64,000 nucleotides of DNA from Pseudonocardiales bacterium (lineage in GTDB: Bacteria > Actinomycetota > Actinomycetes > Mycobacteriales > Pseudonocardiaceae), in contig JAHEXI010000001.1 of assembly GCA_023252195.1 (NCBI GenBank), positions 124,001 to 188,000 on the forward strand, written 5' to 3'. This document shows, piece after piece, positions 1-64,000 of the stretch (position 1 is its first letter; every line of letters begins with the position of its first letter). A program made the position numbers and the translations under genes. Under the pieces are notes generated by a model that was not told the DNA's origin, searched no databases, and saw only the letters and a list, made by a program, of their open reading frames with translations.

Positions 1-1
1 G

Positions 2-559
2 CCCCGCTCGGCGATCGCCGGTATCCGGCGGGATGAGCAGCGCAAGGCGGCCGCCGCCGTGGGCGTCACGGATGTCGAGTTCCTCGGCTACCCCGACGGC
101 CAGCTGGTCGTGAGCATTGCACTGCGGCGCGACATCACCCGCGTCATCCGCCGGGCTCGCCCGGACCGCATGGTGGTCCCGTCCCCGGAACGTGACCTGC
201 GCAACGTCTACGGCAGCCATCCCGACCACCAGGCGACTGGTGAAGCCGCCCTGTGCGCGATCTACCCGGATGCCCGCAACCCGTACGCCCATCCCGAACT
301 GATCGTCGAAGAGGGCCTGGAGGCACACACCGTGCCCGAGGTCTGGGTGACGAGCCCCAACGACCGGGCCGACCATTACGTCGACATCACCGACACGTTC
401 GACCGCAAAATCGCGGCACTGCGCGCTCACGCCAGCCAGACGGCGCACATGACGGGGTTGGAGGAGCGGATGCGAGGCTGGGGATCCCTGCAAGCCAAGG
501 CCGCGGGGCTGCCGGACGGTCGGCTGGCCGAGGGCTACCTCGTGCTCGACACCCGCTGA
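2..559 (+). CDS. PIG-L/LmbE family deacetylase, C-terminal part (5' end outside window)
   Basis: The reading frame is open from the first bases of the window, so the N-terminus with the usual AHPDD zinc motif lies upstream. The visible part carries the family hallmarks: an RRDEQRKAAA helix, then VEFLGYPDGQL, then the distal metal motif SHPDH (about codon 72). This family removes N-acetyl groups from GlcNAc-type substrates; actinobacterial members include the mycothiol enzymes MshB and Mca. Which substrate applies here cannot be told. The 3' end overlaps the convergent alpha/beta hydrolase gene by 25 bases, so the two genes end tail to tail. Confidence 0.85.
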   Translation, partial: PRSAIAGIRRDEQRKAAAAVGVTDVEFLGYPDGQLVVSIALRRDITRVIRRARPDRMVVPSPERDLRNVYGSHPDHQATGEAALCAIYPDARNPYAHPELIVEEGLEAHTVPEVWVTSPNDRADHYVDITDTFDRKIAALRAHASQTAHMTGLEERMRGWGSLQAKAAGLPDGRLAEGYLVLDTR

Positions 560-1350
560 TGAGGTTGCTCGTGGTCGCTGCCGGTGAGCAGGACGTGAGC
601 CACCAGCTCGGGATTGTCGTTCATCGGGACGTGCCCGCAGCCGGGCAGCCGCAGCAGCCGGACGTGCGGGATCAACCGGATGACGGATTCGCCCCGTGGC
701 CGCCGCATCAACCAGTCTCGCGACCCCCACGCGATGGTCACCGGCACGTCGGGCACCTGACCAGCAAAGATGATCTTGTCGCCGGCTGCCAGGCTGGGGC
801 TGAAGCCCACCCCGCCGATCATCGCCTGCATGTCGTCGAGCAGCACCTGCGGCTCGAGCAGGTCGGGACGGCCAAACAGGAGACCGCACATGAGGGTGCG
901 CCCGGCCGCCGACCGGGACAACCGGTGCGCGAGCTTCGGGGGCATCCATCGCGCGGTGCGGTGAATCGACCGGATCATGCATAGCGATACCCGCCGCCCC
1001 ATCGGGCTCCACAGCCCCGCTGGGGACAGCGCCGTCGCGCTGCTGACCATCCCCTGCTGGGCGAGCACAAGGGAGACCAAGCCACCCATCGAGTTTCCCG
1101 CCACGTGCGGCCGGTCCAGCCCGAGGTCGGAGAAGAACTCCTTGAGCACGATCACCGCGGTGTCCAGCTCGTAGGATAGGTGGTCGGGCAGCGGAGGGGA
1201 CTCGCCGAATCCCGGGAAATCCACCGAAAAGACCTCGCGGTGCTTGGCCAACCGCTCCTCAACCGGGAGCCACGCTTGCCGACGGTGCCCAGCCCCGTGC
1301 AGCAAGACGAGCGGCGGTCCCGCGCCGCACCGGTTGTATGCCAGCTCCAT
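535..1350 (-). CDS. alpha/beta hydrolase
   Basis: A 271-residue alpha/beta hydrolase of ordinary length. The oxyanion-hole motif LLHGAGH lies near residue 18, the nucleophile elbow GNSMGG near residue 100 (catalytic Ser), the acid in WGSRDWL near residue 213, and the catalytic His in GCGHVPM near residue 242. All three triad positions are present, so the enzyme should be active as an esterase, lipase or C-C hydrolase; the substrate is unknown. There is no signal peptide, so it is cytosolic. It is convergent with the PIG-L gene and divergent from hrpA, with about 50 bases between the starts that must hold both promoters. Confidence 0.85.
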   Translation of the reverse strand: MELAYNRCGAGPPLVLLHGAGHRRQAWLPVEERLAKHREVFSVDFPGFGESPPLPDHLSYELDTAVIVLKEFFSDLGLDRPHVAGNSMGGLVSLVLAQQGMVSSATALSPAGLWSPMGRRVSLCMIRSIHRTARWMPPKLAHRLSRSAAGRTLMCGLLFGRPDLLEPQVLLDDMQAMIGGVGFSPSLAAGDKIIFAGQVPDVPVTIAWGSRDWLMRRPRGESVIRLIPHVRLLRLPGCGHVPMNDNPELVAHVLLTGSDHEQPHQRVSSTR

Positions 1351-1401
1351 CCCGCCACTGTATCGGCTTGTAACCCGCCAGTAACTAGTGCTCTAGGGTA
1401 G

Positions 1402-4400
1402 GTGACCATCGTGGGAGAATCGTCAACCGACCTGCGCGTCGCCCGTCGGGTGGCTGCGGTGCCGCCGATCCGCTATCCGCAGGTGTTGCCGATCAGCCAG
1501 CACATCGGCGAGATCGCCGCGGCGATCCGGGACCATCAGGTGGTGGTGATCGCCGGGGAGACCGGCTCGGGCAAGACCACCCAGATCCCCAAGATCTGCC
1601 TGGAGCTGGGCCGCGGGGTCCGCGGCACCATCGGGCATACCCAGCCGCGCAGACTGGCAGCGCGTACGGTAGCCGAGCGCATCGCCGAGGAGCTGGAGGT
1701 CCCGATCGGTGGTGTGGTCGGCTGGAAGGTGCGGTTCACCGATCGGGTATCCGAGAACACCCTGGTCAAGCTGATGACCGACGGCATCCTGCTGGCCGAG
1801 ATCCAGTCCGATTCGCTGTTGCGGCAGTACGACACGCTGATCATCGACGAGGCCCACGAACGCTCGCTGAACATCGATTTCATTCTGGGCTACCTCAAGC
1901 AGCTGCTGCCTCGTCGGCCCGACCTACGACTGATCATCACCTCGGCGACCATCGACCCCGAGCGGTTCTCCCGGTACTTCGACGGTGCACCGGTGATCGA
2001 GGTCTCCGGCCGCAGCTTCGCGGTGGAGATCCGCTACCGGCCCTACGGTCTGGACCGCACCGACGACCGGGACCAGACGCAGGCGATCTGCGACGCGGTG
2101 GCGGAACTGCGCACCGAGGGCCTCGGTGACATCCTGGTCTTCCTGTCCGGTGAGCGGGAGATCCGCGACACCCGGGATGCGTTGCAGGCGCTGGACCTGG
2201 CGAATACCGAGATCCTGCCGCTGTATGCGCGGCTGTCGGCGGCCGAGCAGCACCGGGTGTTTCAGCCGCACCGGACGCGCCGGATCGTGCTGGCCACCAA
2301 CGTTGCCGAGACGTCGCTGACGGTGCCCGGGATCCGGTACGTGATCGACCCGGGTACGGCCCGGATCTCCCGCTACAGCCGCCGACTGAAGGTGCAGCGG
2401 CTGCCGATCGAACCCATCTCGCAGGCCTCGGCCACCCAGCGCGCCGGACGGTGCGGGCGCACCAGCGACGGCATCTGCATCCGGCTGTACGCAGAGCAGG
2501 ACTTCCAGTCGCGACCGGAGTTCACCGATCCGGAGATCGTGCGCACCCATCTGGCGTCGGTGATCCTGCAGATGGCGGCACTGAACCTGGGAGAGGTGGC
2601 CGCGTTCGGCTTCATCGACCCGCCGGACCACCGGCAGGTCTCCGACGGCGTCGCGCTGCTGCGCGAGTTGGGTGCTCTTCAAGACCAGCCAACCTTGCGG
2701 CTCACCCGGATCGGACGCACGCTGGCGCAGCTGCCACTGGACCCCAGGCTGGCCCGAATGCTGGTGGCGGCCCACGAGAACGGTTGCCTGCGCGACGTCC
2801 TGGTCATCGTCGCAGCACTGTCCATTCAGGACCCTCGGGAGCGCCCAACTGACGCCGAGGCGGCCGCCGACGCCCAGCATGCCCGGTTCATCGACAAGAG
2901 CTCCGACTTCCTGGCCTACCTCAACCTGTGGCGCCACGTCGAGGAGCAGCAGCAAGCCCTGTCGTCGAGCCAGTTCCGCAAGCTGTGCAAGTCGGATTTC
3001 CTGCACTACCTGCGAGTCCGGGAATGGCAGGATCTGCACGGGCAGCTGCGGCGGATCACCCGCGACCTCGGAATGAAGCCGGCTGCGTCCCTTCCTGGCA
3101 CGCCGGTGGACCCGCAGCAGGTGCACGTCTCATTGCTCGCCGGGCTGCTCTCACACATCGGGCTGCTTGATCCAGAAACCCGCGATTACCTCGGCGCGCG
3201 CGGCGCGCGATTCGCGATCTTTCCCGGATCGGCGCTGTTTCGCAAGCCGCCACGCTGGGTGATGGCCACCGAATTGGTGGAGACTTCCCGGCTATGGGGC
3301 CGGATCGCCGCTCGGATCGAGCCGCAATGGGTGGAACAGCTGGCCGGGCACTTGGTCAAGCGTAGCTACAGCGAGCCGCATTGGGAACGCAAACGCGGCA
3401 CGGTGGTGGTTTACGAGAAGGTCACGCTCTACGGCATCCCGATCGTCGCGTCCCGCAAAGTCGATTACGGGAAAATCGATCCGGAACTGTCTCGCGAGCT
3501 GTTCATCCGGCATGCACTGGTCGAGGGTGACTGGGAGACTCGGCACGCCTTCTTCCAAACCAACCGGGCGCTGCTCGACGACGTCGGGGAACTCGAAGCG
3601 CGAGCTCGTCGGCGCGACATCCTAGTGGACGACGAGACCCTGTTCGACTTCTACGACCAGCGCATTCCCGCCGAGATCGTCTCGGACCGGCATTTCGACA
3701 GCTGGTGGCGCAAGGTCAGGAAAACCCAGCCGGACCTGCTCGACTTCAAGCCCGCAATGCTGATCACCGGGGACGCCGTCAGCGAGGCGGACTACCCAGA
3801 CTCGTGGCCGCTGGGCACGCTAGCGCTGGAGTTGTCCTACCAGTTCGAGCCCGGTGCCGCCGCTGACGGCGTGACCGTGCACGTGCCGCTGCCGGTGCTC
3901 AACCAGCTCACCGTCGCGCCGTTCAGCTGGCAGGTCCCCGGACTGCGCGAGGAGCTGGTCATCGCGCTGCTGAAGTCATTGCCCAAGCCGGTGCGCAAGC
4001 TGGTCGTACCGGTGCCCGACCACGCCAAGGCCCTGCTGGCCCGGATGACTCCCTACCGAGAACCCTTGCTGGACGCCCTGGAACGCGAGCTCGCGCAGGC
4101 GGGCGTGCCGGTGCGCCGCGACGACTGGCGGCTCGACCAGCTTCCGGAGCATCTGAAGATCACTTTTCGGGTGTCCGACGGCGACCGCACACTGGCCCAG
4201 GGCAAGGACCTCGGGGCGCTGGCCCGCCAAGTGGCGCCGCAGTTGCGGGCCACGCTGTCCGCCGCCGGCGCCGCACTGCAACGCCGCGGCCTAAGCAGCT
4301 GGGATATCGGGACGCTGCCGCAGACCTACCAGCAGGAACAGGCAGGCCATCTGGTCACCGCCTACCCGGCGCTGGTGGACGAGGGCGACACCGTCGGCGT

Positions 4401-5145
4401 CGCGTTGCTGCCCACCGAGGCGGAGCAGCGCCGCTCCATGTGGGCGGGCACCCGCCGTCTGCTGCTGCTGGCCGTCCCCGGGTTGACCAAGTCGGTGCAG
4501 CGCGGCCTCGATCGGCAGACCCGGCTGGCGCTGGCCCGCAACCCGGACGGCAGTACCGAGGCCTTGCTGGCCGACTGCATCGACTGTGCCGCCGACGCGT
4601 TGATCGCCGCCTGCGGTGGGCCGCCTCGCGACGAGGCCGGTTTCGCCCTTGTGGCCGACTGGGCTCGCGGTGAGCTCGCTGACGCGGTGCGCGCCGTGCT
4701 CGCTCACGTGCAGCGGATCCTGACCCAGGCCAACACCGTCGAGACGCGGCTGGCCGAGCTGCCCGGGCCGGTGTTCGCGGCCGCGGTCGCGGACGTCCGC
4801 GCGCAGCTGGCCGGCTTGCTCGGACCCTGCTTCGTCACCGCGACCGGCGCGCAGCGGCTTCCCGACCTGACCCGTTACCTGCAGGCGATCGTGCGCCGGC
4901 TGGAGAAGCTGTCCCGCGATCCCGACCGCGATCGTGACTGGATGCACCGGGTCCAGACCGTCGCGCAGGCTTATCAGGAGCTGTGCCAGCTACCGGACAG
5001 CGACGATCCGGAGCTGCAGCGGATCCGTTGGATGATCGAGGAGCTACGCGTCAGCTACTTCGCCCAAGAGCTGCGCACCCCGTACCCGGTCTCGGACCAG
5101 CGGATCTACCAGGCGATGGACGAGGTGGCGAGGCCGTCGAGATGA
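1402..5145 (+). CDS. hrpA: ATP-dependent RNA helicase HrpA
   Basis: A 1247-residue DEAH-box helicase with the full HrpA layout. Motif I GETGSGKTTQ lies near residue 52, motif II DEAH near 150, motif III SAT near 181 and motif VI QRAGRCGR near 345. These are followed by the HA2/ratchet and OB-fold regions and the long DUF3418 C-terminal half typical of HrpA. The protein unwinds structured RNA and in other bacteria acts on stalled ribosomes and mRNA processing. The GTG start at 1402 is the first in the frame after an upstream stop. The gene is intact, has strongly biased third positions, and is followed by a hairpin terminator about 105 bases downstream. Confidence 0.95.
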   Translation: MTIVGESSTDLRVARRVAAVPPIRYPQVLPISQHIGEIAAAIRDHQVVVIAGETGSGKTTQIPKICLELGRGVRGTIGHTQPRRLAARTVAERIAEELEVPIGGVVGWKVRFTDRVSENTLVKLMTDGILLAEIQSDSLLRQYDTLIIDEAHERSLNIDFILGYLKQLLPRRPDLRLIITSATIDPERFSRYFDGAPVIEVSGRSFAVEIRYRPYGLDRTDDRDQTQAICDAVAELRTEGLGDILVFLSGEREIRDTRDALQALDLANTEILPLYARLSAAEQHRVFQPHRTRRIVLATNVAETSLTVPGIRYVIDPGTARISRYSRRLKVQRLPIEPISQASATQRAGRCGRTSDGICIRLYAEQDFQSRPEFTDPEIVRTHLASVILQMAALNLGEVAAFGFIDPPDHRQVSDGVALLRELGALQDQPTLRLTRIGRTLAQLPLDPRLARMLVAAHENGCLRDVLVIVAALSIQDPRERPTDAEAAADAQHARFIDKSSDFLAYLNLWRHVEEQQQALSSSQFRKLCKSDFLHYLRVREWQDLHGQLRRITRDLGMKPAASLPGTPVDPQQVHVSLLAGLLSHIGLLDPETRDYLGARGARFAIFPGSALFRKPPRWVMATELVETSRLWGRIAARIEPQWVEQLAGHLVKRSYSEPHWERKRGTVVVYEKVTLYGIPIVASRKVDYGKIDPELSRELFIRHALVEGDWETRHAFFQTNRALLDDVGELEARARRRDILVDDETLFDFYDQRIPAEIVSDRHFDSWWRKVRKTQPDLLDFKPAMLITGDAVSEADYPDSWPLGTLALELSYQFEPGAAADGVTVHVPLPVLNQLTVAPFSWQVPGLREELVIALLKSLPKPVRKLVVPVPDHAKALLARMTPYREPLLDALERELAQAGVPVRRDDWRLDQLPEHLKITFRVSDGDRTLAQGKDLGALARQVAPQLRATLSAAGAALQRRGLSSWDIGTLPQTYQQEQAGHLVTAYPALVDEGDTVGVALLPTEAEQRRSMWAGTRRLLLLAVPGLTKSVQRGLDRQTRLALARNPDGSTEALLADCIDCAADALIAACGGPPRDEAGFALVADWARGELADAVRAVLAHVQRILTQANTVETRLAELPGPVFAAAVADVRAQLAGLLGPCFVTATGAQRLPDLTRYLQAIVRRLEKLSRDPDRDRDWMHRVQTVAQAYQELCQLPDSDDPELQRIRWMIEELRVSYFAQELRTPYPVSDQRIYQAMDEVARPSR

Positions 5146-5249
5146 TGACGACGACGTCCTGCCGCCGGTTCAGGAGCGGGCACGGCGTGAGAAGCGAACG
5201 GCGTTCGCCAGGACCCCTTGACGGCAAACAGTAGAAGCAGTTTTCGGGT

Positions 5250-5276
5250 GGTCGGAGGGCGAAATTCCCTCCGACC
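5250..5276. terminator. hairpin terminator after hrpA
   Basis: Perfect 10-bp inverted repeat (GGTCGGAGGG / CCCTCCGACC) with a 7-base loop. It lies between hrpA and the convergent gene at 5324, so it may serve both directions. Confidence 0.7.
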
Positions 5277-5323
5277 AGCGACCCCGGGATTGCCTTGCGG
5301 CAGTCCTGCCTCCCTGTTGCGAG

Positions 5324-5656
5324 CTACGACTTCAACTCCCCACTATCCCCTTGCTCGGTCTCACTTGGCTGGGGCGGGGCAACGAGGTTGCAGTCTGGAA
5401 CCCAGCCGGTTATTCCGGTCGCGGCGTCCGTTCCGTGCCGCCAAGTGGATGTTGTCACGCCGTTGTCGCATGTGTAGGGACCTCCGTCGAACGTGCCTTT
5501 GTCACAGTTGAATAACTGATTCGGATATCCCAAACCGCTCCGTATGGAGTTGGGTCCCGTGTCTGGCTCACTCCAGATGATCACTCCAGGAACCCTGAAA
5601 TCGTACACGACAATCACCTGCTCAGGCATGGCAGCTGGCTGGTTGGCAGCAGTCAT
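5324..5656 (-). CDS. hypothetical protein with SH3-like C-terminal segment
   Basis: A 110-residue protein I cannot assign to a named family. The start is ATG at 5656 with an AAGGAG-type site just upstream. Residues 20-45 are hydrophobic and beta-rich. The C-terminal half has a Cys pair (CDNG and PDCNLV) around W-x-x-G-T-D and TGITGWVPDCNLV, which resembles bacterial SH3 domains where a GW(V/I)xxxYL strand is typical. No signal peptide is visible, which is odd for a Cys-containing SH3-like protein. It is convergent with hrpA. Function unknown. Confidence 0.55.
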   Translation of the reverse strand: MTAANQPAAMPEQVIVVYDFRVPGVIIWSEPDTGPNSIRSGLGYPNQLFNCDKGTFDGGPYTCDNGVTTSTWRHGTDAATGITGWVPDCNLVAPPQPSETEQGDSGELKS

Positions 5657-5919
5657 ATTATCAACTCCTTATTCTCCTTGTTGCACTACTGACCTGTAGT
5701 CGATGTCGGATGGCCTGGAGATCGACGATCCGGCAGTCTTATTCCGGCGTACCGGTAGGAGCGAACGTGGCATGCCACTGCGGACGAGATGGGTGGAGTG
5801 AACCCTGAACCATCTCGTGCCGGAATAATCAGCCTATTTCAAGAGCCTGCGCACCACTACATTGATACGCAGCGGTCAGTAGATCACCCTATCGGGGCCG
5901 CGCGGTCGAGGGAACGTCG

Positions 5920-6003
5920 ATGCAATATCTTCATGTGCATACGCACGACGCTGCCATCTCCAACGCCCTGATCGATCGGCTCTGGGAAGATGAACCCGAG
6001 TGA
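5920..6003 (+). CDS. short ORF in the antitoxin position, possible VapB remnant
   Basis: A 27-codon frame starting ATG at 5920 and ending at 6001-6003, overlapping the start of the PIN-domain relic by 14 bases. Antitoxin genes commonly overlap their toxin in this way. The sequence ends ALIDRLWEDEPE, an acidic tail, but is far shorter than a normal VapB (70-90 residues). It may be the 3' end of a longer antitoxin whose 5' part has decayed. Low confidence; position and overlap are the only support. Confidence 0.3.
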   Translation: MQYLHVHTHDAAISNALIDRLWEDEPE

Positions 6004-6133
6004 CGCGGTGCTGCTGGACGTCAACGTGCTCCTGGCGCTGCTCGACAGCGATCACGTCGATCACGACCGGGCCATGACTGGCTCGACGACGAGATCAGCA
6101 CGCGATGGGCATCATGCGCCGCTCCGGGGGCGG
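5990..6133 (+). pseudogene. PIN-domain (VapC-type) toxin, N-terminal fragment with frameshift
   Basis: The first 25 codons read LLDVNVLLALLDSDHVDHD, the N-terminal strand, first catalytic Asp and following His-rich turn of VapC toxins. After codon 28 the frame breaks: reading one base on gives DWLDDEISTRWASCA, which matches the next conserved stretch of the family. The homology stops abruptly at about 6133, where the 3' end of the PhyH gene lies on the other strand. This is therefore a frameshifted, 3'-truncated relic of a toxin-antitoxin module. Confidence 0.75.
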
Positions 6134-6134
6134 C

Positions 6135-6866
6135 TCAGGCCAGCATGGTGCGCACCGCGTCGTAGTCTAACCACGGATCTTGCAGAAACTCGCGCCACCG
6201 CGGATCATGGCCGTACCGTTTCACCCGGAAATACACCGCGCGGCGCACTCTGTCAGAGGTGTTGCCGCCGATGTTGTGGCTTAGCAGATAGTGCGCTAGC
6301 AGCAAGTCGCCGGCCCGCCCTCGGATCTGCACCGGCTCAGGTAGCTGAATAGGTGGGTAGCCTGCCGCATTGAAGAACGCATCCGGCCCGTGCTCGCAGA
6401 AGAACTCCGCGTGGGTCACATGTGTCCCTGGCCAAACCCACAGATTGCCGGCGTCCTGATCGAGTTGATCCGACATCAGCACTCCGGCCAGCAAGGTGAA
6501 CGTCCCAGGGCGGCCGTCCGGCGAGGGCGGGAACCCGTCGATGTGGTGCATGCCAGGCCGATGCGGGAACGGCGGAATGTTCAACGCAACCTGCACCTGC
6601 CACTGCACCTCCAACGTCCTTGGCCCGGTGAGCGACTCGGCGATGGACCACGCGGAACTCTTGGTGAGCAACGCGTTCAGCGAAGGGACGCTCACCGCCT
6701 TGGGAAAATAAAAATGGTTCCCGCGAACATCGTCGTCTGGCGGCTCATGCTCGACCAACGCATCGATGGCGCGCGACGCGTTTGCCAGCAAATCCCGCGA
6801 TATGGCATGAGGAATTACCACGTAGCCGCGTTCGGCAAACTCGTGCAGCTGGTTCAGATCAAGCAT
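6135..6866 (-). CDS. phytanoyl-CoA dioxygenase (PhyH) family protein
   Basis: A 243-residue Fe(II)/2-oxoglutarate-dependent oxygenase. The N-terminal FAERGYVVIPHAIS segment is typical of PhyH. The iron facial triad is visible as HHIDGF (HxD, near residue 115) and the distal His in LLSHNIGGN near residue 205, followed at the right spacing by an Arg (DRVRR) that would bind 2-oxoglutarate. These enzymes hydroxylate lipids, amino acids or natural-product intermediates; the substrate is not predictable. The gene looks intact although relics of a PIN toxin and a MocR regulator flank it closely on either side. Confidence 0.85.
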   Translation of the reverse strand: MLDLNQLHEFAERGYVVIPHAISRDLLANASRAIDALVEHEPPDDDVRGNHFYFPKAVSVPSLNALLTKSSAWSIAESLTGPRTLEVQWQVQVALNIPPFPHRPGMHHIDGFPPSPDGRPGTFTLLAGVLMSDQLDQDAGNLWVWPGTHVTHAEFFCEHGPDAFFNAAGYPPIQLPEPVQIRGRAGDLLLAHYLLSHNIGGNTSDRVRRAVYFRVKRYGHDPRWREFLQDPWLDYDAVRTMLA

Positions 6867-7034
6867 GCAGGCAAAGTAGATTCACAATGGTCCGACCGGC
6901 CACTCAGTTTTCGCGCCGCGCGAGGGCCGACATCCGGCCCGGGCGCCTGACGGTGCCTACGACTGCTCGACCCGGCTGCGACCGAAGCTGCCCGGCGGCC
7001 ACCTTGCCTTGGCTCAACCGTTCGAGCTGGTGAC

Positions 7035-7860
7035 CTACCTCCTCGACGCCTGATCGATATCGCATCGTGGTGCGTGCGACGGGTTAGTGGCAGCCTGAAC
7101 CGGTGCAGCGATGCGCCGGACGGCCTCGTGCAGGCGCTCAGGAGGGTGAGCGGCGTAGCCGAGGATGAGTCCGGGCGGTCCGGTGAGCTGACGATGCCAG
7201 GACAGCGGATTGACCAGGACCCCGGCAGGGTGAGAAGCAGGTGCAGGCCGGCGACGACGCCTTCGACGCGCGCCTGGGGCAGGTGCTCGCGCAGCGCAAC
7301 GAGTACGGCGTCGCGGCGGCTGCGCTGGCGGGTGCGCACGAGGCGGAGGTGGCGGTCGTACTCGCCACTGGCGATGAGGTGCGCGAGCACCAGTTGCGGC
7401 AGCGCAGGACTGCCCAGATCACTCGCATGCTTGGCTGCGACCAGGTCCGCGAGCAGGTGGCGGGGAGGGATCAGCCAGCCCAGGCGCAGTCCCGGCGCGA
7501 GGGTCTGGGAGGTACTGCCGGCGTGGGCCACGTGATCGGGCGCGCAGGCCTGCAGCGCAGGGACCGGCGCGCGATCGTAGCGGTGCTCGGCGTCGTAGTC
7601 GACCTCGATGACCAGACCGCCGGCCGCGGCCCAGTCCAGCAGGGCCCGACGCCGTTGCGGTGCCAGGACGATCCCGGTGGGGAACTGGTGAGGGGGGGTG
7701 AGCAGCGCCGCCGACAGGCCCGTGCGCGCCAGCTCAGCCACCTTCAGCCCCTGCTCGTCGACCGTGACCGGCACCGGCTCCAGATCCCCAGTGGGTGAGC
7801 TCGTCGCGGACGCCGCGCGAGCCCGGATCCTCCACCGCGATCGCTGTCATGCTCACCGGC
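7035..7860 (-). pseudogene. MocR/PdxR-type GntR regulator, aminotransferase-like domain, frameshifted
   Basis: In three successive minus-strand frames one can read a MocR aminotransferase-like domain: IAVEDPGSRGVRDELTHWG, then PVPVTVDEQGL through LVIEVDYDAEHRYDRAPV and the PLP-site region, then PPGLILGYAAHPPERLHEAV near the C-terminus. The frame changes near 7790 and near 7215. The usual PLP-binding Lys in GSTSKTLAPG is Gln here (GSTSQTLAPG at about 7515). The N-terminal winged-helix domain is missing or beyond recognition in 7860-8020. The gene cannot make a normal MocR protein. Confidence 0.8.
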
Positions 7861-8023
7861 GACTACCAGGGTGAGGGCAAGGCGTTTGCCAAGCCGGTCG
7901 ACGTACCCGCTAAACGCCCGGCCCCTGGACCTCCTGCTCGGGCTCTCCGGCCGTGACCCCCACTGGTGCGGTGCGGAACGCTGACCAGCGTCCCGGCAAC
8001 CGAGGTACTGGCTGAGCGCCATG

Positions 8024-8371
8024 TCATCTCACCCCGGTTTGTGCTTGAGGCGGTGCGAGCAGGACCTGGGTCTCTGTGGTCCAGGCGATGGTCGCCTCGG
8101 CCTGTAGCACGCCGTAGCGAGCGGTGGCTTGGGCGAGGGCGCGGGAGTGATCCAGGCCCTGGGCGTCGAGGTGTTCGACTATCGCCAATAGCTCGGCGCG
8201 CAGCTTCTCGGCCTGCTGGCGGTACTCCCCAAGCTGTTCGGCGAGCCGGTGGGAGCTCATGTAGGCGCCGAAGAAGGTTCTGAGGACAACTTCTTGGATG
8301 CGCTGGCGCGGGGCTGGGACGTCGAGCCAGTCCCGCAGCGCCCGCAGACCGGTGGGTGTGGGTTCGTACAC
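8024..8371 (-). pseudogene. PadR-family regulator, C-terminal domain only
   Basis: The 115 readable residues begin at the junction DKRVYEPTPTGLRALRDWL, which in PadR proteins directly follows the winged-helix DNA-binding domain, and continue through the helical C-terminal dimerisation domain (VVLRTFFGAYM, QQAEKLRAELLAIVEHL). The DNA-binding part is absent: the homology stops about 65 bases upstream of the start of the next gene on the other strand. A deletion has removed the 5' half, so this is a relic although the remaining frame is open. Confidence 0.75.
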
Positions 8372-8435
8372 GCGTTTGTCGGCGGCACATGGTTATCTTC
8401 CTAGTGGCAACCGCATCCCTGGAGAAGGCATCACC

Positions 8436-9434
8436 ATGATCACGACCGGCGCGCCGTCCACCTCGACTGCTGGCGGCAATCTCGGCAAGGTGTTCAGATG
8501 GCACCGGCCGTTGATGATCCTCGCTGCCGCTATGGCGGGGTTGGTTGTTGTCGGGATCGTCGGCATGTTCGCCGACAGCCGCCTGCTGACCGGTCTGCCG
8601 ATCTGGGACAAGCCGACGAAGTTCGGCCTGTCAATCTTGATCTACTCGGTCACCTGGGCGTGGCTCATCGCCCAGCTCGACCGGGCGCGTCGCGTCGCCT
8701 GGTGGGCCGGCACCATGTCGGCGGCGTTTCTCGGGCTCGAGATGGTGATCCTCGTCGGCGACGTCGTGCGCGGCACGACCAGCCACTTCAACATGAGCAC
8801 CCCGTTGGATGCCACGCTGTGGATGGTGATGGCCGGCGCGATCGCCGTGGTGTGGCTGGCGACTCTGCTGGTAAGCGCGATCCTGTTCCGCAATCCCGGT
8901 CCCGACCGTGCCCGCAACCTCGCGATTCGCGCTGGCGTGGTCATCGCCCTCATCGGGATGGCCCTGGGCTTCCTGATGACGACTCCCCGACCCGGCCAGC
9001 TCTCGGCGGGCGGGAAGATCCTCGGCGCGCACACGGTTGGCCTCGCCGACGGCGGGCCGGGCTTGCCCCTGCTCGGCTGGAGCACTGTGGGCGGGGACCT
9101 ACGCATCCCGCACTTCGTCGGTATGCACGCGCTGCAGCTGATCCCGCTGCTGCTGATCGGATGTGAGCTGCTCAGCCATCGCATCCGGGCGATGCGCGCA
9201 CCGACGGTCCGATTCCGGCTGGTCGGCGTAGCAACGGCCGGCTATGCCGGGCTGCTCATCCTGCTCACCTGGCAGGCGTTGCGCGGCCAATCGATAGTGC
9301 ACCCCGACACGCTCACCGCAGCCTTCTTCGTCGTCCTCGTCGCTGGTGTCCTTTCCAGCATCGTCATTGCGCTACGAGGACCCAGGACCAACGCCGCACC
9401 CGCGGGCGCCATGCCCCCGTCGCCGCGGACGTGA
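8436..9434 (+). CDS. polytopic integral membrane protein, function unknown
   Basis: A 332-residue protein with about eight predicted membrane helices (first at residues 25-47, LMILAAAMAGLVVVGIVGMF). A conserved-looking loop reads AHTVGLADGGPGLPLLGWS followed by RIPHFVGMHALQ, with His residues next to a helix. I know this pattern from uncharacterised actinobacterial membrane proteins but no function. ATG at 8436 is chosen because GGAGAAGG lies 8 bases upstream; the frame is open further upstream without homology. It is intact and sits between the PadR and HNH relics. Confidence 0.75.
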   Translation: MITTGAPSTSTAGGNLGKVFRWHRPLMILAAAMAGLVVVGIVGMFADSRLLTGLPIWDKPTKFGLSILIYSVTWAWLIAQLDRARRVAWWAGTMSAAFLGLEMVILVGDVVRGTTSHFNMSTPLDATLWMVMAGAIAVVWLATLLVSAILFRNPGPDRARNLAIRAGVVIALIGMALGFLMTTPRPGQLSAGGKILGAHTVGLADGGPGLPLLGWSTVGGDLRIPHFVGMHALQLIPLLLIGCELLSHRIRAMRAPTVRFRLVGVATAGYAGLLILLTWQALRGQSIVHPDTLTAAFFVVLVAGVLSSIVIALRGPRTNAAPAGAMPPSPRT

Positions 9435-9603
9435 GGTCGGGAGCTGTCGCGCTCATCCGGTGAACGAGGGAAGGTGACTCTCGCTGACCTTCAAGGAAAG
9501 GACTATGGCATGTGCTCGGCGTGCGGTTGTGGCAGGAGATTTCAGTGTCCGCTGCCCGGATGTCGGCCCGGTATTGGTCGGTGCCTTGTCCTAGAATGGT
9601 GGC

Positions 9604-10045
9604 ATGTCGACGGCGGTGTGGCAGCGCAGTGATGATGAGCTGCTCGCCGAGCTGGCTACGTTGGAAATCCGTTTGCATTCGACTTGGGCACATGCCCGGG
9701 GTGAGCCACTGGACATCGGCCGATCCAGCTACACAGCACCCACCGCGATCCGCCGCGCGGTGATTCTCCGAGACGCCGGATGCGCTTTCCCCGGGTGTTC
9801 AGTACCGGCCCGATGGTGCGATATTCATCACGTGACTCATTGGGCCGACCACGGGCCCCACCAGCGTCGGAAACTGCATCGTGCTCTGCGGTCGGCATCA
9901 TCGATTAGTTCACCATTCCGAGTGGCGAATCGACATGATCGGCGGTATCCCGCAATTTCACCCACCATCCTGGCTCGGCGGACCACCACGCCGCAACCCC
10001 TCCACACCCCACGCGACTCATTCGAACCCGGGAATAACGCTGCCC
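9604..10045 (+). pseudogene. HNH endonuclease / REP13E12-type (DUF222) protein, internally deleted and frameshifted
   Basis: It starts with MSTAVWQRSDDELLAELATLE, the N-terminus of DUF222/HNH proteins, then jumps within 25 codons to the C-terminal HNH region (RRAVILRDAGCAFPGC, DIHHVTHWADHG). A frameshift near 9860 follows; the remainder, IVLCGRHHRLVHHSEW, continues in the next frame. More than 200 central residues are missing. These genes are repetitive, mobile-like elements in mycobacteria and relatives. HNH and zinc-binding residues are still recognisable but split between frames. Confidence 0.8.
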
Positions 10046-10147
10046 ATTCGCGGCGACCAACGCAAGCCACGTCGATACGACATCGGCCGCCTGCGGGGCC
10101 GGGACTCGGCCGACCGGACACGGTGGCCGAATCACAGCGTTTCCCGC

Positions 10148-10368
10148 TCAGGGTCCGGCTGCCAGCAGCTGCGCGAGTCGGGTTTGGTCTTGTTGTTCGG
10201 CGGTGAAGGTAACGAGTTTCTGTTCAGGGTTGTCGGCCAGCTGCAGAACGACGTGGTGGAAGGTGAGGTCGCCGAGGGTGGGGTGGTTGATTCGTTTGGT
10301 CCCGGAACTGAGTGGGGCGACGTCGTGGCGCGGCCACCACGCTCTTACTTCGGCGCTTGGCGACGCAT
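10148..10368 (-). pseudogene. MmyB-like XRE regulator, C-terminal fragment
   Basis: About 73 codons, ending TGA at 10148-10150, match the C-terminal ligand-binding part of MmyB-type regulators: VRAWWPRHDVAPLSSGTKR, INHPTLGDLTFHHVVLQLAD. The HTH domain and the first half of the sensor domain are missing; homology ends at the junction with the aldo/keto reductase fragment on the opposite strand at about 10365. Confidence 0.7.
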
Positions 10369-10847
10369 CCGATCAGCGTGTTGCAATGTGAGTGGTCGCT
10401 GTTCTGGCGCGAGGTCGAAGACGAGGTGGTGCCCGCTGCCTGGGTGTTGGGCTGGTGCCCTACAGCCCGCTGGGTCGCGGGATGCTGACCGGAGCGCTGC
10501 CGTCGGGCGGGTTCGGTGACGGCGACTTCCGGGGCGGTGACCCGCGTTTTCAGGGTGAGCAGCTGGCCCGCAATCTGGCGCTGGTGAATGCCGTCGGCCG
10601 GCTCGCCGCGCCGCGCGGCATCACGGCCGGGCAGCTGGCGCTGGCGTGGCTGCTGGCACAAGGTCCGGACGTGGTGCCGATCCCGGGCACCCGACGGCGG
10701 GAACGGCTGGCCGAGAACGCCGCCGCCGCTGAGATCGAACTGTCCACGGCGGATCTGCAGCAACTGGAGCAGGTGGCACCCCGGGCGGCGTGGACCGGTG
10801 ACCGGCAGTCCTTCGCCGCGCACCACACGACACGGACACCGACATGA
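10364..10847 (+). pseudogene. aldo/keto reductase, C-terminal half with frameshift
   Basis: Reading starts mid-protein with HPISVLQCEWSLFWREVEDE, then changes frame near 10443 and continues LGVGLVPYSPLGRGMLTGAL through GITAGQLALAWLLAQGPDVVPIPGTRR, the NADPH-binding C-terminal half of the family. The catalytic Tyr/Lys half is missing. The 5' boundary coincides exactly with the end of the MmyB relic on the other strand, so one deletion or inversion event joined the two. Confidence 0.8.
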
Positions 10848-10994
10848 CGGGAACGGGCGGTATGGGCGGTGCGTAACTCAGCCATGTCGCTTCATCTTGC
10901 AGGCAGCTCTCTTCGGAATCGGGTGCAGATACCGCGTCGATTAAGCCACCGAGGGGGGCGGCACTACGCACCGGCAGGGACCTAAACTCCTGAG

Positions 10995-11990
10995 TTACCG
11001 CAGGCGCATGTGCAGCCGGACGGTGGTTCCGGCGCCGATCTGACCGGTCGGTATCTCGACCAGATCGCACAGCGAGTTGACCAGCATCAACCCGCGTCCG
11101 TGCGGCCCCTCCTCATCGGGGGGCATCCGGCCGACTAACCGGTCGTGCAGTTGTCCGCTGTCAGTGATCTCGCAGATCAGGTTGTCGGTGTCAGGGTCCT
11201 GCCAGACCGAGAGGACACCCGATGCGTGAGTGTGCTCCAGGGTGTTGGTGGCGACCTCGTTGACTGCCAGGCACAGATCGGGCACCCGGTGCGCCGGTAG
11301 TCCAGCCCGCAAAGCCAGATCCTGGACGAACAGCCGCAGCGCTCGCAACTCGGTGAGTGACGAGAAGACCCGCATGTCACCCCACCACTCCGGGGGCTCG
11401 GGCAGCGCCCGGAGGCTCGCGTCTGCGACGGCACGGGGATCCCGGTAGTCGGCGCTGATCTCCCGCCGGTGCTGCTCGATCAGCACCGGATGGGCCTGGT
11501 GGGCCTGAGCCAGCGTTGCGGTGTCCAGCCCGTGGCGGTCGTACGGGCATAGGATGGTCGCCTCATCGTCCGCCAACGCGATGTTGATCAGGGCTTCGTG
11601 TTGCAACGCGGCGCGACACTCCGCCGCGGACCGACCAGGCCAGATCGGTTCGTCGACGATGCGGACCCGGCGGTGCGGATGATCCCGGACAAACGCGTGC
11701 AGCACCGTGCGGATGATCCGGCCCGGGTTGCGGCCCGCCTCGGTCATGTCGATGAACTCGACGCACTCGGCGTCGGATCCGAGTGCCGAGCGCAGCAGGT
11801 CAAGGTGCGATCGGGGGACCGCTACCAGCGCGGGTTGGGCCAGCTCGAAGCCTTCCCGAAGGAAGCTCGTGATGGCGACGGCGTAGTCGTCGGCGTCGCG
11901 GTAGAACAACGCCTCGTGCACCAGGCCGGCATCTCGGGCCAGCGCTGCGTCCGGGGACCGGCCGCGTCCAGCGTCGTCAGTCAGCACCAC
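10995..11990 (-). CDS. MEDS-domain sensor with HATPase (anti-sigma-factor-like) domain
   Basis: A 331-residue protein if the GTG at 11990 is used; AGAGGT lies 7 bases upstream, so it is preferred to the far-upstream start at 12059. Residues about 20-180 form a MEDS domain (GLVHEALFYRDADDYAVAI, RIVDEPIWPGRS). The C-terminal 130 residues form a GHKL/HATPase fold of the RsbW type: NEVATNTLEHT (N-box), DSGQ and GRGLMLVNSLCD. Such proteins sense a signal and control sigma-factor partners in actinobacteria. It stands alone, divergent from the acyl-CoA dehydrogenase gene. Confidence 0.85.
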   Translation of the reverse strand: MVLTDDAGRGRSPDAALARDAGLVHEALFYRDADDYAVAITSFLREGFELAQPALVAVPRSHLDLLRSALGSDAECVEFIDMTEAGRNPGRIIRTVLHAFVRDHPHRRVRIVDEPIWPGRSAAECRAALQHEALINIALADDEATILCPYDRHGLDTATLAQAHQAHPVLIEQHRREISADYRDPRAVADASLRALPEPPEWWGDMRVFSSLTELRALRLFVQDLALRAGLPAHRVPDLCLAVNEVATNTLEHTHASGVLSVWQDPDTDNLICEITDSGQLHDRLVGRMPPDEEGPHGRGLMLVNSLCDLVEIPTGQIGAGTTVRLHMRLR

Positions 11991-12114
11991 GCAATCACCT
12001 CTTAGGCTGGTCTTCGGCTGCCTTGGCCGCAGAGAATACAACGCAAGTGAATACAGCACACCTCGAATGAGCGGCAGACCGGCGGCGGGGCCACCACAGG
12101 AGGAACATTGTCAC

Positions 12115-13263
12115 ATGCACCGTCGGTTGTTCGAGGCCGAGCATGAGGCCTTCCGCGACAGCGTCCGCACTTTCCTGGCCAAGGAGGTCACGCCGCATCT
12201 CACGGCCTGGGAGGCCGATGGCATCGTGCCTCGGGAGCTGTTCATCACCGCGGGTGCGGCCGGCTTTCTCGGCATGGCGATCCCGGAGGAGTTCGGTGGC
12301 GGCGGGGTGGCCGACTTCCGATTCAACGCGGTGTTGGACGAGGAGATCATGTATGCCGGGGCCGCCGGCGCGGGGCTTGGGCTGAGCCTGCACAACGACA
12401 TCTGCCTGCCGTACTTTCTGGACCTCGCCACCGAGGAGCAGCAGCGGCGGTGGTTGCCGGGGATCGCCTCCGGCGAGTTGATCACGGCCATCGCGATGAC
12501 CGAGCCGGGGATGGGTTCAGACCTGGCCGGCATGGCCACCACCGCGCATCGCCACGTTGACCATTACCTGGTCAACGGATCGAAGACGTTTATCACCAAC
12601 GGCATCAACGCCGATCTGGTCATCGTGGCAGTGAAGACTGACCCTGCGCAGCGACATCAGGGGATAAGCCTGCTCGTGGTGGAGCGCGGGATGGCGGGCT
12701 TCGAACGCGGTCGCAAACTGGTCAAGCTTGGTCAACACGCCCAGGACACCGCCGAGTTGTTCTTCCGTGATGTCCGGGTGCCCGTCGACAACCTGCTGGG
12801 TACGCCCGGCCGCGGGTTCATTCATCTGGTCGATCGACTTCCTCAGGAGCGACTGTCGATGGCCGTCGCCGCCGTGGCCGCGGCACGAGCCGCACTGGAC
12901 CTGACGCTGGCCTACGTGAAGGACCGCAAGGCCTTCGGTCAGCCGATCGGCACCTTTCAGAACACCAGGTTCCGGTTGGCTGAGATGGCCACCGAGATCG
13001 ACATCGCGCAGACCTTCACCGATCGCTGCATCGAGGCTCTCAACGACGGCGAGCTGACCGTGGTCGACGCCGCCAAGGCCAAGTGGTGGTGCACCGAATT
13101 GCAGGGCCGAGTAGTCGACTGCTGCGTGCAGCTGCACGGCGGCTACGGCTACATGGCCGAATACCCGATCGCCCGGGCCTTTGCCGACGCCCGCGTCACC
13201 CGGATCTACGGCGGCACGACTGAGATCATGAAGGAAGTAATCGGCCGGTCACTGGGCCTATGA
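12115..13263 (+). CDS. acyl-CoA dehydrogenase
   Basis: A 382-residue FAD-dependent acyl-CoA dehydrogenase of normal length. AGGAGGAAC 8 bases before ATG 12115 fixes the start. Family motifs: MTEPGMGSDLAGM (FAD/substrate binding, about residue 125), KTFITNG, the QLHGGYGYMAEYPIARAFAD segment near the C-terminus, and RIYGGTTEIMKEVIGR at the end. The catalytic base position GGTTE carries Glu, as in short- and medium-chain enzymes. Soluble; it introduces a double bond into an acyl-CoA and passes electrons to ETF. It stands alone. Confidence 0.92.
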   Translation: MHRRLFEAEHEAFRDSVRTFLAKEVTPHLTAWEADGIVPRELFITAGAAGFLGMAIPEEFGGGGVADFRFNAVLDEEIMYAGAAGAGLGLSLHNDICLPYFLDLATEEQQRRWLPGIASGELITAIAMTEPGMGSDLAGMATTAHRHVDHYLVNGSKTFITNGINADLVIVAVKTDPAQRHQGISLLVVERGMAGFERGRKLVKLGQHAQDTAELFFRDVRVPVDNLLGTPGRGFIHLVDRLPQERLSMAVAAVAAARAALDLTLAYVKDRKAFGQPIGTFQNTRFRLAEMATEIDIAQTFTDRCIEALNDGELTVVDAAKAKWWCTELQGRVVDCCVQLHGGYGYMAEYPIARAFADARVTRIYGGTTEIMKEVIGRSLGL

Positions 13264-13476
13264 CCGGCAAGCCGGCAACCGAATCCGGCTAACCCGTATG
13301 TCCCACCGAGGTACATCAGTTGGGGTGAATTTGGCTGTGCTGTGGTACGTACCCGGCCACTTCGGCGATGTTTTTCGTGAGCACAGCAAACATCCGACTG
13401 ATCAGCTCCAATTGATCGACTCCGGTGGTGACTCGGAGCGCGTTGAGTCGGAACCAGCGCGGAGAGGCGGCCCAGC

Positions 13477-13899
13477 ATGACGAGCTACGGTGGCGGGGCG
13501 GTTGCCCACGACATGTTCGCGTTGCTGCATGAGGCCGCGGCGCCCGTGGTGACCCGCTGGAACTACTGCACCGATGACCCCTTCGCGGTGACCGTCGAGA
13601 TCCAGACCCGCGGCAATCGTTTCGTGGACTGGGTGCTGGCCCGCGACCTGCTCGTGGATGGCCTCAGCGCACCTGCCGGGATAGGTGATGTCCGGGTGCG
13701 CCCTGCCGACATGGGGGAGTGGGAAGTGACGCTGGTCGAGATCCGGTCACCCGACGGGCATGCCGTACTGGAGGTGGACCGCGACCTGCTGCGGCAGTTC
13801 GTCCAGGCCACGATCGACGCCGTCCCGCTGGGCAGCGAGAGCCTGGCCGTCGACATCGATGCCGAGATCGAGAAGATCACCAGGAGTTGCGCGGACTGA
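13477..13899 (+). CDS. SsgA-like protein (sporulation and cell division)
   Basis: A 140-residue SsgA-like protein (SALP). Diagnostic segments are CTDDPFAVTVEI near residue 30, VDWVLARDLLVDGL near residue 50, GIGDVRVRPAD, and VEIRSPDGHAVLEVDRDLLRQF near residue 88. SALPs occur in morphologically complex actinomycetes, where they control septum site choice and spore-wall remodelling. An extra acidic tail of about 25 residues follows the domain. The 213-base upstream gap has no gene and should hold its promoter. This gene is the best taxonomic marker in the window. Confidence 0.88.
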   Translation: MTSYGGGAVAHDMFALLHEAAAPVVTRWNYCTDDPFAVTVEIQTRGNRFVDWVLARDLLVDGLSAPAGIGDVRVRPADMGEWEVTLVEIRSPDGHAVLEVDRDLLRQFVQATIDAVPLGSESLAVDIDAEIEKITRSCAD

Positions 13900-13957
13900 G
13901 CCGCCACATACGGGAGCGGGGCTAGCCCGTGACCGGCTAGCCGCGCGCCGCTCATCG

Positions 13958-13985
13958 TCGTGAACTCGACCGCACCGACGTTTCT
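13958..13985 (+). repeat. copy of interspersed GTGAACTCGAC motif
   Basis: The block CGTGAACTCGACCGCACCGACGTTT resembles the arms of the hairpin at 57395-57457 and the block at 43461-43475. All three lie between genes. Confidence 0.5.
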
Positions 13986-14077
13986 GCGCGGTGACACCTT
14001 GTTAGAGGTACCCTTCGTCGCATGGTGGCCTTGAGTGGTGGTGAGCAGGGTAAACGGGCAAGAGTGCCCGGGACTAC

Positions 14078-15250
14078 TTGCGGGTGAGTCTGGATCGGTC
14101 GGGGCGGGCCCGGTCGTTGGAGGAGCAGCACGCGGATCATGTCCGGGTGGCTGGTGAGCAGGGCTGGAGCCTGCTCGAGGACTCCTATCGGGATGAGTCG
14201 GTCAGCGCGTCGCGGTTTTCCCGCAAGGTGCGGGGTGGGTTCGATGCGCTGATCGCTGATCTGGAGGCCGACCGGTTCGGTGCGCAGGTGTTGATGATCT
14301 GGGAGAGCAGCCGGGGCAGTCGCCGGGTCGGTGAGTGGGTGCGGTTGGTGGAGTTGTGTGAGCAGCGGTCGGTATCGATCTTCGTGACCACCCATGGCCG
14401 GTGCTACGAGCCGGGCAATGGTCGGGACCGCCGCTCGCTGCTGGAAGACGCGGTGGACAGCGAGTACGAGTCGGCCAAGATGTCGACTCGGGGCCGGCGG
14501 GCGGCGGCGGCCAACGCTGTGGCGGGTCGCCCGCACGGGCGGATCCCGTATGGGTACCGGCGGGTGTTTCATCCTCAGACGCGGGTGTTCCTCGCCCAGG
14601 AAGCTGAGGCAGCCGAGGCGGAGGTGGTCGCCGAGCTGTACCGGCGGTTGATCCAGGGGCACAGTCTCCGGGGGATCGCCCGGGATTTCCAGGAGCGAGG
14701 GATCCGGACTCGATCCGGTGTGGCGTGGACTGCTCAGCATCTGCGCTCGCTGGCGATTAAGCCCCTCTACGCCGCTCTGCGGGCGCACATCCCCGGCGGG
14801 CGCGGCGGGGACCGGATGGTGGATCTGGACAGTTTGTATGAGGGGCAGTGGCCTGCGCTGGTCAGCCGGGGCGACTGGTTTGCGGTGCAGCGGCTGCTGC
14901 GCGCACCCGAGCGCAAGACATCCCGGCCCGGTCGGGCCAAGCATTTGTTGTCGTTCATCGGGTGTTGCGGGGTGTGTGAGGCAACGCTCGGCGTCGCCTA
15001 CCGCGATGCCCCCGACCCGTTGTACGTCTGCCGCAGCAAGGGATGTGTCCGGATCACCCAAGCCGATCTGGACACCCTCGCCGAACACGTCATGCTCGAC
15101 TACCTCGCGCAACCCGATGTGATCGACACTCTGCGCGCGGGCGAACACGACGATGACCGCGAACTGTCCGAGGTCCGGGATCGGCTCGCCGCCGCGCGGG
15201 CTCGGCACGAGCAACTCGCCGACGCGGTCGCGGGCGCTACGGGAGCAGCC
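14078..15250 (+). CDS. large serine recombinase/integrase, probably damaged at both ends
   Basis: A serine recombinase: DYLRVSLDRSGRARSLEEQ (catalytic Ser in RVS), SRGSRRVGEW, then the recombinase domain (GRPHGRIPYGYRR, IARDFQERGIRTRSG) and a zinc-ribbon (GCCGVCEATL, LYVCRSKGC). The catalytic Ser codon lies just inside a TTG start at 14078. An ATG frame from 14021 reads toward it (EQGKRAR) but is one base out of phase, so the natural N-terminus may be lost by a frameshift near 14065. The coiled-coil end stops after QLADAVAGATG at about 15240; what follows in frame is unrelated. It is probably an inactive integrase of a former integrated element. Confidence 0.75.
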
Positions 15251-15346
15251 GTACCGGTCGAGGGTCAGCACCCGGGTGGGCTCTGCGAGACCGGTCCGGC
15301 CGTGTCGATCCCGAATGCGACCGCTGGCCGCTGCTTTACTGAGTTG

Positions 15347-15580
15347 ATGCCTCGCGACGATCCCGCCACCAACCTGGCCACTTGCCCTGGATGCCAGGCG
15401 TCGTGGCGTGGGACGGTGCGGGCGCATTGCGGGGCCTGTCACCTGACTCTTGCTGACGATGTCGTCTTCGACGCGCACCGGCGTACCGGGCGCTGTGTGC
15501 ATCCCCGGTCCCTGGGGTTGGTCATGGAGGGCGCAGTGTGGTGTGGGCCATCGGTCGGGGAACGGACCGTAGCATCCTAG
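15347..15580 (+). CDS. phage-type FDxHR zinc-binding protein
   Basis: A 77-residue frame, in phase with the recombinase above but with its own ATG at 15347. It has the pattern C-P-G-C ... W-R-G-T ... AHCGACHLTL ... VFDAHRRTGRC ... LGLVMEGAVW, the Cys/His zinc-binding layout common in actinobacteriophage small proteins (the FDxHR motif is FDAHR here). It supports the idea that 14.0-15.6 kb is the remnant of an integrated phage or integrative element. In its present form it could also be translated as a fusion with the recombinase. Confidence 0.65.
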   Translation: MPRDDPATNLATCPGCQASWRGTVRAHCGACHLTLADDVVFDAHRRTGRCVHPRSLGLVMEGAVWCGPSVGERTVAS

Positions 15581-15799
15581 AACAGCAACCCTGATGACGA
15601 TCAAAGGGACATAACAGACAAAACGTCATAACGGAGCTTATCGGATCCTGAAAACCGATCTGCCTCCAGGCTCCCTACCAGCCTAAACATCGTCATCGGC
15701 CACCTGTCTGCGATCACACCCGGCGGTTCGGGCCGGTCGGGCCGCCTACGCCAGGTCCGTCTGAACAGGAGCGATCCTTGAGCGCGGCCGCCGCGTTGA

Positions 15800-16531
15800 T
15801 CACGACAGGTTTGGCGCGAAGGTGTAAGGCTGCGGCGGGACGGTCGGGGTGCCGACATTGAGTTGGATCACCGCGTGCGGGTACAACGGAATGCTTCGGG
15901 GGTAACCGGTAAACCGTTGGCCGTTGAGGAACGCGGTGACGGTGCCGTGCGCCGGGCCGACCTGATCGGGGGTCAGCGGTTGGCCCCACAGGTCAAAGAA
16001 GTTGCCCAGGGTGAAGCCGCGCCGCTTCGGGGACTCGATGTGGATCAGGCCGGTCTCGTCGTGGGTGTGCAGCCAGTAGAAGGCCTTCGCGCCGGTGACC
16101 CACGGGCCGTGCTGGGAGCGGGTGAGCTGGTAGGGGGCCACGATGCCGATCCCGTATGGGATGAGCTTGGGGGCGCCGTTGACATAGATCTGCAGGTGGC
16201 TGTGAAGGTGGAACAGCACCTGCTCGGTGGCGCTGGAGGGGATCTCGTCGACCGCCGGGCCGGTCAGGCCCGCCTGGGCAGCCAGCACCGCGGGGTTGGT
16301 GTCCGGTTCGGCGGCGGGGCTGCTGGGGCTGCTGGGGCTGCTGGGGCTGCTGGAGTGCCTGTCCAGGTGCAACGCTAGGACGCCGACAATCCCGACCAAG
16401 ACAATCGCGAACACCGCGACGCCGGCGCGGATACACCAACCGCGCCCGCCACGCCGGTGGCGGGCCGAGGCCATCGCGGAATGCCCGGCCCGTACCGGGT
16501 AAGCCTCGGTAGTCTGCGATGCCCTTCTCAT
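15800..16531 (-). CDS. membrane-anchored His-rich extracellular protein, function unknown
   Basis: A 243-residue protein starting ATG 16531 (AGGGAAGGAC about 10 bases upstream). One membrane helix near residues 32-54 is followed by a Ser/Pro linker made of repeated SSP units encoded by 9-base repeats, then an extracellular domain rich in His: FHLHSHLQIYVNG, WLHTHDETGLIHIESP, then TLGNFFDLWGQPL. The His pairs on predicted beta strands suggest metal binding. I know similar sequences only as uncharacterised actinobacterial proteins. The gene is intact between the recombinase region and the Hsp20 relic. Confidence 0.7.
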   Translation of the reverse strand: MRRASQTTEAYPVRAGHSAMASARHRRGGRGWCIRAGVAVFAIVLVGIVGVLALHLDRHSSSPSSPSSPSSPAAEPDTNPAVLAAQAGLTGPAVDEIPSSATEQVLFHLHSHLQIYVNGAPKLIPYGIGIVAPYQLTRSQHGPWVTGAKAFYWLHTHDETGLIHIESPKRRGFTLGNFFDLWGQPLTPDQVGPAHGTVTAFLNGQRFTGYPRSIPLYPHAVIQLNVGTPTVPPQPYTFAPNLS

Positions 16532-16969
16532 CCCAGTGCTGTCCTTCCCTCTCATGAACAGTGCATATGGTGAGCACTGAGGTGCTCTGGCGGCTATACG
16601 CGACAGGGTCGCCGCGGCCGACAACTCGCGGACTGATGCCGCCCTCGCTGCCAGCTCTTGCTGGCCACCAGTGCGTCAAACTCATAGGCGGAACGACTGA
16701 TACACGGTTGCGGGTGTGGACGGTTGTCGACTCGCCTGGTTCGACCGAATTGGACGCGCCGGCAGAACTCCTCCATGGTTTCGACCGGTGTCAGATTGAC
16801 CCGTCGAGCGGCGACCAGTAGCCGATCCTGCGAGGGCATGGGCAGGCGCAACGACCGCCTCCACGCGACGAAGAAACCAGCGATCGCGGGGATCCCCAGC
16901 CCGCGGTTGATGAGTACCGTGGGCGCGAAAGCTCCCTGGTCGGGGGCAGCGATGATCGCGAAGGTGATC
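16532..16969. other. no confident gene; open minus-strand frame with one membrane-like segment
   Basis: No gene can be supported. On the minus strand an open frame between about 16980 and 16600 reads [20 protein letters not shown] and [16 protein letters not shown], which looks like part of a membrane protein, but it has no convincing start and low-complexity Arg-rich sequence follows. It may be another gene fragment. Confidence 0.35.
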
Positions 16970-17150
16970 GGCCCCGCGGTGTGTTCAGCCGCCAGCTGTT
17001 CCTCGGCGACACCCTCGACACCGACCGCGTCGAAGCCAACTACGACACCGGGGTACTGACCCTGCGCATCCCCATCGCCGAGAAAGCCAAGCCCCGCAAG
17101 ATCGCGATCAGCGCAGGCTCACGACCCAAACAATCCACGCCTGACCCACC
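16970..17150 (+). pseudogene. Hsp20 small heat-shock protein, C-terminal fragment
   Basis: About 50 codons are almost identical to the C-terminal half of the intact Hsp20 at 37067-37498: [20 protein letters not shown] and then [18 protein letters not shown], against TDRVE/ADRIE in the intact gene. The N-terminal half of the alpha-crystallin domain is missing and the frame reads on into unrelated sequence after the family's normal end. It is a truncated paralogue on the opposite strand to the intact copy. Confidence 0.85.
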
Positions 17151-17192
17151 ACCGAGCCTGTCGAACGATGACTCGACAGAAAGGTCAATGAC

Positions 17193-17480
17193 GTGGAGCC
17201 CGTGCCCCGGATCGAGCGGGCGATGCCCAGGGTGACCGACTTCGCCGAAATGGTGCGCGGTGATCGGGACCTGCTGCGCGCCGAGTTCAACGCGATCATC
17301 GCGGCGAACTGGCCCAACCACGACCAACCCACCCCCACCGGCCCCACACCCGGGTCCGTTGCGAGGTCTAGCCCGGCTGGTCCCGGGTCCGAGTGTTCCC
17401 CGATCGGCGGTCAAATCCGCCGGTCGAGACCTCTGGTGCCGGTGACGGCCTGGCCCCGGGAACGCTCCCCGCCTATCCCG
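17193..17480 (+). CDS. possible small protein of unknown function
   Basis: A GTG-initiated frame whose first 50 residues look protein-like ([27 protein letters not shown]), with an amphipathic acidic helix. After about residue 60 the composition becomes Pro/Ser/Gly-rich and unlike a real protein, so the 3' end is uncertain and a frameshift is possible. It directly follows the Hsp20 relic. No family recognised; weak support. Confidence 0.3.
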
Positions 17481-17929
17481 CACTGGTGGATGATCGATAG
17501 TCCCAAGCGGGTTTCGGGAACGACGGTCGCCCCTGTTGAGTCAGCAGACCAGGGCCGGTGGCCCCGGCTCGTCCCGCGCTGTGTATCTCCCCGACGGCAG
17601 GAACACCGACTGCGCGTGAGTTGCCCTGCCCCGCGCCCGCAGGCGCATCACCCAGCGGGACCGGCCCAGGCCACCGGTCGCGGCTCCCACGCACCCAGCA
17701 CACCACAGCAACTCCACGCCGATCCTCCGCGGAAATGGACCGGCCGGAACCACACTCAACCGGCATGATGCTCCTGGTAGGACCCCACTGGGTGTCGCTT
17801 GCCCGGCCCAGGGCCGCGCGCATGACCAGCCGGCCATCCGGCGTGATCACCGCGAACATCACGTCCCCGGCTAGCCGCTTGAGGAACGGTGATCGACAAA
17901 AGTTGTCTATGCTGTGGCGGCTTCGGTGG

Positions 17930-18558
17930 TGGTAATGCCGAGGTCGTTTAAACAGGGTGTGCATGTCGATGCGAAGCCTTTCGTAGTCGCGGTCGATGGC
18001 GGTCCAGGTGGCGGGTTTGCCTCCGAGCCGTGGGCTGCGGACGCCGGCCAGGATGGGGCTGATGACCTGGTCGCGCAGGGTGAGAATGGCTGCGATCATG
18101 GTGGCGGTGTGGGTCGGGGTCTGGTAGCGGCGGGTTCGGTCGGGTTTGACCACGAGCTATTTGCCACGCAGTTTGCGCAAGTCGTAAGGGCTTGGCGGCT
18201 GGTGTAGTCGGAGTCGGTCTGCCCGGTCATGGTGTGGACCTTGGTGGTGAATTCGGCAACGATGAACCCGCTGGGTGCGACCGACAGCGCCAGCGTCGCG
18301 GACAGGGCGGCCCGGATCCGGGACTTGTTCAGGTCGACTCCGCCAACCCGGGTCTGCCCGATCTGGGTAGGCAGGGGGAGCTGGTCGAGCAGTTGGTCGC
18401 CGATGAACGTGGTGTCGACGCAGCCCAGGGTGGTGGCGAACCGGTCGACCATCTCGGCGAGTCGTTGGATGATGTCACCGAAGCGGTCCAGAACGCGGCC
18501 GCAGCGGAGTTGTTTGGTGTTGTGGGTGATCGCTTCGAAGCGCAGCACATGCTCGCCT
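17930..18558 (-). pseudogene. C-terminal fragment of an uncharacterised actinobacterial protein
   Basis: Two overlapping minus-strand frames give a continuous conserved-looking sequence: HVLRFEAITHNTKQLRCGRV, RLAEMVDRFATTLGCVDTTF, GGVDLNKSRIRAALSATLAL, then YTSRQALTT with a frameshift near 18155 and LVVKPDRTRRYQTPTHTATM in the next frame, ending TAG or TAA near 17930. The tail resembles winged-helix DNA-binding segments. I recognise the sequence type as recurrent in actinobacteria but cannot name the family; a transposase or HTH protein is possible. Its 5' end is fused in frame to the SDR relic. Confidence 0.5.
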
Positions 18559-19010
18559 GAGAAGTTGACGATTCCGGCCTTGGTGGTGGCGTAGTCCAGC
18601 AGCTCCGGGGAGGGTTGCGACGCTTGGATCGAGGAGGTGTTGATGATGCTCGCGCCCGGTATGTCGATGCGCCCGAACTCCTGCACCGCCCGGTCGACCA
18701 GTCGCTGGCACTGCTCCTCGTTGGTCAGGTCAGCGGACACGGACACGGTCACGCGCGACGCCCGGCGTCCGGCGTCCGGGATGAGCTGCGCCGTGTCCTG
18801 CGCGTCCTTCTCCTCGGGAGGGCAGACAGGAGATCACGACATCGGCGCCTTTCCGGGCGAAGGCGAGTGCGACGGTCCGGCCGATGCCGGAGTCACCGCC
18901 GGTGATCAACGTCGTGGGGTCGGTGAGCCGGTGGCTGCCGCGGTAGGAGGTTTCGCCGTGGTCGGGCTTACCCCCATCGCGCCGGTCTGCCCGGGGTAGT
19001 CGATCTGCTC
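18559..19010 (-). pseudogene. general-stress SDR oxidoreductase, truncated, deleted and frameshifted
   Basis: The remains match the intact SDR at 32263-33165: [33 protein letters not shown] (NAD-binding TGxxxGIG), a frameshift near 18800, then [20 protein letters not shown], and after a deletion of about 40 residues SIINTSSIQASQPSPELLDY followed by ATTKAGIVNF with the catalytic YxxxK. It then stops at 18559, where it runs into an unrelated fragment. The N-terminal part also needs a frame change near 18990. Confidence 0.85.
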
Positions 19011-19194
19011 CCCTTCGGTGTCGGGCTGCGCGTTTGCCGGGTCGGATCCTGGCTGGTGTACTGGTCATCGGGCATGGTGCTGCTCTTCCTACTCATATCG
19101 GTTCATCGGCACGGAGCGTCAGCGACACTGCGCCAGCACCGACGGGTCGAAGATCGGCGGGATCAGGGACATCCGGGATGAGAATGGTGGAGGG

Positions 19195-19884
19195 TCAGGC
19201 CCAGAGGGCGGCCAGCGGGCTGGTGTCGAGCTCGCGCAGCAACGCCCGGCAGTCCTCGTACACCGCGACCGCGCCCGCCTTGGTCAGTTCGCTGGCGCTG
19301 ATGCCGCCGGTGAGCACACCGACGCAAGCCACCCCCGCCTTAGCGCAGGCCTTGACGTCCCACACCGTGTCCCCCACATACACCGCCCGCTCCGCGCCTA
19401 TCCCAGCCCGCTGCAGGGCGACGTGAACCAGGTCGGGCGCCGGTTTCGCCGCGTCGACGTCTTCGGCGGCGGTGATCTCCGCGATGTCGCCCTCGATGTC
19501 GAGGACGGAGCGCAGCAGCTCCAGCTCATCGGGTGCGGCGGAGGTCGCGAGCACGACCTTAGCTCCGCGCTGGGCCACCGCCGCCACCAGGTCGCGAGCG
19601 CCGTCGAAGGCGCGCAGCAGGTCAGCGCTCCGCCGATAGTGCTCACTGTGCTGCTGTTTGGCCTGCGAACCGACCTGGTCGGCGGCCTCACCCAGCAGCG
19701 TGGCCAGCAGTTCGGAGGAACCCATCCCCTGCCCGCGGTGAATCCTCCAGGCGTCCATCGGATGACCCACCGCGCGCAACGCCTGCAGCCAGGCGTTGAC
19801 GTGCAGGTAGTTGGAATCGACCAAGGTGCCATCGATGTCGAACAGGACCGCACCTGGCGGCGGCGTGGACTCGGTGTCAGTCAC
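19195..19884 (-). CDS. HAD-superfamily phosphatase (phosphoglycolate phosphatase-like)
   Basis: A 229-residue intact HAD hydrolase. Motif I is FDIDGTLVDSN (nucleophile Asp near residue 16), motif II is VLATSAA near residue 111, the motif III Lys is in AAKPAPD near residue 146, and motif IV is VGDTVWDVKAC near residue 172. A helical cap lies between motifs I and II, giving subfamily IA. Members dephosphorylate small sugar phosphates or phosphoglycolate; the substrate is uncertain. It is the only intact gene between the SDR relic and the DUF4185 gene. Confidence 0.85.
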   Translation of the reverse strand: MTDTESTPPPGAVLFDIDGTLVDSNYLHVNAWLQALRAVGHPMDAWRIHRGQGMGSSELLATLLGEAADQVGSQAKQQHSEHYRRSADLLRAFDGARDLVAAVAQRGAKVVLATSAAPDELELLRSVLDIEGDIAEITAAEDVDAAKPAPDLVHVALQRAGIGAERAVYVGDTVWDVKACAKAGVACVGVLTGGISASELTKAGAVAVYEDCRALLRELDTSPLAALWA

Positions 19885-20465
19885 TCGGGTCTTTCTACCC
19901 AGATCCGTTCGGTCATGCGTCGCCGCTGAGCCTGATCGGCCCCGCAGGGTGCTTGCTGCTCTATCGAGTCTCCGGCCAACAGCGCAGTCCCCCAGTTCGT
20001 CGCGAACTGGGTCAAACCCCGCTCCAGCTGATCGACGACCTTAAAGTAGCCGATGGCGAGGACTTCCGCGCATCGCGTATGGGGTCGTATGTCCCCCGTA
20101 GAGTTGTGGGAGCGGGCGGTGCGGATGGTCGCGGACGCTTGAAGGTGTACCACACCGGGCAGGCCAGCCCATCGGCAATGGGCGTCCCGACGGTTGGTCC
20201 ATCGGCACCCTCATCCAAACCCCCAGGCCCGCCACCGACGCCCCCGCAGCCCTTGCCGGCTACTGGCCCAACTCGACGCCATCCACGCCACCGGGATGAT
20301 CAGCACTACCCTCGCCACACGCGCCTCCACCACCGGTAACAGCGACACCGTTACCGCGGCGCACACCGTCGAGACGCAGACCGCCGCCTCCCTCCCTTCA
20401 TCGCCCGTGCCTCGGGCCAGGACAGACCCCGCGATTAAAGGGTGGCCGCCCGGTAGGTTGGCCGG
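19885..20465. other. intergenic relic zone between HAD and DUF4185 genes
   Basis: No intact gene. It holds a perfect 8-bp inverted repeat with a 3-base loop near 20000 (CCAGTTCG TCG CGAACTGG), the IS3-type fragment at 20089-20142, and a stretch at 20255-20400 with a short conserved-looking frame (LLAQLDAIHATGMISTTLAT) of unknown origin. Confidence 0.4.
20089..20142 (+). pseudogene. IS3-type transposase orfA N-terminal fragment
   Basis: A 17-codon frame MSPVELWERAVRMVADA ending in TGA matches the start of IS3-family OrfA proteins (P-E-x-R-E-R-A-V-R-M-V). Only this start is left. Confidence 0.5.
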
Positions 20466-21583
20466 TCAGGGGGCCCGTGCGCTGTTCATTGTGTTGGTCG
20501 GCAGTGCGGCGTGCATGAGCGAGACGTTGTAGCTGTCGTACTGGGTCATCGTGAAGTAGATGTTGGCCCCGTTGGAGTCGGGGTTGAGGAAACCGCCATA
20601 GAGGTTCGGGTACTGGTTGGAGGTAGCGACCGTGATCGGTGCGCCCCATGGTCCGGTGGGGTGCGGGGCTAACCGGACCACGATCGCTTGGCGTGACTGG
20701 TCGAGGTACATCATTTCCCAGCTTCTGAAAGTTTCGTCGTAGCGCACGGATAGCTCCCCGACAGGCCCCGCCACGATCGGTGCCGCGGTCGAGCTGGCGG
20801 CTGACTGCCAGGCCGTCCCAGTCCAGTACTCATAGGCCGACGTGTCCAGCAGCCGCTGCTCAGGTACCCGGGCGAGAGAGGCGTCACCGAAGCGACCGTT
20901 GGGTGTGCCAAAGGCATAGACCAAGCCGTCTCGCCGGGCGTAGGCGATCATCTGGAACTTCTCATCGAAGCCCGGGGTGTTGGGTCGACGCGCGCTGGGG
21001 ACATCGACCCAGCTTCGCCCACCATCATCGGAATAGGCGATGCCACCGTAATTCGTGAGCCACTGCCCAGGGTCGCCGAAATGGCGCACCGACATATAGG
21101 CCAGGTAGTTTCGCCCCCCGACGTTGACGCCACCGGTCGGGATCTTGGTCATCTCAACACCGTCGCGCTTCAGCGAGCCCAGCAGCTCCTTGGCGTGGCC
21201 CGGACGATCTGTCACGAAGTCGTTGAAAGACATACCTCCGGCCGGGTTGTGGTCACTGCTGCGAGCCAGGGTGTTCGAGCGCCAATCGCTCGCGGCCGGG
21301 TCTGCGACCTCGCTACCGTGACCGGCCCACCCAGGCCCGAAGGTGTCACCGAGGCGGCCAGGATCTGCCCCCGGTCATCGGCCCACATGATCCCCAGGTC
21401 GGTGCCCTTGACCTGGTACCGCGCCTCAGTGGTGTTAATCGACTCCGCGCCGGTGAGCACGGCAACCCGGCTTGCCTGACCCCGCGGCCCCGTCGCAGCC
21501 GACCCCGGCGCTGCCAGACCCACCACCACTGCTGCGATCAGGACCGCCAGAGCAGCCCCGGCTCGGGCTCGGCGACTGAGCAT
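20466..21583 (-). pseudogene. secreted DUF4185-domain protein, split by one frameshift
   Basis: ATG 21583 is preceded by AGGGGAAACG and opens a signal peptide (RRARAGAALAVLIAAVVVGL then APGSAATG). The protein continues KGTDLGIMWADDRGQILAAS, then changes frame near 21350; the next frame reads LGDTFGPGWAGHGSEVADPA and runs to the end at 20466 with the repeated beta-propeller-like strands of DUF4185 (NYGGIAYSDDGGRSWVDVPS, YGGFLNPDSNGANIYFTMTQ). DUF4185 proteins are exported, probably glycan-acting beta-propellers. A single indel separates the halves; everything else looks functional, so a recent mutation or sequence error is possible. Confidence 0.85.
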
Positions 21584-21850
21584 CGTTTCCCCTCCGGCAC
21601 GGACACCGCGACCGCGCTGCGCACGGCAACGCCAGCGCTCCGTACCAGCAGGAGACATCCCAACACCCAAAAGACAGGAACATCGCGCACTCCGAGGCAC
21701 CAGGAACTAACGGCCGCCACGGCCTACAGGTAACGGCGACCAGACTGCTCTGCTTGGGGACACTCATCCGGCCACGTGCGGCACCCGCTCCAACAGCCCA
21801 CCCAGCATCCCGCGGACAGCTGGGCGCAGGTCAACACTCCGCACCGGGGA

Positions 21851-21869
21851 GACCCTGCTGGCTAATTCG
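21851..21869 (+). repeat. left terminal inverted repeat of the IS1182-type element
   Basis: 19 bases, perfect complement of the right end at 23713-23731. Confidence 0.9.
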
Positions 21870-21987
21870 TGGGTGGCTTGTGGTGATCTTGTCCGGTGTG
21901 TCGTCGCTGTTCTGGTCCGTTCGGGTCTCATGATCGATAGCCCGGTCGGTCCCTTTCTGTCCCCGGCCGTGGGATGTGTTAAGTCTG

Positions 21988-23711
21988 ATGTCTGTGCGGC
22001 CACAGTCGTGGCCGGAGCCGGCGCCGGAGATTGTGGCCGCGGTGCGGGCGGCCTACCGGCGGCGGGAGGTGCCCTTGCCGGTGTCGGTGCGGGATCGGTT
22101 GGGGGAGGTGTTCCCCGACGCCGAGTTCGCGCCGGCGTTCGGGGTGCGGGGCCGGCCGGGGTGGTCACCGGGGCGGTTGGCGCTGGTCACGGTGTTTCAG
22201 ATGGTGGAGAACCTGACCGATCGCCAAGCCGCGGACGCGGTTCGGACAAGATTTCGTGGAAATACGCGCTGGGCCTGGGCCTTGATGATGAGGGGTTCGA
22301 CGCCTCGGTGTTGTCGGAGTTCGGTACCCGGGTGGTCGCCCACGGCCTGGAGCAGCGGGTGCTGGACCTGCTGCTGGACGCGCTGAACACCCAGGGGCTG
22401 GTGGGCGCGGGCGGGAAGGCGCGCAGCGACTCCACCCATGTGATCTCCGCGGTGCGTGACCTCAACCGGTTGGAGCTGGCCGGGGAGAGCGTGCGAGCTG
22501 CTCTGGAGGCCGTCGTGGTGGTGGCGCCGGACTGGCTCCGCCGCGGTGATCGACGTGGCGGGATGGAGTCGCCGTTACGGCGCCCATATCGACACCTGGC
22601 GGTTGCCGACCTCGACGACCAAGCGTGCCGAGCTGGTGGCACCGACGTGCTGGTGCTGCTGCGCGCTGTCGGTGACAGCGCCGCCCCGCCCTGGCTGCGC
22701 GAGCTGCCTGCGGTGGACGTGCTGCGTCGGGTGCTGGTGCAGAACTACCTGGTCACGACCGACGCCGCCGGGTGGGAGGTGATCAGGGCGCGGGAGGCCG
22801 AACAAGACGGTCTCCCGCCGGGAGAGAACACGGCTGATCTCGCCCTATGACACCGACGCCCGGTGGGCGGCGAAGGGCGATGAGCTGCACTGGAACGGCT
22901 ACAAGGTCCACGTCACCGAGACCTGCGACACACCCGACCCCGCCGACGTCCCGGGCGCCGACCTCCCGGACGGTGAGCGGCCGAACCTCATCGTCGGGAT
23001 GTCGACCACGGACGCGACGGTGCCCGACGCGCGGATGACCGAGAAGATCCACGTCGCGCTCGCCGGGCGGGGTCTGCTGCCAGCCGAGCACTACCTCGAC
23101 TCGGGCTACCCGTCCGCGGCGCTGGTCATCGAGAGCCTGAACAGGTGGGGGTCACGCTGGTCACCCCGTTGCTGGCCGATACGTCCCGCCAGGCCAGGGC
23201 CGGTGCCGGGTACGACCGGGCCGGGTTCACCCTCGATTTCGACTCCGAGCAGGCACAGTGTCCGCAGGGCAAGACCTCCACCTGCTGGAACGCGGTCACC
23301 CAGCGCGGCAGCGACGCGATTGTGATCAAGTTCGCTGCGGGCACATGCCGGCCCTGCCCCGTGCGTGAGCAGTGCACCCGCTCCACCTCACCGAAGTACG
23401 GGCGCCAGCTCACCGTGCCCCCGCGCGGGGTCCACCACGCCCAGCAGACCGCGAGGGCCACCCAGAACACAACCGACTGGCGGGCCCGCTACGCGCTACG
23501 CGCCGGTGTCGAGGGCACCATCCGTCAAGGGGTCGCGGTGACCGGGATGCGTCGCGCCCGCTACCGCGGCCTACCCAAGACCCGACTCGAACACGTCTAC
23601 TCAGCGGTCGCGCTGAACCTCATCCGCCTAGACGCCTACTGGAACGGGCACACCCTCGACCGCACCAGAACCAGCCACCTCGCCCGCCTCGACCTCACCC
23701 TGGCAGCTTAA
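21988..23711 (+). pseudogene. IS1182-family transposase with at least four frameshifts
   Basis: Reading across frames gives a full IS1182 transposase. The N-terminal DUF772 region is VFQMVENLTDRQAADAVR; then WKYALGLGLDDEGFDASVLS after a shift near 22240; a shift near 22540; LVLLRAVGDSAAPPWLRELP; a shift near 22845; PYDTDARWAAKGDELHWNGY; and a shift near 23145. After that it runs uninterrupted through the DDE_6-type C-terminal domain (TCRPCPVREQCTRS, RYALRAGVEGTIRQGVAVTG) to the stop. The catalytic acidic residues and the Cys zinc cluster are still recognisable. Confidence 0.9.
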
Positions 23712-23712
23712 T

Positions 23713-23731
23713 CGAATTAGCCAGCAGGGTC
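23713..23731 (-). repeat. right terminal inverted repeat of the IS1182-type element
   Basis: 19 bases, perfect complement of the left end. Confidence 0.9.
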
Positions 23732-23863
23732 CGGGGATGACGCAAACGAATTGTCGACGCAGCGCACTGCGCATGCCCGCTGCGTCTCTACGAGGAGTAG
23801 TCCGACCTGCTGGCCACCCGACGACGACGAACCGCGCCACCCCGGCCGTGAGCAGACGCAGTA

Positions 23864-23901
23864 CAGCGCCGCCCCATCACGCTATGGATGGGGCGGCGCT
23901 G
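23864..23901. terminator. strong hairpin downstream of the GG-tailed relic
   Basis: A 15-bp perfect stem (CAGCGCCGCCCCATC with its complement) and an 8-base loop. It lies 21 bases past the stop of the minus-strand gene at 23922, the same arrangement as the hairpin at 30970-31002 next to the paralogous gene. Confidence 0.75.
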
Positions 23902-23921
23902 CGTGGGATGTGGGATAACAG

Positions 23922-24235
23922 TCAGCCGCCCTGGTTGCCCGAGTGCGTGGCTGGGTCACTAATCTGGTCTTCGTCGGAGACTCCGGTGTTCAACCGATCT
24001 TCGCGATGGCGCATCCTCTGACATCGGCGCTAGATCTTCACCGGAGGTGCTAGTCGCTTGTCCCACATGGTGTGGGCCAGCCGGTGCCATGTCAGTGTCG
24101 GACATGCCGCCCGTCTCGGAGTCCGAAACGATCCTGGGGCCGGCTTGCGTCCTCGGGCCGCCCCGCTGGCTGTCCAATTCGTCCCCGCCCTGGCCAAGCT
24201 TCTGCCGGTCAGCCAAAGCGGTGCTCAGCGACCCG
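23922..24235 (-). pseudogene. hydrophilic GG-tailed stress protein, frameshifted paralogue of the gene at 31015
   Basis: One minus-strand frame reads DELDSQRGGP, VSDSETGGMSDTDMAP and SGEDLAPMSEDAP; after a frameshift near 24010 the next frame ends LNTGVSDEDQISDPATHSGN then QGG and TGA at 23922. The intact gene at 31015-31434 has a similar order (DELAADPQRVGP, ATDTTAASPMG, ... ETLSGDQGG) and a similar hairpin beyond the stop. The 5' end is fused in frame to the remnant of a nucleotide-binding oxidoreductase at about 24235. Confidence 0.65.
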
Positions 24236-24385
24236 GCGTCCTGCACGTCGCCGCGCAGCGCCTCACCGGGTCGCGGTAGGGCTCAGGACGCCGAGTCATC
24301 GCCCGCACCGCGTGGCGGCCTCCTCCAAGGCGGGACACGGCCGCCTGCCGACAAATCCGGACGAGCCCGCGACCAGCACTTTCAT
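24236..24385 (-). pseudogene. NAD(P)-binding epimerase-like protein, N-terminal fragment
   Basis: It starts ATG at 24385, overlapping the stop of the DUF1990-like gene by 4 bases (ATGA), so it was translationally coupled. MKVLVAGSSGFVGRR is a Rossmann NAD(P)-binding start. The following conserved pieces lie in successive frames: HAVRAMTRRPEPYRD, then ALRGDVQDAGSLSTALAD. Two frameshifts and a junction to the GG-tailed gene show it is a relic. Such SDR-like proteins often neighbour DUF1990/SRPBCC genes. Confidence 0.7.
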
Positions 24386-25665
24386 CCCGGAGCAGATACC
24401 CCGGTTCCTGGCTGGCGGCGTAGTCGCTCGACGAGCAGGTGGGGCTCAGCGAGGGTCACGGTCAGCGCGGGGTGCCGCAGCAGCCCAGTCGGTTCGATTC
24501 CCGCCACCGGTCGGTGGAAGCGGATACAGGCCCCTGCGACGGTGTTGGTACCGAAGGTCAGCCCCCGGTCGGCCAGTGACAGGCGGGCACCGAGCACCTT
24601 CCAGGCCCGGTACGGGCCACTGAGCTCCGCTCCGCTGATGTTGCTCAGCGGCGTGACGAGTCGCCAAGGACCAAACCAGACCTCGAGCTTGCCATCGTCG
24701 ACCCTGAGACCGCTCGAATCCGGCCGGACCCCGACCGCTCGGAGCACGAAACCGAACGAGGACGCAAAGGCAAACGGGTAGAAGCCGGGAGTATGCTCGC
24801 GCGGAACAATGCACTCCCCTCGTTGATCGTGCAGGTGAGCAGATGTCACCTCACAGCGCAGGCCTGAGGCCGTCAAAGCAGTGTAGGCGTGTCCGCTCGG
24901 CCGCGCCGAGTGGATCTTGCCCTCCGGCTGGAGTGGTGCCTGTCCGGACTGGTTCGTGGTTGTCTGTGGGGGCCAGTCGAGTCGCCGGGTGTGGATGGTG
25001 ACGCCGCCTCGGGGGCGTCCGCCGGCCAGCGCGGCGGTGCGGACGCAGAAGTGCGACCACATGTTCAGTTGGATCTCCTTAGCCAGCCTGAGCCGGTTGT
25101 AGAGCAGGTGGGACAGCCGGTCACCGGCTCGGGCCCAAGACTCGATCTCGAAGCGCAGCGTGGTGCCGTCCTGCGCTGCCCGGAACTCGATCTGTCCTGC
25201 CTCCAGATGACCGGCCAGGGTGGCCAGCCGGAACGAGGTGCTGTCCTGGCTCACCACGCGCACCGGACCGTTCCAGGGTCCCGGCATGCGCACGACGAAC
25301 TCGTCGCCGGGTCGCGGCGGACCAGACGCGCCACGTGTCTTGCGGAACACCGCCATCTCGGGTGAGACGCGGTTGAGGTTGGCGCCAACCGCCGTCATCA
25401 GCGTGGCCGGGTCCATCGGGCTGTGCACGATCCACACGGTGTAGCAGCGGTGCAACAGTGGCCCGACGCCGGCTGCAATCCCCTGGCCCCGCTCACCGAG
25501 CCCATTGTCGGTGTCCCAGCCTGAGGGGAGATCCGCGGTGCTGCCTTGCTCCTCGCTACGGTGCAGCGGCGTGGTTCTCCACAGGTAGCGCCAGCTGACC
25601 AGCCCGATGGCCAGCGGCCACCCCAGGACGGTGGCCAGCCGAGTCGGACGGCTCGCAGTCGTCAT
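24382..25665 (-). CDS. DUF1990/SRPBCC-like two-domain protein
   Basis: A 427-residue protein with two parts. Residues about 10-30 form a membrane or signal-anchor helix. Residues about 75-220 are a lipid-binding-like SRPBCC/DUF1990-type domain (VGANLNRVSPEMAVFRKTRG, GDEFVVRMPGPWNGPVRVV, FRLATLAGHLEAGQIEF). Residues about 300-420 form a second beta-rich domain with the DUF-like pattern WFGPWRLVTPLSNISGAELS and ARLSLADRGLTFGTNTVAG, resembling a PH-like fold. It is divergent from the two-gene operon at 25730 that contains another DUF1990 protein. Molecular role unknown; binding of a hydrophobic ligand is an inference from the fold. Confidence 0.7.
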   Translation of the reverse strand: MTTASRPTRLATVLGWPLAIGLVSWRYLWRTTPLHRSEEQGSTADLPSGWDTDNGLGERGQGIAAGVGPLLHRCYTVWIVHSPMDPATLMTAVGANLNRVSPEMAVFRKTRGASGPPRPGDEFVVRMPGPWNGPVRVVSQDSTSFRLATLAGHLEAGQIEFRAAQDGTTLRFEIESWARAGDRLSHLLYNRLRLAKEIQLNMWSHFCVRTAALAGGRPRGGVTIHTRRLDWPPQTTTNQSGQAPLQPEGKIHSARPSGHAYTALTASGLRCEVTSAHLHDQRGECIVPREHTPGFYPFAFASSFGFVLRAVGVRPDSSGLRVDDGKLEVWFGPWRLVTPLSNISGAELSGPYRAWKVLGARLSLADRGLTFGTNTVAGACIRFHRPVAGIEPTGLLRHPALTVTLAEPHLLVERLRRQPGTGVSAPG

Positions 25666-25729
25666 GGCTGTATGACACCATGCCAGCGGGGCCGCCGCTG
25701 GCTGTCGGTGTGCTCTCGGGAGGTGTCAG

Positions 25730-25945
25730 GTGACCGTCGTTGGAGCCGTTCGGTGGCTCGGGTTGCGCAGCGCACACCTACACCTTGCCTCGCTGGGCGC
25801 AGTCGCGCTGTGCATCATTCTGTGGATCCGCGCCAAGACCGTCGATCAGGACGAACGCGGCAACGCCGAACGGCGCGCACTGTTCGTCGGGCTCTGGCCG
25901 CCCACGCTGTGGCTGATCGGTGACTCCCTGCGGAAGCCTCAGTAG
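25730..25945 (+). CDS. small membrane protein
   Basis: 71 residues from GTG 25730, with GGAGGTG a few bases upstream. Two hydrophobic segments are visible (HLASLGAVALCIILWI and FVGLWPPTLWLIGDSL), separated by a charged loop KTVDQDERGNAERR, so it should span the membrane. The stop codon TAG is immediately followed by the GTG start of the DUF1990 gene, so the two are co-translated. No family name recognised, but co-occurrence with DUF1990 genes suggests a shared membrane-lipid role (inference). Confidence 0.65.
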   Translation: MTVVGAVRWLGLRSAHLHLASLGAVALCIILWIRAKTVDQDERGNAERRALFVGLWPPTLWLIGDSLRKPQ

Positions 25946-26692
25946 GTGCGCGAGCGGCTATTCGGTTCCATCGATACCGCAGCTGCGCTGGACGACCTTC
26001 GCTGGCGCCGGATCAACTACGACCCGACAGCAGCGCCCCTGGACGGCCGGCCCCAGGGGCACTGGCATGTCGACTCCAGCGACACAGTGATCGGGCGCGA
26101 GCCGCCCGGACCGCCACTGCCCGCGGGCGCCTGGGAGAACGCATGCCTGCTCGTGCGGCACTACGAGTTCACCGACCCGCGCATCCTGCGAGCCGTATAC
26201 CGCTACGACGACGAGTTGCTCGGCCGCGACATGCTGCTGGAAGGCCGCTTCTTCGGGTTGCGGTTCTATCTCGGGGTTCGGGTCACCAGGGTGATCGACG
26301 AAACCAGGGGCTGCGGAGCCGGAGCCGAACGAGTCTGGGGCTGGAGCTACCAGACGCTCCAGGGCCATCTGGAACAGGGCCGGCTCAACTATGAGGTGAT
26401 CAAAAACCTGGCGTCGGGCGACGTCGCATTCAGAGTCAGCGGCTACTCCCGGCGGGCTACCGTCCCGGACCCGGTGATCCGATGGGGCTTTCGGATATTC
26501 GGCCGGTGGACCCAGGAGCGCTTCTACCGGGCTGTTCAGCGGCGACTGCGTCACCTGATGCATGCCGCACAGCGTGGTGAACTGCCACCGTTACCGACAA
26601 TGCTTACAGACGGCATCGCGATCGCCCCGTCCGGAGCGACACCACACCCGCTGCAACGGCTCACCCGTGGCTCGCGTCACCCGGGAAGCTAG
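25946..26692 (+). CDS. DUF1990 family protein
   Basis: A 248-residue DUF1990 protein (SRPBCC-like). Family signatures: a central ARG-rich region GVRVTRVIDETRGCGAGAER, then WGWSYQTLQGHLEQGRLNYE and VAFRVSGYSRRATVPDP, with a closing helix RFYRAVQRRLRHLM. An upstream WENACLLVRHYEFTDPRIL corresponds to the first half of the domain. Soluble and intact; start GTG directly abuts the previous gene's stop. The family's biochemical role is not established; its fold suggests binding of a hydrophobic ligand. Confidence 0.8.
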   Translation: MRERLFGSIDTAAALDDLRWRRINYDPTAAPLDGRPQGHWHVDSSDTVIGREPPGPPLPAGAWENACLLVRHYEFTDPRILRAVYRYDDELLGRDMLLEGRFFGLRFYLGVRVTRVIDETRGCGAGAERVWGWSYQTLQGHLEQGRLNYEVIKNLASGDVAFRVSGYSRRATVPDPVIRWGFRIFGRWTQERFYRAVQRRLRHLMHAAQRGELPPLPTMLTDGIAIAPSGATPHPLQRLTRGSRHPGS

Positions 26693-26804
26693 GCCACTTC
26701 ATTCGTAAGGGTATGTCCCAGCGGCGACAGGAGCGCTGCGTCCCTGTCGAGCATTGGATGGCCTTGCTTGCGGAGTTGCTGGACAGCGGCGTCGCGACCG
26801 TCGA

Positions 26805-27053
26805 TTATGCGAAAGGTAGTTGCGTCCAGGGCCTCGACGGTCGCCGATTGGCGCACCTCCGGATGCGGTCGAGAGCGGTTTGTACGGTGAACTCAACGTA
26901 GTTCGGGCCGGGGTTGATGCTGGCGAACTCGCGCCGCGCTGCCCTGGCGATCCACTCGGCGACCGGTACACCATTCCTGGGCTGGCGCCAGTTCGGGGAT
27001 TGCCACGGTGCCGGTGTCGATCTCCACGGGCACGGGGCGACGAGTTGCCATGA
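26805..27053 (-). pseudogene. possible RHH-type antitoxin relic with frameshift
   Basis: It begins ATG 27053 with MATRRPVPVEIDTGTVAIPE. After a frameshift near 26970 the other frame reads GVPVAEWIARAARREFASIN. Together these resemble a ribbon-helix-helix antitoxin layout (short strand, two helices with SEWIxRAARR), followed by an acidic-poor tail. No toxin gene follows. Low confidence. Confidence 0.35.
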
Positions 27054-27960
27054 GCGCACAATACTGCTCAGTGTTCTACTGGTCAGCCAGCTGCGGGGCA
27101 AGGATGCGTGATCGTCGTCATCCTCGCCGAGAACGCCTCGTCGCGGCCGCCGAGCTCGATGAGTGGGCACGCACCGGGGCCACCCCTCCGGGGAGATCGT
27201 CGGTGTCGCGCAAACCATCCGACGGGCCGACCAGGACCCGCAAGCGTGGCTCAACAGGTTCGGCGACACGGTCGGGGTGACAACCCGTAGGCGTCGAGCG
27301 ACACCGCGTGGCTGTACGCCTGGTCCAGGTGCACACCCTCGTCGCCGACCTGCAAAGGCGAGCAGTGGGTGGCGGCGTCCTGAGACTATGCCGCCGGGGA
27401 TTAGCGGTACCGGCCTCTACTGTAGTAAACACAGGTACCTGATCTTGCGAACCAGGGACGTTTCCCCAGGTCGCCGTCTCCGCTCCGGCAGTAAAATCCG
27501 GGATTACCCCCGAGAGGCGACCGAGGCTCTGACCGGCGCTACCGCCAAGGACCGGCCGCATAGTCCGGTCTTCTCTCGCAGTGGGATATCGCGGCGGGTC
27601 AGTAGCCGCTCGACGGTCGGCCGATGGCCAGACGCGTGGAGGCGGGAACCGGTCGACCGCCGTCCGCACGGTGACGGTCGCCTCGTAGGTGGTCACGACT
27701 CGTTCCGGATGATGTACCGGATACGCGCAGAACTCGCACAAGATCACGAACGTTGGTGCCGCTGGTCGTAATCGCAAGGGTACGGCTCATGTTCCAGATA
27801 ATGGGCTGTTGTCTGACGTCCTGGATCCCCAGGATCCGGTGGGTTGACATCAGTTCCCGCCTCGACCTGACAAGGAAGCTGCCGATTTATGACCAGCTCT
27901 GTGGGGAGCGGATCAACGCCGACGTCCCGGGTCCCCGAGCCGCGGTGGGCCGGTCACCCG

Positions 27961-28011
27961 AGCGGGGTGCTTGGCCCAGCGGGGTGCTTGGCCGCTGGCG
28001 CGCGCCAGCGG
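27961..28011. repeat. 17-bp tandem repeat joined to a 20-bp perfect palindrome
   Basis: AGCGGGGTGCTTGGCC occurs at 27961-27976 and again at 27978-27993, immediately followed by the palindrome CCGCTGGCGCGCGCCAGCGG at 27992-28011. It lies in non-coding sequence ahead of the DUF6131 gene. Confidence 0.8.
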
Positions 28012-28185
28012 CAGTGTGGGACACCAGGGCCAGGTGACCGGTCTCCCGGGACGAACCGGCACCATCCGCTGCGGACATGCCCGCTGGACCGGCCAGCAGA
28101 CGACCGACAACACGACTATGAGGACACAAGGGTGGCAGTGCCATAAGCTCATGGTAGGAGTAGGCGGAGTTCGCGGGAGGCATCC

Positions 28186-28344
28186 ATGATCGTGCTCGGC
28201 ATTGTCTTGGTCGTAGTGTTCGGGTTTCTGATCCCGATCCCCATTCTGTCCTACCTGGGGTACATCCTGATCGTGGTGGGCGTGATCTTGTTGGTGCTCG
28301 GTATGGCCGGACGAGAGATCGGCGGCCGACGCCACTACTACTGA
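28186..28344 (+). CDS. DUF6131-type small membrane protein
   Basis: A 52-residue protein: MIVLGIVLVVVFGFLIPIPI, then two hydrophobic stretches, ending GMAGREIGGRRHYY. The layout (two membrane helices, GR-x-x-GGRRHYY tail) is that of the DUF6131 family in actinobacteria. CGGGAGG lies 5-7 bases before the ATG. It is too short to be found by usual length cut-offs but has a clear ribosome site and strong hydrophobic pattern. It opens the stress-flavoured island and is convergent with the CsbD gene. Confidence 0.8.
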   Translation: MIVLGIVLVVVFGFLIPIPILSYLGYILIVVGVILLVLGMAGREIGGRRHYY

Positions 28345-28440
28345 CCTCCCACCCGGGGGACAGCGGGGGCTGCTGGCCGCGCGCCTGCCTTACCTGCCTG
28401 CGTCTGGTCATCACGAACGGTGAGCCGACCTGGGCCGGGT

Positions 28441-28477
28441 GAGGAGGGCACGGCCGGAGTCCGAGCGTGCCCTCCTC
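28441..28477. terminator. bidirectional hairpin terminator between DUF6131 and csbD-like genes
   Basis: Perfect 12-bp stem GAGGAGGGCACG / CGTGCCCTCCTC with a 13-base loop, between two convergent genes. Confidence 0.8.
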
Positions 28478-28494
28478 GGGTAGGGGGCACACGC

Positions 28495-28665
28495 CTACTT
28501 GAAGACGTCCTTGATTTTTTCGCCGGCCTGCTTGAGGTTGCCCTTGGCCTGATCCGTTTTGCCCTCAGCCTCAAGCCCGGGGTCGTCGGTCGCCTGACCG
28601 GCGGCCTCTTTGCCCTTGCCCTTGAGCTCTTCGGCCTTGTTACTGGCCTTATCCGCCAGACCCAT
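28495..28665 (-). CDS. CsbD family stress protein
   Basis: A 56-residue CsbD-like protein, MGLADKASNKAEELKGKGKE followed by AAGQATDDPGLEAEGK and NLKQAGEKIKDVFK. It is almost all charged and helical, as is normal for this family, which is induced under general stress in many bacteria although its molecular role is unknown. AAGGAGAAC lies 7 bases before the ATG at 28665. It lies 128 bases downstream of the AI-2E-type permease gene on the same strand and ends at a strong terminator. Confidence 0.9.
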   Translation of the reverse strand: MGLADKASNKAEELKGKGKEAAGQATDDPGLEAEGKTDQAKGNLKQAGEKIKDVFK

Positions 28666-28793
28666 GGTGTTGTTCTCCTTCCGGCACCCCCCGGGGTGGT
28701 GGGTGCGCGCTGGATCGAGGCTAACCCGACCCGGCTGGGGGCGCCCGTTGTGTTCGCAGCGGGTTGCGCGTCGGCGATGACCAGCGGGGTGGG

Positions 28794-30011
28794 TCAGGTG
28801 TGGTCGAGACGGGGGAAGAGCACTTCGCGGGTCAACAGCAACACGGCCGCCGCGGCGGGGATGGCGACCAGGGCGCCCACGATGCCCAGCAGGGCACCGC
28901 CGAGCAGCACCGCCACCACGGTCACCAACGCGGGTACCTTCAGGACCCGGCCGATGATCCTCGGGACGAGTAGGTAGTCCTCGGTGAGGCGGTAGGCCAG
29001 GAAGAACCCGGCGGTGGCCAGGCAGGCGGGTAGTGACACGCTCAGCGCGACCAGGCAGACCACCAGCCCGGCGAGGGTGGAGCCGATCACCGGGACCAGG
29101 TCCAGGATCGCCACGAACAGGCTCAGCAGCAGCGCATAAGGCACCCCCACGATCAGCAGGAACCCGAATGTCAGCGCTCCGGCGATCAGTGAGATCAGCA
29201 GGTTGCCCAGCACGTATCCACCGACCTTGGCGAAGATCTCATCCCCGAGCAGGATCGCGCGGGGACGGCGGGAATGCGGCACCAGCCGGTAGATCGTCGC
29301 CCGGATCCGGGGCAGGTCGGTCACGAAATACATCGTGAGCACGATCAGGATCAGGCCGCTGGTCAGCGCGCTGAACACCACCTGACCCGCTCCCAGCAGG
29401 CCGTTGACCAAACCGGACGCATCCCCGCTGAGGGTCTGCTGCAGGCGTTGCTGCAGATGCACACGCTCGTTGAGCTGACCCAGCAGCGAATTGTGACTTT
29501 GCAGTCGGGAGAACATGGTCGGGGCTTGGGTGACGAACTGGGTGGTCTGGTGCGCTAACGGGGGGACCGCCGCGGCCAGGAACCCCCCCACCACGCCCAG
29601 GCCGGCCACCAGCACGATGAGCACCGCCGAGAACCGCGGGAACTTGTGCCGCGCCAGGAACGACACCGCGGGTTCCAGCCCGATCGCCAGGAACAGCGCC
29701 AGCCCGATCAAGACCAGCACATCCCGCACGGTGATGACCATGTCGACCAGACCGACCATGACCGCGACGCCGGCGGTGGCGCTCATGCCGATGAAAAACG
29801 GTGATCGGCGGTCCAGCGGCCTGCCGGGTCGACCCAGGGCATGCTCAGGGGTACTGATCTGGGCCGCTGCCGCTTCGGCGGCGGCCACCGGACCCTCGTC
29901 GTCGGTGTGCGGTTGCGCGACCAGACGGTGGTGGCCCGCTTCAGGCCGTGGACGTCTGGCCCGGTTGCCCTTCCTGCGCCGGGTGTTACCCCGATCGGCC
30001 GCTGCTACCAC
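28794..30011 (-). CDS. AI-2E family (PerM-like) transporter
   Basis: About 405 residues with eight membrane helices in the AI-2E exporter layout: two pairs of N-terminal helices after the PLDRRSPFFIGM segment, a long soluble region with a coiled coil (LNERVHLQQRLQQTLSG), and the C-terminal set with VGGYVLGNLLISLIAGALTF, FVAILDLVPVIGSTLAG (the family's D-L-(V/I)-P-x-(V/I)-G motif) and YRLTEDYLLVPRIIGRVLKV. The start is uncertain; GTG 30011 is the best candidate since the frame further upstream overlaps a separate small membrane gene. Substrate unknown; some members export peptides or act in sodium/proton exchange. Confidence 0.85.
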   Translation of the reverse strand: MVAAADRGNTRRRKGNRARRPRPEAGHHRLVAQPHTDDEGPVAAAEAAAAQISTPEHALGRPGRPLDRRSPFFIGMSATAGVAVMVGLVDMVITVRDVLVLIGLALFLAIGLEPAVSFLARHKFPRFSAVLIVLVAGLGVVGGFLAAAVPPLAHQTTQFVTQAPTMFSRLQSHNSLLGQLNERVHLQQRLQQTLSGDASGLVNGLLGAGQVVFSALTSGLILIVLTMYFVTDLPRIRATIYRLVPHSRRPRAILLGDEIFAKVGGYVLGNLLISLIAGALTFGFLLIVGVPYALLLSLFVAILDLVPVIGSTLAGLVVCLVALSVSLPACLATAGFFLAYRLTEDYLLVPRIIGRVLKVPALVTVVAVLLGGALLGIVGALVAIPAAAAVLLLTREVLFPRLDHT

Positions 30012-30054
30012 CGTGTCCTCCCGTATTCGTGTCGCGCGATTCGTGTCGCGCGCC

Positions 30055-30175
30055 TCAACTCGTTCGGCTACAAATTGCCCCGTAAAAGCCGGTGGCGACG
30101 AACAACACGATCCCCACGATCGCCAACCACAACAAGTGCCTTGACAGCGAACCCTTACGACACCTGCCCCGCCAT
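30055..30175 (-). pseudogene. small membrane protein, frameshifted paralogue of the one at 35247
   Basis: The last 32 codons read LSRHLLWLAIVGIVLFVATG then FYGAICSRTS and TGA at 30055, close to LLWLAILGIVLFIATG in the copy at 35247-35395. One base too many near 30125 puts the upstream conserved GFAVKAL into another frame. It sits directly upstream of the AI-2E gene, as its paralogue does beside the AI-2E relic. Confidence 0.65.
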
Positions 30176-30218
30176 GAAACCGTGTCGTTGATAGCACACC
30201 CGCTTGGTCGTTTGCGGG

Positions 30219-30785
30219 TTAGATCACCTGGAGCAGGGCCTGCATTTCGCTGGTCTGAGCTTGCTGCGTGCCGAGGACCTGTTGGGCGAGGTTGCGGGCG
30301 GTGGGGTTGTTGCCTTGTGCCAGCTCGGTCTGGGACATGTCCACCGCCCCCTAGTGAGCGACGATCATCATTTGGAGCAATATCCGGTCGAATCCAGCGC
30401 CGCTGACCGTCCCGGGCATCTGACCGTTGCCGGTGGCACTGGTGGTGGCCGGGGCCGGTGTCCCCCACTCGGTGAGCAGAGAGCTCATCTGCTGGGTCTG
30501 CGGGCTTTGTTCGGCCTCGATCCGGGTGGCGAGATCCTTCACCTGCGGTGAGGTCGCTTGGTTGCGGGCGCTCTGCGACATCGTGATGGCCCGGGTGTTG
30601 TTGAGGATCATGTTCACAACGAAGACGACGTCGGCTTGGTTGTGCGGCTACTGTGTGGTGGCCGGTGCGCGGCTCGCGGCCGGCGGTGGTGGGGTTACCG
30701 GAGTGGTCTTGCTGCCGCACCCGGCGAGGAGCCCCCCGGCGGCGGCGGCCGCGGCGAGCACGCCGGCCACTTTGTGGATACGCAT
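30219..30785 (-). pseudogene. DUF305 lipoprotein interrupted by two in-frame amber codons
   Basis: A single unbroken frame of 189 codons starts ATG 30785 with a lipoprotein signal (AAAAAAGGLLAGC, lipobox LAGC). It continues through FVVNMILNNTRAITMSQSAR and the second half VDMSQTELAQGNNPTARNLA then QQVLGTQQAQTSEMQALL, both DUF305 repeats. Two TAG codons interrupt it, at 30648-30650 and 30351-30353; the second falls where the family has HHQ (CAG to TAG). There are no frameshifts. DUF305 proteins are exported and probably bind metal ions through such His/Met motifs. Without suppression only a 45-residue stub would be made. Confidence 0.85.
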
Positions 30786-30969
30786 GGTTGGTCGATCTCC
30801 CGTGGCGCGACGCAACATTCGTGAGGTTCTGGTCGTGGCCGCCTTGCGAGGTACAATCCGGCCTGATCACAGCCACCTTATGCCCGATAACCGCCGAAGG
30901 TTCCGGCGGTTCAGCCCGCGGGAACTGGATCGCTGAGCTGAAACGTTGCGCCGGCTAAGCACGCACAGC

Positions 30970-31002
30970 GCGGCGCCCCGCCCACGGTGGACGGGGCGCC
31001 GC
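30970..31002. terminator. hairpin terminator of the GG-tailed hydrophilic gene
   Basis: Perfect 11-bp stem GCGGCGCCCCG / CGGGGCGCCGC, 11-base loop, 12 bases past the stop codon of the minus-strand gene. Confidence 0.8.
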
Positions 31003-31014
31003 TTGAGATTAAGA

Positions 31015-31434
31015 TCAACCGCCCTGGTCGCCGGAAAGCGTCTCTGGCATTTCCGGTTCTAGATTTGGAGTGCGGCCACCGACTCCGGCGTCCGTCTGAT
31101 CCGCCCGCTGCGCCGCTTCCGACTTATTGACCATCCGCTCGTTGCCCTGCGTGACCATCGATTCTCCGACACCCATGGGGCTTGCTGCGGTGGTGTCAGT
31201 GGCGGCAACACCCTCGCGCTCGGCCTGCGAGACCTCACGGGGACCGGCATCTGAAGTACCTGGGCCAACACGTTGGGGGTCGGCCGCTAGCTCGTCCTGT
31301 GTCTTGCCGCTGGTCTGGCGGTCGTCGTACGGGGGCATCTCTATGCCGCTGCCCGGCTCCTGTGTGCCCCCTGAGTGGACGTAGGGTTCCCGCGGGTTAG
31401 ACACCTGGGCCGGGCCCTCACGTTGCTCGGTCAT
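31015..31434 (-). CDS. hydrophilic, probably disordered protein of unknown function
   Basis: 139 residues from ATG 31434, with AAGGGAGC 6 bases upstream. The protein is rich in Gly, Glu, Asp, Gln and Thr with no hydrophobic core (TQDELAADPQRVGPGTSDAG, REVSQAEREGVAATDTTA) and ends METLSGDQGG-like (PETLSGDQGG). Composition resembles hydrophilins or LEA-like proteins, but no named family was recognised. A frameshifted paralogue lies at 23922-24235 with a similar terminator. Genes for CsbD, SDR and Hsp20 nearby support a role in desiccation or osmotic stress (inference). Confidence 0.65.
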   Translation of the reverse strand: MTEQREGPAQVSNPREPYVHSGGTQEPGSGIEMPPYDDRQTSGKTQDELAADPQRVGPGTSDAGPREVSQAEREGVAATDTTAASPMGVGESMVTQGNERMVNKSEAAQRADQTDAGVGGRTPNLEPEMPETLSGDQGG

Positions 31435-32262
31435 GACTGCTCCCTTCCGTCGACATTGACAGACTTCGAAGCCACCGATCGACCTCGCCACCCCCAACGT
31501 CGGGTCGCCTTGTATGCCTCGCCACGGGCTACCCGAGCGGTGCGGGCGGCAAACGTGGGCGCAGCGCGGCCGCTGGGATCAACTGGTCGTCGAGCGTCAG
31601 CCGGACATCTCCGGCGGCGTCGCTGATAGGAACCGCAGACCACGCCGTACCACTCCCGGAAAACCACGGACCCTAGCGCTTCAACATGCCGGGAACCGGC
31701 CAGTGAGGACGAGACCGTCCGCGATGACCCGCCGACGGTGATTGGGCGGCAGGGGCACACCACGTTGAGGTCGATCCATACCGCCCAGGCACGCACCCCT
31801 GGCCGCCGGTGATGCCCTCGCCGCCATGCGCGCCGATCGTGATTCGTCAACGAGACCCACCGTGAAGTCCGACGATGGGTCTATCTTCACCCGGGAGATC
31901 GACCAGTGAGGCAGGCCGTCGACGTCCTCGTCGCAGAGAAACGAGATCTAGCGGCCACTCGCTGGTTCTTTACCCGCGCGCTCGACCTCGGTCCACGACC
32001 GAGGGAAGTGAACACCGACCGGGCTCCTTACGTATTCGCGAATGCTCGATGAACTGCCCTCTACCCGCCGCGTCGTAAAGCAGGAGACGAACAACGCGGC
32101 CCAAAGCCGGTCATGGCTTGCTTAAAGGCCCAGCTAAGCCAGTGCGTGGCCTTAACGGCTGCGATTATCCTGAGTGATCGATACAGGGCATGCGTTCGTT
32201 CAGACCCTGCGCCGCGGTCACTTCGAGGCGTCGCGGTGGGTCCGTGGTGCGCGTCGGCGGCC
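31435..32262. other. 830-base gap without a supported gene
   Basis: The first 40 bases hold the ribosome site and promoter of the gene above. Beyond that, frames on both strands are Arg-rich and look like shadows or decayed sequence; one minus-strand stretch at 31690-31880 reads DPSSDFTVGLVDESRSARMA but has no family match I can name. Confidence 0.45.
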
Positions 32263-33165
32263 TTACGTGATCGGGGTTCCGCCGGTGACACCGAGGACCT
32301 CGGAGGTGATGTAGCTGGATTCCTGGGAGGCGAGGAACACATAGATCGGGGCGAGTTCGGCGGGTTGACCTGCCCGTCCCATCGGGGATTGGGTGCCGAA
32401 GGACTCGAGCTTGGCCTCGGGGAATGTCGAGGGTATCAACGGTGTCCACACAGGACCAGGTGCGACCGAGTTGACCCTGATGCCCTTGTCTATGAGGTTG
32501 CGGCCGAGTCCTTTGGTGAAGTTGACGATGGCTGCTTTCGAGGTCGCGTAGTCGAGTAGGTGCGGTGAGGGGTTAAATGCCTGCACCGAGGAGGTCGTGA
32601 TGATCGACGAGCCGGGTTTCATGTGTGGAACCGCGGCCTTGGCCAGCCAGAACAGCGCGTAGACGTTGGTTTTGAAGACCCGGTCGAAGTTCTCGTTGCT
32701 GATGTCGAAGATCCCGTTGTCATGCGACATCTGATAGCCCGCGTTGGACACGAGGACGTCGATCTGGCCGAATTCGGCGACCGCGCGGTCAACGACACGG
32801 CGGCACTGGTCCTGCTCCCGGAGGTCCCCGGCAACGCTCACGGCGGTACGGCCGGCGTCCCGCACCAACCGCAGCGTCTCCTCGGCGTCGGGCCGTTCGC
32901 TCGCCAAATGTGAGATGAGCACGTCAGCTCCCTCGCGTGCGAAAGCGAGCGCAACGGCCCGACCGATACCGGAATCGCCGCCGGTGACGATCGTTTTCTT
33001 GCCTTCGAGCCTGCTGCTGCCCCGGTAGGTGGTCTCTCCGTGATCGGGGCGGACATCCAGTTCGCCGGTGTCACCCGGATAGGTCACAGTTCGATCACCA
33101 CTACCAGGGCTGGCATGCTGATCGAGGGGATCTTGCTGCGTGAACTGGTCACGACCGGTGGACAT
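32263..33165 (-). CDS. general-stress SDR family oxidoreductase
   Basis: A 300-residue short-chain dehydrogenase of the YhdF/YghA-like long subgroup, with a 50-residue hydrophilic N-terminal extension (DHGETTYRGSSRL) before the Rossmann core. Cofactor motif [13 protein letters not shown] (TGxxxGIG) near residue 61, NAG at VSNAGYQ, catalytic Ser in TTSSVQAF, Tyr/Lys in DYATSKAAIV, and the C-terminal ITSEVLGVTGGTPIT. All catalytic residues are present. Substrate unknown; homologues are induced by stress and ethanol in Bacillus. A broken paralogue lies at 18559-19010. Confidence 0.9.
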   Translation of the reverse strand: MSTGRDQFTQQDPLDQHASPGSGDRTVTYPGDTGELDVRPDHGETTYRGSSRLEGKKTIVTGGDSGIGRAVALAFAREGADVLISHLASERPDAEETLRLVRDAGRTAVSVAGDLREQDQCRRVVDRAVAEFGQIDVLVSNAGYQMSHDNGIFDISNENFDRVFKTNVYALFWLAKAAVPHMKPGSSIITTSSVQAFNPSPHLLDYATSKAAIVNFTKGLGRNLIDKGIRVNSVAPGPVWTPLIPSTFPEAKLESFGTQSPMGRAGQPAELAPIYVFLASQESSYITSEVLGVTGGTPIT

Positions 33166-33193
33166 ACCGCCTCCTCAACGTCGACACGGGCTC

Positions 33194-33421
33194 TCAGTAG
33201 CTCTTCTTCCCGCCCTTACGTCCAGCAGCCACCTTCTGCGCCTTGGTCCCGCCCTGCGAAGAATCAGTGTTCTTCTTCCCCGAACCTGACGCTTTGCCAC
33301 CTTTGGATGACGAGCCGGGATCGTTGGCAATCCGCGCCGCGCGCTGCTTGCTCATACCCTTCTTCCGCAGACCCTCATACTGCTTGTCGTCCTTGATACT
33401 CGGCCCATGATCCTCAACCAT
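33194..33421 (-). CDS. DUF7218-type small basic protein
   Basis: 75 residues starting MVEDHGPSIKDDKQYEGLRK then KGMSKQRAARIAN, followed by a Gly/Ser/Lys-rich tail ending GRKGGKKSY. The first half matches a widespread small family (SIKDDEQYEALRxKGMSKExAARIAN) that I know as DUF7218; the basic, flexible tail suggests nucleic-acid binding, but this is inference. AGCGAGGAG lies 8-10 bases before the ATG. It is 28 bases upstream of the SDR gene on the same strand and likely in one transcript with it. Confidence 0.75.
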   Translation of the reverse strand: MVEDHGPSIKDDKQYEGLRKKGMSKQRAARIANDPGSSSKGGKASGSGKKNTDSSQGGTKAQKVAAGRKGGKKSY

Positions 33422-33699
33422 GATCGCTGCTCCTCGCTTAAGATCGATGCAGCGGAGTACCCCACTTGATCGCTATTACGCGTCGGCGCCCGGGGCGCAC
33501 CACCACACCGACCCTGACGACTCGTTCTCTGGACTTCTGCTGCAGTAAAGTGGGGTCGGCTACGTTGACCGATGATGGGAGCTGATGCGTCATCGCGCAT
33601 GTCGAGTACGTCCTCCTCGGTCCGCCTTCGCCGGGTTTCGGTCCCGCCGGACCCGATCATCGTGGCGGCCAATGGTAGCTGGCGTTACTTCTCGTCTCC

Positions 33700-33880
33700 G
33701 TGACGTTGGAGGAGCTACTGGCAACCGGACACTTCAGCGACCATCACCGTTTCCTACTAGGCAAGATGCTGGCCCGGATCGACACGCTCGATCCGGACAT
33801 CGCCGTGCGCGAAACCCGCCATCGAGGAGATGATCGCCCCTTTCGCCCAAGCGGTCGGGCGCCCGAGCGGATCTACCAGG
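33700..33880 (+). pseudogene. IS110-type transposase fragment
   Basis: LEELLATGHFSDHHRFLLGK and MLARIDTLDPDIAV, then one frame over IEEMIAPFAQAVGR. This is the helical linker between the DEDD and transposase_20 domains of IS110 transposases. Everything else of the transposase is missing. Confidence 0.7.
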
Positions 33881-33899
33881 GCGCCGCGATGAGCTCTGT

Positions 33900-34322
33900 G
33901 CGGCTAGTCGTGTTCTCTCTGCACCCAGCGCTGGGATCTCTGGCGCATTTCCCCGCTGCCGCGCCGTGTTGCTCATGGGCATGCGGTCACAGCCGTGGTT
34001 GGCCTCGGAAGTGGAGGCCCGTGCGCTGCTGGAGGGGTTCGGCGAGTCCGAGGACTTCTGGCGCCTGCTGTACTGGGGAATCCTGGCCGACGTCCGCACC
34101 GGATTCGGGGACGTGCGCTGTCCGGTGATCCTAGCCCAGGGCACCGCCGATGCCATTGGTAGCGGGCAGACCCCCCGCTACTTGCTGGCCGTGCCGGGCG
34201 CAACCTTCCAGTACCTGTTCGGTGCGGGCCACGCCCCTCAGTCGGACTCCCCGGGCAGCATTTTGCGGTTGGTGCGCCAGGCGACTCTGCGTGCCGCTGC
34301 CCTGAGCACCGCGACGTGCTGA
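33900..34322 (+). pseudogene. alpha/beta hydrolase, C-terminal fragment
   Basis: From about 33960 the frame reads LLMGMRSQPWLASEVEARAL, then VRCPVILAQGTADAIGSGQT (acid loop) and LFGAGHAPQSDSP (catalytic His). The nucleophile half is missing; the first 60 bases seem to carry a shifted piece of it. It directly follows the IS110 fragment, so an insertion and deletion event probably removed the 5' half. Confidence 0.65.
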
Positions 34323-34954
34323 GCGACCTGGTTATCGGAAAGTCAGAGCACCCGGGGGTGGGGTGGGGTGAGCCGAGCTCTACACCGATTCCGACGGGGG
34401 GCACTGCCAGCCCATAGCGCTGGACGACATGTCCAGTCCCGAACTGGGGATCGCACCTGGACCGCCCTTGCCGTGGCCTCAGGCATCACCGACGCCGGCC
34501 TCGGAGCGCAGGCTGCAGCCGACGACCTGGACCTCGACCTTGTCTCCCTAACCTGGGAACCCACGAGATCGCACTCCCCGCAGACGCCGTCGGCCGGGCG
34601 CAACTTTGCCCCCCCCCGCGACACCGATGCACCGCCGTCGCACCAAAGAGGTTGGTCACATTGTCATGGTTTGTTGGCACACTCTAGTGGTTCGCGTGTC
34701 ATCCTCCGTGAGGATTGGACCTGTCTGTCGGGGAATAGTCCGGTCGCGCGTTTCACCGACGGCGGCCGAACTCGGGCTCACTTCGCAGCTACCACCTCCT
34801 CGATAGCGATGGTTCACTCACTTCCTTTGGTGGGGCGTGCCCCCTGACGTCACCCGTTAGCGCCTCCGACCGATCGGCGTTTGACGTCGCTGTCCGACTA
34901 TCGGTAGCGAACCATCGGGTGCCGACTGGTACGACAGTCAGATTCCCAAGCAGC
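34323..34954. other. 630-base gap without a supported gene
   Basis: It includes an 8-C run at about 34611-34618. No frame has a plausible start, ribosome site and family match. It may contain decayed sequence. Confidence 0.45.
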
Positions 34955-35240
34955 GCCGCCCAGCTGGACCGCCACGCCGGTCACCAGGGCAGGTACCTTC
35001 AGTGCCCTCCGATGATCGGGAGGAGCAGGTTGCGCCTCCCGATCACCAGGATCCGAACATCAGGATCCCGACGATCAGCGAGATCATCAGATCACCCAGC
35101 ACGTATCCATTGACCTTGGGGAAGGTTTCCTGGCCGAGCCCCGTTTCTGACTGTGGTCGTCTGGGCTCGTTGCCTCATGCTCCGCCGGGCGTTGTCCTGA
35201 TCGGCCGCTGCTACCGCCGTGGCCTGTTACTTTCCTGCCG
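34955..35240 (-). pseudogene. AI-2E transporter relic (three retained blocks)
   Basis: DNA-level similarity to the intact AI-2E gene at 28794-30011 is obvious in three blocks. 34970-35030 matches the 3' region (28920-28980). 35040-35135 matches the VGGYVLGNLLISLIAG region (here KVNGYVLGDLMISLIVG). 35150-35240 matches the 5' end. Large stretches between the blocks are deleted. Confidence 0.8.
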
Positions 35241-35246
35241 CACGCC

Positions 35247-35395
35247 TCACCTGGTGCGACCGCGAAGCGCTCCGAAGATGCCGGTGGCGATGAAAAGTAC
35301 GATCCCGAGGATCGCCAACCACAGGAGTGCCTTGATGGCAAACCCGGCGATGATAAACGCAAGCCAGATGACAAGCAATGCGATGATCAGGCCAT
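35247..35395 (-). CDS. small membrane protein next to the AI-2E relic, start probably frameshifted
   Basis: The minus strand reads LIIALLVIWLAFIIAGFAIK then ALLWLAILGIVLFIATGIFG and ALRGRTR with TGA at 35247, a 45-50-residue protein with two hydrophobic stretches. An ATG at 35395 exists, but in the frame it gives ATG GCC TGA; the hydrophobic frame is one base off and has no ATG, so the start codon seems separated from the body by an indel. A paralogue lies at 30055-30175. Confidence 0.55.
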
Positions 35396-35576
35396 GGTGA
35401 CGAGTTCCTTGTCGAGGATAATGTTAGGTAGTCACCATGTTACACACCGTTATCACCACAACTTGCCTCGAAGCCCTGCTATTTGCCTTGGCCTCAGTTG
35501 CCGTGCCTCGCTCGACAAGCAGGTCGAGTCACGTGTGGGGGCTGGGGCCGCGTCGTCGAGCGGCCCAGTTTGGGTT

Positions 35577-36386
35577 TCAGTCAGTCAGGTCGTTGGTCCA
35601 GTCCGAGGCGTGGTCGACGAGCAGAACCTCCGAGGGTGTGGCCTCATCGAGGGCGTTGCGGACTGTGGGACTGATCCCGACCAGCCGCATCCACCCTTGG
35701 CGGGCGGCGAGGCTGTGGTGAGTCCGGGCCAGCATGTCGAACAGCCGATGATCGCAGCGGGTCACCCTGGCCAGATCCAGTACCAGATTTTGAGTCCCGG
35801 TATCCAGCAGCGCCTGCAATTCCCTCTGCAGCTGTGTCAGTCCCGTATCGTCGAGCCGCCCGATAACCGACAGCAGGTCCACCTGTTGGTTGCTGATCCT
35901 CGCCTGTGCCAGTGAGGCCAGGGCCTCGGTCAGGGTGGGGTGGGTGTCGAATTGCGCCAGCAATCCGGTGACCTGCAGCGGGCGGGCCACGACCCGGGTG
36001 ACCAGGCCGGCGAGGTGCAGCTGTGTCCCGGTGGTCTGCTCAGCGACTTCGCGGGCTTGGAGCAGGCAGTTCAGTCCGCTGGAACCCAGGAAGCTCACCG
36101 GCTGCAGGTCCAGGATCAGGTGCGCTGGGGAGGCGGCGAGCTGTTCGCGTAGGCAAGCCTCCAGCAGCGGCGTGGTCAGCGCGTCTAACTCCCCGTCCAC
36201 CACCACCACGCACACCCCGACAGTCGGCTGCTGCACGGTCAGCCCGAGCAGCTGGCCCGCAGCGCGCAGCGCGAAACCTTCGATCGGCCCGTCACCATCC
36301 GGTGCAGTTGTCTCGGAAGGGATCGTCGGGTGATCGGCGGCCGGCGTGTCCGTTCGGCCCGCGGATGGGTCTTTCAGGGTTGTCAC
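35577..36386 (-). CDS. tandem STAS-domain protein (anti-sigma factor antagonist-like)
   Basis: 269 residues from GTG 36386 (GGAGGGAGCGGG upstream). After a 45-residue flexible start there are two STAS domains. Domain 1 (about residues 50-160) has LILDLQPVSFLGSSGLNCLL, where the SSG keeps a phosphorylatable Ser. Domain 2 (about 165-265) has LVLDLARVTRCDHRLFDMLA, where the DSSG-type motif is replaced by CDHRL. So one domain looks switchable and the other degenerate. STAS proteins bind anti-sigma kinases to free stress sigma factors; the HATPase protein at 10995 and the phosphatase relic at 40325 are possible partners of the same kind. Confidence 0.85.
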   Translation of the reverse strand: MTTLKDPSAGRTDTPAADHPTIPSETTAPDGDGPIEGFALRAAGQLLGLTVQQPTVGVCVVVVDGELDALTTPLLEACLREQLAASPAHLILDLQPVSFLGSSGLNCLLQAREVAEQTTGTQLHLAGLVTRVVARPLQVTGLLAQFDTHPTLTEALASLAQARISNQQVDLLSVIGRLDDTGLTQLQRELQALLDTGTQNLVLDLARVTRCDHRLFDMLARTHHSLAARQGWMRLVGISPTVRNALDEATPSEVLLVDHASDWTNDLTD

Positions 36387-36405
36387 CGGTCCCGCTCCCT
36401 CCTGC

Positions 36406-36888
36406 TCACCCCGGCACACAGCGATGAAGGCAAACCCCACGAGAGGGGACGTCACCCGTCGCGCTCCGCAGAGCTCCGACGGGCCCAGCCAGGTTAATTT
36501 TATGTGAACGACACGGAAGCCGCACCCGCAACCACGACCTAGACCAGCGGATACGCCCGCTGGTACCGAGGTGGTATGCCGCCGAGGCGGCAGCTACCGC
36601 GGTGGAGTCGTGCTCTGGATGGATGTCGGGGTGGTGGGCGCGGACCAGGCGCCGGTAGGCGTGGCCGATCTGGGCTTGGGAGGCATCGGGGGTCACGCCC
36701 TGGACTGGATAGGGATCGTGATCGTCACGTGGCGTCGTGGCTGTCCGTCTGGGTGGGGCAAAAGGATTCCGCTCCTGGGTGCCCGCGTGCTCGGCGGCGA
36801 CAGCGTCGAGGTAGTTGGCCAGGGGCCCGACAGCGCCCTGAGGAGGTTCGCTCGCCAAGTCGGGGGGTGTGCGATGGGTGGGGGTCAC
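36406..36888 (-). CDS. J-domain protein, C-terminus probably frameshifted
   Basis: GTG 36888 start with GAGGAACC upstream. Residues 58-110 form a J domain: PYPVQGVTPDASQAQIGHAY, RRLVRAHHPDIH with the HPD signature, and a third helix AVAAASAAYH. The usual domain end (VLxDPxRRxxYD) is not present; after residue 107 the frame reads LGTSGRIRW and then Arg/Ser-rich sequence, so a frameshift near 36570 is likely. The protein lies downstream of the Hsp20 gene on the same strand and may have worked with it in stress chaperoning. Confidence 0.7.
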   Translation of the reverse strand: MTPTHRTPPDLASEPPQGAVGPLANYLDAVAAEHAGTQERNPFAPPRRTATTPRDDHDPYPVQGVTPDASQAQIGHAYRRLVRAHHPDIHPEHDSTAVAAASAAYHLGTSGRIRWSRSWLRVRLPCRSHKINLAGPVGALRSATGDVPSRGVCLHRCVPG

Positions 36889-36983
36889 GATCGGTTCCTC
36901 GCAGGGGCGGACAGCGCCAGTCGGTGATAGTCAAGGGGCCTGGCAGCAGCGGTGCGGTCAGGCCCCCTCTCAATGGTGGCTTC

Positions 36984-37028
36984 GACTCGGCGGTGCCCCA
37001 ACTGGGTTGGGTGGGGCACCCCCGAGTC
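36984..37028. terminator. hairpin between Hsp20 and J-domain genes
   Basis: 17-bp arms (GACTCGGCGGTGCCCCA and TGGGGCACCCCCGAGTC) with one mismatch and an 11-base loop, 39 bases past the Hsp20 stop codon. Confidence 0.75.
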
Positions 37029-37066
37029 GACAAGGGGCTGACCGGCGATCTGTTGGTGGGTGCAGG

Positions 37067-37498
37067 TCAGACAGTGATCTGTTTTGGTGCGCTGCCGCCG
37101 GTGATTTCGATCTTGCGGGGTTTGGCCTTCTCGGCGATGGGGATGCGCAGGGTCAGCACCCCCGCGTCGTAGTTGGCCTCGATGCGGTCGGCATCGAGGG
37201 TGTCGCCGAGGAACAGCTGCCGGGAAAACACTCCGCGGGGCCGCTCGGCGACCTGCAACTCGACGTCGTCGCCGTAGGTGGGGATGCGTTCGGCTTTGAC
37301 GGTGAGCACGTTGTGTTCGACGTCCAGGTCGATGGAGGAGGGGTCCACTCCGGGCAGGTCGAAGTGCACGACGAACTGGTCGGCGGCTCGGTAGGCGTCC
37401 ATGGGCATGACAGCGGGGCGTGTGGTGGTGCCGTTGGTGCCGAACAGCTGTTGGGTCAGCCGGTCCAGCTCCCGGAACGGGTCGGTACGCATCAGCAT
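37067..37498 (-). CDS. Hsp20 family small heat-shock protein
   Basis: 143 residues from ATG 37498, chosen because GGAAGGAGAG lies about 9 bases upstream; an in-frame upstream start at 37528 is less likely. [20 protein letters not shown] is the usual N-terminus, followed by the alpha-crystallin domain ([60 protein letters not shown]) and the C-terminal IxI/V-type tail PKQITV. It is an ATP-independent holdase for unfolding proteins. A truncated near-identical copy lies at 16970-17150. Confidence 0.95.
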
Positions 37499-37583
37499 TG
37501 AGGGTCTCTCCTTCCTGAGCGTCGTCACGACGCGGTCGGTACATACTACGGTGGCGATGCAGGAGAATATCCCCTACTGCCAG

Positions 37584-37700
37584 CTATGTAAAGATGTCCC
37601 CACCGAGCGATAGTTCTTGATAGCAGCAGACGCAGGTGACCACCAGCGCACCCGTGAAACCGCTGGTCACGATCCGTTCATATCGAGTAGCCGGTGTCAT
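37584..37700 (-). CDS. possible small protein
   Basis: 38 residues, MTPATRYERIVTSGFTGALV then VTCVCCYQELSLGGDIFT, from ATG 37700 with GGAGGCGCC just upstream. It has a short hydrophobic centre and a CVCC cluster. It lies divergent to the MerR-like gene and upstream of the Hsp20 gene. No family known; support is the ribosome site and composition only. Confidence 0.35.
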   Translation of the reverse strand: MTPATRYERIVTSGFTGALVVTCVCCYQELSLGGDIFT

Positions 37701-37990
37701 GGCGCCTCCAGTGCTCCCCGGGCGTGCCTCGGCTGGAACGGCTTGCCCACGGCGGTCGAGGAACCAGCGCGGCACACGAGGGGTAGACAACCTACGTAGA
37801 GCTGCTATAGGGTTTATCGCGCTACAGCACGATGTTGTTTCCTTCGCAAGGAGGTGATGGCCGCGGACTGTGAAATTGGTGGTGACGGTGCGTTGCGCTC
37901 TCGCACCGCGACCACCCGGCCCGGGAGTGATCCGGACCACGCGGCGATAACCCGACCCTGAGGGGGTTACCGCCGCCCACGGAGAGCGCA

Positions 37991-38082
37991 CTCCGTCCCG
38001 TAAACAGCACCGGGACGGAGCCACCCAACGCTGGGCCCTGGCCGTCGCGAACAGGACGGCGGCCAGGGCCCCTTGTTCGCGA
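37991..38082 (+). promoter_or_regulatory. structured leader with two hairpins before the MerR-like gene
   Basis: Hairpin 1 is CTCCGTCCCG / CGGGACGGAG (37991-38020). Hairpin 2 is GGGCCCTGGCCG / CGGCCAGGGCCC (38033-38071). Its loop contains TCGCGAACA (38045-38053), which is the exact complement of TGTTCGCGA directly after the hairpin (38074-38082). Two mutually exclusive folds, or a pseudoknot, are therefore possible 14 bases ahead of the start codon. A terminator-like or attenuator-like role is an inference. Confidence 0.6.
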
Positions 38083-38095
38083 CTCCGGGGATCAG

Positions 38096-38425
38096 GTGAC
38101 ACCACCGCAGGCCATGCAGGACAAACTCGATGATCAGGACTACCCCGCCTACACCATGGGCCTGGCCGCCGACCTGCTCGGCGTGCAACCGGCCTTCCTA
38201 CGCAGCCTCGACGCCGCCGGGCTGCTCACCCCGGGGCGCTCCGCCGGCGGGCAACGCCGCTACAGCCGCGCCGATCTCGCCCTGGCCATCCGGGTACGTG
38301 AACTCCTCGATGAGAACATGCCGCTGGCCGCCGCCACCCGCATCGTCAGCCTCGAACACCAACTCACCGCAGCCCACCGACACATCGCGCAGCTCGAACA
38401 GACCACCAACGCGGCCCCCCAGTGA
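38096..38425 (+). CDS. MerR/HspR-like transcriptional regulator
   Basis: 109 residues. The HTH core reads YTMGLAADLLGVQPAFLRSL then DAAGLLTPGRSAGGQRRYSR, the MerR recognition helix and wing (GRRYS-type). A dimerisation helix ALAIRVRELLDENMPLAAAT and a coiled coil SLEHQLTAAHRHIAQLEQ follow. No effector-binding domain or metal-binding Cys is present. This matches HspR-type repressors that control heat-shock genes by binding DNA with DnaK. Position near Hsp20 and the J-domain gene fits. GTG 38096 or ATG 38114 could be the start. Confidence 0.85.
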   Translation: MTPPQAMQDKLDDQDYPAYTMGLAADLLGVQPAFLRSLDAAGLLTPGRSAGGQRRYSRADLALAIRVRELLDENMPLAAATRIVSLEHQLTAAHRHIAQLEQTTNAAPQ

Positions 38426-39402
38426 CTCGAGCCCGGAACCGGTCGACGGTGTCAAGCCGCGGCCGATGTGTTCGCCCACCGAGAAGTACCATGCAGCGCG
38501 ATCAAAGGCGCGTACTCGCCCGCGCGATCTCGATCCGATCGACACCATGGGTCGAGGCTGCGTCTGGTCGCGCCGTCATGGCGACGTCGTCCAGCGCGAC
38601 GTGATCTGCCCATCGGGCTCGACGCGGTGGGCCGCTAGGCTGGGAGGATCAGCAGAGCCGGCCACCCAGGGCCCGCAGAGCCGTCGCGGCGCGACTGAAC
38701 TCCGCGACGACGTCGGCGCCGAGTAAACCCATCTCCGGAGGTCGGGGGTGATCTCCCGATACCCCAGGCATGCCAGCGACTGGAGGGTCTGGCCCAGCCG
38801 AAGTTGATCAGGAAGAGCGGAGCTCCGCTCCCATCGCATCAGCATCAGGGTGGGCACAGTGTGGTGATGCTCTCATGGTTCGTCAAGCCGTTGTACGCTT
38901 TACATTTGCACAGGACCGCATCGCTACTCACTAAACCCCCTTCGCATGTGAGCCTCGTCATCGTGCCACCCATTGCTACATCGTCGACCTACCCCTAACG
39001 TCAATATGTAGATTGAGCTCGTTTGACAAGTTCGGTTCACTTACCTGATCGCGGTTCTAGTTATGGAGCCTACCTGGTCGCCGGCGACGGGGTAATGTCA
39101 TCGTTCACCAGTTCGGCGAAACCAACGGACCGCGGTGACCCGGGGGTGACCCGTTGTTGCCAGACAAGGCGTTGTCTATGCCATCCCACTTACGATCACT
39201 ACATTCTCAGCTCTCGCGCGGGCAATGCCGACAGCCGCGACTACTACGCCGCTTAATCAAAGTCCGCCCCGAGCCGCTACGGTGATCAGCGACTTATCCC
39301 CTTCTCGCTATGCGTAATCACCGGTGACGAATACCTCCACTGCACATCACGCGACATAACCTCGGCGCACTGCAGAAGACTGATTCACGACGAAGGAGCG
39401 CA
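38426..39402. other. 980-base gap, lower GC, no supported gene
   Basis: The section 38860-39390 is visibly lower in GC than the rest of the window, with many TA-rich words, and has no credible frame. On the minus strand near 38724 a fragment reads MGLLGADVVAEFSRAATALR then ALGGRLC and a stop, possibly the end of a decayed gene. The last 20 bases carry the ribosome site (CGAAGGAGCG) of the collagen-like gene. Confidence 0.5.
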
Positions 39403-40026
39403 ATGAAGCAGGCAGATAACAAGCCCACCACCGCCGCCCGCACGACGGTCGACGCGCACGGTCCGCAGGGTGAACAGGGCCCGCGGGGTGAACAGGGCCC
39501 GCGGGGCGAGCAGGGCCTCCCGGGTCAGCCCGGAGAACCCGGCAAGCCGGGAGAGCCGGGACCTCGGGGAGAGCAGGGCCTGCCCGGCGAGAACGGCCAG
39601 CCCGGTGAGCGCGGCGAGCAGGGTCCACGCGGTGAACAAGGTGAGATGGGCGAGCCCAGTGAGCAGGGTCCACGCGGCGAGCAGGGTCCACGCGGTGAAC
39701 AGGGCCTGAGCGGCGAACAGGGGCCGACCGGCGAGCCGGGCCCAGCTGGGCCGGCCGGCGAGCCCGGACCACAGGGGGTGGCGGGACCGCAAGGACAGCA
39801 GGGCTGGGCTCCTGAACCGGCCAGTTACTCGCGACAGGTGACGGGCTGGGTCAAACCGACGACGTCGAAGACCACGTCCAGCCTCGACCCCACCCTCGCG
39901 CTGATGTTCACCCCGATCCACATGTTCGCTGCGGTACTCGAAAACATGATCAAGCTGCGGCAGAGAACCTTCGACAACATGATCGGCGCCGCGAGCACCG
40001 GCGCTCGGAACACGGACAGGTACTGA
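39403..40026 (+). CDS. collagen-like Gly-X-Y repeat protein
   Basis: 207 residues from ATG 39403 (GAAGGAGCG 4-5 bases upstream). Residues 20-136 form 39 consecutive collagen triplets rich in GEQ, GPR, GEP and GLP, broken once: triplet 23 is SEQ instead of GEQ (AGT for GGT). A 19-residue hydrophilic head precedes the repeat. A 70-residue non-collagenous tail follows, with an amphipathic segment [20 protein letters not shown] and [20 protein letters not shown]. There is no signal peptide, anchor or sorting motif, so the protein may be cytosolic, which is unusual for a collagen-like protein. The tail may trimerise or bind a partner. Function unknown. Confidence 0.9.
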
Positions 40027-40324
40027 TCGACACACCATCCCCCGGCGGGCCCTCCCTCCACGACACGAGGGGGAGGACCCGCCAGCGGGACGGGATACCC
40101 GCATCCTCTGGTAATCCACCACTGTCACGCGCCAGTCCTGGGCTCATCCCGCAGCGCAGGCTCGCCAGAGACATCTGTACTGGTCGGGGGCTAGGAGAAG
40201 CTGGCCACCCTGCCAACCGAGGACCGTCATCAGCACGAATACCGTGCAGAGATTTAGGTGATGTGACGACAGTCGTCCCTGTTGCTGCGGGATCCCAGTG
40301 GGTCGGGGAGGTAAGGAGAGCCCG

Positions 40325-40854
40325 GTGAGGCAGACAGTGGCTGAACACAGCAGTTCGGGACAGGTCCCTTACGTAGTCCCGTGCGGTGCCGAAGCCGATC
40401 AGGAGCGGCGGCGGCTTGTCGCGGTGCGGCGCTACGAGATCCTGGATTCCCAACGGCGGTTACCCTCCGGTGTACGTGTTTCGCCACGGAGGTGAGATCG
40501 AGTCCGTCGAGCCCACAGGTCCGCTTATCGGTTGCATTCCCCAGGCTCGGTTCACCACCGTCGCGCTGAACCTGACGCCGGGTGACACAGTGCTCCGATG
40601 GCCTCGACGATTCTCGACTCGATGGGCGATGGCTCGGCGACGACGGAGTGCCAGCGCATCTCGTCGCTCGCGGCCCGTTGTCTGCCTCCGCACTAGTAGG
40701 TGAGCTTCAAACACTGCTCGACCGATGCGATCTCCCTCAGCGCGACGACGTGGCACTGCTCGCGGTGGGCATCTGCGCCCCCCAGCAGCAGGCAGCCTGC
40801 ATACCTGCCACAGCACGTGGACAGCACGCTCAGGTGGAGGGCGACGCGGCGTAG
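40325..40854 (+). pseudogene. GAF plus PP2C/SpoIIE-type phosphatase, internally deleted and frameshifted
   Basis: The start VRQTVAEHSSSGQVPYVVPC and ERRRLVAVRRYEILDS is the N-terminal lead-in to a GAF domain. The next conserved piece, YPPVYVFRHGGEIESVEPTG then PLIGCIPQARFTTVALNL, is already the C-terminal phosphatase core, in another frame, and a further shift near 40590 leads to LGDDGVPAHLVARGPLSASA then LVGELQTLLDRCDLPQRDDV and ALLAVGI. The GAF body and the first half of the phosphatase are missing. It would have been an RsbU-type partner-switching phosphatase. Confidence 0.8.
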
Positions 40855-41240
40855 GCTTCCGGCCCGCGGGAGCAGCCGTTGTTGCGTCGACGCGGGAGCC
40901 GGTGTGCTGGGTGCGACTTGGTCGGCGTCAGTGCCGAGATTCGAGAGCCACAGGCCGGGGCTGAGACGAGTGGCACGGTCAGGACTGCGAAGCTTTACGG
41001 GGGATAGCCGTCGGCGCTGCCGGTGCGCCGATCGGACGGCCGTCGTCGTTGCTGTCGCCTGGTGTGTGCCGCACACACCAGCTTGGCCTGCAGGTGTCTA
41101 CTCGCAGGTTCAGAGAGCAGTAGGCGCGTCGACTCATCGCGCTGTGCACGCGCGTGCGGGCTTGCGCGGGACGTTTAGTTTAGAGTCGGCCCTGTCCGGG
41201 TACTCCCACTGCCGTTCGACCCAAATTGACAGGAGAGCAA
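40855..41240. other. gap without a supported gene, promoter of the small gene at 41241
   Basis: No frame on either strand shows homology. The last 80 bases should hold the promoter of the small hydrophilic gene, and AGGAGAGC at 41231-41238 is its ribosome site. Confidence 0.4.
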
Positions 41241-41402
41241 ATGACCCAGGATCAGTCGGCGGCACAGCACGCGGGTGACAATGAGCCCGATCCGGCCACC
41301 GCGGAAAATCCCCCGAGTGAGATTAAAGCGGGAGACGAAAAGAGGGAGCCAGGATCAGGACCCGACTCTCCTGCCGAAGCCGGCGTCGGGGGATCGGACT
41401 GA
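41241..41402 (+). CDS. small acidic hydrophilic protein
   Basis: 53 residues: MTQDQSAAQHAGDNEPDPAT then AENPPSEIKAGDEKREPGSG, ending GVGGSD. It has no hydrophobic core and is rich in Glu, Asp, Pro and Gly, like a disordered stress protein. AGGAGAGC is at ideal spacing before the ATG and a strong hairpin terminator follows at 41485, so the gene has complete expression signals although it is too short for most gene finders. Confidence 0.65.
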   Translation: MTQDQSAAQHAGDNEPDPATAENPPSEIKAGDEKREPGSGPDSPAEAGVGGSD

Positions 41403-41484
41403 GTAAGGCGAACCACCAAACCATCCTGGTTCTGATCACGGCGTTGCCCACCATGTAGCCAGCGTTCGCGATCGCCAGGTTGGC

Positions 41485-41527
41485 AAGGCGCTGCCCGGGA
41501 CGGCCCACCCGCCTCGGGCAGCGCCTT
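41485..41527. terminator. hairpin terminator after the small acidic protein gene
   Basis: Perfect 13-bp stem AAGGCGCTGCCCG / CGGGCAGCGCCTT, 17-base loop, with T residues following. Confidence 0.8.
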
Positions 41528-41547
41528 CCTTGATTCCCGTTCGATCC

Positions 41548-41907
41548 TTACCGGCGGCTCGGAGGCCGTGCGCTAACGTCCACTACGCCGCGCGTCGTAC
41601 CATCAGGAATACACCAGTGCCGAGCAATCTCGGATGGCCCCCCACAAAGGTGGCAGAACGGACGGGTGCCGTAAGAACAGGTCACGGCGATCGCGCCGTC
41701 GAACGCCCAGTTATAGACGTCGTCTAGCTCACCGACACGAGGCCGCGGAACCCATTTACACGTACCGCCGCTGAGGCATCCCCATCCTCCTCCATGTGCC
41801 GTGCGGCGAACCGTACACGTCCGCGACACACCCTCGCGGTTGTCCCTGGAGGATCCGACCCGCGAGCCGGCACAGCGTCCAGATCCTCGCGGTGCCCCGC
41901 CCCACAC
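41548..41907 (-). CDS. hypothetical Cys-containing protein or relic
   Basis: An open frame of up to 119 residues. The last 75 look protein-like: CKWVPRPRVGELDDVYNWAF, DGAIAVTCSYGTRPFCHLCG, PSEIARHWCIPDGTTRG. The cluster CSYG...CHLCG...HWC could bind zinc. The N-terminal part is Arg/Gly-rich and without a clear start. No family recognised; it may be a fragment. Confidence 0.35.
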   Translation of the reverse strand: MWGGAPRGSGRCAGSRVGSSRDNREGVSRTCTVRRTAHGGGWGCLSGGTCKWVPRPRVGELDDVYNWAFDGAIAVTCSYGTRPFCHLCGGPSEIARHWCIPDGTTRGVVDVSARPPSRR

Positions 41908-41946
41908 CTCGGCGAGCGAGGCACCGCGAAGCCAATCGCTCGATAG

Positions 41947-42183
41947 TCAGCTTTCCTCGATGGTGACGTTTGAGGTATCGCTCGTGCCGTCGGCTCCTTC
42001 GACGGTCACTTCGACGGTGCCCGAGCCATCAGGGACTTCCACCACCAGGGCCTCCCCATCGATGACGAACGGGACCTCTTGGTCGCCGAAGGAAACCCTT
42101 GCCGTGGTCTCCAGGTCCTCGCCTTGGATGATCACGGACTGGCCAGGTGACGCCCGGTCCGGAAGAACGCTGTCGATCCGCAT
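41947..42183 (-). CDS. single IPT/TIG-domain protein
   Basis: 78 residues from ATG 42183 with AAGGAGAC directly upstream. The whole protein is one IPT/TIG immunoglobulin-like fold: MRIDSVLPDRASPGQSVIIQ GEDL-type start (P-x-x-G-x-x-V-x-I-x-G), then FGDQEVPFV, and the final strands TVEVTVEGADGTSDTSNVTI. There is no signal peptide or partner domain, which is unusual because TIG domains mostly occur in secreted multi-domain proteins. Function unknown. Confidence 0.8.
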   Translation of the reverse strand: MRIDSVLPDRASPGQSVIIQGEDLETTARVSFGDQEVPFVIDGEALVVEVPDGSGTVEVTVEGADGTSDTSNVTIEES

Positions 42184-42272
42184 GGGTCTCCTTATTGAGA
42201 GTGAAGGCTGGCGGTTGAGGTCCCCAAGGGATACCCGATGTCGAACCGAGCGGCGGCAACGTCACCCGTTCG

Positions 42273-42434
42273 TCAGCGTGCCACGAACCCGGCCGCCGCA
42301 ACCGAACATGAAGTGCCGGCGTCGATCGACAACGGCGGTGCCCCGGTGAGAAGCTCGACGGCGTTCTCCATCGGGACGCGACTACGCTGCTCCGAGCCGT
42401 GGTCCGTCATCAGCACAACAGTGCCCCTACCCAT
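42273..42434 (-). CDS. possible small protein of unknown function
   Basis: 53 codons from ATG 42434: TVVLMTDHGSEQRSRVPMEN then AVELLTGAPPLSIDAGTSCS and VAAAGFVAR. It looks protein-like but lacks a good ribosome site and a family match. It lies between two other small minus-strand genes. Confidence 0.35.
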   Translation of the reverse strand: MGRGTVVLMTDHGSEQRSRVPMENAVELLTGAPPLSIDAGTSCSVAAAGFVAR

Positions 42435-42437
42435 CCG

Positions 42438-42671
42438 CTACGCCACTCGGTCTCGATGGAGATCGACCAATTCCGCACCCTCTACACGGGTCCAGGGCGG
42501 CGAGCTCGGCGCACTCCCCAGGCATGCGAACACCTGCGAGCCACCCCCTGACCAGCCCACGGGTATATGCGGAGCGGACCCCGTGACCAGGTAGCTCGTG
42601 CCGCACATCACACACTCCAACCCATCCGCCCAGAAGGCGTCCAGGCCGCTCCACACGCGTTCGGTCGTCAC
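42438..42671 (-). CDS. small Cys-containing protein, probably zinc-binding
   Basis: 77 residues from GTG 42671, with AGGAGGTG 6 bases upstream. The body reads LDAFWADGLECVMCGTSYLV then PHIPVGWSGGGSQVFACLGS. The CVMCG knuckle and the VPVGxSxxGSQVFAC motif occur in uncharacterised small actinobacterial proteins I have seen, where the last Cys completes a metal site. Intact and well expressed by its signals; function unknown. Confidence 0.6.
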   Translation of the reverse strand: MTTERVWSGLDAFWADGLECVMCGTSYLVTGSAPHIPVGWSGGGSQVFACLGSAPSSPPWTRVEGAELVDLHRDRVA

Positions 42672-42819
42672 GCGCTGCACCTCCTAAACAAGGGCCGGGC
42701 CTACCCCGCCCTGCCCTCCCAATAATCCACGTCCAGTAGCCAAGGGAAAGTGAAAAGGAGATGACATGCTCCGTTAGTTCCTACGATCGGTAATTCAGCG
42801 GGATGCTTCCGCATCGCGA

Positions 42820-43005
42820 CCCCGCCGAGGCCGCCAACGTCCACGGCCCACCCACCGGATCACATCGAGACCAGAATTACGTCGCTTCCGCGCCGTCCTG
42901 CGTCCCAGCACGGCGGACCGGGACCTCTACGAGGCGACCAAGCGTGAGCTGGCCAACCGGGAGTGGCCAGACATCAACTACTACGCCGAGGCCAAGCGCC
43001 AATGA
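42820..43005 (+). pseudogene. GrpB-family protein, C-terminal fragment
   Basis: The final codons read FRAVLRPSTADRDLYEATKR then ELANREWPDINYYAEAKRQ and TGA, the C-terminal helices of GrpB (nucleotidyltransferase-like) proteins. Upstream, the conserved HVHPPDHIETR stretch is spread over several frames. Everything 5' is missing. Confidence 0.55.
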
Positions 43006-43200
43006 TCAACAAGATCCTTGGCCGGGGCCGCCCAGGAGCTCGCCGTCGTGGTGGTAGTGCAAGACGAAGTTACGGCTCGCCGGATCCCCTCCGGTGACCG
43101 TCGTTCGCGCTTCGGCATGCGTTCCACATTCGTGGAAGTGGAACACCACGGCGACGCTGATCGTGCGGGTCCGAAAACCGGGTTCAAGCCGTTCCGAAAG
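42990..43200 (-). pseudogene. possible FAD-dependent reductase, C-terminal fragment
   Basis: A minus-strand stretch reads GGDPASRNFVLHYHHDGELL with KDLVDHWRLAS one frame over, resembling the C-terminal domain of ferredoxin-reductase-like proteins. No start and several frame changes. Low confidence. Confidence 0.35.
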
Positions 43201-43460
43201 TCGCCCCACAATACTCGTTCCGCAATACTGTTACGGAGATAACTTGCGGCACAGTTGGCGAGATGGGGGGCTGGCGGCTCGCGCCTGTTGCTTGGTCTTG
43301 ATTTCGACTACTGCCCCGCAGGACAAGCAACCGGAGGCCATCAAGCTGCTGATCGAACAGATGGAGGCGATGGCGCCGCGCTACGTCGCACCACGCAACT
43401 GCTGTGCCGTTGCACGAATAGGTACTTCTAGCAAGGTATCTTGGCGGGAAAAGGTCCGTA

Positions 43461-43475
43461 ACGTCGAGTTCACGA
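43461..43475 (-). repeat. copy of interspersed GTGAACTCGAC motif
   Basis: AACGTCGAGTTCACG, the complement of CGTGAACTCGACGTT, shared with 13958-13985 and the hairpin at 57395-57457. Confidence 0.5.
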
Positions 43476-43489
43476 CTCCGACCGTCAGC

Positions 43490-44368
43490 CTAGTGGGTGA
43501 GTCCTCGGGTGCGGAGGACTCGGCGTTCTAGGGGGGCGAAGATGAGAAGTTCTATGGCGACGCCGACCACCAGGATCAGGAAGATCGAGGCGATCACCAT
43601 GTCCATGGCGTTGAGCTCCCGGCCGATGTTGAGCTGCTGACCGAGTCCGATGCCCAGCGCGGGGGAGTAGGTGATGAGTTCGGCGGCCATCAGCGAGCGC
43701 CACGAGAACGCCCAGCCCTGCTTCAGACCCGACAGGTAGCCCGGCAGCGCGGCCGGCAGCAGCACGTGCCGGATCCGCCCGATGGTGCTCAGCCCCAGCA
43801 CCCGGCCCACTTTGTCGAGCAGCGGCGGCACCTGGTCGAACCCGGCGAGCAACCCGTTGGCGATGGAGGGCACCGCGCCGAGCAGCACCACCGCATAGAT
43901 GGCGGCGTCGGACAGGCCGAACCAGATGATCGCCGCCGGGACCCAGGCGACCGACGGCAGGCTCTGCAGCCCGCTGACGAACGGACCGATAGCGGTGCGT
44001 AACCAGCGGCTTCGCCACATCGCCAGCCCGAGCATGGTGCCCACGGCCAGCGACGCCAGGAATCCCAAGGCGCCGCGGGACACGCTGATCGAGATGGCGT
44101 CCCAGGCCCGGCCGTCGCGCACCGTCTGATCGAAGGTCCGCAACACGTCTAGCGGGCTGGGCAGCGCGTAACTCGGTTTGAGGTCGGTGCTGTAGGCCAG
44201 CTGCCACAGGGCGATAAACGCGACCACCGCCACCATGGGCGGCAGCACCGAGCGCAGGAAAACCGCGCCCGGTCCGGGTCGCGGTGACAGCGTGGGCGCC
44301 TCCAAGGCGTCCAGACCAGCCTCGAAGGTCCGGCTGTCTTCGGTTGTGAGCGTCTCATCGTCAACGGC
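43490..44368 (-). CDS. ABC transporter permease, sulfonate/nitrate/taurine type
   Basis: 292 residues from ATG 44368 (GGAGATC upstream), overlapping the ATPase gene's stop by 8 bases. Six membrane helices are visible in the BPD_transp_1 layout: VLPPMVAVVAFIALWQLAY, the periplasmic-facing loop, FLASLAVGTMLGLAMWRS, then the EAA-like coupling loop GLSTIGRIRHVLLPAALPGY and GWAFSWRSLMAAELI. It is the third gene of an operon (binding protein, ATPase, permease). It imports a sulfur- or nitrogen-containing small molecule; the leader peptide upstream favours sulfur. Confidence 0.88.
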   Translation of the reverse strand, partial: AVDDETLTTEDSRTFEAGLDALEAPTLSPRPGPGAVFLRSVLPPMVAVVAFIALWQLAYSTDLKPSYALPSPLDVLRTFDQTVRDGRAWDAISISVSRGALGFLASLAVGTMLGLAMWRSRWLRTAIGPFVSGLQSLPSVAWVPAAIIWFGLSDAAIYAVVLLGAVPSIANGLLAGFDQVPPLLDKVGRVLGLSTIGRIRHVLLPAALPGYLSGLKQGWAFSWRSLMAAELITYSPALGIGLGQQLNIGRELNAMDMVIASIFLILVVGVAIELLIFAPLERRVLRTRGLTH

Positions 44369-45146
44369 CATGCCGGCTGATCTCCGCTCGCAGGTGATGG
44401 GTGATCTCGGTAGCCAGGGCGCTGACACCGGGGGACTCGATCGCCCTGGGCTGGCTCATCCCGACCTGCCACTCCCGCACGATCCGACCAGGCCGGGAGC
44501 CCATCAGCAGTACCCGCTGCCCCAGCCGGACGGCCTCGCGCACGTTGTGTGTGACGAAGATGACAGACAGTCCCTGCTCCGACCACAGCCGGATGAGTTC
44601 TTCGTGCAGGGCATCGCGGGTGATGGCATCGAGTGCGGCGAACGGCTCGTCCATCAGCAACAGCCGGCTGTCCTGGGCGAGCGCGCGGGCCAACGCCACC
44701 CGCTGGCGCATCCCACCGGAAAGCTCATGCACCCGCTTGCGGCCCTGCCCGGCCAGGTTCACCAGCGAGAGCAGCCGCTCGGCCTCGGTGCGGCGCTCGC
44801 GCCGGCCGACGCCGCGCGCCTTGAGCGCCAGCTCGACGTTGCCGGCCGCCGTCAGCCACGGCAGCAGAGCAGGTTCCTGGAACATCAACGCCGGACGGCC
44901 CACCGTGACCTCGATACTGCCGGAGGTGGGTGTGCCCAGACCCGCGATGAGCGACAGCAGAGTGGATTTGCCGCATCCGGAAGCGCCCAGCAGGCAGACG
45001 AACTCGCCTGGCGCGACGTCGACGTCGATCCGGTCGAGCACCGGCGGTCGGTCCCGCTCGAAGACTTGGGCGAGTTGTGTCACGCGAACGCTGGAGGCCG
45101 GCGTCGCCTGTTGCTGCAAGGCCGGTCGAAGGGTCGGCTGCGCCAT
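44361..45146 (-). CDS. ABC transporter ATP-binding protein, SsuB/TauB type
   Basis: 261 residues. Walker A GASGCGKST near residue 56, Q-loop FQEPALLPW near residue 90, signature LSGGMRQRVALARAL near 145, Walker B RLLLMDEPFAALD near 165, and the switch His in VTHNVREAVRLGQR near 200. The FVTHNVREAV and GRIVREWQV stretches are typical of the sulfonate/nitrate/taurine subfamily. It is 4 bases downstream of the binding-protein gene and overlaps the permease gene, so all three are co-translated. Energises uptake. Confidence 0.92.
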   Translation of the reverse strand: MAQPTLRPALQQQATPASSVRVTQLAQVFERDRPPVLDRIDVDVAPGEFVCLLGASGCGKSTLLSLIAGLGTPTSGSIEVTVGRPALMFQEPALLPWLTAAGNVELALKARGVGRRERRTEAERLLSLVNLAGQGRKRVHELSGGMRQRVALARALAQDSRLLLMDEPFAALDAITRDALHEELIRLWSEQGLSVIFVTHNVREAVRLGQRVLLMGSRPGRIVREWQVGMSQPRAIESPGVSALATEITHHLRAEISRHGR

Positions 45147-45150
45147 CTCT

Positions 45151-46245
45151 CTACGCTTTCCCGAGCCCGCCGGCCGACACGGTCGGCAGGTCCCGTTGGG
45201 TCAGGATCCGGTTAAGGATCGACAGGTCGTAGATGCCGTGCAGGTCGGCTTGTCTGGTGGCCAGTCCGGCCGTCACCGCGTTCTCGGCGCTGCGGTGTAG
45301 GGATGGCGCGATCGGGTCGTCGGTCACGGTCAGGTTCTGCCAGGCGCGGTCGACCACTTCCGGCTTCAACGGCTTGCCGGTGAGCGCGTTGATGGCGTTG
45401 TTCACCACGGTCTTGGCCTCGGCAGAGTTCTGAGTCGCCCACTGCACCGCGTCGACGTGCCCGCGAAGCAATGCCTCAACCGTCTGCGGATGGCGCTGGA
45501 GGTAGTCGGTGCGGACAGTCAGCTGCGTGGTGACGAACGGGCCGCCCGGCCACAAGTCCCGCTCGTTGACCAGCACCTTGCCGCCGGCTTCCAGCACCAA
45601 CCGGGACGCCCACGGTTCCGGCACCCAGGCGCCGTCGAGCTTGCCCGACTTGATCAGCTGGAGCGTGTCAGCATTCTTGGTAGGCACGATGGTGACGTCC
45701 CCACCGCCCTGCACGCTGTTGCGCAGGCCGTGGCTGCTCAGCCAGGCACGTAACGCCACGTCCTGGGTGTTGCCGAGCTCCGGACTGGCCAGCGTCTTGC
45801 CGCGCAGATCCGCTGGCGAGTTGATGCCCTGACGGACGACCAACTGCGCGCCGCCGGAGGTGGCTCCGGCGATGATCCGGATCGCCTTGCCGTCGCTGCG
45901 CAGGAAAGCGTTGATCGCCGGGCTCGGTCCGATGTACGCCGCGTCGAGTCCACCGCCGAATAACGCTTCGACCGCAGCCGGCCCGGCATCGAAGATCTGT
46001 GTTTCCAACTTCGTGGAGCCGAGCTCGTGGGTGAACAAGCCGCGGTCGAGCCCGACGATGGCGGCGGCGTGCGTGACGTTGGCGAAGTAGCCCAGGCGAA
46101 GGGTAGGCGCTGGCCGCGGGGCCGCACCGGCACTGCTGTCGCCGCTCCCGCACCCGGCAGCGAGGATGAGCGCCCACACGGTGATGAGAGCGGCCAGCCC
46201 ACGGCGGACTGCGGACCTTCGAGTTGCGCTGTGACGAACTGGCAT
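45151..46245 (-). CDS. ABC transporter substrate-binding lipoprotein, SsuA/NMT1 type
   Basis: 364 residues from ATG 46245. The N-terminus has basic residues, a hydrophobic stretch (AALITVWALILAAGC) and the lipobox LAAGC, so it is a lipoprotein. The mature part follows the SsuA/TauA layout: LRLGYFANVTHAAAIVGLDR near residue 50, AYIGPSPAINAFL near 100, GKTLASPELGNTQDVALRAW near 150, DGAWVPEPWASRL near 215. It catches the substrate for the permease. Substrate probably an aliphatic sulfonate, taurine or nitrate; the leader peptide upstream favours a sulfur source. Confidence 0.9.
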   Translation of the reverse strand: MPVRHSATRRSAVRRGLAALITVWALILAAGCGSGDSSAGAAPRPAPTLRLGYFANVTHAAAIVGLDRGLFTHELGSTKLETQIFDAGPAAVEALFGGGLDAAYIGPSPAINAFLRSDGKAIRIIAGATSGGAQLVVRQGINSPADLRGKTLASPELGNTQDVALRAWLSSHGLRNSVQGGGDVTIVPTKNADTLQLIKSGKLDGAWVPEPWASRLVLEAGGKVLVNERDLWPGGPFVTTQLTVRTDYLQRHPQTVEALLRGHVDAVQWATQNSAEAKTVVNNAINALTGKPLKPEVVDRAWQNLTVTDDPIAPSLHRSAENAVTAGLATRQADLHGIYDLSILNRILTQRDLPTVSAGGLGKA

Positions 46246-46351
46246 GACGAGCGGGTCCTCGGCGTGCTGGGGCGCGCGAGTGACGTCGCAGCAGACGCGG
46301 GCGCTGGGACGGCACGACCACACGCCCGGCGGATGGAGAGGTCGGGCAGGG

Positions 46352-46435
46352 TCAGGCCGACATACAGATCATGCTGCGAGTGCGCCCGTAATCGATGTGG
46401 CGGCGAGCCACAAGCTTCAGAGACAGGGCAGGCAC
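46352..46435 (-). CDS. putative Cys/Met leader peptide ahead of the ABC operon
   Basis: A 27-codon frame from GTG 46435 to TGA 46352, 107 bases before the binding-protein gene: the core reads LVARRHIDYGRTRSMICMSA. The RRHID...R...C pattern is that of the short leader peptides found in actinobacteria before sulfate, sulfonate and cysteine operons, in which translation of Cys codons controls the downstream genes. Here the last residues M-I-C-M place both sulfur amino acids together. No clear ribosome site precedes the GTG, so leaderless translation is possible. Confidence 0.7.
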   Translation of the reverse strand: MPALSLKLVARRHIDYGRTRSMICMSA

Positions 46436-46500
46436 GAGGGTGACGCTACACGAACGAGTGAGCCCGATCCCGTATTGCCCACATCGTGAGCAACCGCCAG

Positions 46501-46575
46501 CCTGGGTCCGGGAACTGCGTAAAGGTTCCATTAGGCGACCCTGGGTCCCTTGGAGCTGCGTAATGGTTCCATTAG
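46501..46575. repeat. imperfect tandem duplication with a small stem-loop in each unit
   Basis: Two units, 46501-46534 and 46539-46575, share CCTGGGTCC, CTGCGTAA and GGTTCCATTAG. The second unit contains TAATGG TT CCATTA, a 6-bp stem. They lie between the leader peptide region and the DUF559 relic. Confidence 0.7.
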
Positions 46576-46827
46576 TCAGCAAGCTAGGGCGGCTCGGACG
46601 GTGCGGACCATGCGATCGGGGTCGCGGAGTAGCGCAGCGGTCACGAATACGACCTCCCAGCCTTGGGCCTGCACCTGATTGAGGCGTTCGCGATCCCGGT
46701 TGAGTGCCCAGAGTTCACCCTCGCGCCAGCTACCGTCGTATTCCACGGCGACGCGCTGCTCGATAAATGCCAGGTCGACACGAGCGAGTCGGCCTCTCGC
46801 GTCCTCGATCACCGGCCTGGGTGACAC
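46576..46827 (-). pseudogene. DUF559 (very short patch-like nuclease) C-terminal fragment
   Basis: 83 residues: ARVDLAFIEQRVAVEYDGSW then LNRDRERLNQVQAQGWEVVF and VTAALLRDPDRMVRTVRAAL. This is the PD-(D/E)XK-like nuclease core (ARVDLA..., VEYDG) that ends DUF559 proteins, normally about 280-320 residues long. The N-terminal two thirds are missing; the remnant abuts an OmpA fragment on the other strand. Confidence 0.75.
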
Positions 46828-46842
46828 CGCTCCGCCCAGCGG

Positions 46843-47160
46843 TTGCCGGCGTTGAAAGATCCCGCTGCGGCTCGCGCGGTCCTCGCTGACTACGCGAAAG
46901 CGATCAAAGATGGCCGCCGGGCGTTGCTCACCGGAACCACGGCTTCGGATGGCACGCCGGAATACCGTCGGCAGCTGTCGGAGAAACGGGCTGGCGCTGT
47001 CCGCGATCTCTTGGTCGGCCTCGGTGCCCCGGCGGACCGGATCAGTACTCGCGGGCTGGGCAGTGATTTCCCGGAATATCTGCCGGACCGAGACGCCCAG
47101 GGCAACCTTGACCCCATCCCCGCAGCACAGAACCGGCAGGTGATCATCGAGCTGAGTTGA
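46843..47160 (+). pseudogene. OmpA/MotB peptidoglycan-binding domain, C-terminal fragment
   Basis: The readable part, RRALLTGTTASDGTPEYRRQ then LSEKRAGAVRDLLVGLGAPA and DRISTRGLGSDFPEYLPDRD, is the C-terminal OmpA-like domain with the NRxV-type end QNRQVIIEL. Signal peptide and first half are gone. It adjoins the DUF559 relic head to head. Confidence 0.75.
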
Positions 47161-47268
47161 CTGCCCGGCCAGGACGCCCGGTGGCTGGTACCCCGCGGAT
47201 CAGCTGGCGCAGTTCGTTACGCTGCAAGAAGCAGAGTCCACTCCATTGGCCCCTGGTGAGGAGACGCA

Positions 47269-47655
47269 GTGGCCACTCGAGCATCCCGGTCTAGCCGGAC
47301 GTCGGCGCGACGGGCGGCGGGCGAGCTGGAGGCCGAGGTCCTGGCTGCGTTGTGGGCCGCCGACGGGCCGCTCACGGCGGCGCGGGCCCGCGAGGCGGTC
47401 GGCGGTGGCCTGGCCTATAACACCGTTCAGACCATCTTGGTGCGGCTGTATGAGAAGGGGCTGATCGGCCGGGTGGCAGACGGCCGTCGGCACGAGTATT
47501 TCGCGGTCAAGGGTGCCGAGGAGCTCGCCGCCGAGCAGATGCAGGCCTTGCTCAGCCGCGGCCGGGACCGGCAGGCCGTGCTGCAGCGCTTCGCCACCTC
47601 GTTGTCGGTGGAGGATGCCCGATTGCTGCAGGCGATGCTGCGGCGCCGCCCATGA
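47269..47655 (+). CDS. BlaI/MecI/CopY-family transcriptional repressor
   Basis: 128 residues from GTG 47269 (GGTGAGGAG upstream). Winged-helix domain: AGELEAEVLAALWAADGPLT, then AREAVGGGLAYNTVQTILVR LYEKG, the recognition helix, and the wing VADGRRHEYF. The C-terminal helices (QAVLQRFATSLSVEDARLLQ) form the dimer. Such repressors are cut by a BlaR1/M56 protease when the inducer binds; the M56 gene follows with a 4-base overlap, as expected. Confidence 0.92.
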   Translation: MATRASRSSRTSARRAAGELEAEVLAALWAADGPLTAARAREAVGGGLAYNTVQTILVRLYEKGLIGRVADGRRHEYFAVKGAEELAAEQMQALLSRGRDRQAVLQRFATSLSVEDARLLQAMLRRRP

Positions 47656-48554
47656 CCATCAGCGTGTATGTGCCGGCGGCGTTGTCGCTGCTGTTGGCGG
47701 CGATAAGCCGCATCGTCGTCGGTCGGATAGCGCCCACCCGAGCCGTGGTGTTCGTTGTCGCCGCGATGCTGTGCGCGGCCGCATCGACCTGGGGTCTGGT
47801 TCTGTTGTCCGCCACCTTGCTGGGTGACACCTCACTGGTCGCCGAAGAAGCCAGCGAGCGCGGGGTGCAGCTGCAGGATCCGGTTCCCCAGCTCATCGGG
47901 GTGACCGCCGTGGTGCTCCTGGTTGCTGGGGTATTCCGGGTGGTGCGGGTGCTACGGGTCCGCCGGGCCACCACCCAGGAGCTGCGCGCGGTCTGCAGCT
48001 CCTGCGGCACCGGTGAGCTGGCAGTGGTGGCTCTAGCCGCTCCGCACGCGTTCGCGGTGCCGGGTCGACCCGGCCGGATCCTGGTCACTCAGGGTTTGTT
48101 GTCTGTTTTAGACGGTGACGAGCGACGGGTCGTGCTGGCTCACGAGCGGGCCCACCTGCAGAGCCGGCATCATTGGTTGCGGGCTGCCACCGAAGTCTCC
48201 GCAGCCCTCAATCCGGTGCTGATCCCGGTGCGCGAAGCGGTCGCTTTCCTCGTCGAGCGCAGTGCCGACGAGCACGCCGCGGCGGTGACCGGCAGCCGCA
48301 ATCTGGTCGCTCAGGCGCTCGCCAAGGTGGCATTGGCCGGTGGGGCCGATGGCGGGGTGCGCGCCTGGTCGGCCGCGCTGCCCTTCGTTGGATGCGGGGT
48401 GTCGGCTAGGGTCGCCGCGTTGCAGTCAGACCCACCCCGGCCTGAGCCCTTGGTGCCCAGCAGCGTGCTGGCGCTGGGGGTGGCCACCGCAATCGCCGCG
48501 GTGCAGGCCACTATTGCGTTCTACCAGCTCGTTTACTGGTTGTGGCCGACCTGA
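47652..48554 (+). CDS. M56-family membrane metallopeptidase (BlaR1-like)
   Basis: 300 residues, ATG overlapping the repressor stop (ATGA). Membrane helices near residues 10-25, 35-60 and 85-105 and at the C-terminus surround a cytoplasmic zinc protease domain: VVLAHERAHLQSRHHWL carries HExxH near residue 160, and the third ligand Glu lies in VERSADEHAAAVTGS near residue 200. No penicillin-sensor domain follows, so the inducer is not necessarily a beta-lactam. Together with the repressor it forms a two-gene signal module; targets cannot be read from the sequence. Confidence 0.9.
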   Translation: MTISVYVPAALSLLLAAISRIVVGRIAPTRAVVFVVAAMLCAAASTWGLVLLSATLLGDTSLVAEEASERGVQLQDPVPQLIGVTAVVLLVAGVFRVVRVLRVRRATTQELRAVCSSCGTGELAVVALAAPHAFAVPGRPGRILVTQGLLSVLDGDERRVVLAHERAHLQSRHHWLRAATEVSAALNPVLIPVREAVAFLVERSADEHAAAVTGSRNLVAQALAKVALAGGADGGVRAWSAALPFVGCGVSARVAALQSDPPRPEPLVPSSVLALGVATAIAAVQATIAFYQLVYWLWPT

Positions 48555-48711
48555 CGGGGTCGGCTGACGGCGTCGCGGGTTAACCCTGGACTAACTCTCA
48601 GTGCAATTCCCGGGGGGGATCGTCACGCCGCGCGAGGTCCGCTAGTCTCTTACACGCTGTAGGAGACAGTCCTGACACGGCCAGGCAGCGCCTGGGATAG
48701 GTAGGGACCCA

Positions 48712-49839
48712 ATGAGCGGACGAGCAGCGGGCACGCAGACACGGGTGCTGGTCATCTCGGGCAGTGTCGGTGCAGGTCACGACGGTGCCGCCGACGAGCT
48801 GATCAGTCGGCTGGCCAAGTTGGGCGTGGAGGCGGACCGCCGGGATTATCTCGACGCGCTGCCGCCGATGTTCCGGTACATGCTGCGCGACGGCTACCGG
48901 TTGAGCGTCGGCTATGCGCCGGCGTTCTTCGACTGGTTGTTCGCCAACCTGGAGCGCACTGGGTGGGTGCAGAACGTCGCCATGTGGCTGTGCCGCCAAG
49001 CGCAACGTGATGTGTTGCGCTGGGTCGGCGATCACGACGTCGTCGTGTCCACGTACATGTTGGCCAGCCAGACGCTGGGCCAGCTCAAGGAAGCCGGGGC
49101 GGTGGACGCGACTCTGGTCACCTTCCTCACCGACCCAGCGGTGCACCGAACCTGGGTGCACTCCGCCGTTGATCACCATGTGACGGTGACCGAGGCGACA
49201 GCTCGGATGGGACACCTGGTGTACCGCACCCCGATGCAGGCCGTCGGGGGACTGGTATCCACCCGCTTCGCGGATCAGCCTGATCCGGCCCATCGCCCTC
49301 GGTTGCGCGCCGAGTTGGGGTTGTCCCCGGACGGTCTGGTGGTCCTGCTGGCGACCGGCTCGCTCGGGATGGGCGATGTGCCTAACGTCGTCCGGTCGAT
49401 CAGATCTTCCGGCGTGGCGGAGGTGGTGGTGCTCTGCGGGCGCAACGACCGGCTGCGCAAGCAGTTGGCGGCACAGCCCGGAGTGGTCGCTTTGGGCTGG
49501 CGTGACGATGTCCCGGAGCTGATGGCGGCGGCCGACGTGCTGGTGCACAATGCGGGCGGCCTGTCGCTGACCGAGGCGTTGACCGCGGGGTTGCCCGCGG
49601 TGACCTACCGACCCATCCCTGGGCACGGCATCGCCAACTCCCAGATTCTTGCCGACGCCGGGTTGGCGCCCTGGCCGCAGGATGAGACCGAGTTGGTCGC
49701 TGCGATACGCCAGTACGCCGGTCGGCGGGGCGATCCCAGCCATGTCGTGCTCAACCAGGACACCGCCGCCGTGGTGATGGCTTTGCTTGCCGAACGTGGT
49801 CAGCACGCCATTCCCGGGCAGGACTCGCTACCCGCCTGA
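48712..49839 (+). CDS. MGDG-synthase-like glycosyltransferase (processive diacylglycerol glycosyltransferase family)
   Basis: 375 residues. The N-terminal domain starts LVISGSVGAGHDGAADELIS, the acceptor-side loop of the monogalactosyldiacylglycerol synthase family. The C-terminal GT28 domain has LLATGSLGMGDVPNVVRSIR, VVLCGRNDRLRKQL and the nucleotide-sugar site VLVHNAGGLSLTEALTAGLP then PIPGHGIANSQILADAG. It should transfer sugars from a UDP-sugar to diacylglycerol or another lipid at the inner membrane face. ATG 48712 follows AGGTAGGGAC. It is convergent, with overlap, to a polysaccharide deacetylase. Confidence 0.88.
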   Translation: MSGRAAGTQTRVLVISGSVGAGHDGAADELISRLAKLGVEADRRDYLDALPPMFRYMLRDGYRLSVGYAPAFFDWLFANLERTGWVQNVAMWLCRQAQRDVLRWVGDHDVVVSTYMLASQTLGQLKEAGAVDATLVTFLTDPAVHRTWVHSAVDHHVTVTEATARMGHLVYRTPMQAVGGLVSTRFADQPDPAHRPRLRAELGLSPDGLVVLLATGSLGMGDVPNVVRSIRSSGVAEVVVLCGRNDRLRKQLAAQPGVVALGWRDDVPELMAAADVLVHNAGGLSLTEALTAGLPAVTYRPIPGHGIANSQILADAGLAPWPQDETELVAAIRQYAGRRGDPSHVVLNQDTAAVVMALLAERGQHAIPGQDSLPA

Positions 49840-50562
49840 GACTGGGCTTACATGATCTCGCAACGGTCCCACGGTGCAGCCGAGCTGATCAGCCAGTTCG
49901 GCCAGCCGGGGTAGCGCTGCCACGGTGGCTCGCCAGCTACCGGCTACCTGGGCGACGCAGTCCGAGTCGTGCAGCAGAACCGTGCCACCGGGCCGCAGCT
50001 GCCGTCTGATCGTTGCTGCTATGCAGCCTGCGCTGCGCGCTTCCCAGTCGCGGCCCCAGGCCGTCCATAACACTGGTCGCAGTCCGGCGTGGCGGGCAGC
50101 GATCAGCGATCCCATCGTGAGCACGCCATAGGGTGGTCGAAACCAGGTTGGCCGCACCCCGGTCGCCGTCGTCACCACGGCTGCGGCGTGCGCCACGTCC
50201 CGGTGTACGTCGGCCGGCGCGCGAACCAGGTGGTTGCGATGGCTGAACCCATGTACGGCGACCTCATGTCCGGCGGCCGCCACGGCCGCTGCCACGTCTG
50301 GATAGCGGGCAACCTGCCCGCCGAGCATGAAGAACGTCGCGGTCCAGCCGAGCCGGTCCAGCGCGTCGAGCACCGCGGGGGTGCCCTGCGGGTCGGGTCC
50401 ATCATCGAAGGTCAACGCCACGCTGTCGGACCGACCGACACCGGCCAACCCAGGACAGACCGCGGCGCGTAGCACCTGCGCGCGCAGCAGCGCCGGAGCC
50501 GCCCAGCCGGCGACCGCGGCCGCGCTCGCCGCCACGCCCAGGGCTGTCGCCGGTCTGATCAT
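49828..50562 (-). CDS. polysaccharide deacetylase (NodB domain)
   Basis: 244 residues. An N-terminal signal or anchor helix (TALGVAASAAAVAGWAAPAL) is followed by the NodB core: motif 1 LTFDDGPDP near residue 51 (catalytic base and metal Asp), motif 2 HGFSHRNH near residue 104 (HxxxH), motif 3 RPPYG near residue 141, motif 4 near WGRDWEA and motif 5 LLHDSD near residue 196. All metal ligands are present. It removes acetyl or acyl groups from cell-wall or surface polysaccharide on the outside of the cell. The 3' end overlaps the glycosyltransferase gene by 12 bases. Confidence 0.9.
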   Translation of the reverse strand: MIRPATALGVAASAAAVAGWAAPALLRAQVLRAAVCPGLAGVGRSDSVALTFDDGPDPQGTPAVLDALDRLGWTATFFMLGGQVARYPDVAAAVAAAGHEVAVHGFSHRNHLVRAPADVHRDVAHAAAVVTTATGVRPTWFRPPYGVLTMGSLIAARHAGLRPVLWTAWGRDWEARSAGCIAATIRRQLRPGGTVLLHDSDCVAQVAGSWRATVAALPRLAELADQLGCTVGPLRDHVSPVSGG

Positions 50563-50632
50563 CGGGGAAGGTTACCGACGTGACACAGGCGCCGGTGCAG
50601 GCCCCAACCGGTCGCGCGGATGCTGCCATGAT

Positions 50633-51005
50633 CAGATGCGCGTCCGGCAATTCGATGCCGGTCCGGGACCCACATGTCTGTCCGGCCGCCAGTACAGCGC
50701 CCCGCTGATGCTCGCGAGGCGCTGCTGTCCGTCCAGGATGTAGTTCACCGGATAGCCATGACGTTGCGTTCAACGTCCAGCCCCGCGACCGTGCGCTCGC
50801 TGGCAAGCCGCTCCGTGCTCTGCCAAAGCAGCACGCTGCCGATGGGATAGTTCCGGGACACCGAGCCCAGCGAGTCCAGCGAGTCCAGCGAGTCCAGCGT
50901 CTGCTGGCGACTCCACACGAACTGCCGCTGGAACTTGGGCAGGATGACATCTCCCGTCAGCACCCGCTGTGCGAAGGCTTCCAGCCGTGGCACCTCGATT
51001 CCGGG
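50633..51005 (-). pseudogene. DUF262 (GmrSD/ParB-like) protein, N-terminal fragment with frameshift
   Basis: VPRLEAFAQRVLTGDVILPK then FQRQFVWSRQQTLDSL and SVSRNYPIGSVLLWQSTERL are the N-terminal DUF262 motifs; a frameshift near 50755 follows and NYILDGQQRLASISGALYW (the DGQQR motif) continues in the next frame before a stop at 50633. The rest of the 500-residue family is missing. The protein-internal DSLDSLDSL comes from a 9-base tandem repeat. DUF262 proteins are often restriction-type defence enzymes. Confidence 0.8.
50871..50897. repeat. three 9-base tandem repeats inside the DUF262 relic
   Basis: CGAGTCCAG occurs three times in a row. It adds six residues to a region of fixed length in the family. 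Confidence 0.85.
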
Positions 51006-51019
51006 TCCTGGACTCCCCC

Positions 51020-51393
51020 AAACTGAGCAGACAAGCAAGCTGTTCCACACGTTCGAGCACACGGCCTTCCGTCTGGAGACGCGGGACGAGTACTACTCGC
51101 CGAACGAGACCAAGGCGCTCGAACAGTTCGTCGCGGGAGAGCCGGTTGGTCTGGTCTGGCTCCAGAGCTGGCTCACCATGATCCGCGAGGCAACCGCCGA
51201 AGGACGCCAGTTCGCCCGGGTCCGGGTGGTCAGCATGCCCTTGACCGACTACAGCCGCTTCGGCGTGTTCTGCTCCGAGCACACCAACGCAGCCGGCGAG
51301 GACATCCGCTACCTGACACGGGACCAGGCTGAAGACCTACCCGACCAGTTACGGCAGAGCAGCGCGATCGATCATCACGCGCGTGATCGATGA
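51020..51393 (+). pseudogene. DUF6879-type protein, truncated
   Basis: LFHTFEHTAFRLETRDEYYS, FARVRVVSMPLTDYSRFGVF and NAAGEDIRYLTRDQAEDLPD match a small actinobacterial family (which I know as DUF6879) usually found beside XRE regulators. The first residues and the conserved C-terminal YDYWLFDSR part are missing; the frame runs out into unrelated sequence after LPD. It adjoins the DUF262 relic back to back at about 51005. Confidence 0.65.
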
Positions 51394-51534
51394 CCTCGCA
51401 CCAGAGGCACCCGAGGATGGCTCGTAGTTTCAGGCTCTTGTATCGTCGTAGCATCGCTAGAAATGTCAAGAAATATCCTGGATAACCAGTTCGGCCAGCC
51501 GGTATGAGGAGAACGGTCGTGCCCGCGCCGGCCG

Positions 51535-52115
51535 TTACTCTAAGAATGGGTTCTGGTCAGACAACAGGTAGAGCATGTACGCAGCGATCGTGGAATCGTC
51601 GGTGACGGTACCGTCTCGGATCATATCTTCAAAACTGGCCTTGGTAAACCAGCATTGGTGCAAGTCCTGTTCTTCATGCTCCCGCGAGTGCTGACCCGCT
51701 TCGAGTTGCTCGGCAACGAACACCGTGCAGCCTTGACCGCTCATGCCGTTAGCCGGATGGAGATAGCCAAGACGGTGGATGTGCCCCGCCCGTAAGCCGG
51801 TTTCTTCGGCGAGTTCCCTCATGGCGAGTTCTGTTGGATCGCCATCCTGCCTACCGGGGAGGGTACCTTGGGGAACTCCCATGAGCGGTGGGAGACGGGG
51901 TAACGGTATTGGTTGACCAGGTGAAATCCGTCTCGCTCGACTGGGATGATGAGCGCGAAGTCCGGTTTATCTACGTAGGAGTATATTCCCTGGGACCCGT
52001 CGGGACGTTGGATCACGTCCTCGCGGAGTTGCATCCACGGATTTTGGTACACAATCCGGGAGGAGATGCGCTGGATCGTCGCGTCGCTGGGGCCCGTTTC
52101 AGGTTGTGGAGTCAT
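51535..52115 (-). pseudogene. NUDIX hydrolase with a single-base frameshift
   Basis: ATG 52115 begins MTPQPETGPSDATIQRISSR; the protein continues ALIIPVERDGFHLVNQYRYP then SHRSWEFP. There the sequence has four C bases where five would keep the frame; the next frame continues QGTLPGRQDGDPTELAMREL AEETGL, the NUDIX box, to the stop at 51535. All other family features are present, so the lesion is one deleted C near 51883. The gene overlaps the end of the GntR gene. Confidence 0.85.
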
Positions 52116-52675
52116 ATCGGTAGACCAACTCATGCCGATCGCCAACCACGATGCGATGGGTGAGGTCAAGGATTCGGTTGTTCTGATCATAAGCCCGGCG
52201 CCAGAGCACAAGCACGGGTTGATTCAGTCTATTACCAATTTCTCTCTCTTCGTTGTACGGAAGTCGACACGTGACTGACTCTTCGAAGTGGACACGGTGG
52301 CCGAACTCTTCCATACGGGAGTATATGCCACCCGGTCCGGTATTGACTTCTCGCAGCAAGGAGATTTTCGCGACCAGATCGAGCCTGAGGTAACTCGTTG
52401 ACAGCTGCACCGGTGGTGCGCCCACGATGCCTTGTCGGCGTGCTCGTCGTATGACGGGTGTTCCGGTCAGCACGCCAAGGCCACGCCCTACCTCCAAGTC
52501 GGCCTCAACCTCGCTCACTGTCGTCTCGGTGAACGGCTCGTGGCCGGCCCTTGTTGCGGAGACATGAAAGCCACGCCAGGTTCCTACCTGCCGCGTGACG
52601 TCGTCAGCGGCCCTCCGCATTGTCGAGTCTGCCACGGGCACCTGCGCGCCGGTGCCCGTGGTAAGGATCACGAGA
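52099..52675 (-). CDS. GntR/UTRA-type transcriptional regulator, N-terminus probably damaged
   Basis: The UTRA effector domain is intact (ADLEVGRGLGVLTGTPVIRR, QLSTSYLRLDLVAKISLLRE, FGHRVHFEESVTCRLPYNEE, VLVLWRRAYDQNNRILDLTH). Upstream, VSPVSLRALRILAERHLVIL TTGTG, the HTH recognition helix and wing, is open in the same frame to about 52740. The first HTH helices are not recognisable in that frame; an apparent start region at 52720-52800 is in another frame. It probably once regulated the NUDIX gene, which it overlaps by 17 bases. Confidence 0.65.
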
Positions 52676-53036
52676 TGGCGCTCGGCAAGGATCCGTAGCG
52701 CCCGGAGCGATACCGGTGATACGCAGCGGCCACACGGTGTACCAGGCCAGCCACAACCTCCTGTGCCAGTCGCTGAGCAAGGTCTTTTCGGAACATCACA
52801 TTCTGCTCGCAGGGGAACGCTACGGCGTCACGCTGCCGTGGCCTCTGGGCGTGCACCAGCTCACCGGCGCTTTATTGCTGCCACCCAGCCTCACCTGCCG
52901 CGGGCCAGTCACCTGGATTCGGCCTCCACAGGCAGACTCTTTGCGGTTGTGCCGTGAGATCGACATGTTCGCCGCGCTGCGCACAGCCCTGAAGGTGCCA
53001 CACCGCCCAAAGTCATCACCCGATTGGAGAGAAACC
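52676..53036. other. gap between the GntR and methyltransferase genes
   Basis: It holds the damaged 5' part of the GntR gene (minus strand, 52676-52800) and then sequence with no convincing gene. The last 15 bases carry GGAGAG, the ribosome site of the methyltransferase gene. Confidence 0.5.
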
Positions 53037-54188
53037 GTGGGTAGAGACGAAGAAGACAAAGACCACAACGACAGTGACGACCGTGGGCGGCACCCGACGA
53101 AGACAACACTGGCGATGGCTCCCGTGATCGCCCGATACCTCCACCCCAGATCCGAATACCCACGACCGGTGACCGGGCACGCCGACCCCGGCGAGCTGCG
53201 GGAGCGGATGGTTGAGCGGCTGTGGGTGGACGACGACGTGGCCAGGTGGTCGGCGGCGGTGGCGCCGTGGCGCTCCGCGCTGTCTACGGTGCCTCGGCAC
53301 GAGTTCATCCCGGATACCGTGTGGATCAAGAATCCCGATCATCAACCGACGCTGTTGCCCCTGTACCGGGACGACGATCCGGATCGGTGGCTGCAGTTGA
53401 TCTACGCCACCGGCTACGACGACTATGTGATCACGCAAGTGGACGACGGGCACCCGGCCGGACCGGGACACGGTGGTGTGATACCGACCAGCTCGGCATC
53501 CAGTCCGGTGATCGTCGCGGTGATGTTGGCCGCGCTCGACGCGCACCCAGGACACCGGGTTCTGGAAATCGGCACCGGCACTGGTCACAACGCGGCGCTG
53601 CTGGCACACCGGCTCGGCGCCGAGCACATCACCAGTATCGAGGTCGATCCCGACGTGGCATCACAGGCGCGTCGGGCGTTGTCCGATACCGGGTATGGCG
53701 AGATCGGCGTGATCACGGGCGACGGGGCACTGGGGAATCCGCCGGGCGCCCCATACGACCGGATCATCGTCACCGCCACGGTGCGCAACATCCCTTATTC
53801 GTGGGTTGAGCAGAGTCGTTGCGGCGGTCGAATTCTGGTGCCGTGGGCCAACAGCTATACCGGTGCACTCGTGGCGTTGACTGTCGACCACGACGGCGAC
53901 GCCAGGGGTGGCGTCGTCGGCGAGTCGTCGTTCATGTGGCTACGTGAGCAGCGGGAACGGCGCGGAGCCGTTCGCGCCGTTGTCGGCGATAACGAAGACG
54001 GTGCCGAAATCCACAAGACTCACCTCCATCCCCACTCAGTTGGTGGCGACCAGGCTGCCCGGTTCGCGATCGGTCAGCGGGTGCACCGGTGTCAATGGCG
54101 ATATTGGCCCTTTGATCAAGGAAAGCCCGATGTCGATCGCTGGCGCTTCACCCTGACCTCCCGGTGCCAGCGGATCGAACTCACCTGA
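53037..54188 (+). CDS. PCMT-like SAM-dependent methyltransferase
   Basis: 383 residues from GTG 53037 (GGAGAG 5 bases upstream). A very acidic/hydrophilic start (GRDEEDKDHNDSDDRGRH) precedes a helical region ending TVPRHEFIPDTVW. The methyltransferase core follows: GVIPTSSASSPVIVAVMLAA, motif I VLEIGTGTGHNAALLAHRLG near residue 180, VEVDPDVAS-type motif (TSIEVDPDVA) and TGDGALGNPPGAPYDRIIVT. The arrangement resembles protein-isoaspartate methyltransferases and the related enzymes that accompany ATP-grasp peptide-maturation systems, but no ATP-grasp gene or precursor peptide lies nearby. Substrate unknown. Confidence 0.75.
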   Translation: MGRDEEDKDHNDSDDRGRHPTKTTLAMAPVIARYLHPRSEYPRPVTGHADPGELRERMVERLWVDDDVARWSAAVAPWRSALSTVPRHEFIPDTVWIKNPDHQPTLLPLYRDDDPDRWLQLIYATGYDDYVITQVDDGHPAGPGHGGVIPTSSASSPVIVAVMLAALDAHPGHRVLEIGTGTGHNAALLAHRLGAEHITSIEVDPDVASQARRALSDTGYGEIGVITGDGALGNPPGAPYDRIIVTATVRNIPYSWVEQSRCGGRILVPWANSYTGALVALTVDHDGDARGGVVGESSFMWLREQRERRGAVRAVVGDNEDGAEIHKTHLHPHSVGGDQAARFAIGQRVHRCQWRYWPFDQGKPDVDRWRFTLTSRCQRIELT

Positions 54189-54226
54189 ACGCTGCCCTGC
54201 ACCTGGTCGGCAACCCTACAGTTCCC

Positions 54227-54280
54227 GAGCTCCACAGTAGAGCTGTTCAGTGGCGGCCGGACAGCTCTGCTGTGGAGCTC
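54227..54280. terminator. 20-bp stem hairpin after the methyltransferase gene
   Basis: Arms GAGCTCCACAGTAGAGCTGT (54227-54246) and ACAGCTCTGCTGTGGAGCTC (54261-54280) pair with one mismatch around a 14-base loop. No T-run follows, so it may be an intrinsic terminator or a protein-binding palindrome in front of the DMT gene. Confidence 0.65.
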
Positions 54281-54339
54281 CAGAGCGCTCGAGGTTCAGG
54301 TGAGCCGGTTCACCTACACCCTGTAGGCTCGACGGCGTT

Positions 54340-55293
54340 GTGACACTTGCTGTCGTGTTGTCGCTCGTGGCCGCGGTGTGCTTCGGAACCGCCTCGGTGC
54401 TACAGCATCATGGGGCCAATCAGGTACGCCGACGGTTTCCGCTGAATCCTGGGCTGCTGATCGACGTCGCGCGCCAACGGTTGTGGCTACTGGGGATCGT
54501 GGCTGAAGTGGCTGGGGTCGGGCTGCACATGGTGGCGGTCAACCTCGGAGCGCTGTCGGTCGTGCAGCCCCTGCTGACGGTGGGCTTGGTCGTCGCGCTG
54601 CCGCTGCAGGCCGTGCTCGGCCACCCGGTGAGCCGCCGGGCGCTGCTGGCCGCAGCGTTGACCGTCGCCGGTCTGGGGGTCTTTTTGGTGGTCCAACCGA
54701 CCGTCGAGTCCCGGGACCCGCAGAGCATCAGGGACTGGCTACCGGGCTTGCTCATGGTTGCGATCGTGGCCGTGGTCGCGCTGGGCGCTGCGGGTGCCCG
54801 GCGGGACCGAACCCGATCGCTCGGCCTGGGCGCCGCGGCTGGGACGGTTTTCGCGCTGTCTGCCGCGTTGGTCAAGACCTGGGGCGAGATTCTAGGCGAC
54901 GGTGGGATTCCTGCGCTGGCGACGAGCTGGGAGCTGTGGACAGCGCTGGCCTGCGGCCTGATGGGTGCGCTACTGAGCCAGGCCGCTTTCCAATCCGGTC
55001 CGCTCGGTGGTCCACTGGCGGCGATGATGGTGATCGACCCCGTTATCGGCGTCAGTCTCGGCGCCATCGTCTTCGGCGAGTCCTTCGCCACCGGGCTGTT
55101 GGCTGGAGTCCAGGCGGCCGGGCTGGCCCTGACTCTGGCCGGGGTATGGCTGCTCGCCACCGGAGAACAACGGTTAGCCGACGTCCATGGCGAATTACCA
55201 CCCAGTGGCGAATTACCCGGCAGTCGCGTATCACCCAAATCACCCGTACAACGGAACCTCGAACGGGCCTCCCGGCCGAAGCCGCCTGGGTAG
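54340..55293 (+). CDS. DMT/EamA-like membrane transporter
   Basis: 317 residues from GTG 54340. Nine to ten membrane helices in two similar halves (LAVVLSLVAAVCFGTASVLQ, VVQPLLTVGLVVALPLQAVL, then ACGLMGALLSQAAFQSGPLG and VIDPVIGVSLGAIVFGESFA) give the drug/metabolite transporter layout, with the GE(S/T)F-type end of helix 9. A 45-residue hydrophilic Pro/Ser-rich tail follows. Substrate unknown. It starts about 60 bases after a long hairpin and is followed after 85 bases by murT. Confidence 0.85.
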   Translation: MTLAVVLSLVAAVCFGTASVLQHHGANQVRRRFPLNPGLLIDVARQRLWLLGIVAEVAGVGLHMVAVNLGALSVVQPLLTVGLVVALPLQAVLGHPVSRRALLAAALTVAGLGVFLVVQPTVESRDPQSIRDWLPGLLMVAIVAVVALGAAGARRDRTRSLGLGAAAGTVFALSAALVKTWGEILGDGGIPALATSWELWTALACGLMGALLSQAAFQSGPLGGPLAAMMVIDPVIGVSLGAIVFGESFATGLLAGVQAAGLALTLAGVWLLATGEQRLADVHGELPPSGELPGSRVSPKSPVQRNLERASRPKPPG

Positions 55294-55378
55294 GGAATAC
55301 TGCCGCCAGCGCGGCCGCGCGTCGGCACATTGCTGGGTAGGGATAGTGGTGAGGCTGAGGTCTCGTAGGGTGGGGGCG

Positions 55379-56668
55379 ATGGTGGTTCAGACACCTGGAG
55401 CGGGCCCGGTGGCAACGGCGCCGCCCGGGCAGCTCCGGTTGGGGTGGTGGACACGCGCTGCCGTGCACGCCGGGCTGGCGACGGCAGGGCTGTCGCGACG
55501 GCTGGGCTTGGGCGCCGGGTCGATCATCGGTGGTCGGGTGACGCTGGCCCTGGACCCGCACGCGCTACGACATTTGGCGGCTGGACGACGAGTCGTCCTG
55601 GTGTCCGGGACCAACGGTAAGACCACGACGAGTCATCTGGTTGCGGCGGCGGTACGGACCGCTGGACGGGTGGCGCACAACGCCGGTGGCTCGAATATGG
55701 CTGACGGTGCGGTGGCGGCGCTGGCCGAGGCGCGCGACACCGAGTATGCGGTGATCGAAGTCGATGAGTTGCATCTGGCCGCGGTCGCCGAGGCGGTGGA
55801 CCCGGCGGTGGTCGTGCTGCTCAACCTGACCCGGGACCAGCTGGACCGGGCGACCGAGGTGGGCGCCATCGCGGCCGCCGTCGGGCAGGCGCTGGCCCGG
55901 CATCCCAGCACGGTGGTGGTGGCCAACGCCGATGATCCGATGGTGGTGTCGGCGGCGGCGCTGGCTAGCCGTCCTGTCTGGGTTGCCGCGGGGGCCAGCT
56001 GGTTGGGCGATGCGTCCAGCTGCCCGCGCTGTGGTCAGACTCTCACGTTCACCGAGCCTGGCTGGCAGTGTGTCTGCGGGCTGGCCCGGCCTACTCCAGA
56101 CTGGTGGATCGAAGACAGCAAGGTCTGCACCGCAGACGCGGTGCTACCGCTGGATATCCGACTGCCCGGTCAAGTCAATCGCAGCAACGCTGCGATGGCG
56201 CTCGCTGCAGCCTGCGCTGTCGGTATCTCGGCCGATCAGGCTGCATCAGCGCTGCGCGAGGTCGACGTGGTGGCCGGCCGGTACGCCGTGGTGCATCGCG
56301 GCGGGCAGGACCTGCGCATGTTGCTGGCCAAGAACCCGGCTGGCTGGGCCGGCATGTTGTCCATGTTGAGCGAGCCTCGGCCGCTACTGGTGATCATCAA
56401 TGCCCGGGAGGCCGACGGGCGGGACACCTCGTGGTTGTGGGACGTCGCGTTCGAACAGTTCGGCTCTCGCCAGGTGGTGGCCAGCGGAGAACGTGCGGCG
56501 GACCTTGGCGTGCGGCTCAGTTACGCCGGGCTGGATCACCGAACGGTGGCCGACCCGTTGGCCGCCCTCGAGACGCTGCCGCCGGGGCAGATCGACGTGG
56601 TGGCCAACTACACCGCGTTTCACCAGTTCCGCCGCCGGCTGGGTCGGGAACGGGAAGTAGCCGGGTGA
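55379..56668 (+). CDS. murT: lipid II isoglutaminyl synthase subunit MurT
   Basis: About 429 residues from ATG 55379 (GTG 55370 possible). Mur-ligase ATP site VSGTNGKTTTSHLVAAAVRT near residue 80, YAVIEVDELHL near 125, and LNLTRDQLDRATEVG near 150. A zinc ribbon is inserted in the central domain: CPRCGQTL and CVCGLARP, four Cys as in staphylococcal MurT. The C-terminal DUF1727 domain reads LLAKNPAGWAGMLSML and IINAREADGRDTSWLWDVAF. With GatD it amidates the D-Glu of lipid II to D-isoglutamine. The stop overlaps the gatD start by 4 bases (GTGA). Confidence 0.95.
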   Translation: MVVQTPGAGPVATAPPGQLRLGWWTRAAVHAGLATAGLSRRLGLGAGSIIGGRVTLALDPHALRHLAAGRRVVLVSGTNGKTTTSHLVAAAVRTAGRVAHNAGGSNMADGAVAALAEARDTEYAVIEVDELHLAAVAEAVDPAVVVLLNLTRDQLDRATEVGAIAAAVGQALARHPSTVVVANADDPMVVSAAALASRPVWVAAGASWLGDASSCPRCGQTLTFTEPGWQCVCGLARPTPDWWIEDSKVCTADAVLPLDIRLPGQVNRSNAAMALAAACAVGISADQAASALREVDVVAGRYAVVHRGGQDLRMLLAKNPAGWAGMLSMLSEPRPLLVIINAREADGRDTSWLWDVAFEQFGSRQVVASGERAADLGVRLSYAGLDHRTVADPLAALETLPPGQIDVVANYTAFHQFRRRLGREREVAG

Positions 56669-57378
56669 GCGGGGAATCCACGGTCGAGATCGGCCTGCTG
56701 CTGCCCGACGTCCTGGGCACCTACTCCGACGCTGGCAACGCCACGATATTGGCGCAACGGCTGCGCTGGCGTGGCATCGCGGCCGAGATACGCACTATCA
56801 CGGCTCGCGACGTCCCACCGACCGGTTGCGCGGTGTACCTGCTGGGTGGCGGCGAGGACACGGCTCAGCTATTCGCCGCAGACTGGCTACGTCGCCATGA
56901 TCAGCTACGCCGGACGCTGGAAACCTGCGCGGTGACGCTGGCTGTGTGCGCCGGGCTGCAGATCCTGGGCCAGTCGATGACTGACTCCAAAGGTCAGCAC
57001 TATCCGGGGTTGGCCTTGCTGGATATCACCACCGCGCCCGGCCGCCAACGCGCCGTCGGCGAGGTAGTAGCCACCTGCGCGGTACCAGGCGTGGGTTCGT
57101 TGACTGGTTTTGAGAACCACCGCGGTGTCACCACTCTGGGCCCGGGCACCGTCCCACTGGGACGAGTGCTCACCGGCACCGGCAACGGCACCGGCACCGG
57201 CACGAAGTACCGCGGCGAAGGTGTCCTCACCGATCGCATCATCGGCACCTACCTGCACGGCCCCGTGCTGGCCCGCAACCCAGCCCTGGCCGACCACATC
57301 CTGCACCAAGCAACCGGCCAGACTCTCTCCCCCCTAGACCTCCCCGACCAAGCCGCCCTTCGCAACACCTACCTCTAA
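56665..57378 (+). CDS. gatD: lipid II isoglutaminyl synthase subunit GatD
   Basis: 237 residues from GTG 56665. Class I glutamine amidotransferase: VYLLGGGEDTAQ near residue 55, nucleophile Cys in LAVCAGLQILGQ near residue 95, and His in IIGTYLHGPVLARNPALAD near 195. GatD frees ammonia from glutamine and hands it to MurT. Residues 170-182 are GTGNGTGTGT, from short repeats, probably a flexible loop. Translationally coupled to murT and followed by a hairpin. Confidence 0.95.
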   Translation: MSGESTVEIGLLLPDVLGTYSDAGNATILAQRLRWRGIAAEIRTITARDVPPTGCAVYLLGGGEDTAQLFAADWLRRHDQLRRTLETCAVTLAVCAGLQILGQSMTDSKGQHYPGLALLDITTAPGRQRAVGEVVATCAVPGVGSLTGFENHRGVTTLGPGTVPLGRVLTGTGNGTGTGTKYRGEGVLTDRIIGTYLHGPVLARNPALADHILHQATGQTLSPLDLPDQAALRNTYL

Positions 57379-57394
57379 CTCGCGTCACCACCGG

Positions 57395-57457
57395 CCGTGA
57401 ACTCGACAAGACTGACGTTCGGGCGCACCAAAAACGTCGCTCTTGTCGAGTTCACGG
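57395..57457. terminator. hairpin after gatD built from the GTGAACTCGAC repeat
   Basis: Perfect 17-bp arms CCGTGAACTCGACAAGA (57395-57411) and TCTTGTCGAGTTCACGG (57441-57457), 29-base loop that contains GACGTT and AACGTC, which can extend the pairing. It lies between the convergent gatD and uppP genes, so it can end transcription both ways. The motif is shared with two other intergenic sites in the window. Confidence 0.85.
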
Positions 57458-57488
57458 CACGAGGGCCCCGGCGGCGGCACGCCCGCGG

Positions 57489-58415
57489 TCAGTGCGCAAC
57501 GAGCCAGATCAGGCTCGCGGTGCCGAACAGGACGCAGTAGATCGCGAACGGGGTGAGGGTGCGGGTCTCGAAGTAGCGGGTCAGGAAGCGGACCGCGAGG
57601 TAAGCGCTGACGAACGAGGCGATGCTGCCGGCGATGATCGGCCCGTGGATGCCTGCGCCGAGTGGGCCGACCAGGTCGGGGATCTTCAGGGCACCGGCGG
57701 CCAGGATGACCGGCGTGGCCAGTAGGAAGGAGAAGCGAGCGGCGTCCTCATGGGACAGCCCGCGCAGCAGTCCGGCGGCCATCGTCACGCCGGACCGGCT
57801 CAACCCCGGTAACAACGCCAGTACCTGCGCGGAACCGATCAGCGCGCCGCGCCCGAGGGACATCTGGGCCAGCCGGGCATCCGCGGCGGCGTCGACGTCT
57901 CGCGCTGATCCGGGTCCGCCCACTGCGGTCGTCGCCGGCACCGGGGCGGTCGCGTCAGCCCGTCGACGGAGCAGCTCACCGATGTAGAGCACCACCCCGT
58001 TGGCGATCAGGAACGCCGCGGCCGGGATCGGTCGGCCCAGCGTGGTGCGGAACAGATGCTCCAGCAGCAGACCACAGATGCCGACCGGGATGGTCCCGAC
58101 GATGAGCAGCCAGGCGAGTCGCTCACCAGACGTGCGGAGTCGCCGGTAGCGCAGGGAGCTGACGAAGCCGCCGACGATGCGTAGCCAGTCGCGCCAGAAG
58201 AAGACCAGCAGCGCCGCGGCGGTGGCCACATGCAGCCCGACGATGAACGCCAGGTAGGGCGATTCCGGGGCCGATACGCTCAAGTCGTGCGCCCAGCGAC
58301 CGCCTACCAGCGCCGGAACCAGGATGGAGTGCCCCAGGCTGGAAACTGGGAACAGCTCGGTGACGCCTTGGAAGGCGCCTACCACTATCGCCTCGAGATA
58401 GGTCAGCTCACTCAC
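57489..58415 (-). CDS. uppP: undecaprenyl-diphosphate phosphatase UppP (BacA)
   Basis: 308 residues from GTG 58415 (GAGAGGAGCC upstream). The two catalytic motifs are complete: AFQGVTELFPVSSLGHSILV near residue 15 (E-L-x-P-V-S-S-x-G-H) and LPGLSRSGVTMAAGLLRG near residue 200. Eight membrane helices. A 30-residue Ala/Pro/Thr linker (RADATAPVPATTAVGG) is inserted between helices 4 and 5. The enzyme recycles the lipid carrier of peptidoglycan synthesis, which matches the neighbouring murT-gatD. It also gives bacitracin tolerance in many bacteria. Confidence 0.95.
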   Translation of the reverse strand: MSELTYLEAIVVGAFQGVTELFPVSSLGHSILVPALVGGRWAHDLSVSAPESPYLAFIVGLHVATAAALLVFFWRDWLRIVGGFVSSLRYRRLRTSGERLAWLLIVGTIPVGICGLLLEHLFRTTLGRPIPAAAFLIANGVVLYIGELLRRRADATAPVPATTAVGGPGSARDVDAAADARLAQMSLGRGALIGSAQVLALLPGLSRSGVTMAAGLLRGLSHEDAARFSFLLATPVILAAGALKIPDLVGPLGAGIHGPIIAGSIASFVSAYLAVRFLTRYFETRTLTPFAIYCVLFGTASLIWLVAH

Positions 58416-58490
58416 TGGGCTCCTCTCGGGTGGCGTGGCGTGGCGTGGCGCCGCACCGCGGCCCGGCAGGCCGCCTTCTAGCCTGCCGGT

Positions 58491-59462
58491 ATGACACGTA
58501 CGCGGCTGTACCGTAGCGGTGTTCTCGAGCTCGAAAATTTTCCGGTGCAGGACATCTCCGACTACATCAGGCAGCCAGGTGTCACGGTCTGGCTGGACAT
58601 GTGTGCGCCCGACGCGGCTGGCCTGGCCGCGATCAGCGAGGAGCTCGATCTGCACCGGCTCGCCGTCGAGGATGCCGTCCAGGAACGCCAACGGCCGAAG
58701 CTCGACCGGTACGACAGCCACCTGTTCGTCACCGCCTACGCCGTCGCGCTGGACGTCGCCACCGGGGAACTGGCGACCTTTGAGGTGGCGGCGTTCGTCA
58801 CCCACAATGCGTTGGTCACCGTGCGTAAATCAGACCAGTTCGATATCGACGGTGTGGTAGCTCGCTGGGACGCGTCAACAGACCTGGCCAAACACGGGGT
58901 CTCGTTTCTGCTGCACGGTTTGCTCGACTATGTAGTCGACGGCCACTTCGCTGCCGTGCAGACCCTCGACGATGAGATCGAAACGCTAGAAGATCGGCTG
59001 TTCGACGACAAGCGCTCCGATTGGTCCGTGCAACGACGATCGTTCGAGCTGCGCAAAAGTCTCGTGCAGTTGCGCCGAGTCGTACTGCCGATGCGCGAGG
59101 TGGTGAACTCGCTGATGCGCCGTGATCTGCACACCTTTGACGAGGCAATGACGCCCTATTACCAGGACGTGTACGACCACATACTCAGGGCTACCGAGTG
59201 GACCGAGAGCCTGCGCGACTTGGTCACGGCCATCCTGGAGACCAACCTGACGATCCAGGGCAACCGGCTCAACGTGATCACCAAGCAGGTCACCAGCTGG
59301 GCCGCCATCATCGCGGTACCGACCGCGATCACTGGGTTCTACGGGCAGAACGTGCCCTATCCGGGGTTTGGTCACGCATCCGGGTTCTACGTCTCAACCA
59401 TCATCATTGTCGTGCTGTCGGTCGGGTTGTATGTGTTGTTCCGCAACCGTGACTGGATCTAG
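58491..59462 (+). CDS. corA: CorA-type divalent cation transporter
   Basis: 323 residues from ATG 58491. The large N-terminal cytoplasmic funnel ends in the long stalk helix (RSFELRKSLVQLRRVVLPMR, NRLNVITKQVTSWAAIIAVP). Two membrane helices at the C-terminus flank the pore loop FYGQNVPYPGFG; the canonical GMN is GQN here, which occurs in other actinobacterial CorA-like proteins. The protein ends VGLYVLFRNRDWI. It mediates Mg2+ or Co2+/Zn2+ flux. A relic of its last ten codons occurs at 63891-63920. Confidence 0.92.
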   Translation: MTRTRLYRSGVLELENFPVQDISDYIRQPGVTVWLDMCAPDAAGLAAISEELDLHRLAVEDAVQERQRPKLDRYDSHLFVTAYAVALDVATGELATFEVAAFVTHNALVTVRKSDQFDIDGVVARWDASTDLAKHGVSFLLHGLLDYVVDGHFAAVQTLDDEIETLEDRLFDDKRSDWSVQRRSFELRKSLVQLRRVVLPMREVVNSLMRRDLHTFDEAMTPYYQDVYDHILRATEWTESLRDLVTAILETNLTIQGNRLNVITKQVTSWAAIIAVPTAITGFYGQNVPYPGFGHASGFYVSTIIIVVLSVGLYVLFRNRDWI

Positions 59463-59504
59463 CTCGCTCATGGCCGCTATTCGGCGCAAGACCATCGCAG
59501 TAGT

Positions 59505-59795
59505 TCATGAGGCGCCTACGGTTGACAAGCCTTCCCCGTCGTGCTGTCCAGTCATCAGCTGACGACGGGAGGTAATCCCAAGCTTCGTATAGACCTGCTG
59601 GAGATGGTATTCGATGGTCTTGACCGACAGAGTGAGATTAGCGGCGATTGTCTTATTGCTGTGCCCGGCGGCGGCGAGCCGTGCGACCCGTTTTTCCTGA
59701 ATGGTCAACCTGGTCGCCTCCTCGTGGTTACGGCGACGTCGGCCACCGGCCGCCGCAAACTCCTCGCGGACCTGTTCGGAGAGCCAACCGGGAGC
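59505..59795 (-). pseudogene. LuxR-type regulator, C-terminal HTH fragment
   Basis: EQVREEFAAAGGRRRRNHEE then IQEKRVARLAAAGHSNKTIA and NLTLSVKTIEYHLQQVYTKL GITSRRQL: the DNA-binding domain of a large LuxR/AAA regulator. The ATPase and TPR parts are missing. At about 59795 it is fused to the N-terminus of a DJ-1 protein in another frame, so a deletion removed the 3' part of that gene together with most of the regulator. Confidence 0.85.
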
Positions 59796-59914
59796 CGGCT
59801 CAGCAGGTGGAGCTCGGCATTTTCCTCGGCGAAGCGGTGCTGGTAATAGGCGATCTCCGGCTCATAATAGTCGCTTTCAATGAGAAGAGCGATCCTTTTT
59901 TCGTTCAGTTTCAT
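59796..59914 (-). pseudogene. DJ-1/PfpI-family protein, N-terminal 40 residues only
   Basis: From ATG 59914: MKLNEKRIALLIESDYYEPE then IAYYQHRFAEENAELHLLSR L. This is the first strand and helix of a DJ-1/PfpI protein, ten bases downstream of the ThDP enzyme stop and on the same strand, so it was the third gene of that operon. The rest is deleted. Confidence 0.8.
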
Positions 59915-59926
59915 GGGTAACTCCAC

Positions 59927-61684
59927 TTACTGGCCGCATTTGATATGGCTGAGGTCGCCGGGGACGTCGCCGTCGATGACGAGGTCGATCAGGAATGGAC
60001 CTTCGGTCTCAAGCGCCGTGATAATGGCCGGCCGCACCTGGTGCCCGGTTTCCACGCGGACCGCGGGCACACCCAGCGATTCAGCGATCCGATCGAACCG
60101 GAGCTCTGGGTCGCCGAGGTCGAAGGAGGCCGGAAAGTCATGTTCCGGAAGTCCACGTTCCCGCCAGTACTGCGCACTGTTGATTTTGAGAATTCGATAA
60201 CTGCGGTTGTTGCAGACCACGATCTTGGCGCCGATCCGGTGGTGCGCGGCGGTCCACAGCGCCTGGATCGTGTACATGGCGCCGCCGTCGCCGGTGAAGC
60301 CGAACACCGTACGTTCGGGGTGAGCCAACTTGAGCCCCAGGGCTCCCGGAATCCCCACCCCCAACGAACCCCCCCGGGTCTGGAAGTAGGCGTCGGGCCG
60401 GGTCGGCACAAGGTAACGGACGAGATCGGGCGAGGTGGTGAGTGCTTCGTCGAAGACGATGATGTCGTCGGGAGCTAGCTCGGCCAGCTCGGCCATGAAA
60501 CGAGAGGCCGGCATCGGCATCTTGTCCCAGCGCGCGCGGTCGGCATTGCGCTGGCGGTCCTCTTCCTGGTGCTTAGCCGCGGAAAGCTGGCGAGAGCGCT
60601 GCGTGGCTGCCTGTTTCTGTTCGGCAGACATCTCCCGTTCCAGCGACTCAGCGAGCTGTGCCAGGGTCAGTTTGGGATCGCTGACCAGCCCGAGATCGAC
60701 CGGGAAGTTCTTCGCGATCGCGTCGGTGTCCAGGTCGATGTGAACGATTCGCGCATGTGGCGCGAAGGCGCCGTCCAGCGCGGGAAAAACCTCAGGGAAC
60801 ACGTAGGTCCCGCAGATCAGCACCGCATCGGCCCGCACCGTGACGGGCTGGCTGTCCTTGGCGAACATGTGCCCGAGCAGCCCGCGGAAATGTGGATGTG
60901 CGGCGCTCAGATTCACCTCGGATGAGTCCGCGCCCCAGACGCCCGCGCCCCAGAGCTCGGCCACCCGAGCCAGCTCCAGCTGGGCCTCCGAGAAGGCCAG
61001 CCCGTCGCCGACGATGACGATCGGATGCTCAGCTCCGGCCAGGAGTTTCGCGGCCTGGGTGACCAGGGCGGGTTCTGGTGTTGTGCGGGTGGCGAGGATC
61101 GAAGTCGGCACCACCTGCTCTGTGTTCGGCGCGTCGAGTACGTCCATCGGCAGAGCCAGGAAAACCGGACCAGTGGGAGCAGTGGTGGCGATCTTGATAG
61201 CGCGGCGCAGCATCCGCAGCAGCGATGTCGGGTGGGTGACTCGTGCCGCCCATTTGGTGACCGGCTGTGCCATGCCCACCAGATCGGCCGCCATCTGCGC
61301 GTCCATAGCGTCGTAGCGCACCCCCGCGTCGCCGGCGAGCACGACCAGCGGTGCATGGCCCCGTTTGGCCTGGTACATCATCCCGATTCCGTTGCCCAGG
61401 CCGACGCCGCTGTGCAGTTGGACCACGGCGGGCCCGTGGGTCGCACGGGAGTAGCCGTCAGCAATGCCAACCGCCACCGTCTCCTGAAGTGCGGCGACAT
61501 ACCGCACAGCCGGGCAGTCGGTGAGGGCATCGAGAAATCCCTGCTCAACGGTTCCCGGGTTGCCGAACATAAAGCGGATGTCGTCCGCAAGCAGCTGCTC
61601 GAAGAGGGCGAAGCGGCCGGTGCGGTGGCTCGCGGTCGTGTTCGTTACCGGTTGATTGAGGTCGACTCCGACGGGGGCGGTCAT
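59927..61684 (-). CDS. thiamine-diphosphate-dependent enzyme (benzoylformate decarboxylase/acetolactate synthase-like)
   Basis: 585 residues. N-terminal PYR domain: FMFGNPGTVEQGFLDALTDC, with the catalytic Glu in VAALQETVAVGIADGYSRAT near residue 70. Central domain VVPTSILATRTT... with a Rossmann-like fold. C-terminal PP domain: GIPGALGLKLAHPERTVFGF and the ThDP motif TGDGGAMYTIQALWTAAHHR IGAKIVVCNN. The FGNPG start is closest to benzoylformate decarboxylase-like members. A 25-residue Gln/Arg-rich coiled insertion (EKQKQAATQRSRQ-like) lies near residue 370. ATGA overlap with the DJ-1 gene upstream. Substrate unknown. Confidence 0.88.
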   Translation of the reverse strand: MTAPVGVDLNQPVTNTTASHRTGRFALFEQLLADDIRFMFGNPGTVEQGFLDALTDCPAVRYVAALQETVAVGIADGYSRATHGPAVVQLHSGVGLGNGIGMMYQAKRGHAPLVVLAGDAGVRYDAMDAQMAADLVGMAQPVTKWAARVTHPTSLLRMLRRAIKIATTAPTGPVFLALPMDVLDAPNTEQVVPTSILATRTTPEPALVTQAAKLLAGAEHPIVIVGDGLAFSEAQLELARVAELWGAGVWGADSSEVNLSAAHPHFRGLLGHMFAKDSQPVTVRADAVLICGTYVFPEVFPALDGAFAPHARIVHIDLDTDAIAKNFPVDLGLVSDPKLTLAQLAESLEREMSAEQKQAATQRSRQLSAAKHQEEDRQRNADRARWDKMPMPASRFMAELAELAPDDIIVFDEALTTSPDLVRYLVPTRPDAYFQTRGGSLGVGIPGALGLKLAHPERTVFGFTGDGGAMYTIQALWTAAHHRIGAKIVVCNNRSYRILKINSAQYWRERGLPEHDFPASFDLGDPELRFDRIAESLGVPAVRVETGHQVRPAIITALETEGPFLIDLVIDGDVPGDLSHIKCGQ

Positions 61685-62559
61685 GAGCGGATGGCCGATT
61701 CGGCATCGGAGCCGCTGGCCCGGTCTGGACCGCGCCAGCCGTAGTAGCGGAGCCCATGCTCGAGCACCTCGACCAACACTTTGCCGGTGGTGTACGAGTC
61801 CCCGGTGGATCGCCCGGTGATGAACGGATAGTCCGCGATCACTGAGATCTCGTGTCCGAAGTTACGGTGGAACTGGCCGTCGGGGCCGACGGCGTCGCGC
61901 AAGATGTACTCGAGTGGGTACGGCGGTGGGCCGATGTTGATGTCGGTGCCGACGAAGCCAGTGCCGTCCTGGTAGTCGTACTCGATGATGTGCCCGGTGA
62001 CGTGGCGCCCCCAGATGATGCTCTTTCGGTCGTCCTCATTACGCGCGAAAGCGAGGCAAGCAACGCCGTAGCATTCCGCGGCGATGGGCCGGTTGAGAGC
62101 GTAGAAGATGAGGATCAATTCATGGAGACGATAGTTGTTGGCCAAATCAAGGAGCGGCCCACTGCCTCCCACGATGAGGATCGCATCGTACTCGCGCTCG
62201 ATTTGGCTTTTGATCTCGTCTAAGCGGTTGTTATAGCTCTCCATCTCCCGTAAGTAGTTTGCCGAGCTGCGGTAGGGTCGCTCGGGTAGCCATCCGGAGA
62301 GGTCGAGTGGGTTGTCGAGCCGGCCTGACTCGCTGATTTCACAAGTCCTATGAGCGGTTTCCTCCGACGTCACGGTGCGGCCGAGTGGCGGGTCGATGAA
62401 GCTCGGATCCATGCTCGGCGGCAGCGGTAGCGGCCGCCTTCCTTTGTTCGTCGCGAAGATGACCTCATAGCCCTGTTTGTCCATGGCATCGAGGGGACCC
62501 ACCAACTCCTCGCCCCAGAAGCCCCATTCCGAGAGAATGCAGAGGATCTTGCGTGACAT
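61681..62559 (-). CDS. large DJ-1/PfpI-family protein
   Basis: 292 residues from ATG 62559 with GGAGGAAGGACAG upstream, longer than the usual 180-230. DJ-1 fold: KILCILSEWGFWGEELVGPL, YDAILIVGGSGPLLDLA near residue 145, and the nucleophile elbow IAAECYGVACLAFARNED near 180, where Cys sits in ECYGV instead of the common ICHG. The C-terminal GRSTGDSYTTGKVLVEVLEH closes the domain. Homologues include glyoxalases, isonitrile hydratases and chaperones. First gene of the ThDP operon. Confidence 0.85.
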   Translation of the reverse strand: MSRKILCILSEWGFWGEELVGPLDAMDKQGYEVIFATNKGRRPLPLPPSMDPSFIDPPLGRTVTSEETAHRTCEISESGRLDNPLDLSGWLPERPYRSSANYLREMESYNNRLDEIKSQIEREYDAILIVGGSGPLLDLANNYRLHELILIFYALNRPIAAECYGVACLAFARNEDDRKSIIWGRHVTGHIIEYDYQDGTGFVGTDINIGPPPYPLEYILRDAVGPDGQFHRNFGHEISVIADYPFITGRSTGDSYTTGKVLVEVLEHGLRYYGWRGPDRASGSDAESAIRS

Positions 62560-63058
62560 GGATATCTGTCCTTCCTCCGATCGTGGCTTAATGTCACGCG
62601 GTTAACACGAGTGATCTAGCCACGGATTCCGGTAGGACAGCCGCAGACGTCATCGCATCAGAAGGTCAGTGGCTGTCATGCGATACAACTGCACGTTAGG
62701 TGCCGCGAACGGTCCCGAACACCGGGATTTCCCCTGGGTTTTAGGGTCGCAAACGAGGAAGCCGGCGCGAAGATCGGCCCACTGCTGTCGTCGACTCACC
62801 TGCAGGGCTGGACGCGGGTGGCGTCAGGGCCGGTCAGCCGTCCGGCACCACCTAGCGTCACCTCAGCGGTCCGGCACGCGGCGTCTTATTACCTGGGGGA
62901 AACCCTAGTGTTGGGCTCCGTATACACGCCTACAGTCCAGATGCTTGTCCGGCGTTACAGCTCCGTCGACCCGCGGATGGCAGTAGGTCTGGATCAATGG
63001 TCACTGCAGCGGCCTGATCGAAGCGGCTTCCTCCGCAGGAGGAGCGAGGGAGATCTCG
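62560..63058. other. 500-base gap between the DJ-1 operon and the DUF4239 gene
   Basis: It holds the promoters and ribosome sites of the two flanking divergent genes (AGGAAGGACAG before the DJ-1 gene, GCAGGAGGAGCG before DUF4239). No gene is supported in between. Confidence 0.5.
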
Positions 63059-63844
63059 ATGGAACGGTTCCTCCTCGTGCACGTTCCTGGGATTCTCCTC
63101 GGATTTCTGATCGTGGGCGTTGTGGTTGCCGCGAGCCTCGCCGGTCTGTTCCTTGTCCGCAGAAGGGTCGCACTCGCCACGCTGGAGCAGCACAATGACG
63201 TGGCCGGCTTCATCATCGCCGTCATCGGCGGCCTCTACGCAGTGCTCCTTGCCTTCGTCGTGATCAGCGTCTGGGATCAGTTTGAGGCTGCGAGGGCCGA
63301 CGCTTCCCGCGAGGCGGATCTTGTCGGACTCCTCTATGCGGATGCAATCTTCTTCCCTGGCCACGCAGTATCCATAAGAACAGATCTGCGGGCGTACGCG
63401 CAGAGCGTTATCGACGATGACTGGAAGGAGATGTCGTCTCATCAGTCGGATAGCTCCAGGACCGATCGTCAGCTCCGCGTTCTTCTCGAAGATTTCCGAG
63501 CCATCCCCGTCGAGACAACCGAGGAAGGAGCCTTCTACACAGAATCAGTGAAACAGCTCTATGGCTTGGCGGACTCCAGGCGCCTTCGAGTGGATGCGAG
63601 CGGCAACGAGCTGCCAATCATCCTGTGGACCGTCTTGGCCGTGGGCGGCGTCATCACCGTCGGGTTCAGCTGCTTCTTCGGCATCTCCCACTTCGGTGCG
63701 CACGTCCTCATGGTCGCCGCCCTCGCAACCATGATCGCGCTCACGCTGTTCGTGATACTGTCGCTCGACCTACCGTTCACCGGAGATCTTCAGGTGACCT
63801 CCGACGCCATGCAACAGGCGATACGTGAGTTCTCGCACCCTTAG
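63059..63844 (+). CDS. DUF4239 membrane protein (bestrophin-like)
   Basis: 261 residues from ATG 63059 (AGGAGGAGCGAGGG upstream). Four membrane helices in the DUF4239 layout: VPGILLGFLIVGVVVAASLA, then EQHNDVAGFIIAVIGGLYAV LLAFVVISVWDQFEAARADA (the conserved WxxFxxAxxxxxxEA segment), a soluble middle with SREADLVGLLYADAI, and the C-terminal pair IILWTVLAVGGVITVGFSCF and HVLMVAALATMIALTLFVIL. The family is membrane-bound and uncharacterised. Confidence 0.85.
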   Translation: MERFLLVHVPGILLGFLIVGVVVAASLAGLFLVRRRVALATLEQHNDVAGFIIAVIGGLYAVLLAFVVISVWDQFEAARADASREADLVGLLYADAIFFPGHAVSIRTDLRAYAQSVIDDDWKEMSSHQSDSSRTDRQLRVLLEDFRAIPVETTEEGAFYTESVKQLYGLADSRRLRVDASGNELPIILWTVLAVGGVITVGFSCFFGISHFGAHVLMVAALATMIALTLFVILSLDLPFTGDLQVTSDAMQQAIREFSHP

Positions 63845-63890
63845 CCTTGATGTTTCCGGCTGCTCCGCAGGCCTCTCAGCCGGGCGGTAC

Positions 63891-63920
63891 CTGCTGTTCC
63901 GTTGCCGTGACTGGATCTAG
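63891..63920 (+). pseudogene. relic of the corA 3' end
   Basis: Ten codons LLFRCRDWI plus TAG, nearly the same DNA as the last codons of corA (LLFRNRDWI-type end at 59434-59462). Nothing of the rest of corA is present. It marks a former corA copy or a recombination scar. Confidence 0.6.
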
Positions 63921-64000
63921 CTACTGGCCGGATCTGGTATCTCTAACGGATTAACTAGACATCTCTAATAGGTGAAAAGTTGGCGACGGAGGTACGTTCA

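Follow-up and report, generated by a model that had tools for sequence, protein, structure and literature searches.

The locus described here raises the question of what a large DJ-1 protein and a ThDP-dependent enzyme do together when the gene that follows them is cut short. It lies in a 64 kb stretch of DNA from a Pseudonocardiales bacterium, referred to below as the window. The initial annotation read the order DJ-1, ThDP enzyme, DJ-1 as a pathway unit, and it may plausibly act on an alpha-keto acid or a reactive aldehyde. The features of the locus are as follows.

61681..62559, minus strand: large DJ-1/ThiJ-like protein (DJ1L), 292 aa, intact open frame with PF17124 and PF01965.
59927..61684, minus strand: ThDP-dependent enzyme, 585 aa, intact open frame with Pfam TPP_enzyme N, M and C domains.
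59792..59914, minus strand: 5' remnant of a small DJ-1/PfpI gene, about 41 codons, recognised by blastn to the relative G004 and tblastn to cassette small DJ-1 proteins.
59505..59786, minus strand: LuxR-family C-terminal HTH remnant with a GerE domain, fused to the small DJ-1 remnant.
59468..63872, no strand: segment missing from the relative G008, in which corA leads directly into DNA resuming at window position 63873.
63873..63935, plus strand: corA 3' end, left over or duplicated to the right of the segment, recognised from direct repeat D2 and a match to G004 corA.

The first two genes are complete and overlap as ATGA. DJ1L belongs to the DJ-1/PfpI superfamily by its Pfam gathering scores (PF17124, 59.2 bits against a cut-off of 30; PF01965, 29.9 bits against 26.6) and by the Cys at its nucleophile elbow, where ECYG occupies residues 162-165. 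The best-scoring solved structures for the ThDP enzyme are benzoylformate decarboxylases. The initial annotation, whose coordinates are right, had noted this elbow, the overlap and the benzoylformate-decarboxylase-like enzyme. It was also right that a second DJ-1 gene begins 12 nt past the ThDP stop (ATG at 59914) and is truncated. DNA homology to the intact small DJ-1 gene of G004 ends at 59792 (blastn), and the best match of the remnant to intact cassette small DJ-1 proteins is 60% identity over 59774-59914 (tblastn).

A LuxR HTH does follow, as was claimed, but it is probably not part of the unit. Its frame (59505-59708; PF00196 at 55.6 bits, cut-off 23.5) differs from that of the small DJ-1 remnant and lacks the N-terminal part. 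This tail is 76-81% identical to the ends of open frames of about 930 aa elsewhere in the genus, and over 249 nt its DNA is 71% and 70% identical to that of two tails lying on contig C48 of the window genome. Among the 43 DJ1L loci compared below, the best LuxR matches by E-value outside the window reach 34% over 58 residues and 39% over 49 residues. A role as operon regulator was rejected on these genus-wide tails and poor matches, and the LuxR piece is probably the stray tail of a large genus-typical regulator, with no place among the cassette genes. The edges of the segment are defined by G008, where window 57455-59467 corresponds to 15724-13716 and window 63873-67246 to 13768-10395. At the right edge, direct repeat D2 covers 50 nt of the corA 3' end at 78%, and 63873..63935 matches the end of G004 corA at 82% over 57 nt.

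Longer forms of the arrangement are found in other genomes, as the initial annotation expected. The nearest relative, G004, has the order DJ1L, ThDP enzyme, small DJ-1, GlgX and AGE epimerase, the last cut by a contig end. The proposed DJ-1, ThDP, DJ-1 layout is a real unit, but it was drawn too narrowly, since a larger cassette linked to glycogen genes only begins with it. Neither AGE nor GlgX has a match in the 64 kb window, and AGE has none in the whole window genome; two GlgX-like proteins on other contigs share 46% and 44% identity with the cassette GlgX of G004. With no intact small DJ-1, AGE or GlgX gene, the window locus cannot run the full cassette pathway.

For comparison, 43 loci, the window among them, were collected by DJ1L only. 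A duplicate of G004 (L034) and a locus found later (L121, from G759) were left out, and the near-duplicates L036/L037, L042/G415a and L055/L056 were retained. The neighbours of the homologues proved not to be random, which was the check on which the initial annotation had staked its unit. In 38 of the 42 other loci (39/43 with the window) DJ1L is immediately followed by the ThDP gene in the same orientation, so the arrangement is not chance. Start codons were chosen by script, giving gaps of -11 to +391 nt, and L121 has the pair too. A small DJ-1 gene is nearby in 40/43 loci (36 at ≥50% identity), an AGE-like protein occurs in 35/43 (28 at ≥50%) and GlgX in 26/43 (23 at ≥50%). These counts strongly support the pairing of DJ1L with the ThDP enzyme in a usually closely spaced unit, and they support the view that the second DJ-1 belongs with it. 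In seven loci (L048, L049, L051-L054 and L058) the AGE-like protein lies upstream and is merely 35-39% identical to the reference proteins. Gene order past the pair differs among lineages, and in eight annotated plasmid regions the pair, small DJ-1 and alpha-glucan genes occur together in no fixed order. The GlgX of a Streptomyces plasmid passes its NCBIfam cut-off (703.8 against 640.9). Four of the 43 loci (L045, L048, L051 and L057) have no ThDP gene in reach, so DJ1L may act independently of it; L057 lacks every cassette partner within the DNA available around DJ1L.

DJ1L is found in at least seven phyla and the DJ1L-ThDP pair in six, namely Actinomycetota, Cyanobacteriota, Deinococcota, Bacteroidota, Pseudomonadota and, in one MAG, Planctomycetota. 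In one Verrucomicrobia MAG, DJ1L is accompanied by small DJ-1 and AGE-like genes, but no ThDP gene lies in reach. Among 397 genomes of the order, DJ1L (E≤1e-20) and this ThDP subfamily (E≤1e-100, best three candidates per genome scored) occur in the same six, the window genome included, with eight copies of each. The patchy distribution, the plasmids and the shape of the tree point to horizontal spread. Membership in a defence system was rejected, as neither DJ1L nor the ThDP enzyme has a PADLOC match, and so was phage origin, since each matches just one PHROG of unknown function. The window thus holds a truncated copy of a cassette that is linked to alpha-glucan genes, rare, and patchy in its distribution. 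No description of such a cassette was found among open-licence papers searched with generic terms; this is weak evidence, consistent with the initial annotation, which knew of no described system with the DJ-1/ThDP/DJ-1 layout.

Active-site residues are conserved in both proteins. In an alignment of 38 DJ1L sequences (leaving out L037, L038, L043, L056 and G151), Cys163 and the adjacent Tyr164 are each invariant (38/38), as are Glu18 in the first loop and His190. In an alignment of 31 ThDP sequences (leaving out L037, L038, L042, L047, L053, L056, L080 and L086), Glu68, His91, Asp466 and Asn493 are invariant (31/31). DJ1L resembles Hsp31/HchA glyoxalase III and the PfpI/YhbO deglycases in superfamily, invariant elbow Cys and Glu18. 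However, structures of the Hsp31/PfpI type (4p5p and 1u9c) have Cys-His, whereas none of the 38 DJ1L sequences has His directly after the nucleophile, and DJ1L scores below the curated cut-offs of TIGR01382 (36.9 against 139.05) and HchA NF003168 (20.3 against 365). With Tyr after the nucleophile in place of the His of Hsp31-type glyoxalases, DJ1L need not carry out a glyoxalase-type reaction.

Our main reading, to which we give a probability of roughly 0.4, is that the pair forms the persistent core of an alpha-glucan cassette spread by horizontal transfer, in which DJ1L and the ThDP enzyme act serially on sugar-derived carbonyls. The cassette would comprise DJ1L, the ThDP enzyme, small DJ-1, an AGE-like epimerase, GlgX and STAS proteins, with GMC oxidoreductase, SnoaL-like, VOC or EthD proteins added in many copies and GlgE, TreS and maltokinase in some. 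We infer the chemistry, the substrate and the hand-over between the two enzymes as follows. GlgX and the epimerase would provide sugars from glycogen or maltodextrin, and oxidation or rearrangement would turn these into alpha-dicarbonyl or alpha-keto compounds, with the GMC oxidoreductase (only 19/43 loci) as the proposed oxidation step. DJ1L, through Cys163, would hydrate or rearrange the carbonyl compound, and the alpha-keto product would pass on to the ThDP enzyme for decarboxylation or ligation, while small DJ-1 may deal with a related carbonyl. At the window locus GlgX, AGE and most of small DJ-1 are missing, while DJ1L and the ThDP enzyme are intact. Several cassettes contain or adjoin GlgX or GlgE-TreS-maltokinase genes; the known sets of such glycogen and trehalose genes include, to our knowledge, no DJ-1, ThDP, AGE-like, GMC, SnoaL or EthD genes.

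A doubtful alternative is protection against carbonyl stress, in which the cassette remodels glycogen and trehalose during stress, with the DJ-1 proteins and the ThDP enzyme only clearing methylglyoxal, glyoxal or glycation adducts and making no dedicated product. GlgE and TreS (10/43 loci each), maltokinase-like proteins (9/43), STAS proteins (24/43), anti-sigma kinase-like proteins (7/43) and SpoIIE (6/43) fit this explanation, as do VOC glyoxalase-like proteins (18/43) and the matches of small DJ-1 to PfpI, YhbO and PH1704 structures. However, it leaves the near-constant ThDP partner and the AGE-like, GMC and SnoaL-like proteins unexplained, and DJ1L lacks the Cys-His pair. It is about equally questionable that the pair in the window genome is a dying remnant without function. 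The genes gone from the locus and the junction with a stray LuxR tail argue for decay, but both frames are open and dN/dS between the window and G004 is low (about 0.08 for DJ1L and 0.17 for the ThDP gene). The window branch has no excess of changes relative to G004 (5 vs 7 and 17 vs 23), although a very recent deletion would look alike. In Oscillatoria (L040), too, the pair has neither AGE nor small DJ-1 within 8 kb.

Rather unlikely is a biosynthetic cluster that uses alpha-glucan sugars to make a specific small molecule, the ThDP enzyme acting as carboligase while SnoaL, EthD and GMC proteins tailor the product. The SnoaL/NTF2-like (18/43) and EthD (12/43) proteins, the GMC proteins, a stretch of a Runella plasmid with seven ester-cyclase or NTF2-like genes, and the patchy, in part plasmid-borne distribution are in its favour. 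Nevertheless, the candidate tailoring genes differ among loci, whereas small DJ-1, AGE and GlgX recur, and no recurring carrier-protein or resistance gene was seen in the eight annotated regions, whose gene tables are incomplete.

The ThDP enzyme shares its family with MdlC (1bfd family) and its three-domain build with the acetolactate synthase large subunit. Its columns were compared by sequence alignment with engineered MdlC chains at the MdlC positions Ser26, Glu47, His70 and His281. The catalytic Glu47 and His70 correspond to Glu68 and His91 (31/31), and the Ser26 position holds Thr in 27/31 and Ser in 4/31; by sequence alignment only, the His281 position is Val299 in 31/31. Cassette ThDP enzymes differ from MdlC in having glycogen-gene neighbours. 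It is very improbable that the locus is simply an acetolactate synthase operon or a benzoylformate decarboxylase operon of the mandelate pathway: the enzyme does match PRK07092 (NF005485, 305.1 bits) and PRK07586 (304 bits), as well as TIGR00118 (231.7 bits), but these scores fall below curated cut-offs of 493, 363 and 538.35, Val299 replaces the MdlC His, and the incomplete gene tables of the eight annotated regions list no ilv gene, acetolactate synthase small-subunit gene or mandelate gene.

The chemistry of the DJ-1 family is disputed. Here a DJ-1 protein has an almost constant ThDP partner and recurs in a glycogen context, which provides a genetic handle on its true substrate. Because the pair recurs across six phyla, a useful, portable function is suggested, one that current annotation splits into generic enzyme names. 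At somewhat less than even odds, an undescribed pathway that makes a specific carbonyl-derived product out of stored alpha-glucan may be carried between bacteria of at least six phyla; in it a Cys-Tyr DJ-1 protein would feed a dedicated ThDP enzyme and partner-switching proteins would exert control in some lineages.

The locus in the window (G000:C31:124001-188000, from a genome of 4.74 Mb in 48 contigs) represents a truncated version of an alpha-glucan-linked cassette with patchy distribution, in which a large DJ-1-like protein (DJ1L) and a benzoylformate-decarboxylase-like ThDP enzyme (ThDP) occur with a small DJ-1, an AGE-like epimerase (AGE), GlgX, STAS proteins and variable partners. No published description of such a cassette was found in a literature search of open-licence papers. 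The features in the window are:

61681-62559, minus strand, DJ1L
59927-61684, minus strand, ThDP
from 59914, minus strand, start of the small DJ-1
59505-59708, minus strand, LuxR HTH

As the initial annotation stated, DJ1L and ThDP overlap by ATGA, the small DJ-1 ATG follows the ThDP stop after 12 nt, and this third gene is truncated: at the DNA level, its match to the complete gene in G004, the closest relative with the pair, stops at 59792.

Loci other than the window were collected with DJ1L alone as query: 25 came from a contig search, eight were plasmid regions chosen among the best 20 of 160 plasmid records with a DJ1L match (14 of these 20 at 52.9% identity or more, six at 27-30%; the other 140 rank lower), and further relatives came from near-genome and order scans. 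Removal of L034, a duplicate of G004, left 43 loci. ThDP lies 0-0.4 kb downstream of DJ1L on the same strand in 39/43 and is out of reach in L045, L048, L051 and L057. Neighbours were counted within 15 kb, or the shorter flank where less sequence was available, and distal genes are undercounted because many flanks are just 8 kb. On this basis the 43 loci hold small DJ-1 in 40 (36 at 50% identity or more), AGE in 35 (28), GlgX in 26 (23), STAS in 24, GMC in 19, VOC, SnoaL/NTF2 and the small protein hyp150 in 18 each, EthD in 12, GlgE and TreS in 10 each, a maltokinase-like protein in nine, anti-sigma in seven and SpoIIE in six. Gene order past the pair varies: Nostoc, Mastigocoleus and a mostly proteobacterial group carry the small DJ-1 upstream, and GlgX and AGE precede it in Gemmobacter. 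A Trueperaceae genome has two partial cassettes, one with DJ1L, ThDP, hyp150 and a piece of a SnoaL/NTF2 match (L041), the other with DJ1L, small DJ-1, AGE, STAS and GlgX, lacking ThDP (L045). Genome G415 carries three separate copies (L080, L082, L084) with differing neighbour sets, and a Runella plasmid cassette has seven ester-cyclase/NTF2-like genes and one hypothetical between GMC and small DJ-1 (L070 7306-12034). Two small proteins that recur in the cassettes, hyp150 (L069 14587-15039) and hyp141 (L070 12098-12523), matched no Pfam family at E<=0.001.

Record titles or annotation place the DJ1L hosts in Actinomycetota, Cyanobacteriota, Deinococcota (Deinococcus, Trueperaceae), Bacteroidota, Pseudomonadota, Planctomycetota and Verrucomicrobia, besides a deltaproteobacterial MAG and Citrifermentans; ThDP is out of reach in the last three. 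Counting the window's own genome, DJ1L occurs in 6/397 genomes of the order (E<=1e-20) and 2/396 of the phylum (E<=1e-40); among 61 near genomes, 21 have matches at a loose E<=0.001 and only four have strong ones. ThDP, at a limit of our choosing (E<=1e-100, best three candidates per genome scored), occurs in the same 6/397 order genomes, with eight copies of each gene, and L121 from the phylum scan likewise has the pair.

Trees of DJ1L and ThDP for 29 paired loci agree on the window-G004 group, on an actinobacterial clade of 13 rows, on Runella-Dyadobacter, on the Nostocales rows and on a cross-phylum group (Actinomadura with three Pseudomonadota). They conflict over Gemmobacter, which is beside Bacteroidota for DJ1L and beside Planctomycetota for ThDP (92/82); Deinococcus and Trueperaceae are together in the DJ1L tree only. 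Because the window and G004 fall outside the 13-row clade in both trees, and adjoin three Nostocales rows in the ThDP tree (94/95, slightly under the starred level), acquisition of their pair from outside that clade is suggested.

In the relative G008, corA joins directly to DNA resuming at window 63873, so window 59468-63872 is an extra segment; it is also missing from G005 and G001, both with further differences to the right. A gene for a bestrophin-like membrane protein (PF14023) lies within it at 63059-63844. On its right flank (63873-63935) is a partial second corA 3' end, matching 59415-59464 at 78% over 50 nt and G004 at 82% over 57 nt; the empty site of G008 has one corA end only. The cassette is on the opposite side of corA in G004, and on a different contig from corA in G010. 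We infer rearrangement around corA.

In G004 (L031), DJ1L is followed by ThDP, small DJ-1, GlgX and finally AGE, which lies at the contig edge. AGE has no match anywhere in the window's genome and is matched in 2/11 genomes of the genus. Two GlgX-like proteins on other contigs are 46% and 44% identical to the G004 cassette GlgX, so the organism can probably still debranch glycogen through other genes. The LuxR piece most likely derives from a resident regulator, judging by its 76-81% identity to the ends of frames of ~930-950 residues in G000, G005, G008 and G009. A large LuxR-type regulator tail is repeated in G000:C48 (L125 2919-3213 and 3511-3805, 89% over 295 nt), both copies similar to the stray tail in the window.

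Between the window and G004, DJ1L is 92% identical (dS 0.51, dN 0.043) and ThDP 84% (dS 0.57, dN 0.096). Polarised amino-acid changes number five in the window against seven in G004 for DJ1L (nine unassigned) and 17 against 23 for ThDP (45 unassigned). Neither dN/dS nor polarised changes in this comparison give any sign of decay of the pair, though the rest of the window cassette may have been lost only very recently.

In 31/31 aligned sequences ThDP retains the catalytic Glu, the counterpart of His70 in benzoylformate decarboxylase (MdlC), and Asp466, Gly467 and Asn493 of the GDG...NN cofactor motif. At the MdlC His281 position, however, it has Val (31/31), and at that of Ser26 it has Thr (27/31) or Ser (4/31). 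In DJ1L, Glu18, Cys163, Tyr164 and His190 are invariant (38/38), and Glu18, Cys163 and His190 would form a putative triad; 4p5p and 1u9c, the solved structures nearest to DJ1L in sequence, carry His next to the Cys, where DJ1L has Tyr164. The small DJ-1, in the Streptomyces copy examined, is PfpI/YhbO-like, and AGE is far from solved epimerases (best E 0.0057). The carbonyl chemistry proposed for the cassette is thus far a tentative reading. The cassette has probably spread horizontally, and DJ1L and ThDP are very likely functionally paired (probability about 0.9).
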